64,000 nucleotides of DNA, from positions 248,001 to 312,000 of the forward strand of contig NZ_JAJMLZ010000002.1 of assembly GCF_022227765.1 (NCBI RefSeq), in the 5' to 3' direction. The notes below the pieces were generated by a model, which saw nothing but the letters and a program-made list of their open reading frames with translations, ran no database searches and was not told the origin of the DNA. Below, in pieces: positions 1-64,000 of this stretch (position 1 is the first letter of the stretch; every line of letters starts with the position of its first letter). The position numbers were made by a program, and so were the translations under genes. The DNA is from Ectothiorhodospira shaposhnikovii (lineage in GTDB: Bacteria > Pseudomonadota > Gammaproteobacteria > Ectothiorhodospirales > Ectothiorhodospiraceae).

Positions 1-159
1 ACCGCCATCGACGGGGACGACGTGGTCATCGATGCCAATCATCCACTGGCCGGCGTCACCCTGAATTTCCAGGTGAAGATCCATGAGGTACGGGACGCCA
101 CCCCGGAAGAGCTGGACCACGGCCATGCCCATGGCCCTGGTGCCGCCAACGATCACTGA
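1..159 (+). CDS. slyD: FKBP-type peptidyl-prolyl isomerase SlyD, C-terminal end (partial)
   Basis: The gene starts outside the window; the last 52 residues are visible. They read as the final FKBP beta strands (DANHPLAG followed by TLNFQVKIHEV) and then a short acidic/histidine-rich tail (EELDHGHAHG). In SlyD this tail region binds Ni and other metals. SlyD is a cytoplasmic prolyl isomerase and chaperone that helps metal-centre assembly. The tail is short compared with E. coli SlyD, so metal binding may be weaker; that is inference. The family call is good, but the catalytic domain cannot be inspected here. Confidence 0.8.
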   Translation, partial: TAIDGDDVVIDANHPLAGVTLNFQVKIHEVRDATPEELDHGHAHGPGAANDH

Positions 160-324
160 ATGGCGAACACCAAGGGCGCAGGGAAGCGCCCTCGGCACTT
201 TGCGGGGAGATGTTCAAAGGTACGGGAAGAACGTCCCTGTCCGGCGAAAATCAGAGGCGTGTCATCGGATGACTGCCGGTACAGGCCCGGAGGATAGCTG
301 GAGAAAAGACCGAGCGGACGGGCC

Positions 325-366
325 AAAAAAAAAGAGCTGGGACCCTCATGCAAGGATCCCAGCTCT
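325..366 (-). terminator. Rho-independent terminator of the cold-shock gene
   Basis: On the minus strand an 8-10 bp stem (AGAGCTGGGA with its complement) closes a short loop and is followed by nine T residues. It begins 14 bases after the stop of the cold-shock gene at 381-587. Confidence 0.9.
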
Positions 367-380
367 AGCAGGGACAGAAC

Positions 381-587
381 TCAGGCGTCGATGGTCACAT
401 TGACGGCCTGCAGGCCCTTGGGACCCTGCTGAACCTGGTAGTTGACCTTCTGGCCTTCAGCCAGGGTCTTGAAGCCATCGGAGTTGATGGCAGAGTAATG
501 CACGAACACGTCGGCACCACCGTCTGCAGGGGCGATAAAGCCAAAACCCTTCGTTTCATTGAACCACTTAACAGTACCGGTAGACAT
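381..587 (-). CDS. CspA-family cold-shock protein
   Basis: A 68-residue single cold-shock domain. The nucleic-acid-binding motifs are present: RNP1 as KGFGFI (about residues 13-18) and RNP2 as VFVHY (27-31), with the usual TGTVKWFN opening. Such proteins bind single-stranded RNA and DNA in the cytoplasm and melt RNA structure or antiterminate transcription. A GAGG ribosome-binding site lies 8-9 bases before the ATG, and a strong terminator follows the stop. The paralogue at 10928-11131 is similar. Which one is cold-induced cannot be told from sequence. Confidence 0.93.
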
Positions 588-838
588 TGACTAAACCTCA
601 ATCTGATCTTTCAAGTTAACTACAGCTCCATGCAGCGGTTCCCGTGCCGACGTTAAACGGACAACCCGCACCACCACACAGGAGCCAGTCTATCCGCTTA
701 GTGGCTCACATGCTATAGCGTTATGCATGCCCAACCCCGCCCGAGCCGGAAAAGCCCCTCGGGAAAAACGGGATTTTTTCCATTGCATCAAATCGTTGCC
801 GAAATCAGGGCTGATCCGAAATACCTCCCGTGAAGGGC
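588..838. other. Gene-free upstream region of the cold-shock gene
   Basis: There is no credible coding frame here. It must contain the promoter and probably a long 5' untranslated region of the minus-strand cold-shock gene. No convincing -35/-10 pair was found. AT-rich patches (TAACGCTATAG on the minus strand near 720) are the best candidates. Confidence 0.4.
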
Positions 839-908
839 AAAAAAAATGCGCCGACGGCGGTCTCAAGCCCTGGGAAGGCCCTTGCGGGCACCCGTGACCG
901 GGTGCCCG
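839..908 (-). terminator. Probable terminator of the H-NS-like gene
   Basis: On the minus strand, just after the stop at 923, a perfect 10 bp stem (CGGGCACCCG, loop 895-898, CGGGTGCCCG; 885-908) forms. About 40 bases further a short CGCC/GGCG stem is followed by eight T residues (846-839). The second element is the more classical terminator; the first may block exonucleases. Confidence 0.5.
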
Positions 909-922
909 ACAGTGCCGGAGCC

Positions 923-1363
923 TCAGGCGGCGGCGTAGATTCCCCGTCCGGTGTTGCGCAGGCGGCCGTTGCGCTTGAGGTAAGCCAGGGTCTGGCTGAT
1001 GTTACGGGTTTCGACACCCTGGGAAGCCAGTCGACTCTTCAATTCCTTGGTGCTCATCTCGCCCTGCTCGTTGATGATATCAACCACCATGCGACTGAGA
1101 TTGGCATTGCCGTTGCCGGCGCCTGCACCGCCCTTGGCGGAAGCCTTGCGGCGTGACGCGGTACGACCGCCCAGCGCCTTGATTTCCTTGTCGATGGCGG
1201 CCAGCTCGGCGGCCTGGCGGGCCACCACTTCCTTGCGCCGGGCCTGCAGGGCTTCCAGCTGTTCGCGCCGGGCCTTGGCTTCACGCTCCTTCTCTTGCTC
1301 CTCCCGCTGACGGGCCAGCACATAGAGCTCTTCGGCAGACATGCTGTCCAGGATATTATTCAT
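923..1363 (-). CDS. H-NS-like coiled-coil / winged-helix DNA-binding protein, copy 1
   Basis: A 146-residue protein with three visible parts. Residues 8-65 are a highly charged coiled coil opening with MSAEELYVLARQREEQE and resembling the oligomerisation helix of H-NS/MvaT-type proteins. Residues 66-88 are a basic Gly/Ala/Asn linker. Residues 89-146 look like a winged helix (VVDIINEQGEMSTKEL, then NISQTLAYLKRNGRL). A nucleoid-associated or silencing regulator is inferred. ATG at 1363 is preferred because GGGAG sits 9 bases upstream; a TTG 9 bases earlier would touch that site. A paralogue lies at 28323-28751. A promoter and a terminator-containing leader precede the gene. Confidence 0.75.
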   Translation of the reverse strand: MNNILDSMSAEELYVLARQREEQEKEREAKARREQLEALQARRKEVVARQAAELAAIDKEIKALGGRTASRRKASAKGGAGAGNGNANLSRMVVDIINEQGEMSTKELKSRLASQGVETRNISQTLAYLKRNGRLRNTGRGIYAAA

Positions 1364-1410
1364 TCTTAACAACTCCCGAAAATTTCAGAGATTCAAATAA
1401 CGTTTTTTTT

Positions 1411-1497
1411 GAAAACAAAAAGTGCATCGGGTTCCAAGAACCCGATGCACTTTGGGCATACATGATTAGTAAAGCCGGAAAGGACTCTTCCTGAGTG
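1411..1497 (-). ncRNA. Terminator-containing leader or small RNA upstream of the H-NS-like gene
   Basis: A consensus-like promoter (1503-1531) points leftward. Its transcript would start near 1496 and within about 85 nt reach a strong intrinsic terminator. The terminator has a 12 bp stem, 1439-1450 with 1422-1433, followed on the minus strand by TTTTTGTTTTC (1421-1411). No reading frame fits inside. The H-NS-like gene starts 48 bases further on. This could be a free small RNA, or a leader whose terminator attenuates that gene, for example by autoregulation. The sequence does not decide between them. Confidence 0.5.
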
Positions 1498-1502
1498 GCG
1501 CC

Positions 1503-1531
1503 ATTTTCCGCGACCCCATTGAAAATGTCAA
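1503..1531 (-). promoter_or_regulatory. Promoter for the leader RNA / H-NS-like gene
   Basis: Minus strand: TTGACA (1531-1526), a 17-base spacer, then GAAAAT (1508-1503). The -35 is a perfect match and the -10 matches four of six positions, with ideal spacing. Confidence 0.6.
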
Positions 1532-1739
1532 AACCACGAAATACTCAATTCAGTTCGGAAAAACCGGTGACCGCCTCGCAACGACACAGCTGTCAAAACT
1601 CAAGATGCGGGAGAGATACAGGATTAAGTCACCCCATGTTCCGGAACACGGACAAACCGCCGATGTCGAAACCAGTCGTTGCGATCCGACCAACCCCGCT
1701 TCACAATCGGTCCTCGAATCATCCGAATGCTGACTGCCC

Positions 1740-2291
1740 ATGCCCCTCAATCCCGAACAACAACAAAACATCCAGGACAAGGCCCGAGAGCTGTACGCCC
1801 GCGCGGCACGACTCTACCGGCTTCAGGAAACACCTCCCGAAGTACGCCTGGATCTGCGTGGACGGGCGGCGGGTCAATGGCGGGTGACGGCGGGTCGGGA
1901 GTCGCTGCGTTTCAATCCCCACATCTTTGCCCTCGACTGGCACAATCATTTTCCAGACACCATCGCCCACGAGGTGGCCCATAGCGTGATCTACCGCCGT
2001 TTCGGCCTGGGCGCCGGACGTCGCCGCCCCCATGGCCCGGAATGGCAGGAAGTGATGACGAGACTGGGATTCGAGCCCCGTGTCACCCATGATACCGATC
2101 TCAGCCTGATCCCCACCCGCCAGGTCAGGACCTATCCCTACCGCTGTACCTGCCGGGTTTATGCCCTGGGGGTGCGACGACATGGCAACGCCCAGCGGGG
2201 AGAGCGGATCTACTACTGCCGCAGCTGTGGCGACAAGCTCCGGTTCGACCCCGACGCGAACACGGACACGCCGAAGAAGAAGTCGGCCTGA
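1740..2291 (+). CDS. sprT: SprT-like zinc metalloprotease
   Basis: A 183-residue SprT-family protein. The zinc-metalloprotease signature HEVAH is at residues 77-81, with a likely third ligand near H98. A C-terminal zinc ribbon has C136/C138 and C160/C163. Eukaryotic relatives (SPRTN) digest DNA-protein crosslinks; the role of bacterial SprT is poorly known and related functions are only inferred. The protein ends with a basic KKKSA tail. The gene converges on uup, with only 6 bases between the stops. Confidence 0.85.
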   Translation: MPLNPEQQQNIQDKARELYARAARLYRLQETPPEVRLDLRGRAAGQWRVTAGRESLRFNPHIFALDWHNHFPDTIAHEVAHSVIYRRFGLGAGRRRPHGPEWQEVMTRLGFEPRVTHDTDLSLIPTRQVRTYPYRCTCRVYALGVRRHGNAQRGERIYYCRSCGDKLRFDPDANTDTPKKKSA

Positions 2292-2297
2292 TGCACA

Positions 2298-4199
2298 CTA
2301 TCCCCTGGAACGCCCTTCCAGGTCTTCCCAGCGGGCATAGGCGGTATTGAGTTCCGCTTCCTTGTCCGCCAGGGCCGACTGCATGGCGGCAATCTCGTCA
2401 CCGCCGCGCTGATAGAAGGCGGGATCGCCCAGGGTGGTCTGAATCCCCGCCAGTTCCTCTTCCAGGGTCTCGATCCGCTGGGGCAGCGCCTCCAGTTCAC
2501 GCTGTTCCTTGTAACTGAGTTTCACCACCCGTGGCGCCGGTTTCGATGCCGGCGCCGGGGCAGCCGCCGGCCGCGCCGGCTCGGCGGGCGCCCCCCTGGG
2601 AGCCGGGCGCTGGCGCAGCCAGTCACTGTAACCGCCCACATACTCCCGGAAACGCCCCTCCCCTTCCCAGGCGATGACGCTGGTGGCCACGTTATCCAGG
2701 AAGTCCCGGTCATGGCTCACCACCAGCACCGTGCCGTCAAACTCCACCAGGCGGGACTCCAGCATCTCCAGGGTATCCGCATCCAGATCATTGGTGGGTT
2801 CGTCGAGCACCAGCACGTTGGCGGGCCGGGTGAACAGCTTGGCCAGCAGCAGGCGGTTGCGTTCGCCTCCGGAAAGGGCCTTCACCGGCTGGCGGGCACG
2901 GGCCGGCTCGAACAGGAAATCCTGCAACCAGGACAGCACATGGCGACTCTCGCCGCCCACGGTGACCCGGTCACGACCCTCGCCCACGTTGTCCACCACG
3001 CTGGCCTCCTCATCCAGGGCGGACCGGTGCTGATCGAAATAGGCCACTTCCAGGTGTGTTCCCTGGCGCACCGTGCCCGCATCGGGCTGCAACTGCCCCA
3101 GCAAGAGCCGCAGCAACGTGGTCTTACCGACGCCGTTGGGGCCGATGATGCCCACCTTGTCACCCCGCAGGATCAGGCTGGAGAAGTCACGGATCACCGG
3201 TTTCCCGGCGTAGCTGAAGCACAGGTTCTCGGCTTCCACCACGATGCGTCCGGATGGGGCCGCCGACTGGGTCTGCAGGCGGGCGGTGCCCAGACGCTCC
3301 CGACGTTCGGCCCGCTCCGCCCGCAGGGCCTTGAGGGCACGCACCCGGCCCTCGTTGCGGGTCCGCCGGGCCTTGATCCCCTGGCGGATCCAGACCTCCT
3401 CCTGGGCCAGTTTCTTGTCGAACAGGGCGTTCTGGCGCTCCTCCGCCTCCAGGGCCTCGGCCTTGCGCTGCAGGTAGGTGTCATAGTCGCCGGGCCAGCT
3501 GGTGAGCCGGCCCCGATCCAGCTCGATGATGCGGGTCGCCAGACGACGCAGAAAAGCCCGGTCATGGGTGATGAACAGCAGGCTGCCCTCGAACCCTAGC
3601 AAAAAACCTTCCAGCCACTGGATCGCATCCACGTCGAGATGGTTGGTGGGTTCGTCCAGCAGCAGAAGATCCGGCGCCGTCACCAGGGCGCGGGCCAGCA
3701 GCACGCGGCGCTTGAGCCCGCCGGAAAGACTGTCGAAGGGCGCCTCCCCCCGCAGTTCCAGGCGTGACAGCACCGTTTCCACCCGCTGCTCCAGGGTCCA
3801 GCCGCCCACCGCCTCCAGTTCATGCTGGCAACGCTCCAGGGCCTGCAACGCCTGGGGGTCGTCGGGCCGCTCGCCCAGGTCATGCACCAGCCGGTGATAG
3901 CGACGCACCAGTTCGCCCACATGGCCCAGCCCGTCGGCCACCACGTCGAAGACACTGCCGCCAAGCCCCTCCGGCACCGCCTGCTCCAGCATGGCCACCC
4001 TGAGACCGTCTCGACGCACGATCTCGCCGTCGTCGGCCTGCATGTCGCCGGTGATCAGGCGCATGAAGGTGGATTTGCCCACCCCGTTGCGTCCCACCAG
4101 GCACAGGCGCTCCCCCGGCTCGATGGACAGATCCACGCCGTCCAGCAGGTGATGCTGACCGAAACCGAGCTTGATATTGCGAAAGACGAGCAGAGGCAT
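2298..4199 (-). CDS. uup: ABC-F ATPase Uup
   Basis: 633 residues, matching the usual Uup length. It has two ABC nucleotide-binding domains without membrane segments. Walker A motifs are GRNGVGKST (about 36-44) and GPNGVGKTT (about 350), with signatures SGGLKRR and SGGERNR. A C-terminal coiled coil (about 560-633; ETLEEELAGIQ) corresponds to the DNA-binding tail of Uup. ABC-F proteins act on ribosomes or nucleic acids; Uup loss raises transposon precise excision in E. coli. The ATG at 4199 begins the ABC domain directly. Upstream in-frame sequence overlaps the divergent neighbouring gene and is not coding. Confidence 0.93.
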   Translation of the reverse strand: MPLLVFRNIKLGFGQHHLLDGVDLSIEPGERLCLVGRNGVGKSTFMRLITGDMQADDGEIVRRDGLRVAMLEQAVPEGLGGSVFDVVADGLGHVGELVRRYHRLVHDLGERPDDPQALQALERCQHELEAVGGWTLEQRVETVLSRLELRGEAPFDSLSGGLKRRVLLARALVTAPDLLLLDEPTNHLDVDAIQWLEGFLLGFEGSLLFITHDRAFLRRLATRIIELDRGRLTSWPGDYDTYLQRKAEALEAEERQNALFDKKLAQEEVWIRQGIKARRTRNEGRVRALKALRAERAERRERLGTARLQTQSAAPSGRIVVEAENLCFSYAGKPVIRDFSSLILRGDKVGIIGPNGVGKTTLLRLLLGQLQPDAGTVRQGTHLEVAYFDQHRSALDEEASVVDNVGEGRDRVTVGGESRHVLSWLQDFLFEPARARQPVKALSGGERNRLLLAKLFTRPANVLVLDEPTNDLDADTLEMLESRLVEFDGTVLVVSHDRDFLDNVATSVIAWEGEGRFREYVGGYSDWLRQRPAPRGAPAEPARPAAAPAPASKPAPRVVKLSYKEQRELEALPQRIETLEEELAGIQTTLGDPAFYQRGGDEIAAMQSALADKEAELNTAYARWEDLEGRSRG

Positions 4200-4334
4200 G
4201 GGGAATATCCGGTAAAATAAAGTCCCATTGTAACGCAGGGCAGATACGGGGATCGGGGCGGCGAGGATCGCCACTTTGCGGGCGTATCCCGTAAAATGCG
4301 GCCCGATCCATTCATCAATGACGGAATCCCCCCC

Positions 4335-5189
4335 TTGAGACTCACGGCCTCCGAATACCGGCACTGGAAGAACAAGTCCATCACCCTGCTGGGCATGTCC
4401 GGCGTGGGCAAGACCCGCCTCGCCCACCAGCTCCGCCGCGCCCACTGGTTTCACTTCTCCGGGGACTACCGTATCGGCAGCCGCTATCTGGATGAGCCGA
4501 TCCTGGACAACATCAAGCGCCAGGTGATGCACATTCCCTTTCTCAAGGAACTGCTGCGCTCCGACTCCATCAGCATCGTCAATAACCTGTCGGTGGACAA
4601 CCTGCAGCCGGTCTCCAGCTTTCTCGGCAAGCTGGGCAATCCCGAACGGGGAGGCCTCTCCCTGAGGGAGTTCAAGCGCCGCCAGCGTCTGCATCATGAC
4701 GCCGAAGTGGCCGCCATGCGCGATGTGCCCGAGTTCATCCTCAAGGCCCAGGATATCTATGGTTTCGATCACGTCATCAACGACGCCGGCGGCAGCGTCT
4801 GCGAACTGGATGACCCCGGTGTCATGGAACTGCTGGCGGAACACACCCTGATCATCTACATCAAGGCCACCGAGGCCAACGAGCAGGAACTGATCCGCCG
4901 CGCCGAGGAAAGCCCCAAGCCCCTGTATTACCGGGAAGACTTCCTGGACCGGGAACTGGCCCGCTATCTGGAAGAGAAGCAACTGGAATACGTGGCCCAG
5001 ATGGATCCGGACGATTTTGTGCGCTGGACCTTCCCACGCCTGTTCCGGGATCGTCTACCCCGCTACGAGGCCCTGGCCAGGCGTTATGGCTACACCATCA
5101 ATTCCGATGCCATCGCCCAGGTCCGCACCGAAGCGGATTTCAACAGTCTGATCGAACAGGCCCTGGACAGCCAGCGCCCGGAGCGCTGA
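4335..5189 (+). CDS. P-loop ATPase/kinase-like protein of unknown function
   Basis: About 284 residues with a Walker A loop GMSGVGKT near residues 20-27. The rest is rich in charged helices, with no membrane segment or known catalytic domain. Homologues annotated simply as ATPase are common in gammaproteobacteria; they characteristically begin with (M)RLT..Y..W.NKSITLLG. For that reason I choose the TTG at 4335. An ATG at 4296 would add 13 residues and cannot be excluded, because neither start has a good ribosome-binding site. The gene is divergent from uup and 50 bases upstream of metA. The product may phosphorylate or sense a small molecule; this is not established. Confidence 0.7.
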   Translation: MRLTASEYRHWKNKSITLLGMSGVGKTRLAHQLRRAHWFHFSGDYRIGSRYLDEPILDNIKRQVMHIPFLKELLRSDSISIVNNLSVDNLQPVSSFLGKLGNPERGGLSLREFKRRQRLHHDAEVAAMRDVPEFILKAQDIYGFDHVINDAGGSVCELDDPGVMELLAEHTLIIYIKATEANEQELIRRAEESPKPLYYREDFLDRELARYLEEKQLEYVAQMDPDDFVRWTFPRLFRDRLPRYEALARRYGYTINSDAIAQVRTEADFNSLIEQALDSQRPER

Positions 5190-5239
5190 CGCCACGGCCT
5201 TCGACCCTTCCCGTCAAACCCGCAGTCAGGACACCCGCC

Positions 5240-6313
5240 ATGCCGCTCGTTGCCCATTCGGAACTGCCCACCTTCTCGCGCCTGAAGCAGGAAGGTCAGA
5301 CGGTACTGCCTTCGGACTATGCCCTCAAGCAGGACATCCGCGCCATGCACATCGGGCTGCTGAACATGATGCCCGATGCCGCCCTGGCGGCCACGGAGCG
5401 CCAGTTCTGCCGTCTGGTGGGGGAAAGCAACCAGATTGCCCAGTTCTACATCCATCCCTTCACCCTGGACGCCCTGGAACGGGGTCCCCAGGGTCGGGCG
5501 CACGTGGCCCGGTACTATGAGCCGCTGGAAAAGATCCAGGAACAGGGGCTGGACGCCCTCATCATCACCGGCGCCAATGTCACCCAGCCGGACCTGTCCC
5601 TGGAGCCCTTCTGGGAGCCGCTGGCCCAGGTCATCGACTGGGCCTACGCCAATGTCACCTCCACCCTGTGCTCCTGCCTGGCCACCCACGCGGTAATGCA
5701 GTTCCGCTACGGCCAGACCCGCAGTCCGCTGGGTTTCAAGCGCTGGGGGGTCTACCCCCACCGGGTGGTGGATCGCACCCACCCCCTGGTGGCCGGGGTC
5801 AATACCCGCTTCGACGTGCCCCATTCCCGTTTCAACCACATCTCACGGCAGCAGTTCGAGGCCGCCGGGCTCAAGGTGCTGGTGGAAAGCGAGGAGGCCG
5901 GGGTGCATCTGGCGGTGAGCGAGGACGAGTTCCGCATCGTCTTCTTCCAGGGGCATCCGGAGTACGACATCATCAGCCTGCTCAAGGAATACAAGCGGGA
6001 GGTGGCCCGCTATGCCCGAGGCGAGCGCAAGGACTACCCGCCCTTCGTGGACAATTATTTCTGTCCCCGCAGCCAGGCGATCCTGGAAGAATACCGGGAC
6101 CGCCTGGACCTGACCCTGAAACGGGGTACCACACCCCCCGACTTTCCGGAACAGCTCATCTGCGAGCACCTGGACAACACCTGGCACGACACCGCCGAGG
6201 CCGTCATCAACAACTGGATGGGCAACGTCTACCAGTACACCCACATCGACCGCAAGAAACCGTTTCGCGACGAGGTGGACCCGGATGATCCGCTGGGGCG
6301 TGTGAAGGCCTGA
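5240..6313 (+). CDS. metA: Homoserine O-acyltransferase, MetA family
   Basis: A 357-residue MetA-family enzyme catalysing acyl transfer to homoserine, the first committed step of methionine synthesis in the cytoplasm. The nucleophile corresponds to C146 (TSTLCSC), and the H239/E241 pair lies in GHPEYD. The loop that in E. coli carries Gly111 reads TGANVT here, so succinyl versus acetyl specificity cannot be assumed. That comparison is from memory of the family. The protein has a C-terminal extension relative to E. coli MetA. It converges on ilvM. AhcY and MetF elsewhere in the window belong to the same methionine/SAM cycle. Confidence 0.88.
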   Translation: MPLVAHSELPTFSRLKQEGQTVLPSDYALKQDIRAMHIGLLNMMPDAALAATERQFCRLVGESNQIAQFYIHPFTLDALERGPQGRAHVARYYEPLEKIQEQGLDALIITGANVTQPDLSLEPFWEPLAQVIDWAYANVTSTLCSCLATHAVMQFRYGQTRSPLGFKRWGVYPHRVVDRTHPLVAGVNTRFDVPHSRFNHISRQQFEAAGLKVLVESEEAGVHLAVSEDEFRIVFFQGHPEYDIISLLKEYKREVARYARGERKDYPPFVDNYFCPRSQAILEEYRDRLDLTLKRGTTPPDFPEQLICEHLDNTWHDTAEAVINNWMGNVYQYTHIDRKKPFRDEVDPDDPLGRVKA

Positions 6314-6315
6314 GC

Positions 6316-6335
6316 CGTAGCCGCTCCCGGCTACG
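6316..6335. terminator. Hairpin between converging metA and ilvM
   Basis: A 7 bp perfect stem (CGTAGCC / GGCTACG) sits in the short gap between the two stops. It lacks a T run, so its termination activity is uncertain. Confidence 0.35.
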
Positions 6336-6600
6336 CCGCGCTCACCCGGCCCAGGGACTCGCGGGCCTCCGGCGCCGCCTGCAGGGCCGCCAGGTGCTCC
6401 ACATCCCACAGCTTTTCCAACTGCCGGGCCAGCATCCCCGGGTCCCGCCGACCAGCCACCCGCAGGCGCACGTGGTAACGCCCGCCCTCCAGGCGCACGT
6501 TCATGTCCTGCACCTCGAACCCGCGGGCACGCACGGTGCGCAGGATCCGCTCAAGGCTGCCCTCGGCCGGGCGGGCGAACAACTGGAACTGATGGCTCAT
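6331..6600 (-). CDS. ilvM: Acetolactate synthase II small (regulatory) subunit
   Basis: An 89-residue ACT-type protein (QLFARPAEGSLERILRTVRARGF near the N-terminus). It matches the short IlvM regulatory subunit, not the longer IlvH/IlvN type. It partners IlvG in the cytoplasm to form acetohydroxy acid synthase II of valine/leucine/isoleucine synthesis. Its ATG overlaps the ilvG stop by four bases, typical of translational coupling and equal subunit supply. Confidence 0.85.
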   Translation of the reverse strand: MSHQFQLFARPAEGSLERILRTVRARGFEVQDMNVRLEGGRYHVRLRVAGRRDPGMLARQLEKLWDVEHLAALQAAPEARESLGRVSAA

Positions 6601-8324
6601 GCCACATCCTCCTGAATCATCTGGTCATTGGACATGCCCGGCCCGACGATGGGCCAGACATTCTGTTCACGTTCAATGGGCAGGTGCAGCAGCAACGGCC
6701 CGGGGGTTTCCAGACAGGCCCGGATGGCCGCCTCCATGGCATCCGCGCCCTCGAAGCGGCGGGCCGGAATGCCGAAGGCCCGGGCCACCTGAACGAAATC
6801 CGGGTTGTCGGACAGATCCACCGAGGACAGGCGGCCCTCGTAGAACAGTTCCTGCTGCTGACGCACCATGCCCAGGTACTGGTTGTCGAACAGCACGATC
6901 TTCACCGGCAGTCCGTAGCGACCCAGGGTGGCCAACTCCTGCACGTTCATCATGAAGGAGCCGTCACCGCTGACGTTGATCACCCGGGCGTCGGGGTGGG
7001 CCAGCTGGGCACCGATGGCCGCCGGCAGGCCGAAGCCCATGGCACCCAGGCCACCACTGGTCAGGTGCCGGCGGGGATGATGGAAGCCGTAATACTGGGC
7101 CACCCACATCTGGTGCTGCCCCACGTCACAGGCCACATAGGTCTGATCCCCGGCCCGGCGGGACAGGGCATCCAGGAACCGCAGGGCCGGGAAACCGCCC
7201 TCGGGCCGCTCCGGCGGCAGCCTGAACCCTTCCGTCCGGCGGGAGCGGGCACACCGCTCGCGCCAGTCATCAATGGACAGCGGCAGGGCCAGGCGCGGCA
7301 GCCACTGATTGAGATCTCCCACCAGGGCCACTTCGGGCGCCCGCAGTTTTGCCATTTCCGCCGCATCCACATCCAGGTGGATCACCCGGGCGTCGGGGGC
7401 GAAGGCCGCCAGGCGGCCGGTGGCACGGTCATCGAAACGGGCACCCACCACCAGCAACAGGTCCGAGGCCTGCACCGCCCGGTTGGCACAGGGGGCGCCA
7501 TGCATGCCCAACATGCCCAGGTTGAGGGGATCATCGGGCGGCAGCAGACCGACCCCCTTCAGGGTGGTCACCACCGGCGCGCCGGTACGGGCGACGAAAT
7601 CACGAAATGCCGCCACCCCATGGCCCAGGGCGACACCGCCACCGGCATAGATCACCGGTCGCCGGGCGGCACCCAGCAGGTCGAGGGCGCGGGCCAGTGC
7701 CGCCTCGTCCGGTGTCTCGGCCTCGCCGGATGTCCGGTGCCCGAGAGCCGAACCGGAGGACAGCTGGGCGGGGGCCAGCTGCACATCCTTGGGGATATCC
7801 ACCCACACCGGACCGGGGCGCCCTTCCTGCGCCAGATGAATGGCCTCTTCCAGGACGGCTTCCAACTCGTCCACATGACGCACCAGGTAGCTGTGCTTGG
7901 TGATGGGTAAGGTCAGACCCAGGACGTCGGTCTCCTGGAAGGCATCGGTGCCCAGCAGGCCGGTGGGTACCTGGCCGGTAATCACCAGCAGGGGAATGGA
8001 GTCCATGTGGGCGTCGGCCACGGCGGTGATGAGGTTGGTGGCACCGGGTCCGGAGGTGGCGATACAGACCCCCAGACGACCGCTGGCGCGGGCATGGCCG
8101 TTGGCGGCAAATGCCGCCCCCTGCTCGTGGCGGGTGAGAATATGGCGGATGGGGGCGGCATCCTGGGCCATGGCATCGTAGAGGGGCATGATGGCGCCGC
8201 CGGGATAGCCGAACACCGTCTCCACCCGATGTCGCTTGAGCACCTCCAGAACCACCCAGGCACCATTTCGGGTGGGGCTGTCCGACATTGGGTGGGGTGA
8301 AGCGGTGTCGGCGTCGGCGGGCAT
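6597..8324 (-). CDS. ilvG: Acetolactate synthase II large subunit
   Basis: A 575-residue thiamine-diphosphate enzyme condensing pyruvate (or pyruvate plus 2-oxobutyrate) to acetohydroxy acids. Visible marks are the catalytic glutamate in RHEQGAA near the N-terminus, FGYPGGAIMPLYDA, and the C-terminal ThDP/Mg motif beginning GDGSFMMN. The start at 8324 is supported by AGGAGA eight bases upstream. The first about 12 residues are an unstructured addition before SPTRNGAWVV. The gene is intact, unlike the frameshifted ilvG of E. coli K-12. A Val/Leu-rich leader peptide and terminator lie upstream (8375-8509), indicating attenuation control. Confidence 0.93.
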   Translation of the reverse strand: MPADADTASPHPMSDSPTRNGAWVVLEVLKRHRVETVFGYPGGAIMPLYDAMAQDAAPIRHILTRHEQGAAFAANGHARASGRLGVCIATSGPGATNLITAVADAHMDSIPLLVITGQVPTGLLGTDAFQETDVLGLTLPITKHSYLVRHVDELEAVLEEAIHLAQEGRPGPVWVDIPKDVQLAPAQLSSGSALGHRTSGEAETPDEAALARALDLLGAARRPVIYAGGGVALGHGVAAFRDFVARTGAPVVTTLKGVGLLPPDDPLNLGMLGMHGAPCANRAVQASDLLLVVGARFDDRATGRLAAFAPDARVIHLDVDAAEMAKLRAPEVALVGDLNQWLPRLALPLSIDDWRERCARSRRTEGFRLPPERPEGGFPALRFLDALSRRAGDQTYVACDVGQHQMWVAQYYGFHHPRRHLTSGGLGAMGFGLPAAIGAQLAHPDARVINVSGDGSFMMNVQELATLGRYGLPVKIVLFDNQYLGMVRQQQELFYEGRLSSVDLSDNPDFVQVARAFGIPARRFEGADAMEAAIRACLETPGPLLLHLPIEREQNVWPIVGPGMSNDQMIQEDVA

Positions 8325-8374
8325 GGGCGATATCTCCTGCGGTGATGTCGGTTGACGAAAAAGTCATGGGCAAT

Positions 8375-8408
8375 AAAAAACCCCGGGTTTCAAGGCCCGG
8401 GGTTTTTT
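8375..8408 (-). terminator. Attenuator terminator of the ilvGM operon
   Basis: A CCCCGGG/CCCGGGG stem (8396-8402 with 8381-8387), flanked by six A and six T residues, works as an intrinsic terminator on the minus strand. It falls 27 bases after the leader-peptide stop and about 50 bases before ilvG, where an attenuator is expected. It reads as a terminator on either strand. Confidence 0.88.
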
Positions 8409-8434
8409 GGATTCTGATCAGTGTTGCTGGATCG

Positions 8435-8509
8435 TCAGCGCAACAAGCCCCCGGGCCGTGGTGTGTCCACGACTACCAGTACCAGGAAGCTGACTACGCT
8501 GTGAATCAT
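8435..8509 (-). CDS. ilvL: ilv operon leader peptide
   Basis: A 24-codon frame, ATG at 8509 and TGA at 8437-8435, encodes a peptide with six Val, four Leu and one Ile. Its core is VVSFLVLVVV, then a Pro/Gly segment and LLR. The composition and order resemble the E. coli ilvGMEDA leader. Ribosome stalling at these codons when charged Val/Leu tRNA is scarce would favour an antiterminator over the downstream hairpin at 8375-8408. Only a weak ribosome-binding site is visible. Promoter, leader, terminator and ilvG are in the expected order. Confidence 0.8.
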   Translation of the reverse strand: MIHSVVSFLVLVVVDTPRPGGLLR

Positions 8510-8549
8510 GTGTCTGGAGTGCTCGGGGTTTGTTGAGAGCTTGAGTCCG

Positions 8550-8578
8550 ATATTAGGCAGACGCGACGAAGATCGCAA
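8550..8578 (-). promoter_or_regulatory. Promoter of the ilvL-ilvG-ilvM operon
   Basis: Minus strand TTGCGA (8578-8573), a 17-base spacer, then TAATAT (8555-8550). The predicted transcript start near 8543 lies about 35 bases before the leader-peptide ATG. The promoter sits immediately downstream of the tmcA stop at 8594. Confidence 0.65.
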
Positions 8579-8593
8579 GAAAAAATCCGCCGC

Positions 8594-10660
8594 TCAACCA
8601 TCATCAGGCAGACCGGCGACGGCACGGCGCAGCACCGTGATCACCGGCTTGCGTCCGGACACCCCCAGATGCCGTGCCACCGTTTCCCAGGGGCGCTGCT
8701 GGATCACCCGCATCACCAGGGCATCCCTGTGGTCTTCCTCCAGGGATTTGGTGGACGCCGCCAGGCCGCGAATCACACCGGCATGCAGGGCGGGCAGGCA
8801 GGCCTCATAGACCCGCCGCCCCCGGGCAAAGGCGGCAATCACCCGGCGATCCTCACCGGACAGGGGCGGAAGCTTCAGGCCCTGGAACAGGCTGGCCGCC
8901 AGATCCGGCGCCATCCCCCGCAGAGGATCGGACAACAGCATCGGCAGGGTGCGGCCAAACCCGGCCCGCACCGGGTCCAGCACCCCCTGCCCCTCCGTGG
9001 TCAGGGCCTGCAGCACGGTCACCGCCCAGCCCCCGCTGCTCACTTCCGGCTTCACCCCTACCCGCACCGGACAAAAACCCTGCCCGGTCCAGAAACGCAG
9101 CAACGGGTCCGTTCCGCCGAAACCGGCCCCGATCAGGTCGATGCCCGCCTCCCGTGCCTCCTCGACCAGGGCCTGCAACAGGGCAGTGCCCAACCCCCGT
9201 CCCTGGGCAGCGGGATGGACGGCGATACGCACCACGCGGCGATAGCGCAGCATCCCCCCCGAGGGCGGCATGTCGCCGTAAAGCATCAGACTCACGGGCA
9301 GAAAATGCCCCTGGGGACGACGCTCTCCCGCCCAGACGGACCGGCACAGCCCCGCCCCCAGTTCACCTTCATCCGCCAGCAGGGCCACGGCGGCCACCCG
9401 CCCCCGGTGCATCAGGCCGACCACCTTCAGGGCCGGGTCATCCAGCATCCGCTGCAGATCCGACGGACGGGTGCGGTAATGGGCCAGGCTCAGCAGACCG
9501 AAAATATCGCCAAGCAGGGCCTCGTCCCCGGCCAGCCGCCCGCGGGAAAAGGCTTTGCGCTCACAGGTCACGGGCCGGGCGTCGGTCATGGACACATCCT
9601 CCGCCGCCTCCGCGTCCAGCATCAGACCGCGGGCCATGAGGGCCTCCAGCGGATCATCCACGGCCCAGCGCACCGGGGTTTCCAGATGCAGGTAACGGGT
9701 ATCGGGCACGCGCCGCGCCAGGGTGCGGCGAAAGCGCACGGCAAATCCCCGCCCTCCCCCCTCGTAGCCGTGAATGGTCCCCGTGAAGGCGATGGGGCGG
9801 CGGGCCGCCAGACAGGCGGTGAGCCACTGATCCAGCCACTGCATGGGGATGCCCGCGGCCTCGTCCACCAGCATCAGATCCGGGACCGGGTCGGGGACGC
9901 CATCGGGCGGGACATATTGCAGCGTCGACGCCCCCAGGCGCAGTCGCCCCGGCTCGTGTACCGCAACGGGGGGAAGCAGCCCCCTGGCCTGCTCGAACAG
10001 CGGTCCCAGGGCCGAGAGCCGGGGTGCGGTCACGCCGATATGAATGCCATCGCCATCGGGACGGGAGGCCGTCATGAGTCGTGCCGCGGCAATGCCCAGA
10101 GCCGCGGTCTTGCCGCGGCCGCGATCGGCCGTGATCACCAGCACGGGCGCGGCCCGTCCTTCGGCAAGATCCCTGACGGCCTGCACGGCATCGCGCTGAT
10201 CTTCGGTCAGGCAGGGGTCCCCAGTCGGATCTGGAGGTGGCCGGTCCCGGGGCACGGGCCATGATGACACCGCCGTATCCGGTCCAAGGAACGGCACGGC
10301 GGCACGTTGCAGTTGTTGCCGGAAACGGTGCAGGAACAGGGAGTCTGGAGGGTTCTTGGCGGCAGGCAGGATCAGCAGCAGGACGCCCCCACCCCGCAGT
10401 GCCCCGGAGGCGGCGCCCAGGGCATCGGCGGACAGCCCGGCGGCGGCATCGAAGACCAGGGCATCCAGATCCCTGCCCAGCAGGCTGTCGGCCCGGGACA
10501 GCGGCACATGCTCGACAGCCACCGGAGGCGCCCCCCCGACCCAGGCCACCCGGCTGCCGGCAGGCAGGTCGGCGCACCACTGCGCCACCTTGACATTCCC
10601 TGAAACCTCAAGGGCTTCCAGGCAGATCAGGCGGCGATGGAGAATAAAAGTTGGCGGCAT
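8594..10660 (-). CDS. tmcA: tRNA(Met) cytidine acetyltransferase
   Basis: 688 residues. It makes N4-acetylcytidine at the wobble base of elongator tRNA-Met, using acetyl-CoA and ATP/GTP. Domains in order: an N-terminal DUF1726-like part, an RNA-helicase-like ATPase with P-loop ITADRGRGKT (about 175-185) and a DEAA Walker B-like motif, a GNAT acetyltransferase core (RIAVHPAAQGRGLGTALL, about 477-495), and a C-terminal tRNA-binding tail. The start at ATG 10660 (MPPTFILHRR) follows a GGAA; a longer in-frame extension has no family support. Confidence 0.9.
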   Translation of the reverse strand: MPPTFILHRRLICLEALEVSGNVKVAQWCADLPAGSRVAWVGGAPPVAVEHVPLSRADSLLGRDLDALVFDAAAGLSADALGAASGALRGGGVLLLILPAAKNPPDSLFLHRFRQQLQRAAVPFLGPDTAVSSWPVPRDRPPPDPTGDPCLTEDQRDAVQAVRDLAEGRAAPVLVITADRGRGKTAALGIAAARLMTASRPDGDGIHIGVTAPRLSALGPLFEQARGLLPPVAVHEPGRLRLGASTLQYVPPDGVPDPVPDLMLVDEAAGIPMQWLDQWLTACLAARRPIAFTGTIHGYEGGGRGFAVRFRRTLARRVPDTRYLHLETPVRWAVDDPLEALMARGLMLDAEAAEDVSMTDARPVTCERKAFSRGRLAGDEALLGDIFGLLSLAHYRTRPSDLQRMLDDPALKVVGLMHRGRVAAVALLADEGELGAGLCRSVWAGERRPQGHFLPVSLMLYGDMPPSGGMLRYRRVVRIAVHPAAQGRGLGTALLQALVEEAREAGIDLIGAGFGGTDPLLRFWTGQGFCPVRVGVKPEVSSGGWAVTVLQALTTEGQGVLDPVRAGFGRTLPMLLSDPLRGMAPDLAASLFQGLKLPPLSGEDRRVIAAFARGRRVYEACLPALHAGVIRGLAASTKSLEEDHRDALVMRVIQQRPWETVARHLGVSGRKPVITVLRRAVAGLPDDG

Positions 10661-10735
10661 GGGAACAGTTCCGGTGAAGCAGGAAGCAACGGGGTAACCG
10701 TCCTGTTTGTGACGGAGTTTGCAATTTCCGCACAT

Positions 10736-10927
10736 ACATCACAAAATTGAAAAACAATCAGGGCAAATTAGTGATGGCGCCCCGCCAAGGCCGGGCGTAT
10801 GATGAGAGGCGCAGTTGCCCTGTTAATCACCATGCACGGAAGTCCGCCTGTCTTTTCAAGGCAATCGACCGCCGCCGGTTTCAGCAGGAACGCTGCGAGT
10901 ATATTTTTTCCTACGAGGTAATACGCA
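10736..10927 (+). promoter_or_regulatory. Upstream region of the second cold-shock gene
   Basis: About 190 gene-free, partly AT-rich bases between the divergent tmcA and the cold-shock gene. A long untranslated leader, usual for cold-shock mRNAs, is likely. TATATTTTTTC about 20 bases before the start is the most AT-rich element. No promoter can be fixed with confidence. Confidence 0.35.
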
Positions 10928-11131
10928 GTGCTGACCGGTACCGTGAAGTGGTTCAATGAAGGCAAGGGCTTTGGTTTCATCACGCCCGACGACGGTGGCA
11001 AGGATATCTTTGTCCACTTCTCCGCAATCGAGGGGAGCGGTTTCAAGACCCTGGCCGAAGGCCAGAAGGTGACCTTTGAAACCCAGAAGACCCCGAAGGG
11101 GCTGGCGGCTTCCAACGTCAAGCCCGCCTGA
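10928..11131 (+). CDS. CspA-family cold-shock protein, second copy
   Basis: A 67-residue cold-shock domain with RNP1 KGFGFI and RNP2 IFVHF, and a [13 protein letters not shown] opening. The start is a GTG at 10928, with AGGT about eight bases before it; the next codon CTG is in the expected place for Csp proteins that begin M-x-TGTVK. It is more divergent from the first copy (381-587) in the middle of the protein. It has its own terminator at 11211-11235, so it is a single-gene transcript. Confidence 0.92.
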
Positions 11132-11210
11132 CGTCAGGGATGGCTGGATCCTGATCCGTACGGGTCCCGTTCGACCCGTCGGGTTGGCATGCACCGAATC
11201 CGCAGACAGG

Positions 11211-11235
11211 AACCCCGCCATCGGCGGGGTTCTTT
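11211..11235 (+). terminator. Rho-independent terminator of the second cold-shock gene
   Basis: A perfect 9 bp stem AACCCCGCC / GGCGGGGTT with a three-base loop is followed by CTTTG. It lies just before the stop of the converging CBS gene. Confidence 0.85.
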
Positions 11236-11244
11236 GTATGTAGC

Positions 11245-11832
11245 TTATCGATTCAGCAGCTTCTCGATCTGGGCAAAGCTCTGCACCGGCCCCTCGGCGG
11301 AGATCTCCACCCCCAGCTGACGCCCGATCTGGGTCAGCGAGAACACGCCACGCACCACTTCGCGGCCATTCTCGAATTCCACCACCAGACCATGCTGACG
11401 CCCGGCCTCCCGCAGGGTGGCAACGATGTCCCCGACCCGAGCCAGCACCACGTCGTAATGATCGATGGCGCTGATGTCGTTGCGGTGAGTCATCACGTGC
11501 TTGACCGCCAGCGCGTTGTGGGCGATGCGCTCGTCGGACACCACCTTCACCGGGCGCTCGCCCAGGATGTCACGGGCGGTGACCACACCCTGGATCTGAT
11601 CGTCGTCGGAGACCACGATCAGCAGACGCACCCCGGAGTGGATCATCTTCTGCAGCGCGGCATCCATGGCGGTTTCGGGAGAGACGGTGACGGCCTCCAC
11701 CCGACGAAAGTCCGTCATCACGTCCACGGCCGGGTCTTCCATGGTGACCCGCTGCGGTAGCCCCTGACGGAAGCGATGCACCACCGCATCGTCGGTGAGG
11801 GCATGGGAGGGAACGAGAGTGTATCGAGCCAT
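11245..11832 (-). CDS. CBS-domain protein
   Basis: 195 residues containing two CBS motifs (about 50-100 and 105-165), with DIGRxx-like segments such as VVTARDILGERP and GVFSLTQIGRQLG. CBS pairs bind adenosine nucleotides and usually act as energy or ionic-strength sensors. There is no attached catalytic domain, so the target is unknown. The start ATG at 11832 has a near-perfect AGGAGG five bases upstream. It follows trpC on the same strand after 81 bases and could be co-transcribed with the trp genes, though no functional link is known. Confidence 0.8.
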   Translation of the reverse strand: MARYTLVPSHALTDDAVVHRFRQGLPQRVTMEDPAVDVMTDFRRVEAVTVSPETAMDAALQKMIHSGVRLLIVVSDDDQIQGVVTARDILGERPVKVVSDERIAHNALAVKHVMTHRNDISAIDHYDVVLARVGDIVATLREAGRQHGLVVEFENGREVVRGVFSLTQIGRQLGVEISAEGPVQSFAQIEKLLNR

Positions 11833-11913
11833 CAAAACCTCCTGATCATGGGGCGGGAAACCCGACCTTGTTGTTATGTCGCCTGTCACAGCGAGTCTAG
11901 CACGGCCCCGGGA

Positions 11914-12714
11914 TCAGGCATCGAACAGGGCACTCAGCTGAAGACCCGGGTCCGGCGCCTTCATCAGGGCCTCGCCCACCAGGAAGGCATGCACCCCGGC
12001 CCGGCGCATCCGCGCCACGTCCTCCGTCGTGTGGATGCCGCTCTCCGTCACCACCAGTCGATTCTTCGGCATCATCGCCAGCAGACCCAGCGTGGTTTCC
12101 AGGCGGGTTTCAAAGGTCCGCAGGCTGCGATTGTTGATACCGATGATGCAGGCATCCAGGGCCAGGGCACGCTCCAGTTCAGGGGCATCGTGGACCTCCA
12201 CCAGGACATTCATGCCCAGGTCATGGGAGAGCTTGAGCAATTCGGACAACTGGGTATCGTCCAGGGCGGACACGATCAGGAGCACACAGTCTGCGCCCAT
12301 CACCCGAGCCTCGTAGACCTGGTAGGGGTCGATGATGAAGTCCTTGCGCAGCACCGGCAGGGCGCAGGCGGCGCGGGCATCTTCCAGATAGGCCTCATGC
12401 CCCTGGAAAAAGTCATGATCCGTCAGCACCGACAGACAGGCGGCACCGTGCTGCTCATAGGTGCGGGCGATGGCCACCGGGTCGAAGTCCTCCCGCAGCA
12501 GGCCCTTGCTGGGGCTGGCCTTCTTGATCTCGGCGATCACCGCGGGGCGCCCGGCATTCACCCGATCCTCCAGGGCCCGCAGGAAGGGACGCACCGCCGG
12601 CGCGGCGTCCACGAAACGGGCCAGATCCTCCAGGGAGGTCCGGGCGCTGCGCTCTGCCACCTCCTCGCGCTTGCGGGCCAGGATCTTCTTGAGGATATCG
12701 GGGGTATCGGTCAT
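11914..12714 (-). CDS. trpC: Indole-3-glycerol phosphate synthase
   Basis: 266 residues, a single TIM-barrel enzyme not fused to TrpF. It closes the indole ring in tryptophan synthesis. Signature segments are the catalytic lysine region [10 protein letters not shown] and the VLRKDFIID strand. ATG at 12714 ([18 protein letters not shown]) is preferred because AAGG of the trpD end lies ten bases before it. A GTG at 12723 would overlap trpD by four bases but has its ribosome-binding site too close. The gene is last of the trpE-trpG-trpD-trpC order. Confidence 0.93.
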
Positions 12715-12719
12715 GGGGT

Positions 12720-13742
12720 TCACGCCTTCAGGGATTGGGAGACACGGGCCAGTTCGTCCATGCGGGCCGCGGCGGCTCCGCTGTCGATCACCTCGCCGGC
12801 GCGGCGGATTCCCGCCTCCATGGAGTCCGCCAGACCCGCCACGTGGATGGCGGCCCCGGCATTGAGCATGACGATGTCACGGGCCGGACCCGGCTCGCCG
12901 GCAAAGATCCGACGGATCAGGGCCAGGCTCTCCTCGGCGCCATCCACCCGGATGGCATCCAGGGGGGTGCGCGGCATGCCGAACTGCTCGGGGGCGATGA
13001 TACGGCTGGTCACCTCGCCGTCGCGCAGTTCCGCCACCCGGGTCGGTGCGCCGATACTGATCTCGTCCAGGCCGTCCTCCGCGTGCACCACCATCACATG
13101 CCGGCTGCCCAGCAGCTTGAGTACCTGGGCCAGGGGCTCCAGCCAGTGGGTGCTGAACACCCCCAGCACCTGATTGGGGGCACCGGCGGGATTGGTCAGC
13201 GGTCCCAGCACATTGAACAGGGTGCGCACTCCCATCTCCCGGCGGGGACCCACCGCATGCTTCATGGCACCATGGTGCCTGGGAGCAAACAGGAAACCCA
13301 CGCCCACCTGGTTGATGCACTGGGCCACCTGCTCCGGCCCCAGATCCAGATTGACCCCGGCCGCCTCCAGCACGTCGGCACTGCCGGACTTGCTGGACAC
13401 GGAGCGGTTGCCGTGCTTGGCCACCCGCCCGCCGGCGGCCGCCACCACGAAGGCGGAGGCGGTGGAGATGTTGAAGCTGCCGGAGGCATCCCCCCCGGTG
13501 CCGCAGGTATCCACCAGATGCCCGGCCTCCACCTCCACCCGGGTGGCCAGTTCCCGCATCACCGAGGCGGCGGCGGCCACTTCATCCACCGTCTCCCCCT
13601 TCATGCGCAGGCCCACCAGGAAGCCGCCGATCTGGGCCGGAGTGGCCTCGCCGGTCATGATCTGGCGCATCACATGGACCATCTCGGGTCCGGTGAGATC
13701 ACGCTGCTCGGTGACTGCGCGAATGGCTTCCTGCATGTTCAT
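12720..13742 (-). CDS. trpD: Anthranilate phosphoribosyltransferase
   Basis: 340 residues, the usual length for the monofunctional enzyme. It transfers phosphoribose from PRPP to anthranilate. The PRPP/Mg-binding glycine motif [11 protein letters not shown] and the following [19 protein letters not shown] segment are intact. The ATG overlaps the trpG stop by four bases, so translation is probably coupled. Confidence 0.95.
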
Positions 13743-14392
13743 GGTATGGCCCGCCCCCTGTCGTCGTGTGTGATCGGATTGTTGCGGCCACCCGGAGAGG
13801 GGTCAACCCTCGGCGGGGCCTCCAGGAAATTCCTCAGCAGGTCGTGGCCATGTTGGGTGAGGATGGATTCCGGGTGGAACTGGACGCCCTCCACGTCCAG
13901 GGTGCGATGACGCACCCCCATGATCTCGTCCAGGGTCCCGTCCGGGGTCTCGGTCCAGGCGGTAACCTCCAGACAGTCCGGCAGGGAGGACTTCTCGATC
14001 ACCAGGGAGTGGTAGCGGGTGGCCTCGAAGGGATCGGTCAGACCCCGGAACACCCCCATGTCCTTGTGGTGAATCAGGGAAGTCTTGCCGTGCATGATCT
14101 CGCGGGCATGGACGATGCGGCCACCGAAGGCCTGGCCGATGGACTGATGCCCCAGACAGACCCCAAGGATTGGGACCCTGCCGGCAAAATGGCGGATGGC
14201 GGCCAGGGAAATGCCCGCCTGATCCGGGGCGCAGGGACCGGGGGAGATGAAGATCCGCTCCGGCGCCATGGCCTCGATCTCGTCCAGGGTGATGGCGTCG
14301 TTGCGCCGCACCTCCACATCGGCCCCCAGCTCACCCAGATACTGGACCAGGTTGTAGGTGAAGGAGTCGTAGTTGTCGATCATCAGGATCAT
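13739..14392 (-). CDS. trpG: Anthranilate synthase component II (glutamine amidotransferase)
   Basis: 217 residues, a class I glutamine amidotransferase. The nucleophile Cys is in GVCLGHQ, and the His/Glu pair in VQFHPESI. It feeds ammonia to TrpE and, in organisms with one such subunit, may also serve aminodeoxychorismate synthase (PabA role). About 25 residues after the normal family end (RNFLEAPPR) are a Pro/Asp/Arg-rich extension of unknown use. It lies 57 bases downstream of trpE and overlaps trpD. Confidence 0.93.
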
Positions 14393-14449
14393 GTGTGCCG
14401 TACCGTAATGAGGTTGGCTGGACTCGGGAAAAGGCCGCGGGAAGCGGCG

Positions 14450-15952
14450 TCAGGATCGCCCCTTCCCGCGCAACAAGGCGGGCTGTATCTCCAGTCCCGA
14501 CTCCGCCATGGCCACGGCGCGAAACACGGCGCGGCCCTTGTTCATGGTTTCCGCCCACTCATTGTCGGGCACGGAGTCATGGACCACCCCGGCACCGGCC
14601 TGGATATGCAGGGTCTGGTCCTTGATGACGGCGGTGCGGATGGCGATGGCGGTGTCCATGTTGCCCTGCCAGGACAGGTAGCCCACGGCGCCGGAGTAGA
14701 TACCCCGCTTCACCGGTTCGAGCTCGTCGATGATCTCCATGGCGCGGATCTTGGGGGCGCCGCTCACGGTGCCCGCCGGGAAGGTGGCCCGCAGCACGTC
14801 CATGGCGGTCATGCCGGGGTGCAACCGGCCCACCACGTTGGAGACGATGTGCATGACGTGGGAGTAGCGCTCCACCACCATGCGCTCGGTGAGTTGCACA
14901 CTGCCGACGCGGGAGACCCGGCCGGCGTCGTTGCGGCCCAGGTCGATCAGCATGAGGTGTTCGGCGATCTCCTTGGGATCGGCCAACAAGTCCTGCTCCA
15001 GGGCCCGGTCGCTGGCCTCGTCCTCGCCCCGGGGCCGGGTGCCGGCGATGGGACGCACGGTGACCACTTCGTCCTCCAGACGTACCAGGATCTCCGGCGA
15101 GGAACCCACCACATGGTGGTCGCCCAGGTCCAGGTAGAACATGTAGGGGGAAGGATTGAGACTGCGCAGGGCCCGATAGAGGTCCAGGGGACGGGCGCCG
15201 TAGGGGATGGATAGACGCTGGGACAGCACCACCTGCATCACGTCGCCGTCGACGATGTACTGCTTGCAGCGATCCACCGCCGCCTTGAAGCCTTCCTCGG
15301 TGAAGCCGGAGATGAAATCCGACTCGCTGACCTTGCGGGGGGCGGGATGGGCCGGTGGCAGATGGGTGATCCGGCGCAGTTGATCCTGCAGTTCATCCAG
15401 GCGACGCTCGGCGGACTCGCGCTCACCGGCACCGGCATGGACCACCAGGTAGAGCCGTCCCGCCAGGTTGTCGTAGACCACCACCTCGTCGGACACCATG
15501 AGCAGGATGTCGGGCACGCCCAGGGGATCGGGTTTTTCACCGCCACCCAGGCGGGGCTCGATGTAGCGGATGGTGTCATAGCCGAAGTAGCCCACCAGCC
15601 CCCCGGTGAAGCGGGGCTGATCCGGCAGGTCCGGTACCCGGAAACGGGTCTGGAAGGTCTCGATCCAGGCCAGCGGGTCATCCACCCGGGCCTCTTCCAC
15701 CACCCGGCCGGACTCCTCCACGCAGATCTGGTGCCCACGGACCCGGACCACGGTACGGGCGGGCAGACCGACAAAGGAATAGCGGCCCCATTTCTCGCCC
15801 CCCTGTACGGACTCCAGCAGGTAGGAATAGGGACCGGAGCCCAGCTTCAGGTAGGTGCTCAGGGGGGTGTCGAGATCGGCCAGCACTTCACGGACCAGGG
15901 GGATGCGGTTGTAGCCCTGGCGGATCAGATCATCGAATTGTTCGGGACTCAT
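14450..15952 (-). CDS. trpE: Anthranilate synthase component I
   Basis: 500 residues, a chorismate-binding enzyme that makes anthranilate with TrpG. Visible motifs are [15 protein letters not shown] (N-terminal tryptophan feedback site region), [24 protein letters not shown], and the C-terminal [16 protein letters not shown]. The upstream 95 bases before gph were searched for a tryptophan-rich leader peptide. One short frame holds a single Trp, so classical attenuation is not supported here. Confidence 0.95.
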
Positions 15953-16047
15953 GGGACGTTTCCGGTGGACAGATTGGCACGGCGGGTGAACGGGCTGCTG
16001 TCACCCACGCCATCGCGTCGACCGGACTAGAATGAGAATCCCAGGCA

Positions 16048-16737
16048 TCAGGCTATCTGCTCCATGAGCCCCGGCAGTTGTTCGAGGCTGTCGATGACCG
16101 AATCCGGCTTTTGCTCCCGGATATCCTGGCCGTGATTATAACCATAAGTGACGCACACAATGCCAAATCCGGCAGCCCGGGCGGCCTTCACGTCGCTGCG
16201 GGAGTCCCCCACCATGAGGGCATCCTTGGGATGGACGTCGAACTGATGGGCGGCGTACAGCAGAGGGGCCGGATCGGGCTTCTTCCGCGGCAGGGTATCA
16301 CCGGCCACCACCAGTTCGAAGAAGTGGTCGATGTCCATGGCCCGCAGCAGGGGCGCCGTGAACCGGGCCGGCTTGTTGGTCACGCAGCCCAGGCGCATGC
16401 CGGCTTCCGCCAGGGCCTCCAGGCCTTCGCGCACCCCCGGATAGAGCCGGCTACGGCCGGTATTGTTGTCCCGGTAGATGTCCATGAACAGGGCCAGCGC
16501 CCGTTCATACAGGTCCGGCTCGGGCTCGGCCTCCATGTCGCCGGTGAGGGCGCGCTTGACCAGGCGCTCCACCCCGTTACCTACCCAGAGCCGCACATTG
16601 GCCTCGCCCCGGGTGGGCATGCCCAGGGCCTCCATCATGCGGTCCACACTGAAACTCAGGTCCGGCACGCTGTCCACCAGGGTACCGTCCAGGTCGATGA
16701 GCACCATCTTGGGCTGCGGAATCGTCATCGGCTTCAC
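16048..16737 (-). CDS. gph: Phosphoglycolate phosphatase
   Basis: A 229-residue HAD hydrolase with motif [14 protein letters not shown], motif II TNKPA and motif [17 protein letters not shown]. It removes 2-phosphoglycolate formed by Rubisco oxygenation or DNA repair. The ATG overlaps the rpe stop by four bases; the rpe-gph-trpE order is a conserved gammaproteobacterial arrangement. The cap region is of the usual Gph size. Confidence 0.92.
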
Positions 16738-17423
16738 ACCTTGGCCAGTTCAGCCCGCATGGCGGTGACGATGCTGTCATAGCGGTTGGGATCTTCCGCC
16801 CGGGCGGCACCGAAGATGGCGGAACCGGCGACGAAGGTATCGGCGCCGGCGGCCTTGATCTCGGCGATGTTGTCCACCTTCACGCCGCCATCGATCTCCA
16901 GACGGATGTCCAGCCCGGATTCGTCGATGCGGCGGCGGGCCTCCCTGAGTTTGTCCAGGGTGGCGGGGATGAAGCTCTGACCGCCGAAACCCGGGTTCAC
17001 GGACATGAGCAGGATCATGTCCACCTTGTCCATCACATAGTCCAGATAGGACAGCGGGGTGGCGGGATTGAACACCAGGCCGGCCTTGCAGCCCTCGTTG
17101 CGGATCAGTTGCAGGGTGCGGTCGATGTGCTCGGAGGCCTCCGGGTGAAAGGTGATGTAGTCGGCACCGGCCTTGGCAAAATCGGGAATGATGCGGTCCA
17201 CCGGCTTGACCATCAGATGGACGTCGATGGGGGCGGTGACGCCGTGCTTGCGCAGGGCCTCGCACACCAGGGGGCCGATGGTCAGGTTGGGGACATAGTG
17301 ATTGTCCATGACATCGAAATGGACGATGTCCGCGCCGGCGGCCAGCACCTGAGTGACTTCCTCGCCCAGCCGGGCGAAATCGGCGGAGAGGATGGAGGGC
17401 GCGATCAGATCAGGTTTTGCCAT
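16734..17423 (-). CDS. rpe: Ribulose-phosphate 3-epimerase
   Basis: A 229-residue TIM-barrel enzyme interconverting ribulose 5-phosphate and xylulose 5-phosphate (pentose phosphate or Calvin cycle). Signatures are [22 protein letters not shown] and [10 protein letters not shown]. The start [10 protein letters not shown] at 17423 is the family start; an in-frame extension of 12 residues has no support. It heads the rpe-gph unit. Confidence 0.95.
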
Positions 17424-17597
17424 GGGTCTTTGCCTCGTTATTGTCGGCCATCCCGGCACCCGGCGGGAGCCGGGGCGGAGATAACGTTATTCGGTTTGCT
17501 TCCTTGGGTGGTGGAGGCAATGTAACCCAAGGCGCCGGGAAAATTAAGCATGGGGTGATACGGTGGGAGTCCATGCCGCCACCCGGAAACCGCTCAA

Positions 17598-19472
17598 TCA
17601 ATACTCCCCGCCCGACGGCCACATCTCCGGCGCGAAGCGCACCACCTGATTGCGGCCGTTCTCCTTGGCGGCATATAGTGCCACATCGGCGTATTTCAGC
17701 ACCTGCCAGAAGGCCTGGGCATCATCCGGATAGGCGGCCAGGCCGATGGAGAGGGTCTTGTGAAGCTCTGCGCCGGCCACCCTGAAGGGATGGGCCTGCA
17801 CCGCCTCGCGGATCTTGTTGGCCACGTCCAGCGCCGCCTCCGCGCCGGTGTCCAGCAGGATGATCATGAACTCCTCGCCACCATAGCGGATGACCAGATC
17901 GGATTCACGCAGATGGGCCTGGAAGATGCCGGCCAGTTCCCGCAGGATCTGGTCGCCCACATCGTGCCCGTAGGTGTCGTTCACGGTCTTGAAGTAGTCC
18001 AGATCCAGCATCATCAGGGTCATGGGCATCTGACGGCGCTTGCACTGCGCCACCAGGCTGTCGGAATACTCTTCCAGAAAACGGCGGTTGCGCAGGCCGG
18101 TCATGGCGTCCTTGAGGCTGGATTCGCGCAGGCTGGCCATCAGGCCCTTGGCCTGCAGTACCGGCGCCGCTTCCCGCAGATAGGCGCTGATCAGGGGACG
18201 GGCACGGATCAGCGCCGGTATGTTCTGGGGTGGCACCACCAATTGCACCACACTGCCCACGCCGCCGGACTGGATGATGGGCAGGCACAGATAGCTGCGC
18301 CCGTCGGCCAGGGCCTCGCTGTCGAAGGCACGACACAGGTGACGGTTCTCCAGGCCATCGATGGCGTGGCCGGTGCGCACCGCCCTGCAAATGGTGCTCT
18401 GTTCCAGGATGTCGGGACGGCACCAGCGGATCTCCTCGTGAAGCACCCCGTCCACTACCACCGTATCCATCAGACGCTTGTCCCGGTCCACCTGATAGAT
18501 GGAGAAATGCGCCATGCCGAACTCGGTACGCAGGACTTCGCTGATGCGGAAGAAAACTTCCTCGGTGGTCTGGTCCTCCTCGATGGCCTGCTTGAACTGG
18601 GCCACCTTCACCAACCCCGAAACCGTGGTGGCGGTCTCCTCCAGCAGATTGGCCCTGGGGTCGGGCGCGGTATTCACCAGCCGGGCCACATGGTCGCGGA
18701 TCTCGGTCAACTTGTGGGTGATGGCATCGGCCATTTCATTGAAATGGTTTGCGATCTGCCCGATCTCGTCGCGACTGCGACTGTGAACCCGCTGGCTGAA
18801 ATCCCCGCCGCTGGCCAGTCTGGCGGCCTTGCGGACTTCTTGGGTGGTCTCCACCAAAGGGCGAAGCAGACGCCCCAGAAAGACCATGGACAGCACGCCG
18901 AACAGCCCCATGATGACCACCAGGAACAGGGCCGTGACCATGCCGGCGGTCTTCATGTGGCCCACGGAGACGGTCAGTGTGACGGCGCCCAGGGCGACAC
19001 CCTCGGGGGCCTGATGGCAGGCCATGCAGTTGATGTCTCCGTTGGAGGAGGCGATGTAGGGAATGGTGGCGCGGAACTCCTCGCCGAACAGTCCGCCGAC
19101 CAACCCGAAGTAGGGCTCGCCGCTTGCCAGCACCTGCCGGTCGATGTCATCGGCCGGTGTCTCCATCGGCAGGCCTTCGCCGTGCTGCGCGATGACCCGT
19201 TCCCCGCGGATCACCCGCACCTCGTTGAGGCTGTTCACCTCCGCCAATCGCCGCAACATGGAGGCCCGACGGTCAATGGTGTCGTTGAGCATGGCCTCGG
19301 TGAGGGAAACACGGATCATCTCCGCCGCCGTGCGGGTATGTTCCGTGGCCGAACGGACTGAAAAATCCCGGATCAGCGCCATGCTGGACAGGCCGACGAC
19401 CAGCATCATGGTGAGCATGACCACAAGCAGTGCGCCCATGGCCTTGGTTTGCAAGCGGCTGCTGCTGGTCAC
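17598..19472 (-). CDS. Membrane diguanylate cyclase with periplasmic CxxCH motif, HAMP, GAF-like and GGDEF domains
   Basis: 624 residues. Order: TM helix 13-34; a periplasmic sensor carrying CMACH at 149-153, a c-type haem attachment motif; TM helix about 176-200; HAMP about 200-255; a GAF-like region about 295-440; and GGDEF. The active site is GGEEF (531-535), with an RESD product-inhibition site at 522-525, so cyclic-di-GMP synthesis should work. Periplasmic CxxCH sensors in Geobacter bind haem c and sense redox or gases; that role is inferred here. The GTG start has AGG seven bases upstream. The gene is monocistronic and not next to any cytochrome gene. Confidence 0.9.
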   Translation of the reverse strand: MTSSSRLQTKAMGALLVVMLTMMLVVGLSSMALIRDFSVRSATEHTRTAAEMIRVSLTEAMLNDTIDRRASMLRRLAEVNSLNEVRVIRGERVIAQHGEGLPMETPADDIDRQVLASGEPYFGLVGGLFGEEFRATIPYIASSNGDINCMACHQAPEGVALGAVTLTVSVGHMKTAGMVTALFLVVIMGLFGVLSMVFLGRLLRPLVETTQEVRKAARLASGGDFSQRVHSRSRDEIGQIANHFNEMADAITHKLTEIRDHVARLVNTAPDPRANLLEETATTVSGLVKVAQFKQAIEEDQTTEEVFFRISEVLRTEFGMAHFSIYQVDRDKRLMDTVVVDGVLHEEIRWCRPDILEQSTICRAVRTGHAIDGLENRHLCRAFDSEALADGRSYLCLPIIQSGGVGSVVQLVVPPQNIPALIRARPLISAYLREAAPVLQAKGLMASLRESSLKDAMTGLRNRRFLEEYSDSLVAQCKRRQMPMTLMMLDLDYFKTVNDTYGHDVGDQILRELAGIFQAHLRESDLVIRYGGEEFMIILLDTGAEAALDVANKIREAVQAHPFRVAGAELHKTLSIGLAAYPDDAQAFWQVLKYADVALYAAKENGRNQVVRFAPEMWPSGGEY

Positions 19473-19910
19473 TGGAAACCTCGCGACCCCATAGCGGGGT
19501 AAATCCCCACATTGTACGCCCTCAAGGCCCGGTTGGCCCGGGGCTGTCGGAATCGCAAGCCGGAGTATAGGACGAATAAACGCCGTTTTTCCGTCCGGGC
19601 CAGGGCCTGTCCAAGGTCCAATACATTCTACCGCCGTGACAGCGGTCGCCCCAGTCGTGCTTCAGGTGTCCAAGCGGAAATAAATAAAGGGGGTTAAAAG
19701 TTGTTGCAAGGCCCTTAACCTACCATTCCAGTCGGATATGGCGCGGAATGCCTGCTATACTCGGAATGAAGCCACCGCACCGACTCCCTCACCGGGGGAA
19801 TAATTCGCTCCGAATCGGGCGGTGATCAGCGATTAGGGGTGGGAAACAACAGTATGGGTTGAGGAGCTACCGGAAAAAACTGGACGAAGCCTTGAAGAAG
19901 GACGCGACAC
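19473..19910. other. Gene-free stretch between the diguanylate cyclase and the tnpB unit
   Basis: No credible gene was seen. Base composition is less GC-rich around 19660-19760. It should hold the diguanylate cyclase promoter (minus strand) and the left end of the tnpB element, but I could not place the left boundary or its recognition motif. A 22-codon frame rich in Lys (RKKLDEALKKD, about 19860-19926) may be a gene remnant. Confidence 0.4.
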
Positions 19911-20114
19911 ATGACGTACCGGATTGAATCAGGCTATCCGCTGGAAAGCGATTGGCTGCCCGCCAGTGTTTTCGCGCAACACCACGAAATCCTATCGGCT
20001 GCGGTGGCGATCGCCATAGAAGGCGTAGACGATCCTGAAGCACAGGAAGTTCGCGTAATTTGCGTGGAAACCGGCGAAGTGGTCTGGCGTTCGACCGAAG
20101 AACGATATGAGTGA
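19911..20114 (+). CDS. Small protein of unknown function upstream of tnpB
   Basis: 67 residues, acidic, with no membrane segment or known motif. The second half (VRVICVETGEVVW) could form a beta hairpin. It ends six bases before tnpB on the same strand, so the two could be translated from one message. It may be a passenger of the element or a host gene cut by it. The ribosome-binding site is weak. I do not recognise a family. Confidence 0.4.
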   Translation: MTYRIESGYPLESDWLPASVFAQHHEILSAAVAIAIEGVDDPEAQEVRVICVETGEVVWRSTEERYE

Positions 20115-20120
20115 CGTGCC

Positions 20121-21455
20121 ATGCAACTAACCCACAAGATCGCGCTGTGCCCGACACCGGAACAGACCGACTACTTCAAGCGTGCCTGTGGTACCGCGCG
20201 GCGCGTCTGGAACTGGGCGCTGGCCGAGTGGAACGGGCAATATGCGGCCGGTCTCAAGCCCGAGGCGATGGCGCTCAAGAAGCAGTTCAACGCTATCAAG
20301 TACCGTGACCCGCAATGGCTGGACAAAGACGGGCAGCCGTGGCTCAAGACCATCCATCGCGACGCCCATGCCCAGCCGTTTGCGCATCTGGCCAGGGCAT
20401 GGGATCGGTTCTTCAAGGACACCAAGGTAGGCAAGCCGGCCCATGCGCCCAGGTTCAAGAAAAAAGGGCGCTGCCGTGATAGCTTCTATGTGGCCAACGA
20501 CAAGTTTCGCATGACAGACAAGACGATCCGGCTACCCAAGGTCGGGGACGTAGCGATGGCCGAAGCGTTGCGCTTTGAGGGCAAAATCCTGGGCGCGACC
20601 GTCTCGCGCACGGCTGATCGCTGGTTTGTTGCGGTGCAGGTCGAAGTCAAAGACAGCGACTTTTACCGCCAGTGCACAGGCGATGGTGTGGTTGGGGTGG
20701 ATGTCGGCGTCAAGGCCGCTGCCACGCTGTCTACCGGCGAAGTGATTGAGGCGCCCAAGCCGCTCAAACGCGCACTACGACGGCTCAAGATTCGCAGCCG
20801 TCGGCTCAGCCGCAAGCTCACGGCGGCCAAGATCAAGGCCGGACTTAAGCCGAACCAATCCATCCCTAAAGGCACGAAGCTGCCAGCCTCGAACAACCGT
20901 CAGAAGTCTGCTGCGACATTGGCAAGGCTGCACAAGCGCATTGCCAATATCCGAGCGGATTTCACCCACAAGCTCACCACGCGGCTCTGCCGCGAGAACC
21001 AAGCGGTGGTGATCGAGGATTTGCACGTCAAGGGCATGCTGGCCAACGACCGGCTGGCGCGTGCCATCAGCGACGTGGGCTTTGGGATGTTCCGCTCGCA
21101 GATCGAATACAAGACGGTGCGCTACGGCACCCAGCTGATCGTGGCGGATCGCTGGTATCCGAGTAGCCGCCTGTGCTCGGTCTGTGGTTGGAAGCATGAG
21201 GCGCTGACGTTGAAGGATCGGGAATGGACGTGTCCGCAGTGCGGAACACGCCATGACCGTGATCACAACGCAGCGCTCAATCTTGAACGGCTGGCAACCG
21301 CAACTGCCCTACCCGTGGCGAGTCCGTCCGGCAACGGTGGCGCTATGTCTGGAATGGTTCCAGACGTAGTCGGGAAAGTCACGCCTGTCAGATACGATTC
21401 CGGTAAGGGTTCGGGGCAGGAAGGGAACAGTGCGCACTTTCGCGCACGTTTTTGA
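20121..21455 (+). CDS. tnpB: TnpB, RNA-guided nuclease of an IS605/IS1341-type element
   Basis: 444 residues: an N-terminal helix-turn-helix-like OrfB_IS605 part, a RuvC-like nuclease and a zinc finger. The catalytic carboxylates look intact: D194 (GVDVGVK), E299 (VIEDLHV) and D381 (DRDHNAALN). Zinc ligands are C352/C355 and C371/C374. Characterised TnpBs cut DNA guided by an RNA from the element's right end; this function is inferred from the family. There is no tyrosine transposase TnpA nearby, so the element is probably not self-mobile. The last 60 or so residues are a low-complexity tail whose DNA doubles as structured RNA (see 21340-21458). Confidence 0.92.
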   Translation: MQLTHKIALCPTPEQTDYFKRACGTARRVWNWALAEWNGQYAAGLKPEAMALKKQFNAIKYRDPQWLDKDGQPWLKTIHRDAHAQPFAHLARAWDRFFKDTKVGKPAHAPRFKKKGRCRDSFYVANDKFRMTDKTIRLPKVGDVAMAEALRFEGKILGATVSRTADRWFVAVQVEVKDSDFYRQCTGDGVVGVDVGVKAAATLSTGEVIEAPKPLKRALRRLKIRSRRLSRKLTAAKIKAGLKPNQSIPKGTKLPASNNRQKSAATLARLHKRIANIRADFTHKLTTRLCRENQAVVIEDLHVKGMLANDRLARAISDVGFGMFRSQIEYKTVRYGTQLIVADRWYPSSRLCSVCGWKHEALTLKDREWTCPQCGTRHDRDHNAALNLERLATATALPVASPSGNGGAMSGMVPDVVGKVTPVRYDSGKGSGQEGNSAHFRARF

Positions 21456-21476
21456 TAGCAGACCGAGGATCAAGTG
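21340..21476 (+). ncRNA. Putative omega RNA (reRNA) of TnpB with guide
   Basis: The 3' end of tnpB is rich in inverted repeats: TCTGGAA (21348-21354) with TTCCAGA (21358-21364), and GTGCGC (21430-21435) with GCGCAC (21442-21447). The second is followed by GTTTTTGATAG. In studied elements the scaffold covers the tnpB 3' end and the guide is the first 15-20 bases outside the right end. Here that would begin near 21456-21459 and read into EAL-coding sequence. The exact end of the element is not defined from one copy. Confidence 0.5.
21456..21475. mobile_element. Inferred right boundary of the tnpB element
   Basis: The tnpB stop (21453-21455) lies 6 bases after the terminal hairpin, and EAL coding similarity begins at 21459. 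The junction therefore falls at about 21450-21460. No target duplication is expected for this element type. Confidence 0.45.
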
Positions 21477-21611
21477 GATTCCCTGAGGCGTTACCACTGC
21501 GACGAGTTGCAGGGCTTCCTGATCAGCCGGCCGTTGCCAGCAGAACAAGTGCCGGCGTTTCTGCACAAGCGCTGCTCAGAACCCTCCACCGCCCCAAACT
21601 CGTACGGGTAG
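21459..21611 (+). pseudogene. 3' remnant of an EAL-domain (c-di-GMP phosphodiesterase) gene
   Basis: Reading from 21459, 50 codons encode QTEDQVDSLRRYHCDELQGF and then LISRPLPAEQVPAFL, ending in a TAG at 21609-21611. This is the hallmark end of EAL domains (xTExQxxxLxxxGCDxxQGYxxSRPLPAxx). It begins exactly where the tnpB element ends, with an in-frame TAG just before. No upstream EAL part is found left of the element. The parent gene was probably disrupted and its 5' part lost. Confidence 0.75.
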
Positions 21612-21692
21612 CCCGCCGCGTCATATCTATCCCGGAATTCCGAGGCTCCGATCGACGACGCGAGCGTCGGCTGTCCGGCCGGTTTTCGCCCT

Positions 21693-21708
21693 GGAGACCG
21701 TGGTCTCC
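21693..21708 (-). terminator. Hairpin just past the methyltransferase gene
   Basis: GGAGACC and GGTCTCC, separated by two bases, lie immediately after the minus-strand stop at 21710. There is no T tract, so it may act as an RNA 3'-end stabiliser instead. Confidence 0.35.
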
Positions 21709-21709
21709 C

Positions 21710-22300
21710 TTATTCGGGCTTGACGGCCATGGCCACCGTGTATTCCCGCCCCTGCTTGACCTTGTCGTAGTTGCCGAAGACTTCCTTGAAGGCCCGCTCG
21801 ATGAAGCGCCGTAATCCGGTGATGGTCACCACGTAGATCCGGCCGCCGGGGTGCATGTGATTGAGGGCATCGTACAGATACAGGTACAGCATCTCCTTGC
21901 CCACCTTGGCCGGCAGATTGGAGGTCACCAGATGGAAGCGGCGATCGCCGACGGCGGAAAAGCCGTTGCTCAGGAAGGCCTCGGTGTTCACGATGCCGTT
22001 CAGGCGGGCATTCCTTGCCGCATACTCCACCGCGACGAAGTCCTTGTCCACCAGGCAGGTATGCCCCCGGGGCGCCAGACGGGCCAGGGTCAGGCCGATG
22101 GGGCCGTAACCACAGCCCAGATCCAGGCAGTCATCGGTCTCGTTCACTTCGATGAAATCCAGCAGCAGATGGGTGCCGGCATCGATGCCCCGGGGTGAGA
22201 ACAGACCCCAGGTGGTGTGGAAATTCAGGGACTGGCCCCGCAGGGTATCGGCAAAGACGATGTCTTCCCGCAGAGAGCGGATGTAGGCGTCACGTTCCAT
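21710..22300 (-). CDS. Class I SAM-dependent methyltransferase, RsmC/small-domain type
   Basis: 196 residues with a Rossmann SAM motif DLGCGYGPIG (about 59-68) and an acidic VDKD strand end. The (N/D)PPx-like catalytic motif is changed to SNLPAKVGKE. The Methyltransf small family includes RsmC and RlmG, which make m2G in rRNA, and close relatives of unknown substrate. At 196 residues it lacks the N-terminal half of RsmC, so the substrate cannot be assigned. It lies three bases downstream of purK on the same strand and may share its message. Confidence 0.8.
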   Translation of the reverse strand: MERDAYIRSLREDIVFADTLRGQSLNFHTTWGLFSPRGIDAGTHLLLDFIEVNETDDCLDLGCGYGPIGLTLARLAPRGHTCLVDKDFVAVEYAARNARLNGIVNTEAFLSNGFSAVGDRRFHLVTSNLPAKVGKEMLYLYLYDALNHMHPGGRIYVVTITGLRRFIERAFKEVFGNYDKVKQGREYTVAMAVKPE

Positions 22301-22303
22301 GGG

Positions 22304-23437
22304 TCAGGATCCCGGTTCCAGCGCGGCAAACAGGGTCTCGGCATCGGCGATGGCCTTTTCCGGATCATCGTCCAGCACGCAAAAATGGCCCATCTTGCGA
22401 CCGGGTCGGGCCTCGCTCTTACCGTAGAGATGCAACTTGGCGCCGGGATGATCCAGTAATTCGGCCCAGCGGGGCTCCCCTCCGGCCCACAGGTCGCCCA
22501 GCAGATTCACCATCACCACCGGTGACAGCAACCGCGTGTCGCCGAAGGGCAACCCGCAGACCGCCCTCACCTGCTGTTCGAACTGGGAAGTGACGCAGGC
22601 GTCCAGGGTGTAATGGCCGCTGTTATGGGGACGAGGTGCGATCTCGTTCACCCGCAACTCACCGGCCGTGGTGATGAAGAATTCCACCGCCATCACACCG
22701 CAGTAATCCAGGGCATCGGCCAGGTGGGTGGCGGCACGGCGGGCCGCCTCCGCCATCTCTCCAGGGATGCGCGCCGGCACAATGCTCATGTGCAGGATGC
22801 CGTGCCGGTGGATATTCTCGGCCACGGGGTAGCAGAGGGTTTCGCCCTCGGCACTGCGGGCCAGCACCACGGAGATCTCCCGCTCCAGGTCAAGACGCCG
22901 TTCCAGCACACAGGGCACCTGCCCCAGCTGGTCGAAGGCATCACGGGCCGCCTGTGCCGAATCCACGCCGATCTGGCCCTTGCCGTCATACCCTAGCGCG
23001 GCACGCTTGAGGATGGCCGGCCCGCCCACGGCCGCGAAGGCAGACTCGACCTCGTCCAGGGCCGTCACCACCCGGAAAGGGGCCGTATCCAGACCGCAGG
23101 ACTGGATCATGGCCTTTTCCCGCGCCCGATCCTGGGTACGCTCCAGGGCCTCGGCACCGGGACGGACCGGAATGAAGCCGGCCAGGGTACGCAGGGTGTC
23201 CGCCGGGATGTTCTCGAACTCGGTGGTGACGACGGCACAACGGGTGGCCATCTGCTCCAGCGCCCAGGCATCCCCGTAGGCGGCATGCAGATGCTCGTCG
23301 GCCATGCGGCCGGCGGGGCTGCCTGTGTCCGGATCCAACACCAATACCCGGTAACCCAGGGTACGGGCAGCCACGGTAAACATACGGCCCAGCTGGCCGC
23401 CTCCCAACATTCCCAGAGTATTACCCGGCAGGATCAT
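22304..23437 (-). CDS. purK: N5-carboxyaminoimidazole ribonucleotide synthase
   Basis: A 377-residue ATP-grasp enzyme joining bicarbonate to AIR with ATP in purine synthesis. The N-terminal [11 protein letters not shown] nucleotide-fold motif and the ATP-grasp core ([12 protein letters not shown] and [27 protein letters not shown]) are present. Its start overlaps the purE stop by four bases; the two enzymes act consecutively. Confidence 0.95.
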
Positions 23438-23934
23438 GACGGTTCAGGCAGGCTCATGGCCAGTACCGAGTCGCGCTGGCGACGACGGAACTGTTCCAGT
23501 TGATCGGCAAGGGCGGCATCCTGATTGGCCAGCATGGCCACCGCGAACAGACCCGCGTTGGCGGCCCCGGCCTCGCCGATGGCGAAGGTGGCCACGGGAA
23601 TGCCCTTGGGCATCTGCACGATGGACAGCAGCGAATCCTGCCCCTTGAGATACCGGGACGGCACGGGCACGCCCAGCACCGGCACGGTGGTCTTGGCCGC
23701 CAGCATGCCCGGCAGATGGGCGGCACCGCCGGCACCGGCGATAATGCAGCGGATACCCCGCGCGGCCGCCTGTTCGGCATACTCGAACAACAGGTCCGGA
23801 GTACGGTGGGCCGAGACCACGCGAGCCTCGAAGGGCACGCCGAAGTCTTCCAGTTGCGAGACGGCGTGCTGCATCACGGGCCAGTCGCTCTGACTGCCCA
23901 TGACCACGCCTACGAGAGGGGATTGATTTTTCAT
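23434..23934 (-). CDS. purE: N5-carboxyaminoimidazole ribonucleotide mutase
   Basis: 166 residues of the class I PurE type. It moves the carboxyl group of N5-CAIR to C4 to give CAIR. Marks are [13 protein letters not shown], the [12 protein letters not shown] motif and [12 protein letters not shown]. It is the first gene of purE-purK and divergent from purC, sharing a 106-base regulatory gap containing a palindrome (23971-23985). Confidence 0.96.
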
Positions 23935-23970
23935 CGGCGAAGCTTAAGTGAAGCGGCCATGGGGGACAAG

Positions 23971-23985
23971 TTCACAGGGTGTGAA
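23971..23985. promoter_or_regulatory. Palindromic operator candidate between purE and purC
   Basis: TTCACA-GGG-TGTGAA is a perfect 6-3-6 inverted repeat in the divergent purE/purC gap, 20 bases upstream of a TATAGT -10 box (23996-24001) for purC. Its position over the -35 area fits a repressor site. It does not match the E. coli PurR consensus as I know it. Confidence 0.4.
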
Positions 23986-24040
23986 AGCCCCTGTCTATAG
24001 TAGAATGACCGATTGTTCAGCCATTTTTCGGTAGCCTGCC

Positions 24041-24937
24041 ATGACCGCCGCCCTCTTTGAAAGCCAGATCAAGAGCCTGCCCCTGATCCACCGGGGCAAG
24101 GTGCGGGATATCTATGCCGTGGACGAGCAGCACATGCTCATCGTCACCACCGACCGGCTCTCGGCCTTCGACGTGATCCTGCCCACCCCCATCCCGGACA
24201 AGGGCCGGGTCCTGACGCAGATCTCCCAGTTCTGGTTCGAGCGGCTGGCCCATGTGGTGCCCAACCAGCTCTGCGACCTGACCCTGGCCGACGTGATCCC
24301 CGATCCGGTGGAGCGGGCGCCGCTGGAGGGTCGCAGCATCGTGGTCAAACGCCTCAAGGCCCTGCCGGTGGAAGCCGTGGTGCGAGGCTATCTGATCGGC
24401 TCCGGCTGGAAGAGCTACCAGGCCGACGGCAGTGTCTGCGGCATCGCCCTGCCTCCGGGCCTGCGCATGGCCGATCGCCTGCCGGAACCCATCTACACCC
24501 CCTCCACCAAGGCCGCCGTGGGCGAACACGACGAAAACGTGGACTTTGCCCATACCGAGCGCACGCTGGGTCCGGCGGTGGCGGCACAGGTCAGGGATAC
24601 GGCCCTGCGTCTGTACCAGGAGGCCGCCGCCTACGCCCTGGAGCGAGGCATCATCATCGCCGACACCAAGTTCGAGTTCGGCCTGGACGAGCGCGGCATC
24701 CTGCACCTGATTGACGAGGCGCTGACCCCGGATTCCTCCCGCTTCTGGCCGGCTGACACCTATGCCCCCGGGATGAGTCCACCCTCCTTCGACAAGCAAT
24801 ACCTGCGGGATTATCTGGAGACCCTGGACTGGAACAAGGCCGACCCCGGCCCGGCACTGCCGGAAGACGTGGTGAGGCAGGTGGCGGATAAATACCGGGA
24901 GGCCCTGGAACGCCTCACCGGCTCGGGCCTGAGCTGA
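24041..24937 (+). CDS. purC: Phosphoribosylaminoimidazole-succinocarboxamide synthase
   Basis: 298 residues, close to the long eukaryote/proteobacterial SAICAR synthase type. It ligates aspartate to CAIR using ATP. Signatures are [26 protein letters not shown], and the C-terminal IADTKFEFG and [12 protein letters not shown]. It is the step after PurE and PurK, which are encoded divergently. A TATAGT -10 is visible at 23996-24001. Confidence 0.96.
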
Positions 24938-25641
24938 TGTCCGCCTCCCCATCCAGCGGCCTGTTCATCACGGGGACCGACACCGGCGTCGGTAAGACCG
25001 TGGTGGGGTGTGCCCTGGTCCGTGCGCTGGCTCGGGAGGGCCGGAAGGTGATCGTGCGCAAGCCTGCCGAGTCCGGCTGTGAGCGGCGCGACGGGGCGCT
25101 TTGGCCCGCCGACGGGGCCCACCTGATGGCAGCGGCAGGCGGGCAGGGACTGGACCGGATCACCCCCTATCGTTTCGAACACGCCCTGGCTCCGGACCGG
25201 GCGGCCCGGCTGGCGGGCAATCCCTTGTTCCTGGCGGATCTGATCAGGGCCTGTCACGCCCCGGATGAGGATAGGAAGGGAGACTGTCTGCTGGTGGAAG
25301 GCGCCGGCGGGTTCTACTCTCCCCTGACCGAAGACGGGCTGAACGCCGACCTGGCCCAAGCCCTGGCCATGCCCGTCGTGCTGGTGGCGCCGGACCGTCT
25401 GGGGGTCATCAACCATGTCCTACTGATCGCGGAGGCCATCCGGCATCGGAACCTGTCACTGGCGGCGGTGGTACTCAATCACAGCGAAGGCCCCGCGCCC
25501 GTCGGCATGGACAACGCGGCCGACATCGGCAGGCGCCTGCCGGTGCCCGTCCTGGGTTTCCCGCGGGAAACGGATCCGGAGGCCGAAACGTCCGCCGACC
25601 GGATCGCCCAGGCCGTCATGCCCCGGATTCGCAAGGCGTGA
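24937..25641 (+). CDS. bioD: Dethiobiotin synthetase
   Basis: A 234-residue P-loop enzyme closing the ureido ring of biotin from DAPA, CO2 and ATP. The N-terminal FITGTDTGVGKTVVGCALV is the phosphate-binding loop, and a VEGAGGFYSP segment follows. Its ATG shares one base with the purC stop (TGATG), so it is co-translated with purC. Its 3' end overlaps the converging chaperone gene by 26 bases. No other bio gene is in the window. Confidence 0.92.
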   Translation: MSASPSSGLFITGTDTGVGKTVVGCALVRALAREGRKVIVRKPAESGCERRDGALWPADGAHLMAAAGGQGLDRITPYRFEHALAPDRAARLAGNPLFLADLIRACHAPDEDRKGDCLLVEGAGGFYSPLTEDGLNADLAQALAMPVVLVAPDRLGVINHVLLIAEAIRHRNLSLAAVVLNHSEGPAPVGMDNAADIGRRLPVPVLGFPRETDPEAETSADRIAQAVMPRIRKA

Positions 25642-26146
25642 ACAATTCCTCCAGACGTCGCCCCAGCGCCCGATAGATCTCCAGAGCGGCCTTTTCCTGC
25701 AGGCAACGGGCAAACCGTGGCACCCAGCCGCACAGATGCTCCCACAGGTCACGCCAACCGTAGGGTGAGTTGGGCAGATCCTGCTCCAGGTACCAGGCCG
25801 CATAGATGAGCTGCATGGCCAGGGAGTCCGGCGCCCGCCCCTGAAGGGCGATGCCGGCCTGCCGGTACAGGACCAACAGATTGTGAGTACCGCCCGCCAT
25901 CACCTGATCGGACCAGGCCGACTCCCGGGCCGGACACGCCTCATCAGTGAAGAGCCGCTGATATTCATGACGCAGCACCGGCAGTCCCAGCATCCGCAGT
26001 TCCGGCAGGGCCGGCTTGAGCCAGCTCCAGCTGTCCGCCATCTCCTCCATCGCTTCCAGCGTATCCATGGTGGGAGGTGACAACAGCCCGCTCAGAATGC
26101 AGAGCTCATCGACATCAAGCTGATCTCCTGGCAAGGGATTTTCCAT
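25616..26146 (-). CDS. TorD/DmsD-like molecular chaperone
   Basis: About 176 residues, all-helical, with features of the TorD family: an N-terminal SGLLSPP, a conserved YxRLF (EYQRLFTDE), and a C-terminal Trp/Leu-rich helical part. These cytoplasmic chaperones bind the Tat signal peptide of molybdenum oxidoreductases and help cofactor insertion. No such enzyme gene is adjacent, so the client lies elsewhere. ATG at 26146 (MENPLPGDQ) is my choice. In-frame sequence continues to a GTG at 26284 and further, but it overlaps endA and is AT-richer. The gene converges on and overlaps bioD. Confidence 0.65.
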   Translation of the reverse strand: MENPLPGDQLDVDELCILSGLLSPPTMDTLEAMEEMADSWSWLKPALPELRMLGLPVLRHEYQRLFTDEACPARESAWSDQVMAGGTHNLLVLYRQAGIALQGRAPDSLAMQLIYAAWYLEQDLPNSPYGWRDLWEHLCGWVPRFARCLQEKAALEIYRALGRRLEELFTPCESGA

Positions 26147-26312
26147 GACAGCCCCGATTGATACGCCCCCAAATCGCAATTTCATTGTCTCAGCATCTTC
26201 ACAGGATTGGACTATGACCTCGGGGATGGGCTCAAGAAACGGAAAATCTTCGCTAAGTTGAGCCGAGTCAATTAAAACCTTCACCCCGGAAACAGGCTCG
26301 GAAAAACCACGC

Positions 26313-27245
26313 TCAGGGCAGCGGTCGCCAGAACTCCACATAGGCATTCCCCAGCCCCTGAATCGCCTTGATGCGCTGGTTACGCTCCAGCTCCCAGGCA
26401 TCGGGAGGATACCGGTTGTTCCAGGCGTAATAGCGGCGTTCATCCCAGCGGCTCAGGTGAAAACCGTAGGTATCGCGCATGTAGAGCATGGTGCGGGCGA
26501 TGCTGCCCTTGGCCGCATCGGGCGGCTCGGCACGGCGCAGCCAGCGACTGATGCGGATCTCGCAGTCTCCATAGCGGTCCCCGAACCAGAACACCCGCCC
26601 CCAGTCGTAATTGGATCGGCGCCCATTGATGTAGCCGACGCTGGGATAGAGATTGTGCAGATCATTGTGGGCCGCCAAAAAACCGGGATCGACCCGCTGA
26701 CAGCATTCACGCCCCGACAGGGTCCGCCCCGATGCGGAACGGCAGGCCTCATAACGCTCCGGCTCCTGCCAGCAACGCCGGAACTGACCGAACCAGGAGG
26801 CGGGAAAGACATGCTCGGCCTCGACCCTCAAGGCCCGTGACTCGGTCACCAGGGACTCAAGGCCGCAACTGCCCAGATCCACACGCAGGTCGCCGTCATA
26901 CCGACAACCGCAGTAGAAGGTTTGGGGCTGGTCCGCATGGACGCGCTCATAAAGGGCTCTGCGGGCCAGGCTCCAGTTGGCTGCCGTCACGGGCAGCACC
27001 TCCGCCGGCACCGGGTCGCGGCGGTAACGCCAGGCCTCCGGCAGCAGGGGCTCCACCATGGCTCGGGTCTGATGGATACCCTGACGCAACTCCGGCGGCA
27101 GCAGATCCAGCGCCCAGTGGGGCATCTGGAACACGCCCAGCAAGGATGCACAGGCCAGGACCGCGCCCAGCAACCAGAGCCGGGAGCGGCGCGGGACGGG
27201 ACGGGACCCGGCGGACTTGCGCGGAGAGGAATGACGGCGGGTCAT
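26313..27245 (-). CDS. endA: Endonuclease I family nuclease
   Basis: 310 residues. An N-terminal basic stretch and hydrophobic helix (about 23-40) act as a signal or anchor. The nuclease part has the HNH/beta-beta-alpha-metal hallmark EHVFPASWF and the HNDLHNLYPSVGYINGRRSNY segment of EndA. Several Cys residues (CGCR, CC) fit a disulphide-bonded periplasmic enzyme. It degrades double-stranded DNA non-specifically. The N-terminus is longer and more basic than a normal Sec signal peptide, so it may stay membrane-tethered. Confidence 0.9.
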   Translation of the reverse strand: MTRRHSSPRKSAGSRPVPRRSRLWLLGAVLACASLLGVFQMPHWALDLLPPELRQGIHQTRAMVEPLLPEAWRYRRDPVPAEVLPVTAANWSLARRALYERVHADQPQTFYCGCRYDGDLRVDLGSCGLESLVTESRALRVEAEHVFPASWFGQFRRCWQEPERYEACRSASGRTLSGRECCQRVDPGFLAAHNDLHNLYPSVGYINGRRSNYDWGRVFWFGDRYGDCEIRISRWLRRAEPPDAAKGSIARTMLYMRDTYGFHLSRWDERRYYAWNNRYPPDAWELERNQRIKAIQGLGNAYVEFWRPLP

Positions 27246-27416
27246 GGATCAGAAATCAGACGAAGCGGAAAACGACGCACGCGAAACACCGGCATCAATC
27301 CTGGGCAGCCTCGGAACAAGGCTGCCCGTGATAATGCCGGGATCATGCCGCGACTGCATCACATGCAGACCCGGACGCCCGCGGGGCAGACCCGAAGGCC
27401 GTGCCACGACAGCGGA

Positions 27417-28151
27417 TTACTTGGCGGCGGCAGCCTGTTCGATGGCCTCGAGCAGCTGGGCATCCAGCTCGGGCAGCGCCGGGGCTTCGTCGCCGGCGGC
27501 GCCCTTGGCCTGGTCCAGCAACTGCTCGGAAACCTTGCGCAGCTCCCGATACTGCTCCACCAGCTTGGCGCTGCTTTCCAGGGCGGCCTGCAGGGTACTC
27601 ACCTTTTCATCCAGTTCACGCTTTTCCTTGCGCAGACCGGAAAGCTGGGTTTCCAACTGCTTGCGGGCGGTGGCTTCGTCATGTTTCTGCTTCTTGAGCT
27701 GCCGCAGTTTCTTCATGACGTTTTCAGGCGTATCGGCCAGGGCCTTGTTGATGGCCTTGAGGGCCTTGTCCTTCTCGGCCAGCTGCTCCTTGATGGATTT
27801 CATTTCCTTGGTGTGAGCCACGCGCTCCGCGGCCATGTCCTGCTCACCGCTCTGCAGCCGGGAAAGGGCCTCTTCGCGGGCGGCATCCGCCAGGATCTGC
27901 GCCTTCTCGCTGGCCTTGACCTTCTTTTCCATGGCGTCGATGGCCTGCCGGGCCTGCTCGTTGGCCTGCTTGATCTTTACATCCGCCTCGTTGCCCCTCT
28001 GGATGGCAACGTCAAGGGCAGCCTTGAGTTCCTCGGTGCTGCACTCAGGGTCCAGACCCAGGGCATCCGTGGCCCCCTTCATCAGCATCTGCTTGCTGAT
28101 GGCAAGTTCTTTCCAGACCTTCAACTGCAGTTCTGCTTCAGCTTGATTCAC
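27417..28151 (-). CDS. Long coiled-coil protein of unknown function
   Basis: 244 residues with no membrane segment or signal peptide. The N-terminal 60 residues form a compact part (LKVWKELAISKQMLMKGATD, LGLDPECSTEELKAAL). Residues about 65-215 are continuous charged heptad-like helix. The end is acidic and Ala-rich. I do not recognise the family. GTG at 28151 is chosen because AGGAG lies 6-7 bases before it. It follows the second H-NS-like gene on the same strand after a 171-base gap containing a hairpin (28251-28270) and a TAGAAT box, so it may have its own promoter. Confidence 0.7.
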   Translation of the reverse strand: MNQAEAELQLKVWKELAISKQMLMKGATDALGLDPECSTEELKAALDVAIQRGNEADVKIKQANEQARQAIDAMEKKVKASEKAQILADAAREEALSRLQSGEQDMAAERVAHTKEMKSIKEQLAEKDKALKAINKALADTPENVMKKLRQLKKQKHDEATARKQLETQLSGLRKEKRELDEKVSTLQAALESSAKLVEQYRELRKVSEQLLDQAKGAAGDEAPALPELDAQLLEAIEQAAAAK

Positions 28152-28250
28152 ATATGACTCCTGCACGGGTATTTCAGATGGTAGGGGTAGAGATTTTGGG
28201 CGCGCATTCTACATGACTTGAGGACCAAATGCTGCACCCAAAGTCAAGCG

Positions 28251-28270
28251 CCCGCGAATGGCATCGCGGG
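28251..28270 (-). terminator. Hairpin between the H-NS-like copy 2 and the coiled-coil gene
   Basis: A 7 bp perfect stem (CCCGCGA / TCGCGGG, six-base loop) lies 53 bases after the H-NS-like stop. No T run follows. It could be a weak terminator or a processing site. Confidence 0.35.
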
Positions 28271-28322
28271 CACGGGAAAGGCAGGGCCCTCAACAAGAAG
28301 GACGAGATGCCGGGAACACCGT

Positions 28323-28751
28323 TCAGGCGGCCCGATAGACACCGCGCCGGGGCGAGTCCAGACGCCCCTGCTTTTTGAGGTAACCCAGGGTTTGGCTGAT
28401 GTTCTTCACATTCAGACCTGCCGCTGCGGCACGTTCCCGAATCTCACCGATGGACATCTCGGGCTCGGAGGCCACGATCTCACAAATCACCTGACTGGGG
28501 CCGGCATCATCGACGGTACGGGAGGCACGCCCCGCGGACACCTTGCCGCCCAGCTTGCTGATCTCGCGATCCAGGGCCGCCAGTTCCTTGCGATGCCGAC
28601 GCACCAGTTCCCGACGTTGTTCACGCAGGGCCTGGCGCTGCTCACGCACCGCCTCCTCCTTGGCCGCGGCCTCCTGCTCTTCCCGCTTGCGCGCCAGGGC
28701 ATAGAGTTCCTGGGCGGACATTTCCATAGGGTTTTTCATGGTCTCGGTCAT
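28323..28751 (-). CDS. H-NS-like coiled-coil / winged-helix DNA-binding protein, copy 2
   Basis: 142 residues with the same plan as the protein at 923-1363. It has MSAQELYALARKREEQE, a charged coiled coil (about 11-70), a short linker, then the winged-helix part VICEIVASEPEMSIGEIRE and NISQTLGYLKKQGRL. It differs mostly in the coiled-coil face and the linker. ATG at 28751 is supported by GGAGAG upstream. An oligomerising nucleoid-associated regulator is inferred, and the two copies could form heteromers. It sits beside an AT-richer gene-poor region. Confidence 0.72.
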   Translation of the reverse strand: MTETMKNPMEMSAQELYALARKREEQEAAAKEEAVREQRQALREQRRELVRRHRKELAALDREISKLGGKVSAGRASRTVDDAGPSQVICEIVASEPEMSIGEIRERAAAAGLNVKNISQTLGYLKKQGRLDSPRRGVYRAA

Positions 28752-29685
28752 TCATCTCTCCGGAAAATCATACGGCAGGCCGATGATTCTAAATATTGGC
28801 CCACACACTTCTATTATTTTGACGACAAAACAATCCATACCGGAAACAACCACCCCATCGCATCACGGCCATGCAGCGGTGAAGTTACGACGGGAACCGG
28901 AATACGGATATATTCAGCCCACACCCTGAATGAGGCAAATCACACATACTACGTGTGTCGTGATTATGACATAAGCGCAGCATGGTTTTCACATCGCTCA
29001 AGGAAATTATTGTATATTTCGCCATTCCGGATTCGGCCTTGAAAGAGGATCTTCCGCCGTCTCCGGATCGGCATGTACTTATCAGCATCAGACAAAAGAA
29101 TGCACATCCAGGCCCGCGACTACCGATCTCGCCCGGCAGTCCGACACACATCAACAATTCACTCCACGCCACATGCAAAGACCTGGATAAACAGTTTTCA
29201 GGACAGAGACTTGCAAAGCCACTTCGACCAGGCCCGAAGAATCGAGCCCATCCGCCAAATCCCGCAAGCACCGTAAAGATGATGAGGGATCACCGGCGAA
29301 CCGAGCCTGAACTCCCGCGCCATACTCAACCGGCAGTGCAAGCCGGCCCAGAGCAGAGTCAACAGATTCAAGGCCGAAGATCCGTCAGCATCCCCAGCCC
29401 CCGCGGACGACCTGACTCAAAGCCGACCCGAACCAAACATCAGCAGATACTCATGATTTAGATATGAGTCAAACCGCGGATCATTCATGCCCAGGAAACT
29501 TCATACCCGGATCACCATGATCCGATACGGGCCCGGGTGAAAAGGAAAAAGGGCCGATCGGCCATACCGAACCATCGCCAGGGCATGAATCGACCGCGCC
29601 CGACCCAGATTGAATCCGGTCGACGGAGCAGAACGGCGAGGGAGCGGGCACACATGCCACCGATGCAAAGCCCCGACGCTTCCCC
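28752..29685. other. AT-richer region without recognisable genes
   Basis: About 930 bases. From about 28780 to 29480 the sequence is clearly less GC-rich than its surroundings. Open frames on both strands (for example 28982-29461 plus, 28885-29271 minus) lack codon bias, ribosome-binding sites and recognisable motifs, so I list none. The promoter of the H-NS-like copy 2 must lie near 28760-28850. The rest could be a decayed or horizontally acquired stretch. Confidence 0.45.
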
Positions 29686-29691
29686 TATAAT
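29686..29691 (+). promoter_or_regulatory. -10 box of the SAH riboswitch/ahcY transcript
   Basis: A perfect TATAAT lies about 15 bases before the riboswitch. No good -35 is present at 16-18 bases, so activation or an extended contact may be needed. Confidence 0.6.
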
Positions 29692-29700
29692 ACCCAGTTC

Positions 29701-29770
29701 AGTCTGAGGAGCGCTGCAACGGACCCTTCGGTTCGCCAGGCTCAGACACCTCCTAAAACGGCGCTCGCTG
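29701..29770 (+). promoter_or_regulatory. S-adenosylhomocysteine (SAH) riboswitch
   Basis: The conserved core is present in order: CTGAGGAGCGCTGCAAC, a variable hairpin (GGACCCTTCGGTTC), GCCAGGCTCAG, then AACGGCGCTCGC. CTGAG pairs with CTCAG for P1, and GAGCG pairs with CGCTC for the pseudoknot. SAH riboswitches turn genes on when the toxic by-product SAH builds up. It lies 86 bases upstream of ahcY and probably controls ahcY-metF-rsmE. Confidence 0.92.
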
Positions 29771-29855
29771 TATCCGCGATGGCGGTCGGCGAGTTGCGTT
29801 ATTTCCCCCGGCCCCATCGCACCCTCGCCCCAACGCTTTTTGAGGAGTGTGTTGA

Positions 29856-31271
29856 ATGAATGCCGTGGTAGATACCAAGAACCAGGATTTCTTTGTCAAG
29901 GACATGTCCCTGGCCGACTTCGGTCGCAAGGAAATCGCCATCGCCGAGACCGAAATGCCCGGTCTGATGGCCACCCGGGAGGAATTCTCCAAGTCCCAGC
30001 CGCTCAAGGGCGCCCGCATTGCCGGCAGCCTGCACATGACCATCCAGACGGCGGTGCTGATCGAGACCCTCCAGGCCCTGGGCGCCGATGTGCGCTGGGC
30101 CTCCTGCAACATCTTCTCCACCCAGGACCACGCCGCCGCCGCCATCGCGGCCACCGGCACGCCCGTGTTCGCCTTCAAGGGTGAAACCCTGGAAGAGTAC
30201 TGGGACTTCTGCCACCGGATCTTCGAGTGGTCCGACGGCGGCACCCCCAACATGATCCTGGACGACGGCGGTGACGCCACCCTGCTGATCCACCTGGGCG
30301 CCCGCGCCGAGCAGGACCTGTCCGTGGTGGAAAACCCCACCAACGAGGAGGAGCAGGTACTGTTTGCCCAGATCAAGGAGCGGGTCAAGCAGCAGCCCGG
30401 CTGGTACTCCAACATCCTGAAGAACATCAAGGGTGTCACCGAGGAAACCACCACCGGCGTGCATCGTCTCTACCAGATGGCCAAGGAAGGCGCCCTGCCC
30501 TTCCCCGCCATCAACGTCAACGACTCGGTCACCAAGTCCAAGTTCGACAACCTCTACGGTTGCCGCGAGTCCCTGGTGGATGCCATCAAGCGGGCCACCG
30601 ACGTGATGATCGCCGGCAAGACCGCCGTGGTCTGCGGCTATGGCGACGTGGGCAAGGGTTCCGCCCAGTCCCTGCGCGCCCTGTCCGCCGAGGTATGGAT
30701 CACCGAGATCGACCCCATCTGTGCCCTGCAGGCGGCGATGGAAGGCTACCGGGTGGTCACCATGGACGAGGCCTGCGACAAGGCCGACATCTTCGTCACC
30801 GCCACCGGCAACGTGAACGTGATCACCGCCGAGCACATGGCACGCATGCGTAACCAGGCCATTGTCTGCAACATCGGCCACTTCGATTCCGAGATCGACG
30901 TGGCCGGCCTGCGCAAGTATCAGTGGGAAAACATCAAGCCCCAGGTGGATCATGTGATCTTCCCCGACGGCCACCGCATCATCCTGCTGGCCGAAGGCCG
31001 TCTGGTGAACCTGGGCTGCGGCACCGGCCATCCCAGCTTCGTCATGTCCAACTCCTTCACCAACCAGGTGATGGCCCAGATCGAGCTGTGGCAGCACGGC
31101 GACAAATACCAGAACGACGTCTACGTGCTGCCCAAGCACCTGGACGAGAAGGTGGCCTCCCTGCACCTGAAGAAGATCGGCGCCCAGCTGACCCGCCTCA
31201 CCGAGCAGCAGGCCAAATACCTGGGCCTGTCGGTGGACGGACCGTTCAAGCCGGAACATTACCGGTACTGA
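29856..31271 (+). CDS. ahcY: Adenosylhomocysteinase
   Basis: A 471-residue cytoplasmic NAD-dependent enzyme hydrolysing SAH to adenosine and homocysteine. The NAD-binding motif is [15 protein letters not shown], and the C-terminus ends KPEHYRY as usual. It includes the about 40-residue insert typical of proteobacterial enzymes ([20 protein letters not shown]). The start ATG follows GAGG with good spacing. It is controlled by the SAH riboswitch at 29701. An intrinsic terminator lies between it and metF, so readthrough sets metF level. Confidence 0.97.
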
Positions 31272-31289
31272 TCGGACGGGGTTGACCCG

Positions 31290-31317
31290 CCCCTCTCCCC
31301 CGGGAGAGGGGTTTTTT
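31290..31317 (+). terminator. Intrinsic terminator between ahcY and metF
   Basis: A 9 bp stem CCCCTCTCC / GGAGAGGGG is followed by six T residues. Confidence 0.88.
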
Positions 31318-31361
31318 GCGCCCATCGGATCACGCTTCCCGCAATCCCTTGCGGAGGACCC

Positions 31362-32225
31362 ATGAAATCCCAACTTCGACACGAACGCACCTTCAGCTTC
31401 GAGTTCTTCCCGCCCAAGAATGAAGAGGGCGCGGAAAAGCTGCGCAAGACCTGGACCCGGCTGGCCAGGCTGGAACCGCGCTTTTTCTCCGTTACCTACG
31501 GCGCCGGCGGCTCCACCCAGGCCCGCACCCTGGAGACGGTGCTGGACATCCACACACATTCGGGCATTGCCGCCGCGCCCCACCTGTCCTGCATCGACTC
31601 CACGGCGGAACAGATGCGATCCATCCTCAAGACCTACATGGACAACGGGCTGCGCCATATCGTCGCCCTGCGCGGGGATCTGCCCTCCGGCATGCGCGAG
31701 CCCGGCGAGTTCCGCTACGCCAACGAACTGGTGGAATTCATTCGTCGCGAGACCGGCGATCACTTCACCCTGGAAGTCGCCGCCTACCCCGAGTTCCATC
31801 CTCAGGCCCCCAGCGCCTTCAAGGACCTGGAGAACTTCAAGCGCAAGGTGGAGGCCGGCGCCGACTCGGCCATCACCCAGTATTTCTATTCGGCGGATGC
31901 CTATTTCCGCTTCGTCGACGACTGCGAGCGCATGGGCATCAACATCCCCATCGTGCCGGGCATCATGCCCATCACCAACTACAAGCAGCTGGCCCGCTTC
32001 TCCGACGCCTGCGGCGCCGAGATCCCCCGCTGGATCCGCAAGCGCCTGGAAGCCTACGGGGATGACCTGGACGCCATCCGTGCCTTCGGTGAAGAGGTGG
32101 TAAGCCGCATGTGCGATCAGCTCCTGCACGAAGGCTCGCCGGGGCTGCACTTCTACACCATGAACCAGGCCGGCCCCGTCTCGGCCATCTGGAAGAACCT
32201 GGGCCTGACCCCGCAACCGGAATGA
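31362..32225 (+). CDS. metF: 5,10-methylenetetrahydrofolate reductase
   Basis: A 287-residue FAD enzyme (TIM barrel) making 5-methyl-THF for methionine synthase. Signatures are FSFEFFPPKNEEGAEKL and VTYGAGGSTQ, plus the HLSCID and ALRGD strands. GGAGG precedes the ATG. It shares four bases with rsmE. Placed after ahcY, it completes homocysteine-to-methionine recycling. Confidence 0.96.
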   Translation: MKSQLRHERTFSFEFFPPKNEEGAEKLRKTWTRLARLEPRFFSVTYGAGGSTQARTLETVLDIHTHSGIAAAPHLSCIDSTAEQMRSILKTYMDNGLRHIVALRGDLPSGMREPGEFRYANELVEFIRRETGDHFTLEVAAYPEFHPQAPSAFKDLENFKRKVEAGADSAITQYFYSADAYFRFVDDCERMGINIPIVPGIMPITNYKQLARFSDACGAEIPRWIRKRLEAYGDDLDAIRAFGEEVVSRMCDQLLHEGSPGLHFYTMNQAGPVSAIWKNLGLTPQPE

Positions 32226-32977
32226 GAGTCCCCCGCTGCTATCTGGATCACCCCCTGGCCGTCGGCCGGGAAGTCGACCTGGACGAACGGGCCCACCGCC
32301 ATGTGGTGCAGGTCCTGCGCCTGCGCACCGGTGCCCCGCTGATCCTCTTCAACGGCGACGGCGCTGAATACACGGCCACGCTGATCCAGGCCGAACGACG
32401 GGCCTCGGCGGCGCGCATCGAGGCCCGTGTCCCCCGGGATACCCGGCCGACCCTCCCGGTCACCCTGGCGCAGGGCATCGCCAAGGGGGATCGCATGGAT
32501 TACGGCCTGCAGAAGGCCACGGAACTTGGGGTGTCCCGGATCCAGCCGGTGATTACCCGCCGCACCGTGGGCGGCGACGACGAGCGACGCCTGGACAAGC
32601 GCATGGCCCATTGGCGGGGAGTGATCATCAGCGCCTGTGAACAGTGTGGACGCAACGATATTCCCGAACTGTTGCCGCCCATGCCCCTGACGCACTGGCT
32701 GGGGGCGTACCGAAGCGGCCCGGGGGCGGAGGAACAGGCACTGGGGCTGGTGCTGGACCCGAGGGCCACCCACGGCCTCACCGGCATCAGGAACCGACCG
32801 GCATCGATCCACCTGCTGATCGGCCCCGAAGGAGGACTGGAGGAAAACGAGATCGGCCAAGCCGTCCATGAAGGCATGACGCCGGTGCGGCTGGGACCGC
32901 GAATCCTGCGCACCGAAACCGCCGGCGTGGCGGCCCTGGCGGTGATTCAGGCCCTTTGGGGCGACCTGGGAGACTGA
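32222..32977 (+). CDS. rsmE: 16S rRNA (uracil-1498-N3)-methyltransferase
   Basis: 251 residues: an N-terminal PUA-like RNA-binding part (residues 1-70) and a C-terminal SPOUT knot methyltransferase. SAM-binding knot motifs are LLIGPEGGLEENEI and LGPRILRTETAGVAAL. It methylates U1498 in the decoding centre. ATG at 32222 overlaps the metF stop (ATGA), and residues MRVPRCYLDHPL match the family start. Linkage with SAM-cycle genes is logical but not required. Confidence 0.93.
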   Translation: MRVPRCYLDHPLAVGREVDLDERAHRHVVQVLRLRTGAPLILFNGDGAEYTATLIQAERRASAARIEARVPRDTRPTLPVTLAQGIAKGDRMDYGLQKATELGVSRIQPVITRRTVGGDDERRLDKRMAHWRGVIISACEQCGRNDIPELLPPMPLTHWLGAYRSGPGAEEQALGLVLDPRATHGLTGIRNRPASIHLLIGPEGGLEENEIGQAVHEGMTPVRLGPRILRTETAGVAALAVIQALWGDLGD

Positions 32978-32982
32978 TTGGT

Positions 32983-33453
32983 TCAGAGCCGGCTCAATAC
33001 GTCCTTAAGCATGCGCTCGATGCCCTCGAAGGCGGGGATCATGCACAGTACCCCGCTGGCCCTGACCCGGGCCGCCACCGCCGCCGGGTCATCCTCCCGC
33101 CGGGGCAGATTCTGGATGTCGGCCGGGTTCAGCGTCACCGGATGGGGAATGCCCCGTACCTGCAGGGCGTAGTACTCCAGCCCGGGCAAGCGCTCGATTC
33201 CGTGCATGACCACAAAACGATTGATGCGGGTCTGACGCTCCCTGGGCACACCCAGCAGGGTGTCCAGGGAGACGATAGGCACCTGGGACTGACGCCATTC
33301 AAACACGCCCCGCAACCAGTCCGGCGCGCTCGCCACTTCCCGCACCACCTGCTGGGTCACCACCTCGACCACGGCGGACTGGGGCAGGAGCAGGTTCTGC
33401 TCCTGCAGGGAAATGATGAAGGCATGGACACTGTCGCTGATGGACTCGCTCAT
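32983..33453 (-). CDS. chpC: CheW-like adaptor of the Chp system
   Basis: A 156-residue CheW-domain protein (IISLQEQNLLLPQSAVVEVV start and GVFEWRQSQVPIVSLD core). It is the last gene of the pil/chp chemosensory operon and overlaps the pilL/chpA stop by four bases. By position it corresponds to ChpC of Pseudomonas, an alternative adaptor linking further receptors to the kinase. The receptor at 46460-48376 could be one such input; that is inference. Confidence 0.8.
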   Translation of the reverse strand: MSESISDSVHAFIISLQEQNLLLPQSAVVEVVTQQVVREVASAPDWLRGVFEWRQSQVPIVSLDTLLGVPRERQTRINRFVVMHGIERLPGLEYYALQVRGIPHPVTLNPADIQNLPRREDDPAAVAARVRASGVLCMIPAFEGIERMLKDVLSRL

Positions 33454-36400
33454 GCCGCCCCCCCGCTGCCTTGATGCTCATCGAGCACTTCCCGAATCTG
33501 CGTCAGCAGATCCATCTCCTGATAGGGTTTGCCCAGATAGCGATTAACACCGATCTCCATGGCCCGTTGCCGGTGCTTGTCGCCGGTACGGGAGGTGATC
33601 ATGATGATGGGCATGCGGCGCAGACGGGCGTCATTGCGGATATGAGTGGCCAGTTCAAAGCCATCCATGCGCGGCATCTCGATGTCCAACAACATCAGGT
33701 CCGGCACCTGCTCCTGCAACTGGGCCAGCGCGTCCACCCCGTCCCTGGCGGTCAGCACCTGGTAGCCCTGGCGTTCCAGGGCGCGGGCGGTGACCTTGCG
33801 GATGGTGATGGAGTCATCCACCACCATGACGGTGGCACGCCGGCGCTCGCTCGCCGTATCCGGCTGCACGCCGTGATAGGCCAGTCGGACACCGGCCCCC
33901 GCCCGCACCAGGGCCGGTACATCCAGGATCATCACCACGCGACCATCCCCCAGGATGGTGGCGCCGGCAATCCCCTTCACCCGGGAAACCTGAGGCCCCA
34001 CCGGTTTGATCACCACCTCGCGACTGCCCATCAAGGCATCCACATGCAGTGCGATGCGATGATCGCCCGAACGCACCAGCAGGACCGGACACATGGCGTC
34101 CGGGGATGGTATCAGGGGACGGGATACCTTGAGCAGGGCACCCAGATGCTTCACTTCATAGGCGTTGCCCGCATACTCGTAGACGGGATCGTCGGCGGCA
34201 TGGAACGCCGCCAGGTCACGCCCCTGCATGCGCAGGATGCCCTCGATGCTGGAAAGGGGAACGGCAAAGATCTCGTCACCGGTCTGCACCAGCAGGGCCT
34301 GACTGATGGCCAGGGTGAAGGGCAGGCGGATGGTGAAGCGGGTCCCCCTGCCTCGGGTGCTATCGATGGACAGCACGCCGCCGAGCTGCTTGATCTCACT
34401 GTTGACCACATCCATGCCGACACCGCGACCGGAGATCTGGCTCACCTGACTGGCGGTGGAGAACCCGGATTCCAGGATGAACTGCATCAGGTCCTGCTCG
34501 GTGAGCAGAGACGGATCACTGGACAGGCCCAGCCGCGTCACCTTGGCCCGCACGGCATCCAGATCCACGCCCGCCCCATCATCGGCGACTTCCAGCACGA
34601 CTTCCGAACCTTCACGACGCATGTGCAGGCGCACCTGCCCGGTCTCGTCCTTGCCCTGGGCACGGCGCCGGTCTGGCGCCTCGATGCCGTGGGAGATGGC
34701 ATTGCGGAGCATGTGCTCCATGGGGGCCAGCATGCGTTCCAGTACCGAGCGATCCAGCTCACTGCCCTCGCCCTCGACTTCCAGTTCCACTCGCTTGCCC
34801 AATTCCGAGGCGGTCTGTCGGACGATTCGGCGCAACCGAGGCACGATGGTGGCGAACTGCACCATGCGGGTGTGCATGAGTCCTTCCTGAAGGTCGGTGG
34901 ACACCCGGGTCTGCTGCAGTAACAGGGTTTCCGTGTCCTTGACCTGATCCGCCAGCAAACCCTGGATACTGGACAGGTCGCTGACGCTTTCCGCCAGGGC
35001 CCGGGACAGCTGCTGGATATTGGAATAGCGATCCAGCTCCAGAGGATCGAAGTCCTCCTGCCATCGGGCCGCGCCCTGCTCCTGTTCATGACGGAACAGG
35101 ATCTGGGCCTCGGTTTCCATTTCCAGCTTGCGCAACTGCTCGCGCAGGCGCTGGATGGTCTGTTCCAGCTCACCCAGGTTGAAGCCGAAACTGGTGATCT
35201 GCTGCTCCATGCGGGCATGGTAGATGTTCACCTCGCCGGCGTAGTTCACCAGGCTGTCCAGCACGTCGGCACGGACACGCACCACATCCTGCCCGGCGGC
35301 ACCGGCACGGGCCGGCTCAGGGGCGGGCCGAGGCGGTTCGGCTTCCACGCGCAGGGGAATCACCGGCTCGGCGGCACGCTCCAGGACCGGCCGGCGGCGG
35401 ATCTCGGTATCCGCCTCGGGCTCCACTGCCGGCGGCGGGGACGGCTCGGCGATGGAGACGGCCTCGCCTCCCTCGATCAAGGCATGCAGACGCGCCACCA
35501 GCCGAGGCACGGGGACCACCGTCTCGCCCTGCCGGGCCTGTTCCACCATGGTGTTGAGTTGATCCAGGGCCTGTCGCGCCACCTCGATCATGGGGGATTC
35601 CGGCGCCCGTTCCCCCTCGGTCAGGGCGATCATGAGGCTTTCCAGGGCATGGCTCAGATCGCCGATGGGGGTCATGCCGGCCATCCGGGCACCACCCTTG
35701 AGGGTATGGAGCTGACGCTGGAAGGCCTGTACGGGGTCTGGATTACCCAGGGATTCGGACCAAAGATCCAACGAGGCATCGGCGGCATGGAGAATGTCCA
35801 CCGCCTCCTCCAGGAACAGTGCCACCAGCTCCGGATCCGGCTCGTCCGTGACCGACTCCAACTCCAACTCCAACTCCAACTCCGGCGCTGGTTCGGGTTC
35901 GGGTTCGGAGTCAAGGATATCCAGGTCCGCGCGCGCTTCCGGCGACGCGACATCGGCCGGCTCGGCAGCCTCAAGGTCCCATGCCTGGCGCAGGGCCTCC
36001 TGATGGGCCTGCTCCTGCTCGTGAAGCTGTCGGAACCGGGCTTCCAGCGCCTCCGCCGTGGGCAGGGAGGCATCCCCCCGCTCCAGGGCATCCAGAACCC
36101 CATGCACATGCACGGTCAGGGCGCGCAAATCCGGCAAGGCTTCCGGGGGCACCGATGGCTCCGCTTCCGCGCGCAGATTCAAATAACGCTCACAGGTGCC
36201 GCAGACCGCGGAGATCTCGGGCACCTCGGCGGTACGGGCACTGCCGTTGAGGGTATGCATCGCCCGCAGCAGCTCGGACTGGATGGGAAGGCCCGCGGCC
36301 CCCGGCGGCACCTCGTCCAGCAGGGCCTCCAGGGTCCGCAGGTGCTGGCGGGTTTCCGCGCCGAAAATGGACAGCAGCACCGGATCCATGCGTGACACGG

Positions 36401-38891
36401 GTCCAGACTGCTCCGGCGGCTCCGCCGCAAGAGGCATGTCGACCGGCTGCGGTTCCACCAGGGCCTGCAATCGCAGGATCAGGGACTGGGCCTCGGCAAC
36501 GGAACAGGGTTCACCCCGGATCTGGGCCACCAGACGGGGCAGCATCCCGCTGGAAGCTTCCATGGCGGCCAACACCTCCGGCCCCGGCGCGACCTGACCA
36601 TCGATCAGATGATTGAGCAGGTTTTCGTTGGCCCAGGCAAATTCACCCAGCAACTGCGCACCGACCAAGCGGCCGCTGCCTTTGAGGGTGTGGAAGGACC
36701 GACGGAGCGTGACCAGGGCATCCTGATTGTCCGGATGTGCGCACCAGCGCGGCACCTGCTCACCGATCCGGATCACTTCCTCGTCGGCCTCTTCCAGGAA
36801 CACCTCCAGGATGTCCGGGTCCAGGTCTTCGACCAGCGCGACGAGGCCGCCTCCGGCCTCGTCGTCGTCATCCTCCGTTGCCGGCACGACCGACGCCGCC
36901 GGGGGCGGCTCCAGATCTTCAAACTCCGGAACCCGCCGCGGAATCACCAGTGTACGGTCATCTTCCAGATCATCCTCCGACGGCTCCAGCCGCGGAGTGT
37001 GATCCGACACGTCCTCGTCATGGTCCGCTGACGGTTCGAGCCCGGGTAACGGCTCCCACTGAATGTCGTCGGGCGGCTCCGGCAGCGGCTCCCAGCGAAT
37101 GTCCTCCTCGGGCAGGTCCGGCAAGGGTTCAAGCTCGGGCAGGTCATCCAGGGGGGGCGCATCCGGGAACGGCGACGCCTCAACCGCATCCACGGCCCCG
37201 CCAAGCCTTGCCAGCGCGGCATGCCCGCGGGCCAGCAGGTCATCGGCATTGCCATGGCCGCTCGTGCGTGCCTCCAGGGCGCATTCGAGGGCGGTCAGCA
37301 CATCGGCCAGCAGGGTTTCCTCATCCGACTGCAGCGGCCGGGGGTCATCGATGCAGCGGGCCTGGATCACGTCCCGCAGTCCGTGCAAGAGGGTCACTTC
37401 GTCCGCCAGATTCAGCCAGGCCAGCACACCCGACAGACCATCCAGGGTGCGGGGCACCTCGCCCACCACGGCGGTATTTCCGGGGTCATGCACGAAGGTA
37501 TTGAGGGCGTCCTTGACCCGGGCAAGATCGGCCAGCGCCTCTCCCATGAGGGAGTGCATGAGGGCGCGTGACTCCGTCGGCGACAGGGCCCCGAGCGTGC
37601 CGGGCAGCCCCTCCTCCCCCCCTTCGTCTCCCCGACCTTCCGCCGCGGAACGGATCGCCGCTTCCATGTTGAGCATGTCGGCGGCGGCCTGCATCAGGAC
37701 CGTCTCTTCCGGGGCGGCATCGCCGTTCATGATGGCTTCAAGAATGTCCGCCTCGCGCAATGCAATCTCGCGGGGCTCCGCCATCCCCACCATGGCCAGG
37801 GTGTCGGCCATGCTGCGCAGCTTGCCCACCAGGGGCCGCAGAGCCTCCCGCTGTCGTCCGCCGGTGTGCATGAACACGTCCAGGTTGTCCTTGACGTCCG
37901 CCAGATCCTCCCGAATGGCGCGGGATACGGTCAGCATGAGTTCCCGGTTGGGTGCGCTGAGCCCTTCCTGGGCGGCGCGCAGCTCCGCCTCGTCGGGCAG
38001 CAGTTCCCCGAGACGATATGCCTCCCGCACGGCGGTGACCAGGGGGCCGCGGGAAGTGGCCCGCCCCGCGTAATACAGCAGATTGCGCAGCAGATCGTCG
38101 GGAATCCCCGCCGCCATGGCGGCTTCATCGTTCTCGATCAGGAAACGTATCTGGCGATCCACCTGCCCCAGCAACTGCTTGACGGCAGCGCCGGGCTCCA
38201 GCCCGCCGGAGCGGAGTGCCTCGCTGATCGCTCCCACCACCCAGAAGAAACGTTGCACCTCGGCCCGCCGGGCACAGCGGCGCAACCCGGCCACGGCCTT
38301 GTCGATACGCTGCGCCCCCGCCTCGATCTGCGCCCCCCTGAGCAGGCTGACCAGGCCGAGTTGATACTGATGCCGATAGACACGGGCCAAGGTCTGGATA
38401 TCCACCCCTTGCTCGGTCGGCAGGAGCGGTTCTTCCAGCGGCTTGGCGCTGATCGAGGCCAGGTCAGGGAAGAAGAAGACGGTTTCGCTCAGCAGCGATG
38501 CCTTGCGGACGGTGCGCAGGTCATTGAGCAAGGGCAGCAGGACCAGCGGCACATCCCGGTGGCCGGTCCGCAGGTGTTCCAGATAATCCGGCAGCTGGAG
38601 CATGGCCCTGGTCACGGTTTCCAGGGCCTCTTCCCGCCCGGTCACCTCGCCGGCGAGCAGTGCCCCGACCAACGCGGACATCTCCCGTGCCAGCATGGCG
38701 GCACCGTGGAGATCCAGCATCCGTAGGGTGCCTTCCACCTGATCCAGCAACCTGCGGGCCTCTTCCAGGCTGTCCGTCCGCCCGGCATCATCGCTGAAGG
38801 TCTCAAGGGCAGCCCGTGCTTCCGTCAACAGGGCATCCAGTTCCTTCTTGACCCAGCGCAGTGCAGTAAGTTGTTGGCTGTCTACTGTCAT
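33450..38891 (-). CDS. chpA: Hybrid chemotaxis histidine kinase ChpA/PilL
   Basis: 1813 residues. N-terminal: several degenerate Hpt-like domains, then Hpt segments with a phosphorylatable His near 731 (SFHTLKGSGRLVG), 879 (MHTLNGSART) and 1060 (QLHTLKGGARMAG). C-terminal: dimer/HATPase (about 1205-1520; MLRNAISHGIEAPDRRR), CheW (about 1525-1665) and a receiver domain (about 1685-1800; Asp in LMLLDIEMPRMDG). It drives PilG/PilH and twitching motility and cAMP control in Pseudomonas. The start at 38891 has AGGGTGG upstream. The linker near residue 1000 carries Glu-Pro and Glu-Leu repeats encoded by hexanucleotide repeats (35857-35908). Confidence 0.93.
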   Translation of the reverse strand: MTVDSQQLTALRWVKKELDALLTEARAALETFSDDAGRTDSLEEARRLLDQVEGTLRMLDLHGAAMLAREMSALVGALLAGEVTGREEALETVTRAMLQLPDYLEHLRTGHRDVPLVLLPLLNDLRTVRKASLLSETVFFFPDLASISAKPLEEPLLPTEQGVDIQTLARVYRHQYQLGLVSLLRGAQIEAGAQRIDKAVAGLRRCARRAEVQRFFWVVGAISEALRSGGLEPGAAVKQLLGQVDRQIRFLIENDEAAMAAGIPDDLLRNLLYYAGRATSRGPLVTAVREAYRLGELLPDEAELRAAQEGLSAPNRELMLTVSRAIREDLADVKDNLDVFMHTGGRQREALRPLVGKLRSMADTLAMVGMAEPREIALREADILEAIMNGDAAPEETVLMQAAADMLNMEAAIRSAAEGRGDEGGEEGLPGTLGALSPTESRALMHSLMGEALADLARVKDALNTFVHDPGNTAVVGEVPRTLDGLSGVLAWLNLADEVTLLHGLRDVIQARCIDDPRPLQSDEETLLADVLTALECALEARTSGHGNADDLLARGHAALARLGGAVDAVEASPFPDAPPLDDLPELEPLPDLPEEDIRWEPLPEPPDDIQWEPLPGLEPSADHDEDVSDHTPRLEPSEDDLEDDRTLVIPRRVPEFEDLEPPPAASVVPATEDDDDEAGGGLVALVEDLDPDILEVFLEEADEEVIRIGEQVPRWCAHPDNQDALVTLRRSFHTLKGSGRLVGAQLLGEFAWANENLLNHLIDGQVAPGPEVLAAMEASSGMLPRLVAQIRGEPCSVAEAQSLILRLQALVEPQPVDMPLAAEPPEQSGPVSRMDPVLLSIFGAETRQHLRTLEALLDEVPPGAAGLPIQSELLRAMHTLNGSARTAEVPEISAVCGTCERYLNLRAEAEPSVPPEALPDLRALTVHVHGVLDALERGDASLPTAEALEARFRQLHEQEQAHQEALRQAWDLEAAEPADVASPEARADLDILDSEPEPEPAPELELELELESVTDEPDPELVALFLEEAVDILHAADASLDLWSESLGNPDPVQAFQRQLHTLKGGARMAGMTPIGDLSHALESLMIALTEGERAPESPMIEVARQALDQLNTMVEQARQGETVVPVPRLVARLHALIEGGEAVSIAEPSPPPAVEPEADTEIRRRPVLERAAEPVIPLRVEAEPPRPAPEPARAGAAGQDVVRVRADVLDSLVNYAGEVNIYHARMEQQITSFGFNLGELEQTIQRLREQLRKLEMETEAQILFRHEQEQGAARWQEDFDPLELDRYSNIQQLSRALAESVSDLSSIQGLLADQVKDTETLLLQQTRVSTDLQEGLMHTRMVQFATIVPRLRRIVRQTASELGKRVELEVEGEGSELDRSVLERMLAPMEHMLRNAISHGIEAPDRRRAQGKDETGQVRLHMRREGSEVVLEVADDGAGVDLDAVRAKVTRLGLSSDPSLLTEQDLMQFILESGFSTASQVSQISGRGVGMDVVNSEIKQLGGVLSIDSTRGRGTRFTIRLPFTLAISQALLVQTGDEIFAVPLSSIEGILRMQGRDLAAFHAADDPVYEYAGNAYEVKHLGALLKVSRPLIPSPDAMCPVLLVRSGDHRIALHVDALMGSREVVIKPVGPQVSRVKGIAGATILGDGRVVMILDVPALVRAGAGVRLAYHGVQPDTASERRRATVMVVDDSITIRKVTARALERQGYQVLTARDGVDALAQLQEQVPDLMLLDIEMPRMDGFELATHIRNDARLRRMPIIMITSRTGDKHRQRAMEIGVNRYLGKPYQEMDLLTQIREVLDEHQGSGGAA
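35857..35908 (-). repeat. Hexanucleotide microsatellites inside chpA
   Basis: On the plus strand CTCCAA repeats about four and a half times (35857-35883) and GGTTCG about three times (35890-35908). They encode the ELELELELE and EPEPEP linker. Six-base units keep the frame, so slippage would only change linker length. Confidence 0.7.
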
Positions 38892-38942
38892 GGTCCACCC
38901 TGTGCCCATGATCATGGGCCTATGCCGATCCAGACCTCAAGT

Positions 38943-41009
38943 TCAGGACTTGCCGGAAGCGGCGGTATCCGTCGGCCCGAGCACCACCGTTTCCAGCTGT
39001 TCGGACTGCGGCAGCTTGAAACCGGAGACCGACTTGCGCAATTCCGAGGCCAGATTGGCCAGATTGCCGATGGAGACCGCCGTCTCGTTGGTGCCGTCGG
39101 AGGTCTGCATGGTGATTTCCTGGATGACCGTCATGGTATTGGAGATGTTCTGGGCCGCTTCGGCCTGCTGACGGGCAGCCTTGGAAATGGTGGCGATCAG
39201 CTCCGCCAGCTGATGGGACACCCCTTCGATTTCGGCCAGGGCATCGCCGGCATCAAAGGCCAGCTTGGCGCCACTGACGACGTTGGCGGTGGAATGCTCC
39301 ATGGAGATGACCGCCTCGTTGGTATCGGCCTGAATGGTCTTGACCAGGGCCTCGATCTGCCTGGAAGCATTGGAGGAACGCTCGGCAAGCCGCTGAACCT
39401 CGTCCGCCACCACCGCAAAGCCGCGTCCCGCCTCGCCGGCGGAGGAGGCCTGGATGGCGGCATTGAGGGCCAGGATATTGGTCTGGTCGGCGATGTCGGT
39501 GATCAGACTCACGATATCCCCGATCTCCTGGGAGGACTCACCCAGCCGCTTGATGCGCTTGGAGGTCTCCTGGATCTGCTCGCGGATGGTGTCCATGCCA
39601 TCGATGGTCTTGCGCACCGTCAGGGCGCCCTTGGAGGCAATGGCCACGGACTTCTTCGCCACGTCGGCGGAGGATTCCGCGGAGCGGGAAACCTGCTCGA
39701 TGGAGTCGGCCATGTCGGTGATGGCGCCGGAGGCGGAAGCGATCTCACGGGCCTGGAGATTGGAGGCATCCGCCAGACGCAGGGCGGTGGCCTGGGTCTT
39801 GACGGCGGAGCCGGAGACCTGCATCGCGGTCTGGTTGATCGTGGTCACCAGGCTGCGCAGGGCGTCGATGGCATAGTTGACCGAGTCGGCAATGGCACCG
39901 GTGATGTCCTCGGTCACCGTGGCATGGACCGTCAGATCCCCCTCAGCCAGGTTGGTCATCTCGTCCAGAAGACGCAGGATAGCCCGCTGGTTGCGCCGGT
40001 TCTGCTCCGTGGTGACCGCCAGGCGGCGCTGGGCATCCTGGTAGAACAGGTAGGCCAGCAGGCCCAGCACCAGCACGGCGGCCAGGGCGAACAGATAGCC
40101 GGCATACATCCAGAGGCTGCCGCTCCTGGCCCGCTGATCCAGATCCTGCTGCAGCGCCGCAACGGCATTGAGCAGGGCCGGCGACTGCGCCTGAATGCGA
40201 CGGGAGGCCTCGGCCACCTGGCCCAGCCGGCCCGTCTGGGCCAGCAGGGCCTCCACGTCGGGACGCACGCCGCTGAACACGGCGGCAATCTCCTGCACCA
40301 GGTCCCGCACGTCGGCCGGCAGACCGGCCCCGGTCTGCAGTCGGCCAAGTCCGGTCTGGAAATCGGCGGCATCCCGCTCCAGGCGGCCGGCGGTCACGGC
40401 CAGGTCGTCACCGGCCAGGATCCGGTTCAGATCCCGCTCCATGCGCTGGGCCAGGATGGCCTGTCGCGCGGCCAGATGGACCAGCCGGGCATCAATCCCC
40501 GACTCCGCCAGCCGGTCGGTCAGGGTATCGGCACGGAGCTGCAGCCGGGGCAGTCCCTGCGCCAGGGCGGCGGCATGGGTGGTGACGGCGGCAATGACGG
40601 TTTCATTATCCACCAAGACATTGACATGGCCCCGATACGTGCTCCAGGCGGATTCGGCGTTCCGCAAGGCATCGGCCACGGCCTCCGGTGCCGGTGGCAA
40701 TCCCCGCCCGGAATCTCCCTCGCGCAAGTAGGTCAATCCCAGATCCAGTCGATCCCGCAGCCGGCGCAGCTCCACAAACACCGCCGGCTGGCCCGTCATC
40801 GCATCCCGCGACAACGCCGCCAGTCGCTGGGACATCAGTCGTTGTTCGGAGGCCAAGGCGGCATGCTCGCGGCTGTTGCCCACCTGCCCCGTATGCAGCA
40901 CGAAAGCCATCACGGTCAGCAGCATCAGGACGACCAGCAGGCCGGCAAGCAACAGCATCCCCCGGCTGATTCCCAGCCGACCTGTCGCGTCACTTGAAGA
41001 CGATTTCAT
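38943..41009 (-). CDS. pilJ: Type IV pilus chemoreceptor
   Basis: 688 residues: TM helix about 18-40, a periplasmic double PilJ-type helical region ([13 protein letters not shown] near the first, [17 protein letters not shown] in the second), TM about 300-322, HAMP, and a methyl-accepting signalling domain. The hairpin tip is present ([31 protein letters not shown]). ATG at 41009 has GAGGAA eight bases upstream; a longer start at 41030 lacks one. It sits between pilI and chpA and feeds the kinase. Confidence 0.92.
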
Positions 41010-41072
41010 CAGATTGATTCCTCGACCCATTGCGCCGCGGAAGACGGCTCAACACCCTGCATGTATCCGCGG

Positions 41073-41621
41073 CTACGCGGAGATGTTCATGAAATCCGGA
41101 TCATCCACCAGCTTCCAGGGGCTGAACACGGCCAGATGCTCGGCACCTCGCCGGCATGCCCCCGTCAGGTAGGGCCTGAACGGCTCGTCCACCAGCGGCA
41201 GATCTTCCGTGCGCTCCTGTTTCCAGTAATGCTTCATTCCCAGCACCGCCTCCACCATGAGACCGGCATACACGCCCTGATGACTCATCACCAACAGACG
41301 GTGACGCCGCGTTTCGCCGGCAAGGTTCTCGCCGAACAGGAAACCGTGCAGGTCCATCATAGGCAGCAGATTGCCGCGCATGTTGGCGACGCCCAGGGCC
41401 CAGTGCTTGACGCCCGGCACACGGGTGCAGGGAGGCGGGGTCACGATTTCCGCCACCTGATCCATGGGCGCCAGCAACAACCGGCCATGCAACTGGAACA
41501 TGACGCCTTTCCAAGCACCGCGCAGCTCGTCCTGGATCGGAAACTGCCCGCCCAGGGAACGCCCCTTGCGCTCCACTTCGAGCAGATAGGAGAACGGGTC
41601 CGTCATCGCGTTCGTGGTCAC
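41073..41621 (-). CDS. pilI: CheW-like coupling protein PilI
   Basis: 182 residues with a CheW fold (GVMFQLHGRLLLAPMDQVAEIV and LGVANMRGNLLPMMDL). It couples PilJ to ChpA. The GTG start at 41621 follows a purine-rich AAGGGGGCGGC; a second candidate ATG at 41606 has none. The gene lies ten bases after pilH. Confidence 0.88.
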   Translation of the reverse strand: MTTNAMTDPFSYLLEVERKGRSLGGQFPIQDELRGAWKGVMFQLHGRLLLAPMDQVAEIVTPPPCTRVPGVKHWALGVANMRGNLLPMMDLHGFLFGENLAGETRRHRLLVMSHQGVYAGLMVEAVLGMKHYWKQERTEDLPLVDEPFRPYLTGACRRGAEHLAVFSPWKLVDDPDFMNISA

Positions 41622-41631
41622 GCCGCCCCCT

Positions 41632-41994
41632 TCAGGACAGGATTTCCTTGAGGCTTCTGATCAGTTCCTTCTCGCGTACCGGCTTGACGATGTAATCCCG
41701 AGCCCCCTGCCGCATGGCCCAGACCTTGTCGGTTTCCTGATCCTTCGTGGTCACCATGACGATGGGAATATCGGCGGTGAGCGGATCCTGGGAAAGCTGG
41801 CGGGTGGCCTGGAATCCGTTCAGGCCCGGCATGACCACATCCATCAGCACCAGATCGGGCTTGATCTCCCGGGCGCGGGACATGCCTTCCTCACCGGAGG
41901 AGGCCGTGACCACCGTATAGCCATGCCTTGCCAGCATGGTGCTGATCACATGAAGTTCGGTGGGGGAGTCATCGACCACCAGGATGCACGTCAT
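41632..41994 (-). CDS. pilH: Twitching-motility response regulator PilH
   Basis: A 120-residue single receiver domain. Phospho-acceptor Asp in DLVLMDVVMPG, acidic pair in VVDDS, and the conserved Lys in YIVKPV. PilH-type regulators act with or against PilG, promoting PilT-driven retraction in Pseudomonas. It lies between pilG and pilI. Confidence 0.92.
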   Translation of the reverse strand: MTCILVVDDSPTELHVISTMLARHGYTVVTASSGEEGMSRAREIKPDLVLMDVVMPGLNGFQATRQLSQDPLTADIPIVMVTTKDQETDKVWAMRQGARDYIVKPVREKELIRSLKEILS

Positions 41995-42061
41995 GACAAC
42001 GTCTCCGAATTGAAATTCCGCCCCGGATCAGGTTACGCGGGGCCTGTACATGCATGAACCT

Positions 42062-42478
42062 TTACTGTTTCCGGACGTGCTGGCGAATGGCCCCCAGCAG
42101 ATCATCCCGGGTGAAGGGCTTGGTCAGGTACTGCTCCGAACCCACGATCCGGCCCCGGGCCTTGTCAAAGATGCTGTCCTTGCTCGACAGCATGATCACG
42201 GGCGTCTGCCGAAATACCCGGTTATGCTTGATCAGCGCGCAGGTCTGATAGCCGTCCAGGCGGGGCATCATGATGTCCACGAAAATGATGTCCGGCTTAT
42301 GCTCGGCGATCTTGGCCAGGGCCTCGAAACCGTCCGTGGCGGTCACCACCTCGCAGCCGTGTTTCTTCAGCAGCGTCTCGGCGGTGCGACGGATGGTCTT
42401 GCTGTCGTCGATCACCATGACCTTGAGGCCGGAAAGATCCTCTTGGCCGGCGTTGTCATCCTGGGTGTATTCGTTCAC
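42062..42478 (-). CDS. pilG: Twitching-motility response regulator PilG
   Basis: A 138-residue single receiver domain with Asp in DIIFVDIMMPRLDG, VIDDSKTIRRT and the LTKPF Lys. It is the first gene of the operon pilG-pilH-pilI-pilJ-chpA-chpC. A GTG at 42478 with GGGGGCGG just upstream is the likely start. PilG promotes pilus extension and cAMP synthesis in Pseudomonas. It is divergent from gshB, as in Pseudomonas. Confidence 0.92.
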   Translation of the reverse strand: MNEYTQDDNAGQEDLSGLKVMVIDDSKTIRRTAETLLKKHGCEVVTATDGFEALAKIAEHKPDIIFVDIMMPRLDGYQTCALIKHNRVFRQTPVIMLSSKDSIFDKARGRIVGSEQYLTKPFTRDDLLGAIRQHVRKQ

Positions 42479-42665
42479 ACCGCCCCCGATACATCAATGT
42501 TTGCAGACAGGGTCTTGAATTTACTCCATGGTCTGGAGGGTATCAAACAAAACTGCCGGCGTGGATCACGGGGCCAGGTGGTGAGAAATCCCGCTCAGTC
42601 ATTTATCTTGTGCGCATGTCGAACGAATTGCACCCACTCCCCCCCAGATCGTGCGAGGTTGCCCG

Positions 42666-43631
42666 ATGAACGGCTCTCAGGTCCGCCTGGGCGTGGTCAT
42701 GGACCCCATCCAGACCATCCAGGTCAAGAAGGACTCCACCCTGGCCATGCTGTTGGCCGCCCAGGCAAGGGGCTGGCAACTGCATTACATGGAACCGCAG
42801 GACCTGTGGCTGACCGATGGCCGGGTCCATGCCACCTCCCGACCGCTGACGGTCAGGGACGACCCTCGCCGCTGGTTCGAACTGGGCAGTCCCGAAGAAC
42901 ATCCCCTGGCGACACTGGACGTGGTGCTGATGCGCAAGGATCCCCCGTTCGACATGGAGTATGTCTACAGCACCTATCTGTTGGAACTGGCGGCTGCCGA
43001 GGGTTGCCTGGTGGTGAACCGACCCGCCAGCCTGAGGGATGCCAACGAAAAGCTCTATACCGCCTGGTTTCCCCAGTGCTGCCCCCCCAGCCTGGTCACC
43101 CGCAACCCGGCCCGCATTCGCGACTTCATGGCCCGGCAGGGCGAGATCGTGGTCAAGCCCCTGGACGGCATGGGTGGGGCATCGGTATTCCGCCTGATCC
43201 CCGGCGACACCAACATCGGGGTGATCCTGGAAACCGTCACCGACCATGGGCGTCGCAGCGTCATGGCTCAGCGTTTCCTGCCCGAATATCGCCAGGGCGA
43301 CAAGCGCATCCTGCTGGTGGATGGCGAACCCGTGCCCTATGCCCTGGCCCGCATTCCGGCGGAGGGCGAGGGGCGCGCCAACCTGGCCGCCGGCGGCCGG
43401 GGCGAAGGGGTGCCGCTGACCGAGCGGGACCGCTGGATCTGCAGCCAGGTGGGGCCGACCCTCAGGGAAAAGGGGCTGATGTTCGTGGGTCTGGACGTGA
43501 TCGGCGATTATCTCACGGAGATCAACGTCACCAGCCCCACCTGCATCCGGGAACTGGATGCCCAGTTCGGACTCGATATCGGTGGCCAACTGATGGACGC
43601 CATCGCCGGCCACCTGGGGGCCCGTACATGA
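42666..43631 (+). CDS. gshB: Glutathione synthase
   Basis: A 321-residue ATP-grasp enzyme adding glycine to gamma-glutamylcysteine. Marks are VVMDPIQTIQVKKDSTLAML, VVKPLDGMGGASVF (nucleotide loop) and INVTSPTCIREL. ATG at 42666 has AGG eight bases before; a GTG 15 bases earlier is less likely. It overlaps apbE by four bases and begins a tightly packed five-gene unit. Confidence 0.95.
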   Translation: MNGSQVRLGVVMDPIQTIQVKKDSTLAMLLAAQARGWQLHYMEPQDLWLTDGRVHATSRPLTVRDDPRRWFELGSPEEHPLATLDVVLMRKDPPFDMEYVYSTYLLELAAAEGCLVVNRPASLRDANEKLYTAWFPQCCPPSLVTRNPARIRDFMARQGEIVVKPLDGMGGASVFRLIPGDTNIGVILETVTDHGRRSVMAQRFLPEYRQGDKRILLVDGEPVPYALARIPAEGEGRANLAAGGRGEGVPLTERDRWICSQVGPTLREKGLMFVGLDVIGDYLTEINVTSPTCIRELDAQFGLDIGGQLMDAIAGHLGART

Positions 43632-44689
43632 GCCCTCGTCACGCACTGTCAGCCGGCATGCACGGCCTCCGGGCACTGGCGATCCTGGGCCTGATCCTGC
43701 TGCTCGGCGCCTGCGAGCGTCCGGAGATCCATCGGGACCGATTCATTGCCTTCGGCACCCTGGTGGAACTGAACATCTATACATCGGACCGGGATCTGGC
43801 TGCCCGGGCCGCCGAGTCGGTTCGGGCCGACCTGGAGTACATGCACCGGGCCTGGCATGCCTGGGAACCCGGTCCCATGGGCCGGACCAATGAACTGCTG
43901 GCCACCGGCCTGCCGTTTTCCGCCAACCCCTCCGTCCTGCCCCTGATCCTGGACGCCCAGCGCCTGTATGCAGCCAGTGATGGCCTGTTCAATCCGGCCA
44001 TGGGCGCCCTGTTCGCTCTCTGGGGCTTCCAGACGGACGAACCCCAGGGGCCACCCCCGGCGCCGGAACAGATCCGGGCCATCCTGGAGCAGGCGCCGAG
44101 CATGGCCGATATCGAGATCGACGGCATCCGCATGCGCAGCCACAACCCGGCGGTACGGCTGGACCTGGGCGCCTACGCCAAGGGCTACGGCATCCATCAG
44201 GCCATGGAACACTTGCGCGGGATGGGCGTGGAAAACGCCATTCTCAATGCCGGCGGCGACCTGCGGGCCATCGGCCGTCCGGGTAACCGTCCCTGGCGCA
44301 TCGGTGTCCGCGCCCCGGACGGACAGGGCGTACTGGCCTCCATCGAGACCCGGGGAGACGAGGCGATCTTCACTTCAGGAGATTACGAGCGCTACTACCT
44401 CCACGAGGGGGAGCGCTACCACCATATTCTGGACCCCCGCAGCGGACAGCCGGCCCGCGGCACCCATTCCGTGACCGTCATCCATGACAATGCCGCCGAG
44501 GCCGATGTCGCCAGCACCGCCCTGTTCATTGCCGGCCCCGGGGACTGGCCCCGGATCGCCGCGCAACTGGGCGTCGACAAGGTGATGCTGATCGATCACG
44601 CCGGCATCGCCCACCTGACGCCGGCCATGGAGAAGCGGGTGAAATTCGAAGGGACGCCGCCGGAGATCCGCGTCACTCCGCTGCCATGA
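43628..44689 (+). CDS. apbE: FAD:protein FMN transferase, lipoprotein
   Basis: 353 residues. A signal peptide ends in a lipobox LLLGAC (C29), so the mature protein is anchored outside the inner membrane. ApbE attaches FMN covalently to Thr/Ser of target proteins such as RnfG/NqrC using FAD. Motifs include RLDLGAYAKGYGI, NAGGDLRAIG, ILDPRSGQPA and AEADVASTALF. It overlaps gshB and the NusG II gene by four bases each. No Rnf or Nqr target is in the window. Confidence 0.92.
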   Translation: MSPRHALSAGMHGLRALAILGLILLLGACERPEIHRDRFIAFGTLVELNIYTSDRDLAARAAESVRADLEYMHRAWHAWEPGPMGRTNELLATGLPFSANPSVLPLILDAQRLYAASDGLFNPAMGALFALWGFQTDEPQGPPPAPEQIRAILEQAPSMADIEIDGIRMRSHNPAVRLDLGAYAKGYGIHQAMEHLRGMGVENAILNAGGDLRAIGRPGNRPWRIGVRAPDGQGVLASIETRGDEAIFTSGDYERYYLHEGERYHHILDPRSGQPARGTHSVTVIHDNAAEADVASTALFIAGPGDWPRIAAQLGVDKVMLIDHAGIAHLTPAMEKRVKFEGTPPEIRVTPLP

Positions 44690-45048
44690 TGACCCGCGCC
44701 GATGCCTTCGTGATCCTGATGGCCGTCCTGCTGGTGGCGGGCAGTTATGCCTGGCTGTGGACGCCGGCCACCCCCGCCACCCAGGTGCGGGTGGTGGCCG
44801 GCGACCGGGAAATCGCCCGCCTGCCCCTGGATCAGCCCCGGCAACTGGAAGTCTCCGGACCCGCCGGCATCACTGTGGTGGAAATCCGGGACGGCGCCGC
44901 CCGCTGCGCCGCCTCCCCCGGCTCCCAGGGCATCTGCCAGCAGGCCGGCTGGCTGCGCCAGGCCGGCGACATGGCCGTGAGCCTGCCCAACCGGGTCATC
45001 ATCGAGGTACTGGGAGACGAGTGGGTGTTCGACAGCGTGAATTATTGA
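44686..45048 (+). CDS. NusG domain II-containing membrane-anchored protein
   Basis: 120 residues: an N-terminal helix (about 7-25), then a NusG_II-type extracytoplasmic domain. The family hallmark C-x(n)-C-xx-GW-xxxxGD-xxxxLPN-xxxxE is clear (CAASPGSQGIC, then QQAGWL, GDMAVSLPNRVIIEV). Its function is unknown. It is often encoded with ApbE and Gx proteins in bacteria that use extracytoplasmic flavins. It overlaps neighbours on both sides. Confidence 0.85.
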   Translation: MMTRADAFVILMAVLLVAGSYAWLWTPATPATQVRVVAGDREIARLPLDQPRQLEVSGPAGITVVEIRDGAARCAASPGSQGICQQAGWLRQAGDMAVSLPNRVIIEVLGDEWVFDSVNY

Positions 45049-45557
45049 TGCAGCTGCCGACCACCCGGGAAGATCATCGCATTGCCTGGCTGGCCGCACT
45101 GGCCATCGCCGTGCACATCCTGGAGGCCGCGATTCCAAGCCCCCTGCCCGGCGTCAAGCCGGGGCTGGCCAACGTCATCACGGTGCTGGTGCTGATGCTG
45201 TTCGGCTGGCGCATGGCGGTCTGGGTCACCCTGCTGCGGGTACTGGCGGGCAGCCTGGTGATCGGCACTTTCCTCAGCCCCACCTTCCTGCTCAGTGCCG
45301 CCGGCGCCGGATGCAGCCTGGCCGTGCTGGGCCTGGCCCATCGCCTGGCGGGCGCCCGGCTCAGCCCCCTGGGCCTGTGCGTGCTGGCGGCGCTGGCCCA
45401 CATGACGGGGCAGTTCCTGCTGGCCTGGTGGTTGTTCATCCCCCACCCGGCCTTGCTCAAGCTACTGCCGGTGCTGCTGAGCTTTTCCCTGGTGTTCGGC
45501 CTGGTGAGCGGTACAATAGCCGCCATGATGTACCAGCAGGTGTCCCGATCCCCGTGA
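45048..45557 (+). CDS. Gx transporter family membrane protein
   Basis: 169 residues with about five hydrophobic helices and the Gx hallmark PGVKPGLANVITVLVLMLFG. This family (once labelled heptaprenyl diphosphate synthase component I) belongs to the ECF S-component-like membrane proteins. In flavin-related gene sets it is suspected to move a flavin or prenyl compound; that is inference. The start at ATG 45048 shares one base with the upstream stop. Confidence 0.85.
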   Translation: MQLPTTREDHRIAWLAALAIAVHILEAAIPSPLPGVKPGLANVITVLVLMLFGWRMAVWVTLLRVLAGSLVIGTFLSPTFLLSAAGAGCSLAVLGLAHRLAGARLSPLGLCVLAALAHMTGQFLLAWWLFIPHPALLKLLPVLLSFSLVFGLVSGTIAAMMYQQVSRSP

Positions 45558-46441
45558 ACGCCATGACGGCCAACGCCGCTCCCATCACCGCCACCGACCG
45601 ACTGGGCCTGGCCCTGTTCGTGGCCGCCGCCCTCCACGGCATCCTGATCTTCGGTCTGGGGTTCCAGTTTTCCCCCGGTCAGCCCCAGGTACACAGCCCC
45701 GCCGTGGATGTGGTCCTGGTCCGGACTCGGTCGGAGACACCACCGGATACGGCGGAACTGCTGGCCCAGGCGGACCAGCAGGCCAGCGGCAGGGAAGATC
45801 CCGAAGGCCGCCCCGGTAGCCCGGTCACCGCGCCCCTCCCCCTGCCCACCGACGGCCTGGCCCAAGAGCAGATGCGGGCGGCCGCGCCCGATCCGGTACC
45901 CTTGGAGCAGACCGAGGTGATCATGACACCCGCCCCCCAGGCCCCGCCGCAGCCCGAACAGATCACGCAAGCCCCCATGCCCGAACAGCCCCTGAGTGCG
46001 CGGGAGCTGATGGAACGCAGCCTGGAGATGGCCCGGCTCAGCTCGGAACTGACCGAACGGGACCGCTACCAGGCCCCGCGTGCCCGCACCCACTATGTGG
46101 ACGCCCTGAGCGCCAAGTCGGCGGTGGAGGCCGCCTATGTGGATGCCTGGGTACGCAAGGTGGAACAGGTCGGCAATCTCAACTACCCGGACGAGGCCCG
46201 CCGTCAGCGCCTCAACGGCTCCCTGGTGCTGAGTGTCCTCATCGACCAGGAAGGCCGGGTCCTGAGCATCGAGGTCGGCGCCAGTTCCGGTGAGCGGGTC
46301 CTGGATGACGCCGCCCGCCGCATCGTGGAACTGGCAGGCCCCTACGCCCCCTTCCCCGCCGAGATGCGCAGGGCCTACGACCAGCTGATGATCACACGCA
46401 CCTGGGTATTCCAGGGCAACCAGGGGGTCAGAACCCGCTAA
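45554..46441 (+). CDS. tonB: TonB-family energy transducer
   Basis: 295 residues: an N-terminal anchor helix (about 17-36), a long Pro/Glu/Gln-rich periplasmic spacer, and a C-terminal TonB domain (VGNLNYPDEARRQRLNGSLVLSVLIDQEG, then RIVELAGPYAPFP). It passes proton-motive energy to outer-membrane receptors; no ExbBD is nearby. GTG at 45554 overlaps the Gx stop (GTGA) and fits the coupled style of this operon. ATG at 45563 is the alternative. The TonB homologue next to gshB in Pseudomonas is tied to pilus assembly. Confidence 0.88.
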   Translation: MNAMTANAAPITATDRLGLALFVAAALHGILIFGLGFQFSPGQPQVHSPAVDVVLVRTRSETPPDTAELLAQADQQASGREDPEGRPGSPVTAPLPLPTDGLAQEQMRAAAPDPVPLEQTEVIMTPAPQAPPQPEQITQAPMPEQPLSARELMERSLEMARLSSELTERDRYQAPRARTHYVDALSAKSAVEAAYVDAWVRKVEQVGNLNYPDEARRQRLNGSLVLSVLIDQEGRVLSIEVGASSGERVLDDAARRIVELAGPYAPFPAEMRRAYDQLMITRTWVFQGNQGVRTR

Positions 46442-46459
46442 GACAACCGGCGCAACGGA

Positions 46460-48376
46460 CTAGATCCGGAATCGCCCTACCCGATCCTGTAGTTCCGCGG
46501 CAAGCCGGGCCAGCTCGTCGCTAGCGGCGGCGATCTGGGTGGAACCATCCGCCGCCTGTTCCACCCCGCTACTGATGCGGACCAGGGAGCGGTTGACATC
46601 CTCCGCCACCGCCGACTGCTCCTCGGCCGCGCTGGCGATCTGGGTGTTCATGTCATTGATGGTGCCGATGGTCTGAGTGATGGTCCGCAGGGCCTCGGCG
46701 GCCCGCTCGGCCGAGGCCACGCCGTCACTGGCCTTGGCATGCCCCGCATCCATCACCCGGGCGGCGGCCCGGGCGGCGGACTGGAGCTTTTCGATGATCC
46801 CATGGATCTCCTGGGTGGAAGCCTGGGTCCGGGTGGCCAGGCTGCGTACTTCGTCCGCCACCACGGCGAACCCCCTTCCCTGCTCCCCGGCCCGGGCCGC
46901 TTCGATGGCGGCGTTCAGGGCCAGCAGGTTGGTCTGTTCGGCAATGCCGCGGATCACTTCCAGCACAGTGCCGATGGACTCGGCATCGTCCTGAAGGTGA
47001 TGGATCACCGCCGCCGCCTCCTGGACCTCCCGAGCCAGTTCCCCCACCTCCCGGGCGGTCTGCCGCACCACCCGGGCGCCATCCTGGGCGGCCCGGTCCG
47101 AAGACGAGGCCGCATCCGCGGCCAGGGAGGCGTTGCCTGCCACCTGGGTGACGGTGGCGGCCATCTGGGTCATGGCGGTGGCCACCTGCTCGGTCTCCGA
47201 CTGCTGCCGCAAAACCTGCTCGCTGGTCTGGCGACTGGACACCGCCAACTGCTCCGCCGCCGCGCCCAACTGGCCGGTGGCCACGGAGACCTGCCTCACC
47301 AGGGTATGCACCCCGCTCACGAAGGTGTTGAAGCTGCGCGCCAGATCGCCGAATTCATCGTGGCGGTTGTCCCGCAACCTCTGGGTCAGGTCCCCATCTC
47401 CGGCGGCAATCCGGTCCAGAGCCAGCCGGGTTTCCGTCACCGGGCTGACAATCATCCGCGCCACCAGAAGAATGATGCCCGCCAGTAACAGCAATGTGAT
47501 CACGAATACCAGTGCCAGGGTCAGCGTCAGCTCCCGGGCCGTGGCCATCAGGTAGTCGGCGGGAATGGCCACGGCCATGGACCAGCCCGGCGTATGGGGA
47601 ATCGAGTGATAAGCGACCTTATAGGCACGCCCGTCATGCAACGCCAGGTCCGCCAACCCCTGCTCACCGTCCACCATGCGCCGGGCCAACCCCGCATAGT
47701 CCTGTCGGCGGGACTCCAGGGCATTGGAGGTCATGCGCAGATCGGCATCGGGGTGGGCCATGTAAACGCCCTGGGAACCCAGCGCCCAGGCAATGGCGCC
47801 GGGCTGATCCACGGCGCCACCGACGATATCCGTCAGGGTATCCAGTGTCACCGTCACCGCCACCAGACCGATGACTTCACCCCGGTCATCCTTGACGGCG
47901 TGAGCAAATACCGTGATGGCATTCCCTGTGCTGCGGGAGTAGACCGGATCGGTCACCAGCGCCTCGCGGGCCCTGTCACGCACGATCTGCTGAAAATAGG
48001 CCCGATCGGCCAGATTGGAGCGGTGACGATTGTGGTAAAAGGCTTCCCCTTGCGTGTTCACGAAGAACAGCACCTCGTACTCATCGCTCATATGCGCGCC
48101 GAAATGTTCCAGCAGCCGCGAGATGGCGTCCGTATCTCCCGTACTCAGAATTTGAGTCCGGGCCAGGGTGCGCACCACCGCCATGTGGGATTCCACCCAC
48201 CAGCCCACGCTTTCGGCACCCCCCGACGCCATGCCCGCGGCAGAGTCCTCCATGATCGCCACCACCCGGTGATTAACCTGGGAAATGACGATGACCGCCA
48301 CCAGTCCAAAAGCCAGCGCCATCGGCACACCGAAAAGAACCAGCATTTTGGGCAAAAGCCGGAGTCGATTAAGCAT
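46460..48376 (-). CDS. Methyl-accepting chemotaxis protein with double Cache sensor
   Basis: 638 residues: TM helix about 12-32, a periplasmic dCache-like sensor (about 35-270; [29 protein letters not shown] is typical of the ligand-binding part), TM about 285-310, HAMP, and a signalling domain with tip [38 protein letters not shown] at 48376 follows an AGGATGG; further upstream in-frame sequence is non-coding. The ligand is unknown; amino acids or organic acids are common for dCache. It is inserted in the otherwise conserved tonB-yqgE interval. Confidence 0.9.
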
Positions 48377-48637
48377 GTCACCATCCTGAAAAAAAGCGCC
48401 GCTCAACACATGGCGGCACCAGGGCCGCGGATGCCATCGAACATCCTTAGTGACACTGTCGGCCCCACGACCGGAATCTTGAGATTCGGGCAATATCCTC
48501 GTCGAACGTCAAGAGGGGACACGCCGTGGCCGACGGCGTCGAGCCGAACCGGACCGGCCGACAATCATCGGTGACGCTACGACCGGACATGGGGAAAGTG
48601 TACACTAGGTGTCGTACTCAGCCGCGACACCCGACTC
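48377..48637. other. Divergent intergenic region upstream of yqgE
   Basis: About 260 bases without genes separate the chemoreceptor from yqgE. GTGTACACTAG at 48598-48608 includes a -10-like TACACT for the yqgE-pyr operon. No pyrimidine regulatory hairpin was recognised. Confidence 0.35.
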
Positions 48638-49195
48638 ATGCGTAGCGCGAACTTCACAGACCAGTTCCTGATCGCCATGCCCACCCTGGCGGACCCCAAT
48701 TTCCACCATGCCGTCACCTACCTGTGCGAACACACGGACGAGGGGGCCATGGGCATCGTCATCAACCATCCCACGGACCTCACCCTGGAGATGGTGCTGG
48801 ACCACATGGGCATCAGTCCCAAGGTGCCCACCGACCGGATTCCGGTCTATAACGGCGGCCCGGTACAGCCGGACCGGGGCTTCATCCTGCATCCGGCCGA
48901 CCGCCTGTGGACCTCCACCATGCAGGTCAGCGAACACATCGCCGTCACCACCTCCCGGGACATCCTGGAAGCCATGGCCGAGGGCAGCGGTCCCGACGCC
49001 TACCTGATCGCCCTGGGCTATGCCGGCTGGGGTCCGGGACAGCTGGAACAGGAGATCGGCGACAACGCCTGGCTCACCTGCCAGGCGGATGCGGACATCC
49101 TGTTCCGGCAGCCGGCGGAAAAACGCTGGCAGGCCGCCGCCGGCCAGTTGGGGGTGGACCTGTCCCTCATGAGCGGCCAGGCAGGTCATGCCTGA
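48638..49195 (+). CDS. yqgE: UPF0301 protein YqgE/AlgH
   Basis: 185 residues, with the family start NFTDQFLIAMPTLADPNFHHAVTYLCEH and GAMGIVINHP. The molecular function is unknown. In Pseudomonas the homologue AlgH is required for full alginate transcription, an old genetic result without known mechanism. It overlaps yqgF by eight bases and begins the yqgE-yqgF-pyrR-pyrB-pyrC' operon. Confidence 0.92.
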   Translation: MRSANFTDQFLIAMPTLADPNFHHAVTYLCEHTDEGAMGIVINHPTDLTLEMVLDHMGISPKVPTDRIPVYNGGPVQPDRGFILHPADRLWTSTMQVSEHIAVTTSRDILEAMAEGSGPDAYLIALGYAGWGPGQLEQEIGDNAWLTCQADADILFRQPAEKRWQAAAGQLGVDLSLMSGQAGHA

Positions 49196-49667
49196 TACCC
49201 GCGCCCGGCGCGGCAAAAGGGAGCGGGACATCGGCATACCGGACACGGTCCTGGCTCTGGACTACGGGGAAAGACGGATCGGCGTGGCCGTGGGCAACGG
49301 CATCACCCGCACCAGCACCCCCCTGGAGACTCTGACCGCCGGCAACGGCATCCCCGACTGGCAACGTCTGGACGCCCTGATTCGGGAATGGCGGCCGGCC
49401 CTGCTGGTGGTGGGCCTGCCCGGCACCCCGGATGGCAGCGAGCACCCCCTGGCCCGCCGCATCCAGGCCTTCTGTGATCGCCTGCGGGCCCGTTATGCCC
49501 TGCCGGTACGGCAGGTGGACGAACAGTTCAGCTCCGCCGAGGCGGAGTCCCATCTCAAGTCCCGGCGCCGGGAAGGCCGGCGCGGGCGCATTCGCAAGGA
49601 AGACATCGACGCCGTCGCGGCGGCCGTCTTCCTGGAACACTGGCTTGCCCAAGAGACCGCTTCATGA
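49188..49667 (+). CDS. yqgF: Putative pre-16S rRNA nuclease / Holliday-junction resolvase-like protein
   Basis: 159 residues of the RuvC/RNase H-like YqgF family: [29 protein letters not shown] and the DAVAA acidic end. E. coli YqgF processes the 5' end of 16S rRNA. About 20 extra basic residues precede the family start. It overlaps both neighbours. Confidence 0.9.
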
Positions 49668-50173
49668 CCGAACCTGTCAGCACCCTTCTGGACCGCATGG
49701 CCGATGCCCTGCGCCACCACCTGTCGGAGCAGCACGTCACCGACCCCGCCCTGGTGGGTATCCATACCGGCGGGGTCTGGGTGGCCGAGCAATTGCACCA
49801 GCGCCTGGGTCTGAACGAGCCCCTGGGAAAACTGGACATCTCCTTCTACCGGGATGACTTCAGCCGCATGGGCATGCATCCCCAGGTGCGCCCCTCCTCC
49901 CTGCCCTTCGCCGTGGATGGCCGCCACATCCTGCTGGTGGACGATGTGCTGTTCACCGGTCGCACCATCCGCGCCGCCATGAACGAACTGTTCGACTACG
50001 GTCGCCCGGCCTCGGTGGTGCTGGCCGTGCTGGTGGAACGGGACGGACGGGAACTGCCGATCCAGGCCCAGGTGGTGGGCCGGCATCTCGAACTTCGAAG
50101 CGACGAGCAGGTGAAGCTGCGGGGACCCGATCCCCTGCGTCTGGACATCGTCAAACTGGAGCCCGAGTCATGA
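49664..50173 (+). CDS. pyrR: PyrR bifunctional regulator / uracil phosphoribosyltransferase
   Basis: 169 residues with the type I PRTase PRPP loop [16 protein letters not shown]. In Gram-positives PyrR is an mRNA-binding attenuator. In proteobacteria the role is less clear, possibly an enzyme or a regulator. It is co-translated with pyrB (four-base overlap). No PyrR-binding leader hairpin was identified upstream. Confidence 0.93.
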
Positions 50174-51192
50174 TCGATCAGGATAGCCCGGCCAGATCCC
50201 GGCTCGCCGCCGGTCCCCTGCCCCCCTCCCTGCAGTTCAATGCCCAGGGACGGCTACGGCATCTGCTCACCATCGAGGGACTCTCCGGTGCCCTGATCAC
50301 CGAGATCCTGGACACCGCCGAGTCCTTTGCCGGCATGAATGCCCAGGCGGTAAAGAAGGTGCCCCTGCTGCGTGGCAAGACGGTGATGAACCTGTTCTTC
50401 GAGGCCAGCACCCGGACCCGCACCACCTTCGAACTGGCGGCCAAGCGTCTGTCGGCGGACGTGCTGAACATCAACATCAGCACCTCGGCCACGGTCAAGG
50501 GCGAGAGCCTGCTGGACACCCTCAGAAACCTCCAGGCCATGTATGTGGACATGTTCGTGGTGCGTCACGCGGACAGCGGCGCGGCCCACTTCATCGCCCG
50601 CCACGTGGCGCCCCATGTGAGCGTGCTCAACGCCGGCGATGGTCGCCACGCCCACCCCACCCAGGCCCTGCTGGACATGTTCACCATTCGCCGCCACAAG
50701 GGGGACTTCACCCGCCTGAAGGTGGCCATCGTGGGCGACATCCTGCATTCCCGGGTGGCTCGCTCCCAGATCCATGCCCTCAACCTGCTCAATACCGGAG
50801 AAGTCCGGGTGATCGGCCCCAAGACCCTGCTGCCCGCCTACGTGGAGGACCTGGGGGTGCATGTGTTTCACGACATCCGCGCCGGCCTCAGGGACGTGGA
50901 CGTGATCATCATGCTGCGGCTGCAGAAGGAACGCATGGAAAGCGGCCTGCTGCCCTCCGAGCACGAATTCTTCCAGCTCTGGGGACTGACCGAGGAACGC
51001 CTGGCCCTGGCGGCGCCGGACTGCATCGTCATGCATCCGGGCCCCGCCAATCGCGGGGTGGAGATCGACTCCCGGGTGGCGGACGGTCCCCAGTCGGTCA
51101 TTCTGGAACAGGTCAGCAACGGTATCGCCGTGCGCATGGCGGTCATGTCCACCATCATGGGCGGCAGTATGAATCAGGGGTCTGGCGCATGA
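50170..51192 (+). CDS. pyrB: Aspartate carbamoyltransferase catalytic chain
   Basis: 340 residues, catalysing the first committed step of pyrimidine synthesis. Carbamoyl-phosphate loop [27 protein letters not shown] and the MLRLQKERM segment are intact. About 25 extra N-terminal residues before the family start are typical of the class A enzyme of Pseudomonas, which pairs with an inactive dihydroorotase. That partner follows directly. Confidence 0.95.
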
Positions 51193-52481
51193 AACTGCTG
51201 ATCGAACAAGGCCGGGTGATCGACCCGGAAAACGGCGTGGACCAGGTCACGGACCTCTACATCCAGGGCGAGGAGATCGTCGCCCTGGGCGCCCCCCCCA
51301 GCGAGGATTACAGCCCGGACCGGCGCATCAACGCCCGCGGCCGCTGGGTGCTGCCCGGCCTGGTGGATCTGTCCGCCCGCCTGGGAGAGCCGGGGCACGA
51401 ACAGAAGGCCACCATCGCCTCGGAAACCCGCGCCGCCGCCAGCGCCGGCATCACCACCCTGGCATGCCCACCGGACACCAGCCCGGTGGTGGACTCCCCG
51501 GCCCAGATCGAGTTGATCAACCGCCGCGCCCGTCAGGCCTGCGGCGTCCGGGTCCATGCCCTGGGCGCCCTGACGGCGGGCCTCAAGGGGCAGCAGCTGT
51601 CCGACATGGCGGCCCTGAAACGGGCCGGCGCCCTGGGCATGAGCCAGGCCCTGCGGCCCATGGGCAGCCACCTACTGCTGCGCCGAGCCCTGGAATACGC
51701 CGCCAGCCACGACATCACGGTCTATCTGCACCCCATCGACTGGTCCCTGGCGGGCCAGGGTTGTGCCCACGAAGGTGCCGTGGCGACCCGTCTGGGCCTG
51801 CCGGGCATCCCGGAAGCCGCGGAAACCGCCGCCCTGGGCGTGCTGCTGGCCCTGGCGGCCCAGACCGAAGCCCGCATCCATGTCTGCCGGCTGTCCACGG
51901 CGCGGGGAGCCGCCATGGTGGCCCGGGCCGTGGAGGACGGCTTGCCGGTCAGCGCCGATGTCTGCGCCCATCAGCTGTTCCTGACCGAAATGGACGTGGC
52001 GGATTTCAACAGCCTGTGTCACGTGATCCCCCCCCTGCGCACCCTGCGGGACCGGGACGGGCTGCGCAAGGCCGTGGCGGAAGGGGCCATCGAGGCGGTC
52101 TGCTCGGACCATCAACCCCATGAGGCGGACGCCAAGCTGGCCCCTTTCCCGGCCACCCTGCCGGGTATGTCCACCCTGGAGACCCTGCTGCCCCTGGTAT
52201 TGCGACTGGCGGAAGAAGGGGTGCTGCCCCTGCCCGAGGCGGTGCGCCGGGTCACCGCCGGTCCGGCCCGCATCCTGGGCCTGAAGGTGGGTACCCTGGG
52301 TGTGGGTGCCCGGGCGGACATCGCCATCGTGGACCCGGAACGGGGGCATGCGCCAGGGCCGGACAACTGGCTCAGCGCCGGGCGTAACAGCGCCTTCTTC
52401 GGCTGGGACTTCCGGCCCCGGGTAACCCACACCCTGGTGGCGGGACGGGTGATCTTTGAATTGCAGGCCCGGCAGATCTGA
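51189..52481 (+). CDS. pyrX: Dihydroorotase-like protein lacking the metal-binding HxH (PyrC')
   Basis: 430 residues of the amidohydrolase fold. The catalytic DxHxH metal motif after LPGLVD is replaced by LSAR ([13 protein letters not shown]), and other His ligands look changed. It is therefore expected to be inactive and to act as a structural subunit of class A aspartate carbamoyltransferase, as in Pseudomonas. The four-base overlap with pyrB fits equal expression. An active PyrC must lie elsewhere. Confidence 0.88.
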
Positions 52482-52503
52482 GCAGGGCCTTTTGCGGAGA
52501 AAC

Positions 52504-53382
52504 ATGATGAACAAATCCCATCGCGGCACCATCTTCGTGGAAGATGCCCCGATCCTGTCCCATACCGCCCACCCGGGCGACCAGCACATCCTGCGGGTCC
52601 AAGCCCCTCAGTGCGCCGCCCACGCCCGGCCGGGCTGCTTCGCCCATCTGCAGTGCGACCCCCAACTGCCCATGCGCCGCCCCCTGTCCCTCATGCGGGT
52701 GGACCCGCATGAGGGCTGGGTGGAATTTCTCTACAAGGCGGTGGGCAAGGGGACGCGTCTACTGGCCCGGCGCCAGGTGGGCGAGAAGATCAACCTGATG
52801 GGTCCCATCGGCAAGCCCTTCACCCTGCCCCATGGGGACCGCCCCCGCGCCCTGCTGCTGGGCGGCGGCGTGGGTATCCCGCCCATGGTATTCCTGGCGG
52901 ATGCCATGCGCAGGGATCCGGTGAGCGAGCCGTTCGTGATCATGGGATCGGAAGTGCCCTTTCCCTTCAAGGCCTCGCCCTCCCGCATCCTGGTGCCGGG
53001 CATGCCGGACGGGGTGATTGCCGCCATGCCCCTGCTGGAGGACTGGGGGGTGCCCTCCCGGCTCACCAGTCTGGCGGGCTTTCCCGGTTGCCATGAGGGC
53101 TATGTGACCGATCTTGCCCGTCACTGGCTGGACGCCCTGTCACCGGAACAGCGGCGCCAGGTCCAGGTCTATGCCTGCGGCCCCCATGCCATGCTGGACG
53201 CCTGTGCCGCCCTGGCTCGGGAGTACCATCTGCCCTGCCAGGTCTCCCTGGAGGAGTACATGGCCTGCGCCGTGGGCGGCTGCGCCGGTTGCGTGGTCAA
53301 GGTGCAAACGGATCAGGGCAGCAACATGAAACGGGTCTGCGTGGACGGACCGGTATTCGAGGCGGAATCCGTGTTCGGCTGA
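52504..53382 (+). CDS. Dihydroorotate dehydrogenase electron-transfer subunit-like flavoprotein (PyrK-like)
   Basis: 292 residues of the ferredoxin-NADP reductase superfamily. A flavin-binding RPLSLMRVD motif, a nucleotide-binding LLLGGGVGIPP loop, and a C-terminal Cys cluster (CAVGGCAGC, then RVC) for a 2Fe-2S centre. PyrK moves electrons from DHOD to NAD. No type 1B PyrD is present here, so the electron partner is unknown. The start has GGAGA upstream. It follows pyrC' in the same direction by 22 bases. Confidence 0.78.
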   Translation: MMNKSHRGTIFVEDAPILSHTAHPGDQHILRVQAPQCAAHARPGCFAHLQCDPQLPMRRPLSLMRVDPHEGWVEFLYKAVGKGTRLLARRQVGEKINLMGPIGKPFTLPHGDRPRALLLGGGVGIPPMVFLADAMRRDPVSEPFVIMGSEVPFPFKASPSRILVPGMPDGVIAAMPLLEDWGVPSRLTSLAGFPGCHEGYVTDLARHWLDALSPEQRRQVQVYACGPHAMLDACAALAREYHLPCQVSLEEYMACAVGGCAGCVVKVQTDQGSNMKRVCVDGPVFEAESVFG

Positions 53383-53406
53383 ACGGGACCCTGTCGCCGC
53401 CACCCG

Positions 53407-54603
53407 CTAGTCCTTGATCTTGGTTTCGGACAATGGCCGCAGGGTTTCTTCAAAGCCCTTGCGGCCATCGTTCCTGCCGCGGACGGCGGGATCGGCGTCT
53501 CCCGGCAGCAACAGGTCATCATCTTCCTTCTTGAGGCTCTTCACCCCGCCACCGAAGTGGATGCGCCACTCCAGATCACCGCGGGAGTCGGCCTTGGCCA
53601 GGGCTTCGGGCAGGGTCACCAGTCCGGCCTTGTAGAGCTCGAACAGAGACTGGTCAAAGGTCTGCATGCCCACCGAGCCCCCCTTTTCCATGACATGCTT
53701 GATGGCGTTGATCTCTCCCTTGCGGATGAGTTCGGAGATGTAGGGGGTGTTGACCAGCACCTCCACCGCCGGCAGCCGGTTGCCATCCTTGCCCACCAGC
53801 AGACGCTGGGACACGATACCCCGCAGATTGAGGGACAGATCCATCAGGATCTGCTGCTTGGACTCCGGCGGGAAGAAGTTGATGATGCGATCCAGGGCCT
53901 GGTTGGCGTTCACGGCGTGCAGGGTGGACAGGGCCAGGTGACCGGTATCGGCATAGGCGATGGCGGCCTTCATGGTATTGAGATCCCGCACCTCGCCGAT
54001 CATGATCATGTCCGGGGCCTCGCGCATGGCTTCGCGCAGCGCATTGTCATAGGACAGGGTATCCAGGCCCACTTCCCGCTGACCGATGATGGACTTCTTG
54101 TGGGTGAAGCTGTATTCGATGGGGTCCTCGATGGTCAGGATGTGACCGGAAACCATGGTGTTGCGATGATCGATCATGGAGGCCAGGGTGGTGGACTTGC
54201 CCGAGCCGGTGGCCCCCACCACCAGGATCAGGCCGTTGTCATGCATCACCAGCTCCTTGAGCACCGGCGGTAGCTTGAGCTGCTCGATGGTGGGGATCTC
54301 GCTCTTGATGAAGCGGATCACCATGGAGACCTCGCTGCGCTGCACGTAGATGTTCACCCGGAATCGTCCCAGCCCCTCCACCGAGATCCCCAGGTTCATT
54401 TCCTTTTCCCGCTCGAAGGTCTCGATCTGGCGCTCATCCATGATGTCGTAGGCCATCTCCTTGACGGCCCCCGGCTGCAGGGGTTGCCGACTGATGGGCC
54501 GGATGTCCCCTTCGATCTTGACGCTGGCGGATGCCCCCGTGGTGAAGAACAGATCGGAGGCGTTTTTCTGGGCCATCAACTTCAGATAGGGTTCGATCAG
54601 CAT
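53407..54603 (-). CDS. PilT/PilU-family type IV pilus ATPase, third paralogue
   Basis: 398 residues: an N-terminal PAS-like fold and a RecA-like hexameric ATPase with Walker A GATGSGKST (about residue 129), the Asp/His box elements (TIEDPIEY, GEVRD and THLALSTLHA) and AIRNLIR-like end. It differs from the canonical pilT (55834-56868) and pilU (54621-55787). A 60-residue charged C-terminal extension (KKEDDDLLLPGDADPAVRG) is unusual. It probably powers or tunes retraction, but its own role is unknown. Confidence 0.85.
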   Translation of the reverse strand: MLIEPYLKLMAQKNASDLFFTTGASASVKIEGDIRPISRQPLQPGAVKEMAYDIMDERQIETFEREKEMNLGISVEGLGRFRVNIYVQRSEVSMVIRFIKSEIPTIEQLKLPPVLKELVMHDNGLILVVGATGSGKSTTLASMIDHRNTMVSGHILTIEDPIEYSFTHKKSIIGQREVGLDTLSYDNALREAMREAPDMIMIGEVRDLNTMKAAIAYADTGHLALSTLHAVNANQALDRIINFFPPESKQQILMDLSLNLRGIVSQRLLVGKDGNRLPAVEVLVNTPYISELIRKGEINAIKHVMEKGGSVGMQTFDQSLFELYKAGLVTLPEALAKADSRGDLEWRIHFGGGVKSLKKEDDDLLLPGDADPAVRGRNDGRKGFEETLRPLSETKIKD

Positions 54604-54620
54604 GGTCTTTCAGGCACCGT

Positions 54621-55787
54621 TCATTTGAGCAGCCCGGACTCCTCCGGGGTGGCCTCCATCTCCAGACCTTCCGTGTCGTCCAGCAGGTTCTGGCTGCGGG
54701 CGCGCTTGCTGTCCAGCTTGATGCGCAGACGCAGGTCGTTGACGGAGTCGGCGTTGCGCAGGGCATCCTCGTAGGTGATCCTGCCGGTCTCGAAGAGCTG
54801 GAACAGGGCCTGGTCGAAGGTTTGCATGCCCGCCTCGTTGGACTTGGCCATCAGCGCCTTCATCTCGTGGATCTCGCCCTTGAAGATCAGATCCGACATC
54901 AGCGGGCTGTTGATCATGATCTCCACCGCCGGCACCCGCCCCTTGCCGGTGGCCAGCGGGATCAGACGCTGGGACACCACCGCCTTCAGGTTCAACGACA
55001 AATCCATCAGCAGCTGCTGGCGGCGTTCCTCGGGGAAGAAGTTGATGATGCGGTCCAGGGCCTGGTTGGTGCTGTTGGCATGCAGGGTGCTCAGGCACAG
55101 GTGACCGGTCTCGGCGAAGGCAATGGCGTAATCCATGGTTTCGCGGTCGCGGATCTCGCCGATGAGGATCACGTCGGGGGCCTGGCGCAGGGTGTTCTTG
55201 AGGGCGATCTCGTAGTTTTCCGTATCCACCCCCACCTCCCGCTGGGTCACCAGGCAGTTGACGTGGGAGTGAACGAACTCGATGGGATCCTCGATGGTGA
55301 CGATGTGCCCGTAACTGTTCTGATTGCGATAACCCACCATGGCGGCCAGGGAGGTGGACTTGCCGGAACCGGTCCCCCCCACGAAAATGACCAGACCGCG
55401 CCGGGTCATGGAGATGTCCTTGAGCTGCATCGGCAGACCCAGATCGTCCAGAGACGGGATCTCCGAGGTGATCACCCGCAGCACCATGCCGGAAGAACCC
55501 CGCTGGGTGAAGGCATTCACGCGAAAGCGGGAAATCCCGGGCAGACTGATGGCGAAGTTGCACTCCTGGGTCCGTTCGAATTCCGCCGCCTGGCGGTCAT
55601 TCATGATGGAACGCACCAGCACCTGGGTATGGGCCGGCGACAGCGGCTGATTGGTGATGGGGGTCATCTTGCCGTCGATCTTCATGGACGGCGGCGCACC
55701 CACGGTAATGAACAGGTCGGAGCCCTTCTTGCTCAGGAGGGTCTTGAGCAAGTCGTGCATGAAGCGTATGGCCTTGTCGCGATCCAT
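54621..55787 (-). CDS. pilU: Type IV pilus retraction ATPase PilU
   Basis: 388 residues, close to Pseudomonas PilU: GSDLFITVGAPPSMKIDGK, Walker A GGTGSGKST, EDPIEFVH and the QLFETGRITYEDALRNADS end. PilU works with PilT to retract pili against high load. ATG at 55787 follows GAGGTG. An acidic 20-residue tail (DDTEGLEMEATPEE) is present. It is followed within 17 bases by the third paralogue. Confidence 0.93.
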   Translation of the reverse strand: MDRDKAIRFMHDLLKTLLSKKGSDLFITVGAPPSMKIDGKMTPITNQPLSPAHTQVLVRSIMNDRQAAEFERTQECNFAISLPGISRFRVNAFTQRGSSGMVLRVITSEIPSLDDLGLPMQLKDISMTRRGLVIFVGGTGSGKSTSLAAMVGYRNQNSYGHIVTIEDPIEFVHSHVNCLVTQREVGVDTENYEIALKNTLRQAPDVILIGEIRDRETMDYAIAFAETGHLCLSTLHANSTNQALDRIINFFPEERRQQLLMDLSLNLKAVVSQRLIPLATGKGRVPAVEIMINSPLMSDLIFKGEIHEMKALMAKSNEAGMQTFDQALFQLFETGRITYEDALRNADSVNDLRLRIKLDSKRARSQNLLDDTEGLEMEATPEESGLLK

Positions 55788-55833
55788 GGAACTGCACCTC
55801 GTGCGATCAATTGCGGGTGGCCGGGGCGGGTTG

Positions 55834-56868
55834 CTACAGGTTGTCCGGGTTGGCGGCCTTGCGGCGGGCCTCTTCCTTGCTGATCAGGCCCCGCTGCAGG
55901 AGCTCCTTGAGACTCTGATCCAGGGTCTGCATGCCCACGCCCTGGCTGGTCTGGATGGCGGAATACATCTGCGCGATCTTGTTCTCGCGGATGAGGTTTC
56001 GCACCGCCGGGGTACCCAACATGATCTCGTGGGCGGCGCAGCGACCGCCGCCGATCTTCTTCATCAGGGTCTGGGAAATGACCGCCCGCAGGGATTCGGA
56101 CAGCATCGCCCGCACCATGTCCTTTTCCGCCGCGGGGAAGACGTCGACGATACGGTCGATGGTCTTGGCGGCGGAACTGGTGTGCAGGGTACCGAAGACC
56201 AGGTGACCGGTCTCCGCTGCCGTCAGGGCCAGACGGATGGTTTCCAGATCCCGCATTTCCCCCACCAGGATGGTGTCCGGGTCCTCGCGCAAGGCGGAGC
56301 GCAGGGCCTCGTTGAAACCCAGGGTATCCCGGTGCACTTCGCGCTGGTTCACCAGGCATTTCTTGGACTCGTGGACGAACTCGATGGGATCTTCCACCGT
56401 CAGGATGTGGCCGTACTCGGTCTCGTTCTTGTGATTGATCATGGCCGCCAGGGTGGTGGACTTGCCCGAACCGGTGGGGCCGGTCACCAGCACGATGCCG
56501 CGGGGATATTCGGAAATCTTCTCGAAGATCTTGGGACAGCCCAACTCTTCCAGGGTGAGGATCTTGGTGGGAATGGTACGGAAGACGGCGCCGGCGCCCC
56601 GGTTGTGATTGAAGGCATTGACACGGAACCGGGCCAGCCCCGGAATCTCGAAGGAGAAGTCGGTTTCCATCCGCTCCTCGTAGTCCTTGCGCTGCTTGTC
56701 GTTCATGATGTCGTACACCATGCCGTGGACGTCCTTGTGCTCCATGGCGGGCACATTGATGCGGCGAACATCGCCGTCCACGCGGATCATGGGCGGCAGG
56801 CCCGCGGACAGGTGCAGGTCGGAGGCACCGTTCTTGACGCTGAACGCCAGCAATTGGGTGATATCCAT
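55834..56868 (-). CDS. pilT: Type IV pilus retraction ATPase PilT
   Basis: 344 residues, the usual PilT length. GASDLHLSAGLPPMIRVDG, Walker A GPTGSGKSTT, EDPIEFVH, GEMRDLETI, THLVFGTLHTSSA and the retraction motif AIRNLIRE (here AVRNLIRENK) are all present. It drives pilus disassembly and twitching. ATG at 56868 is preceded by GGAGGG. It is divergent from yggS. Confidence 0.97.
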   Translation of the reverse strand: MDITQLLAFSVKNGASDLHLSAGLPPMIRVDGDVRRINVPAMEHKDVHGMVYDIMNDKQRKDYEERMETDFSFEIPGLARFRVNAFNHNRGAGAVFRTIPTKILTLEELGCPKIFEKISEYPRGIVLVTGPTGSGKSTTLAAMINHKNETEYGHILTVEDPIEFVHESKKCLVNQREVHRDTLGFNEALRSALREDPDTILVGEMRDLETIRLALTAAETGHLVFGTLHTSSAAKTIDRIVDVFPAAEKDMVRAMLSESLRAVISQTLMKKIGGGRCAAHEIMLGTPAVRNLIRENKIAQMYSAIQTSQGVGMQTLDQSLKELLQRGLISKEEARRKAANPDNL

Positions 56869-56998
56869 CCAGCCCTCCATGTAGGATTCGACGCCCCGTG
56901 CCGCACCGTATCCGCGAGGCCCGATCACGGACCCTTCGGGACCCGACAGGTGCAGTGCAACAGGTGACGCAAGTTTCAGGCGAATATAGCATAGCCCC

Positions 56999-57685
56999 AT
57001 GAACCAGATATGCGAACGTATCCAGGCCATGCATGGCCGTATTCAGACAGCCGCCGAACGGTTCGGACGGCGCCCCGAGGACATCCGGCTGCTGGCGGTG
57101 AGCAAGACCCAGCCGGCGGAGGCAGTGGCCGCCGCCCTGGCCTGCGGACAGCAGGCCTTTGGCGAGAACTACGTCTCGGAACTGACGGACAAGGCCCGCG
57201 CCCTGGCGGACCGGGGCGTGACCTGGCATTTCATCGGCCCGATCCAGGGCAACAAGACCCGCGCCATCGCTGAGACCGCCCAGTGGGTCCACTCCGTGGA
57301 TCGGGAGCGGATCGCCCGTCGCCTCAACGATCAGCGCCCCGAGTCGCTCCCGCCCCTGCAGGTCTGCATCCAGGTGAACATCAGCGGTGAAGCCACCAAG
57401 TCCGGTGTCGACGAAGCGGCCCTGCCGGCCCTGGCCGAGACGGTGGCCGGCCTGCCCCGGCTGCGGCTGCGCGGCCTGATGGCCATCCCCGCCCCCAGTG
57501 ACGACTTCGACACCCAGCGACGGGCCTTTGCCCGCCTGCGAGAGGCCCGGGAAGACCTGATACGGCGTGGTCACACCCTGGACACGCTCTCCATGGGCAT
57601 GAGTGACGACCTGGAGGCCGCCATTGCCGAAGGCGCCACGCTGGTGCGCGTGGGAACGGCGATCTTCGGCAGCCGTTCAGGTTAA
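56999..57685 (+). CDS. yggS: Pyridoxal phosphate homeostasis protein YggS
   Basis: A 228-residue PLP-binding TIM-barrel protein with the Schiff-base lysine in LLAVSKTQP, GENYVSEL and the GMSDDLEAAI phosphate-binding region. It keeps free PLP and amino-acid pools in balance. The pilT-yggS divergence and yggS-proC order are common in gammaproteobacteria. It is followed 36 bases later by proC. Confidence 0.94.
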   Translation: MNQICERIQAMHGRIQTAAERFGRRPEDIRLLAVSKTQPAEAVAAALACGQQAFGENYVSELTDKARALADRGVTWHFIGPIQGNKTRAIAETAQWVHSVDRERIARRLNDQRPESLPPLQVCIQVNISGEATKSGVDEAALPALAETVAGLPRLRLRGLMAIPAPSDDFDTQRRAFARLREAREDLIRRGHTLDTLSMGMSDDLEAAIAEGATLVRVGTAIFGSRSG

Positions 57686-57721
57686 CATTGCCCCACACCC
57701 ATCCCGCGGTCCAAGGAAACA

Positions 57722-58549
57722 ATGAACGAAAACATCGCCTTTATCGGGGCCGGCAACATGGCCCGCAGCCTGATCGGCGGACTGGTGGCGGACGGCTGGA
57801 ACCCCAGTGCCCTGTGGGCCGCCGATCCCAGCGAAGATCAGCGCGCCCTCGTCGGCCGGCACTGGCCGGACATCCACGTCACGGACGTCAATGCGGAGGC
57901 CATCGCCCACTGCGAGGTGCTGGTACTGGCGGTCAAGCCCCAGGTCATGGCCGAGGTGGCCCGGGCCATGGCCCCCCAGGTACAGGCCCGCAAGCCGCTG
58001 GTGGTCTCCATCGCCGCCGGCGTGCGCAGCGAGGATATCGAGCGCTGGCTGGGCGGCGACCTGGCCGTGGTTCGTTGCATGCCCAACACGCCGGCCCTGG
58101 TGGGCAGCGGTGCCACCGGACTGGCGGCCAATACCCGGGTGGATGCCCGGCAGCGGGATCTGGCGGAATCCCTGCTGCGCGCCGTGGGCATGACCGTATG
58201 GCTGGAGGATGAAGCCCAGTTGGACGCCGTCACCGCCCTCTCCGGCAGCGGCCCGGCCTATTGCTTCCTGTTCATCGAAGCCCTGGAAGACGCCGGTACG
58301 GCCCTGGGCCTGCCCCGGGAAACGGCTCGCCTGCTGGCCCTGCAGACCGCCTTCGGCGCCGCCAAACTGGCGCTGGAATCCGATGAGGACGCCGCCACCC
58401 TGCGCGCCCGGGTGACCTCCAGGGGCGGCACCACCGAGCGGGCCCTGGCGGTGCTGGAAGCCGGCGAACTGCGCGAACTCATGCAGCGCGCCCTCACCGC
58501 CGCACGGGACCGTTCCCATGAACTGGCCGACCAGTTGGGTCGGGACTGA
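57722..58549 (+). CDS. proC: Pyrroline-5-carboxylate reductase
   Basis: 275 residues, NAD(P)-binding Rossmann FIGAGNMARSLIGG and C-terminal helical dimer domain with TALSGSGPAYCFLFIEAL and TSRGGTTERAL. It makes proline from P5C. Start ATG at 57722 follows AAGGAAAC. It ends ten bases before yggT. Confidence 0.96.
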   Translation: MNENIAFIGAGNMARSLIGGLVADGWNPSALWAADPSEDQRALVGRHWPDIHVTDVNAEAIAHCEVLVLAVKPQVMAEVARAMAPQVQARKPLVVSIAAGVRSEDIERWLGGDLAVVRCMPNTPALVGSGATGLAANTRVDARQRDLAESLLRAVGMTVWLEDEAQLDAVTALSGSGPAYCFLFIEALEDAGTALGLPRETARLLALQTAFGAAKLALESDEDAATLRARVTSRGGTTERALAVLEAGELRELMQRALTAARDRSHELADQLGRD

Positions 58550-58558
58550 GGATCATCC

Positions 58559-59110
58559 ATGTCACACGCCTTTCAAAACGCCGCCGTCTTCCTGATCGGC
58601 ACCCTGTTCAGCCTCTACATCCTGGCCCTGATGCTGCGCACCCTGCTGGCGCTGTCCCGGGCGGATTTCTACAACCCCATCTCCCAGTTCCTGGTGACCA
58701 TCACCAATCCGCCGCTGCGCATCCTGCGCCGGTTCATCCCGCCCATCGGTCCGGTGGACAGTGCGGCCCTGGTGCTGATCCTGGTCCTGAAAATGCTGGA
58801 ACTGTTCATCGTCGGCGTCATCCTCGGCGTGATGATTCATCCCTTCACCCTCTTCATCGCCGGCATCCTGGCCATCCTGCGGCTGGTGATCTGGATCTAC
58901 ATCATCAGCATCATCATCCAGGCGGTGATGAGCTGGTTCCAGGCCGGCGGCATGAGTCAGAACCCGGTGGCAGGCCTGGTCTACAGCCTGAACCGCCCCC
59001 TGCTCAACCCCATCCGCAAGGTGATGCCGCAGACGGGCATGGTGGATCTGTCTCCCCTGGTGGCCATCATCGGCCTGAACGTGCTGCTGATCTTCATCAG
59101 TGCACTCTGA
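58559..59110 (+). CDS. yggT: YggT family membrane protein
   Basis: 183 residues with two YGGT repeats, each a helix pair followed by a polar stretch (YNPISQFLVTITNPPLRILRRFIPP and NPVAGLVYSLNRPLLNPIRKVMP). About five hydrophobic helices; inner-membrane protein. The role is unclear; links to osmotic protection and cell division are reported for relatives. It is co-transcribed with proC. Confidence 0.9.
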   Translation: MSHAFQNAAVFLIGTLFSLYILALMLRTLLALSRADFYNPISQFLVTITNPPLRILRRFIPPIGPVDSAALVLILVLKMLELFIVGVILGVMIHPFTLFIAGILAILRLVIWIYIISIIIQAVMSWFQAGGMSQNPVAGLVYSLNRPLLNPIRKVMPQTGMVDLSPLVAIIGLNVLLIFISAL

Positions 59111-59423
59111 AGCGGCAGGCAGCAATCGCTGGTGGCAATGGCGGCACGACACCTTGGTGCTGCGGCTGAAGCTGCAGCCCCGGGCCTCCCGGGACAAGCT
59201 GGGAGAGCCCCTGGGTGACCGGCTCAAGGTCTACGTCACCGCCCCGCCGGTGGAGGGGGCCGCCAACGAGCGGCTCCTGAAACTGATCGCCCGCCACTGC
59301 GGCGTGGCCCGGTCCCGGGTCACGCTGGAGGCAGGCGCGACGAGCCGGGAAAAAAGCGTCGCCGTGGATGCCCCCGAACACCTGCCGCCGCCACTGGATG
59401 TCTGCCGCCCCGCTACCAGGTAA
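59100..59423 (+). CDS. yggU: UPF0235 protein YggU
   Basis: A 107-residue DUF167 protein: LRLKLQPRASRDKLGEPLGDRLKVYVTAPPVEGAANERLL. Function unknown. GTG at 59100 overlaps the yggT stop. The 3' end overlaps the converging TauE/SafE-like gene by 11 bases. The C-terminal AEHLPPPLDVCRPATR is longer than usual. Confidence 0.85.
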   Translation: MHSEAAGSNRWWQWRHDTLVLRLKLQPRASRDKLGEPLGDRLKVYVTAPPVEGAANERLLKLIARHCGVARSRVTLEAGATSREKSVAVDAPEHLPPPLDVCRPATR

Positions 59424-60090
59424 CCAGCAGCATGTAGATCCCGTAACCGGCTACGGCCGCCCCCGCCAGCCCCCGCACCCAGGCCTTTTGCACCACCGTT
59501 GCCAGACGGGCCGCAAACACACCCATCAACAAAAGGTTGGGCAGGGTGCCCACGCCAAAGGCCAGCATCAGGGCCGCCCCCTGGGCGGCACCACCGGCGG
59601 CCAGGGACCAGAACAGCACGCTATAGACCAGACCGCAGGGCAACCAGCCCCAGACCAGCCCCAGGCCCAGGGCCTGAGCCGGGGAACGCACCGGCATCAC
59701 CCGTCGCCCCAGGGGTTCCAGTCGCCGCCACAGCAGGCCGCCGGCCCGCTCCAGGTACACCAGCCCGTGCCACCAACCGGCGAGATACAACCCCAGTGCG
59801 ATCATGAACAGACCCGCCAGGACCTGCAGCACCTGCTGCGCCTGGTTCACGTCGGCAAGGTGAGCGGCAAACCAGCCCACACCGCCGGCCAGGGCACCGG
59901 CCAGGGTATAGCTTGTCATCCGCCCCAGGTTGTAGGCCAGCAAAAAGGGCGCGGGCCGGGCCCGCTCACCGGGCACTGGACCACGAATCCCCAGGGTGAG
60001 CGCGCCGACGATGCCGCCGCACATCCCCATGCAGTGCACCCCGCCCAGCAGGCCGATGACGAAAGCGGCAATCAAAGTCCCCGCTTCCAT
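59413..60090 (-). CDS. Sulfite exporter TauE/SafE-like (UreH-type) membrane protein
   Basis: 225 residues, about six hydrophobic helices. The N-terminal GGVHCMGMCGG (16-26) is a possible metal-binding Cys-His motif conserved in the bacterial UreH/CcoS-linked TauE-type group, and a second WLPCGLVYS loop follows. Related proteins serve copper delivery to cytochrome oxidase or transport; no oxidase gene is near. Substrate unknown. Confidence 0.75.
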   Translation of the reverse strand: MEAGTLIAAFVIGLLGGVHCMGMCGGIVGALTLGIRGPVPGERARPAPFLLAYNLGRMTSYTLAGALAGGVGWFAAHLADVNQAQQVLQVLAGLFMIALGLYLAGWWHGLVYLERAGGLLWRRLEPLGRRVMPVRSPAQALGLGLVWGWLPCGLVYSVLFWSLAAGGAAQGAALMLAFGVGTLPNLLLMGVFAARLATVVQKAWVRGLAGAAVAGYGIYMLLVTW

Positions 60091-60096
60091 GCCCCT

Positions 60097-60783
60097 CTAC
60101 TCCGGCATCAGGTCGCGAAAATCCCGGATGGCGGCAAACTCACCGGTATCCACCTCCGCGGCCCGGGAATCCGGACGACGCACCGCCCGCAAATGCGCAA
60201 TCCCGTAGCGCTCCGCGGACCGAAGCACATCCAGATTGTCGTCCACGAACAGGGTACGACGGGGATCGAAAGGCTCCCGCCCCTGCAGACAATCCCAGAA
60301 ACGGGGGTCTTCCTTGGGGCGTCCCAGTTCATGGGCGCAGATCACCCGATGAAAATGTCCCTCCAGGGCAGTCAGGGTCAGCTTCAGGTCCAGCCCACCC
60401 CGATGGGCATTGGTCACCAGCACCAGCCGCCGCCCCAGGCGCCGCACGGCGGCCAGAAAATCCGGCACATGCTCGTGGACGGCGATCAGATGGGCCATCT
60501 CCCGTTTCAGGGCGATGATGTCCATGTCCAGTTCATGACGCCAGTAATCCAGACAGTACCAGTCGAGGGTACCGCGAACGCCGGCATAGCGCGCCATCAG
60601 CTCGGACCGTGCCCGGGCGGGTTCCAGTCCACGAATGTCCCCGTAGCGCCGGGGCAGGTACTCCAGCCAGAAATGATTGTCGAAGTGAAGATCCAGCAGG
60701 GTGCCGTCCATGTCCAGGAAAACGCTGTCCACCGACTCCCACGCCAGGGGAGCGGCCGAGGGTGATCTGCTTGTCATCATCAT
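60097..60783 (-). CDS. yrfG: GMP/IMP nucleotidase-like HAD hydrolase
   Basis: 228 residues with HAD motif I FLDMDGTLLDLHFDNHFW, T in LVTNAH, and the ELGRPKEDPRFW and FVDDNLDVLRSA segments, matching the YrfG family that dephosphorylates GMP and IMP. There are three consecutive ATG codons (60783, 60780, 60777); 60783 is chosen because GGA lies five bases upstream. It is divergent from nudE. Confidence 0.85.
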   Translation of the reverse strand: MMMTSRSPSAAPLAWESVDSVFLDMDGTLLDLHFDNHFWLEYLPRRYGDIRGLEPARARSELMARYAGVRGTLDWYCLDYWRHELDMDIIALKREMAHLIAVHEHVPDFLAAVRRLGRRLVLVTNAHRGGLDLKLTLTALEGHFHRVICAHELGRPKEDPRFWDCLQGREPFDPRRTLFVDDNLDVLRSAERYGIAHLRAVRRPDSRAAEVDTGEFAAIRDFRDLMPE

Positions 60784-60846
60784 TGATGTCCATGGTGTCT
60801 GAAAAACCTGACCTTGGGTGATTCTTCCCAAGCCGGACTGAGATAG

Positions 60847-60852
60847 TACAAT
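60847..60852 (+). promoter_or_regulatory. -10 box upstream of nudE
   Basis: TACAAT, five of six matches to consensus, 37 bases before the small upstream reading frame. No good -35 at normal spacing. Confidence 0.4.
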
Positions 60853-60888
60853 CCCCAGGATATCCCGTTCCCGACGGAGGGCGACAGC

Positions 60889-60963
60889 ATGCCGATCCAC
60901 CCCCGCCAGCCGCGGCTCGCCCGAGCCCCGAGCCTGCCCAGCCGGTATTGCCGTCATGCCTGA
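60889..60963 (+). CDS. Short upstream reading frame overlapping the nudE start
   Basis: 24 codons (MPIHPRQPRLARAPS then LPSRYCRHA) with an excellent GGAGG seven to eight bases before the ATG. The stop at 60961-60963 overlaps the nudE ATG (60956), while nudE itself has no clear ribosome-binding site. It is basic, Pro/Arg-rich and of no known family. It may couple translation into nudE, or be nothing but a fortuitous frame. Confidence 0.35.
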   Translation: MPIHPRQPRLARAPSLPSRYCRHA

Positions 60964-61498
60964 AAAACCCAGCATCCTCACCCGCCGCACCGTGGCCCGC
61001 AGCCGACTCTTCCACGTGGAGGAGATGGAACTGCTGTTCGCCAATGGCGCCCGGCGCTGCTTTGAGCGGCTGGTGGGCTCCGGGCATGGCGCGGTGCTGA
61101 TCGTGCCCATGCTGGACTCGGACACGGTACTGATGATCCGTGAATATGCCGCCGGCACCCAGCGCTATGAACTGGCCCTGCCCAAGGGGCTGGTGGAACC
61201 GGGAGAGGACCTGCTCGACGCCGCCAACCGGGAGATCATGGAAGAAGTGGGCCACGGCGCCCATCAACTCACCCATCTGACGTCCTTCAGCATTGCCCCG
61301 GGCTACCTCAGCCACACCACCCACATCATCCTGGCTCAGGATCTCTATCCGGAGCGCCGGCCGGGAGATGAACCCGAGGATATCGAAGTCGTTCCCTGGC
61401 GTCTGAGCGATCTGGACAGTCTCGTCGGCCGGGAAGATTGCACTGAAGCCCGTTCCATCGCCGCCCTGTACCTGGTACGCGACCGACTCAAGAGATAA
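60956..61498 (+). CDS. nudE: ADP compounds hydrolase NudE
   Basis: 180 residues with a complete Nudix box GLVEPGEDLLDAANREIMEEVG (G-x5-E-x7-REUXEEXGU). NudE hydrolyses ADP-ribose, NADH and Ap(n)A. The cysQ gene starts three bases after its stop; both act on phosphorylated nucleotides. Start at 60956 is taken because MPEKPSILTRRTVA fits the family N-terminus. Confidence 0.9.
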   Translation: MPEKPSILTRRTVARSRLFHVEEMELLFANGARRCFERLVGSGHGAVLIVPMLDSDTVLMIREYAAGTQRYELALPKGLVEPGEDLLDAANREIMEEVGHGAHQLTHLTSFSIAPGYLSHTTHIILAQDLYPERRPGDEPEDIEVVPWRLSDLDSLVGREDCTEARSIAALYLVRDRLKR

Positions 61499-61501
61499 GC
61501 C

Positions 61502-62317
61502 ATGTCCCTGGATGACCTGAACCTGGAATACCTGCTCAACAATGCCTGCCGCATCGCCCGGGAAGCGGGCGACCGCATCATGGAGATCTACGACGAAGGG
61601 TTCCAGGTGGAGCAGAAGTCCGACCGTACCCCCCTCACCGAGGCCGACATGGCCGCCCATCGCCACATCGTCGCCGGTCTGCGGGACCTGAGTCCCTGCC
61701 TGCCCATCCTGTCGGAAGAATCGGACCGGATTCCCTTCAGTGAGCGCGCCCGCTGGCAAACCTACTGGCTGGTGGACCCGCTGGACGGCACCCGGGAATT
61801 CATCAAGCGCAACGGCGAGTTCACGGTGAACATCGCCCTGATCCACGAGCATGAACCGGTGCTCGGTGTGGTGGCGGCCCCGGCTCTGGATCGGCTTTAC
61901 AGTGCCGCCCGGGGCATGGGGGCCCATCGCCATGAACCGGCGGCGACCGTCGGGGAACGGATCCAGGTCAACCGGGACCGGCGCACGAAACCGGTCATTG
62001 CCGGCAGCCGTTCCCACGGGACCGAACGCATGCAGCAGTTCCTGGAGCGGGTGGGTGAACACGAACTCGTCAGCATGGGCAGTTCGCTCAAGTTCTGCCT
62101 GGTGGCGGAAGGCAAGGCCGATCTCTATCCCCGACTGGGTCCCACCAGCGAGTGGGATACCGCCGCGGCCCAGTGCGTGGTCCACGAGGCCGGCGGGGTG
62201 GTCACGGATCTCCATCTGAGCCCACTGCGGTACAACACCCATGAAGGCATACTCAATCCGGAGTTCCTGGTCATGGCCGACCCGACACGGGGCTGGGAAA
62301 GACATCTGCCGGATTGA
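61502..62317 (+). CDS. cysQ: 3'(2'),5'-bisphosphate nucleotidase CysQ
   Basis: A 271-residue inositol monophosphatase-fold enzyme cleaving PAP/PAPS, protecting sulfate assimilation. Metal motifs DPLDGTREF and the LSEESD and EWDTAAAQC segments are intact. It follows nudE by three bases and converges on ppsR. Confidence 0.93.
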   Translation: MSLDDLNLEYLLNNACRIAREAGDRIMEIYDEGFQVEQKSDRTPLTEADMAAHRHIVAGLRDLSPCLPILSEESDRIPFSERARWQTYWLVDPLDGTREFIKRNGEFTVNIALIHEHEPVLGVVAAPALDRLYSAARGMGAHRHEPAATVGERIQVNRDRRTKPVIAGSRSHGTERMQQFLERVGEHELVSMGSSLKFCLVAEGKADLYPRLGPTSEWDTAAAQCVVHEAGGVVTDLHLSPLRYNTHEGILNPEFLVMADPTRGWERHLPD

Positions 62318-62323
62318 AAAGCG

Positions 62324-62358
62324 CCCCGTGGGAGCGGCCCCTGGCCGCGAAGGGATGT
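62324..62358. repeat. REP-like inverted repeat
   Basis: GTGGGAGCGGCCCCTGGCC and the following GCGAAGGG form a GCGGCC-CCT-GGCCGC stem in the gap between converging cysQ and ppsR. It is strongly like the REP sequences of Pseudomonas and other gammaproteobacteria (GTGGGAGCGG...CCGCGAAGG). Only one copy is in the window. Confidence 0.55.
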
Positions 62359-62390
62359 GTCGGCCCTGACGGCACGGAGCAATAACAGCC

Positions 62391-63206
62391 TCAGATACGC
62401 CGCATCAGCGCCGCCTGCTGCATCAGCTGGGCGGCGATCTCCTCCACGGACATCTGAGTGATGTTCAGGCAGGGAATCCCCTCCCGCTTGAGCATCCGCT
62501 CCACCGCCTTGAGTTCCTTGTTGCACTGCTCCACGCTGGCATACTGACTATTGGGGCGACGCTCGGTGCGAATCTGATGCAACCGCTCCGCGTCCACGGT
62601 CAACCCGAACAACTTCTTGCGATAGGGTTCCAGGGAGGCCGGCAGCGTGCCCCGGTCAAAATCATCATCCGCCAGGGGGTAATTGGCCGCCCGGATGCCG
62701 TAATTGAGTGCCAGGTACATGCAGGTCGGGGTCTTGCCGGTCCGGGAGACGCCCATCACCACCACATCGGCGTTGGGATAGTCCCGGGTGGTCGCGCCGT
62801 CATCGTTCTGGATGGCGAAATGCAGGGCATCCATGCGCTCGGCATAGGTCCGCATGTTGCCCATGCCATGGGAACGCCCGGCCACATGCTGGGCGGTCAC
62901 CCCCAGTACCTCTTCCAGGCGGGGCGTAAAGGCATCGAAGAAATCGAAGATCAGACCCCGACAGTGGGCCAGTTCTTCCCGACGCCGGGCATCCACCAGG
63001 GTCGAAAACACCAGGGGCGGCTCGCCGTCACTCTGGGCGGCCCGGTTGATGCGCTGCACCGCCCAGTCCATCTTCTCCTTCGAGTTGATGAAGGGCAGGC
63101 TGACGGTGTTGAAGTGAATCTGCTCGAACTGGGTCAGCAGGGTGTGTCCCAGGGTCTCGGCGGTGATGCCGGTCCCATCGGAGACATAGAAGACGGAGCG
63201 GGTCAT
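62391..63206 (-). CDS. ppsR: Phosphoenolpyruvate synthetase regulatory protein
   Basis: 271 residues of the DUF299 kinase/pyrophosphorylase family: FYVSDGTGITAETLGHTLL and P-loop GVSRTGKTPTCMYLA. It inactivates PEP synthase by ADP-dependent phosphorylation of a Thr and reactivates it with phosphate. It lies downstream of ppsA on the same strand, unlike the divergent layout in E. coli. Confidence 0.93.
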   Translation of the reverse strand: MTRSVFYVSDGTGITAETLGHTLLTQFEQIHFNTVSLPFINSKEKMDWAVQRINRAAQSDGEPPLVFSTLVDARRREELAHCRGLIFDFFDAFTPRLEEVLGVTAQHVAGRSHGMGNMRTYAERMDALHFAIQNDDGATTRDYPNADVVVMGVSRTGKTPTCMYLALNYGIRAANYPLADDDFDRGTLPASLEPYRKKLFGLTVDAERLHQIRTERRPNSQYASVEQCNKELKAVERMLKREGIPCLNITQMSVEEIAAQLMQQAALMRRI

Positions 63207-63232
63207 GGAACGAAACGGGCCTCGTCAAGGAC

Positions 63233-63302
63233 CGGGCCTTAAGGCCCGATCCCGGAAAGATGCGGGCATCCGGTGCCCGGCTGAGCCGGGAGCCGGATGC
63301 CC
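63233..63302 (-). promoter_or_regulatory. Two hairpins between ppsA and ppsR
   Basis: CGGGCCTTAAGGCCCG (63233-63248) is a perfect palindrome. A larger one (63265-63302) pairs GCATCCGG with CCGGATGC around a CCCGGC/GCCGGG stem. Neither has a T run. They could tune the ppsA:ppsR ratio by RNA processing. Confidence 0.4.
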
Positions 63303-63313
63303 TGGGGACGTAC

Positions 63314-64000
63314 TCAGGCGTCCTGACGACCGTTGGCATCCCCGGCCAGACGCAGCCAGGTTTCCACCACGGTGTCCGGGTTCAGGGAGATGGACTCGAT
63401 CCCCTGCGCCATCAGCCACTCGGCCAGATCCGGGTAGTCGGACGGTCCCTGACCGCAGATACCCACATACTTGCCGGCCTTGCGGGCCGCCTGGATGGCC
63501 AGGGACAGCAGCTTCTTCACCGCCGGATCCCGCTCGTCGAAGGTGGCCGCCACCAGGCCGGAATCCCGGTCCAGACCCAGGGTCAGCTGGGTCAGGTCGT
63601 TGGAGCCGATGGAAAAACCGTCGAAGAACTGCAGGAACTCGTCGGCCATCACCGCGTTGGAGGGGATCTCGCACATCATGTAGACCTTGAGGCCGTTCTC
63701 GCCCCGCTTCAGGCCCATCTCGGCCAGCAGGTTGATCACGCCCTCGGCCTCGGCCAGGGTCCGCACAAAGGGCACCATGACCACCACGTTGGTCAGGCCC
63801 ATCTCGTCACGCACCCGACGCACGGCACGGCATTCCAACTCGAAGCAATCGCGGAAATCGTCGGACAGATAACGGGAGGTGCCCCGGTAGCCGATCATGG
63901 GGTTCTCTTCGTCCGGCTCGTAGCGCTCGCCCGCCAGCAGGTTGGCGTACTCGTTGGACTTGAAGTCGGACAGGCGCACGATCACCGGCTCGGGATGGAA
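63314..64000 (-). CDS. ppsA: Phosphoenolpyruvate synthase, C-terminal part (partial)
   Basis: The last 228 residues are visible; the gene continues past the window. This is the PEP-binding TIM-barrel: [51 protein letters not shown] and the catalytic Cys in [11 protein letters not shown]. It makes PEP from pyruvate and ATP for gluconeogenesis. The regulator ppsR follows. Confidence 0.96.

What the first reader, a model, noticed from the sequence alone, without database searches (positions are those of the whole stretch)
20121..21611. TnpB with an intact nuclease core and a predicted guide taken from an EAL gene
The RuvC triad and zinc finger look intact. Hairpins at the 3' end fit an omega RNA. 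The first bases outside the element (CAGACCGAGGATCAAGTGG) encode part of an EAL domain, so TnpB may target an intact EAL gene copy or the empty site. No TnpA is present, suggesting retention or exaptation.
Basis: partly seen in the sequence, partly recalled or inferred. Interest (0 to 1): 0.7.

Follow-up and report, generated by a model that had tools for sequence, protein, structure and literature searches.

The report
Decayed IS607 element with intact TnpB
A worn-down mobile element still carries an intact-looking RNA-guided DNA-cutting enzyme whose guide copies part of the signalling gene it once landed in, and many of its relatives sit between a gene's ribosome-binding site and its start codon.

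Summary
TnpB (20121-21455) is complete, with D194/E299/D381, a zinc finger and a covarying right-end RNA. Relatives place the right end at 21461, so the guide starts at 21462 (ACCGAGGATCAAG...), three bases later than read. A same-genus genome keeps the uninterrupted response-regulator/GAF/GGDEF/EAL gene, reading GTGGAG|ACCGAGGATCA. The element is IS607-type: a 25-codon tnpA remnant and a conserved 67-aa passenger ORF precede tnpB; the left end and most of the EAL gene are gone. The own genome holds no GGAG-flanked site within 3 mismatches of the 20-nt guide; targeting of an own EAL copy is unsupported. The nearest leads are fliM (GGAG, first 11 guide bases, 6 mismatches in 20) and a site at 13577-13596. 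Among 32 elements with a recognised right end (31 relatives and this one), 17 lie 1-12 nt before an ATG (control 73 of 864 GGAG sites), and the tnpB tail frame stops 3 or 6 nt from the right end in 31. AGGAG is a published TAM of many IS607 TnpBs and the Shine-Dalgarno core. Bold, untested reading: this lineage lands on ribosome-binding sites and lets ribosomes restart on the displaced gene. New variant of a known kind.

The parts
19853..19927 (+). 3' remnant (25 codons incl. stop) of an IS607-type tnpA (serine recombinase)
   Evidence: tblastn with the L038 TnpA matches its residues 187-208 at 73%; that TnpA has MerR PF00376 and Resolvase PF00239; DNA similarity to L036, L043, L062 and L064 starts at 19852-19856 (four of six relatives given; L034 only from 19910, L038 none)
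19911..20114 (+). conserved 67-aa passenger ORF, function unknown
   Evidence: 73% identical ORF at the same place in L034 and L036; W/L034 dN 0.16, dS 1.5; homologues without tnpB within about 1.5 kb in L148 and L149
20121..21455 (+). tnpB, 444 aa; RuvC D194, E299, D381; zinc-finger Cys352/355/371/374
   Evidence: dN/dS about 0.13-0.17 against five relatives
21313..21461 (+). right-end omega-RNA scaffold overlapping the tnpB 3' end (5' limit not determined)
   Evidence: codons after residue 400 change evenly at the three positions in five comparisons
21343..21369 (+). covarying scaffold hairpin
   Evidence: columns 32-42 with 48-58 of A1: 8 of 11 pairs with a both-side change
21460..21461 (+). 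inferred AG crossover dinucleotide and right end of the element
   Evidence: terminal AGCAG in all 32 elements (partly by selection, since the end was recognised by such motifs) and invariant in A1; G004 empty site
21462..21481 (+). predicted guide (first 20 nt of flank)
   Evidence: first bases beyond the conserved end; same position in the G004 empty site
21459..21611 (+). 3' remnant of the interrupted RR-GAF-GGDEF-EAL gene (reading frame; the gene's own DNA starts at about 21460)
   Evidence: 90% DNA identity to G004 over 21460-21611; domains of the intact gene

Best explanation
This is a tnpA-deleted IS607-lineage insertion sequence that inserted at a GGAG inside an RR-GAF-GGDEF-EAL gene; later deletions removed its left end, nearly all of tnpA and most of the EAL gene. 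TnpB should trim its own transcript into a right-end omega RNA whose guide (from 21462) matches the right half of the empty site, and cut DNA carrying NGGAG followed by that sequence. That normally punishes loss of the element or copies it into empty alleles. No such site was found in this genome, so it could act only on incoming or sister DNA with the intact EAL allele. Shown: anatomy, right end, insertion site, intact triad, covarying RNA, no close target. Inferred: transcription, RNA processing, the TAM, cleavage, the order of the deletions.
For: TnpB families; PDB sequence relatives include a TnpB, 8bf8, E 1.5e-50 (that it is ISDra2's is recalled); right end in 32 elements; covariation; empty site in a syntenic same-genus gene; further empty sites for L042, L049, L050; published TAM AGGAG in 18 of 22 strains (passages of PMC11061315); TnpB dN/dS 0.13-0.17; no close target in the own genome.
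Against: No expression, RNA or cleavage data. NCBIfam scores it higher with the IS200/IS605 TnpB model (312 bits) than with the IS607 model (268), both under their cut-offs. W departs from columns invariant in 22 relatives at two places (L195V, next to D194, and A272K), effect unknown. No matching Rfam family. dN/dS against distant relatives cannot exclude recent loss of function. The ISXfa1 precedent has TAM GGG and crossover GG, not GGAG and AG. Left flank and left end of the window copy are lost, so its TAM rests on G004. In L048 GCATGAC stands on both sides of the element, which insertion without duplication does not explain.
Confidence: 0.75

Rival explanations
1. Lineage property, added to the main explanation: these IS607 elements settle on Shine-Dalgarno sequences ((A)GGAG), between ribosome-binding site and ATG, and the insertion is tolerable because the tnpB frame ends 3-6 nt from the right end, so terminating ribosomes can restart on the displaced start codon. 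The window copy is a coding-sequence exception.
For: 17 of 32 elements lie 1-12 nt before an ATG of an ORF of 80 aa or more; control 73 of 864 GGAG sites (AGGAG: 22 of 238), Fisher p 4e-10; 14 of 17 downstream proteins have a Pfam family, GlyS, RecX and UreG-type among them; empty sites before an ATG for L042 and L049; tail stop codon 3-6 nt from the right end in 31 of 32; GGAG left flank in 17 of 22; insertion puts GCAG where GGAG stood
Against: The 32 are not fully independent (L037/L041/L063, L039/L042 and L055/L057 share an assembly; L051 and L065 look like one site). L045, L055 and L057, counted among the 17, carry a stop inside tnpB, and L055, L047, L044 have no Pfam family. Without L045, L055, L057 and L065 it is 14 of 28, p 3e-8. 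The tail evolves as RNA, not protein, so its open frame may be inherited. Selection against coding insertions alone would raise the share near starts. PMC10666635 (abstract) finds that coupling needs overlaps or very short distances and is almost lost at about 20 nt; distances here are 7-16 nt.
Confidence: 0.35
2. Exapted RNA-guided regulator (TldR-like): TnpB kept to bind rather than cut, for example at fliM.
For: fliM carries GGAG plus the first 11 guide bases; tnpA is lost
Against: RuvC triad intact; two other sites lie as near by the same count; guides differ between insertion sites of the relatives
Confidence: 0.03
3. Inactive remnant: an intact-looking but silent TnpB that has not yet decayed.
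For: Left end and most of tnpA gone, EAL gene mostly deleted, no close target
Against: Open frame, intact triad, 2 departures from 123 invariant columns, conserved scaffold
Confidence: 0.2

Closest known systems
IS607 TnpBs guided by RAGATH-18-derived RNAs (ISFba1; Cell Res 2024, PMC11061315; passages read)
   Same: IS607 setting; TAM AGGAG matches the (A)GGAG left of this clade's elements; RNA at the right end; RuvC D-E-D
   Different: Their reRNA is stated to be independent of the coding sequence and to start 13 nt after tnpB; here the frame runs through the scaffold to 6 nt from the end. No RAGATH-18 match (not checked that this Rfam copy holds the family).
ISXfa1 TnpB (NAR 2023, PMC10711439; passages read)
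   Same: IS607 TnpB; the right-flanking crossover nucleotide belongs to the scaffold, so the guide starts after it, as inferred here
   Different: Crossover GG and TAM GGG there; AG and GGAG inferred here
ISDra2 TnpB (PDB 8bf8, 8ex9; the name is recalled)
   Same: Sequence relative over residues 7-397 with aligned D, E and D
   Different: IS200/IS605 element with TTGAT TAM and Y1 transposase (recalled)
tnpA-less solo tnpB elements (IS1341-type, recalled)
   Same: tnpB kept without tnpA
   Different: Here a tnpA remnant and intact relatives show an IS607 origin

Membership tests
TnpB (OMEGA) RNA-guided nuclease | OrfB_IS605, TNB and HTH domains, RuvC D-E-D and zinc ribbon | tested here: met
TnpB (OMEGA) RNA-guided nuclease | RNA from the right end running into the flank | tested here: inconclusive
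   conserved, covarying structure up to the right end; the RNA itself was not seen
TnpB (OMEGA) RNA-guided nuclease | guide-dependent DNA cleavage | not testable with these tools
   needs biochemistry
IS607 family | serine recombinase TnpA with N-terminal MerR-type domain | tested here: met
   met in the relative L038; the window keeps only a 3' remnant of it
IS607 family | insertion without target-site duplication, crossover at a shared dinucleotide | tested here: met
   seven empty-site alignments for L042, L049, L050 run through the junction without extra bases; window right side only; dinucleotide AG is inferred, GG in the type element; L048 has an unexplained flanking repeat
RAGATH-18 IS607 TnpB | RAGATH-18 motif in the reRNA | tested here: not met
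   cmscan of 19400-21800 up to E 5 gave one irrelevant match; presence of RAGATH-18 in this library not checked
RAGATH-18 IS607 TnpB | reRNA independent of the tnpB coding sequence | tested here: not met
   scaffold overlaps the frame up to 6 nt from the right end
TldR (exapted nuclease-dead TnpB) | loss of RuvC catalytic residues | tested here: not met
   triad intact

The most novel reading that the evidence does not exclude
A lineage of IS607 elements uses the Shine-Dalgarno core as landing site and TAM, splits genes (glyS in L037 among them) between ribosome-binding site and start codon, and keeps them expressed by ending its own tnpB frame, which runs through the omega RNA, within 6 nt of the junction so that ribosomes restart on the displaced ATG. 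About half of its guides then carry host start-codon sequences.
Probability: 0.3. Interest if true: 0.65.

Novelty: new variant of a known kind. Interest (0 to 1): 0.45.

Why it matters
The window copy is a decayed member of a known kind, with its insertion site resolved by an intact orthologue. Its lineage points to a way an RNA-guided mobile element could live inside operons: a TAM equal to the ribosome-binding site gives it a landing pad before many genes, and the stop codon at its end may rescue translation. Reporters can test that. I saw no mention of such landing in the listings of searches of the held open-access library; beyond listings I saw passages of five papers and the abstract of a sixth.

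Tried and rejected
EAL self-targeting: not supported, no close match in the own genome; the nearest GGAG-bearing match with an intact seed is in fliM (named by eye from the translation). Known RNA family: none. Small ORF: no Pfam, NCBIfam, PHROGs or PADLOC match better than E 0.03; the model from two sequences has pLDDT 70 and no Foldseek match at E <= 0.001; DUF905 at E 0.04 and 0.14 is only a lead. More distant relatives as a control: of 49 loci 34, mostly Ktedonobacteria, were given a right end; their tnpB stops 81-128 nt before it and 3 of 34 lie before an ATG (0-13 nt), Fisher p 9e-5 against 17 of 32. Set aside as not clean: no shared GGAG was seen at their (noisily placed) left ends. One search gave nothing useful.

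Rows dropped: of 36 loci, 32 were given a right end (L053, L062 cut by the contig end; L069, L104 showed no recognised end); 'recognised' means by motif. A1 uses 31 of the 32 (L058 left out). Left ends were sought in 22 loci with a pattern that itself requires GGAG or GGAA, so raw flanks were also read: 17 GGAG, 2 GGAA, 3 neither or unclear. The protein comparison used 22 relatives: L045, L055, L057 dropped for an internal stop, L042, L048, L058, L060, L061, L063 not entered; the script failed at its last line, before the tails of L045 and L110. Of six full-length L050 empty-site hits, four were aligned. In one search an ATG inside a longer ORF counts for elements and control alike.

Full report
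What is there. The window is contig 12, 248001-312000, of a 3.34-Mb genome; nine same-genus genomes were searched. ORF 20121-21455 encodes a 444-aa TnpB. Motifs place the RuvC residues at D194, E299 and D381 and the zinc-finger cysteines at 352, 355, 371 and 374, in agreement with the alignment to a solved TnpB. Of 123 columns invariant in 22 relatives, the window protein differs at two, L195V and A272K; against five relatives it has dN 0.14-0.17 and dS 1.0-1.2. The genome has two other, distant TnpBs.

Which element. Close relatives (74-79% identity for the nearest eleven) are in Beta- and Gammaproteobacteria, in a few MAGs labelled otherwise, and on a Sulfuricystis plasmid (one search kept the best 80 of 534). 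In 36 loci compared, six keep tnpA as one near-full-length match (L036, L038, L043, L055, L057, L062; the query was L038's own); L064 has it in two overlapping pieces; the others have part or none. The L038 TnpA has a MerR domain followed by a Resolvase domain, the IS607 order described in PMC4058570 (passages). The window keeps the last 25 codons (19853-19927); DNA similarity to four of six relatives starts at 19852-19856, and no left-end motif was seen in 17001-20121.

Small ORF. 19911-20114 overlaps the tnpA remnant and ends 6 nt before tnpB. It is intact in L034 and L036 (73% identity), broken in L043 and L064, and reduced to short remnants in L038 and L062 (by eye). Of 369 class genomes searched, three have a match: the own one, G252 and G307. 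G307 and one of the G252 places have no tnpB within about 1.5 kb; the G252 one lies on a contig that also carries an element with tnpB 9-10 kb away. W against L034: dN 0.16, dS 1.5. It looks like a real, mobile passenger gene of unknown function.

Right end and RNA. Thirty-two elements (31 relatives and the window) show a recognised right end; all end in AGCAG, 17 in TTGATAGCAG, and the DNA beyond diverges. That agrees with ISXfa1, where the right-flanking nucleotide is scaffold (passages of PMC10711439). RNAalifold on 31 sequences gives 37 pairs, 18 with a both-side change; shuffles give 11.0 +/- 1.4 and none of 500 reaches 18, and slid versions give 6-11 (relatedness and the fitted structure favour the observed value). 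The window strand folds at z -3.19. Codons after residue 400 overlap this RNA and change evenly at the three positions, dN/dS about 0.56 against L034 and about 0.9-1.05 against four others: the stretch is held as RNA rather than as protein. Rfam has no matching family.

Insertion site. Genome G004 (same genus) has, near the orthologous methyltransferase gene, an uninterrupted gene for response-regulator, GAF, GGDEF and EAL domains. It reads GAGGGCGTGGAG|ACCGAGGATCAGG where the window reads GATAGCAG|ACCGAGGATCAAG. About 150 bp of that gene remain in the window, the next G004 gene (DUF2189) is missing too, and in G003 the GGDEF and methyltransferase matches lie 64 bp apart. Empty sites were also found for L042, L049 and L050. 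All seven alignments made run through the junction without extra bases; the base run before it is GGAG in four (L154, L157, L153, L156), GGAA in L155, and neither in L158 and L170. GGAG precedes the left end in 17 of 22 elements inspected, AGGAG in 11 of them. AGGAG is the TAM for 18 of 22 strains in PMC11061315. Unexplained: in L048 GCATGAC stands on both sides of the element.

Targets. The 20-nt guide with up to 3 mismatches occurs once more in the genome, without GGAG. GGAG plus 16 guide bases with up to 3 mismatches gives, besides the element's own end, fliM (GGAG, first 11 guide bases, 6 mismatches over 20), window 13577-13596 (mismatches at guide positions 3, 5, 10) and one site without GGAG. 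For ISFba1 single mismatches in positions 1-13 abolish or impair cutting, so I expect no self-cleavage.

Lineage pattern. In 17 of 32 elements an ATG of an ORF of at least 80 aa follows the right end within 1-12 nt; GGAG sites in the flanking DNA do so in 73 of 864, AGGAG sites in 22 of 238 (Fisher p 4e-10). Fourteen of the 17 proteins have Pfam families, among them glycyl-tRNA synthetase beta (L037), RecX (L048) and a UreG-type protein (L060). The tail frame of tnpB stops 3 or 6 nt from the right end in 31 of 32 (L058: 100 nt), which puts stop and displaced ATG 7-16 nt apart. Against this: L045, L055 and L057 have an internal tnpB stop; some loci share an assembly or site; without L045, L055, L057 and L065 the count is 14 of 28, p 3e-8; survival bias could add to the pattern; the open tail may be inherited; and PMC10666635 (abstract) holds that coupling needs overlaps or very short distances and is almost lost at about 20 nt. 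The restart mechanism is inference; the position statistics are shown.

Verdict. Observation confirmed with a 3-nt correction; targeting of an own EAL copy not supported; the copy is a decayed IS607-lineage element. The lineage-wide position before start codons is the part worth following.

Noticed in passing
19911-20114: Conserved 67-aa ORF between tnpA and tnpB, with homologues away from tnpB elsewhere (one beside apparent conjugation genes in L149, read by eye).
   Followed up: partly
19472-21710: The gap between the GGDEF gene (17598-19472) and the methyltransferase gene (21710-22300) varies in the genus: 64 bp in G003, an RR-GAF-GGDEF-EAL gene plus a DUF2189 gene beside the methyltransferase in G004, the element here.
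   Followed up: partly
L048 3816-3840 and 5674-5693: GCATGAC stands on both sides of the element between the apparent recA end and recX, although the family is not expected to duplicate its target.
   Followed up: no
L054 near 3919 and 5356: A Massilia copy of the element interrupts a gene that looks by eye like an aminoglycoside adenylyltransferase; not pursued.
   Followed up: no
L037, L041, L063: Three copies in one Rhodocyclales MAG each sit 8 nt before a start codon (glyS, an epimerase-type gene, a DUF499 gene).
   Followed up: yes
L174 (own genome contig 2, 97397-97416): fliM (by eye) carries GGAG followed by 11 bases identical to the guide start.
   Followed up: partly
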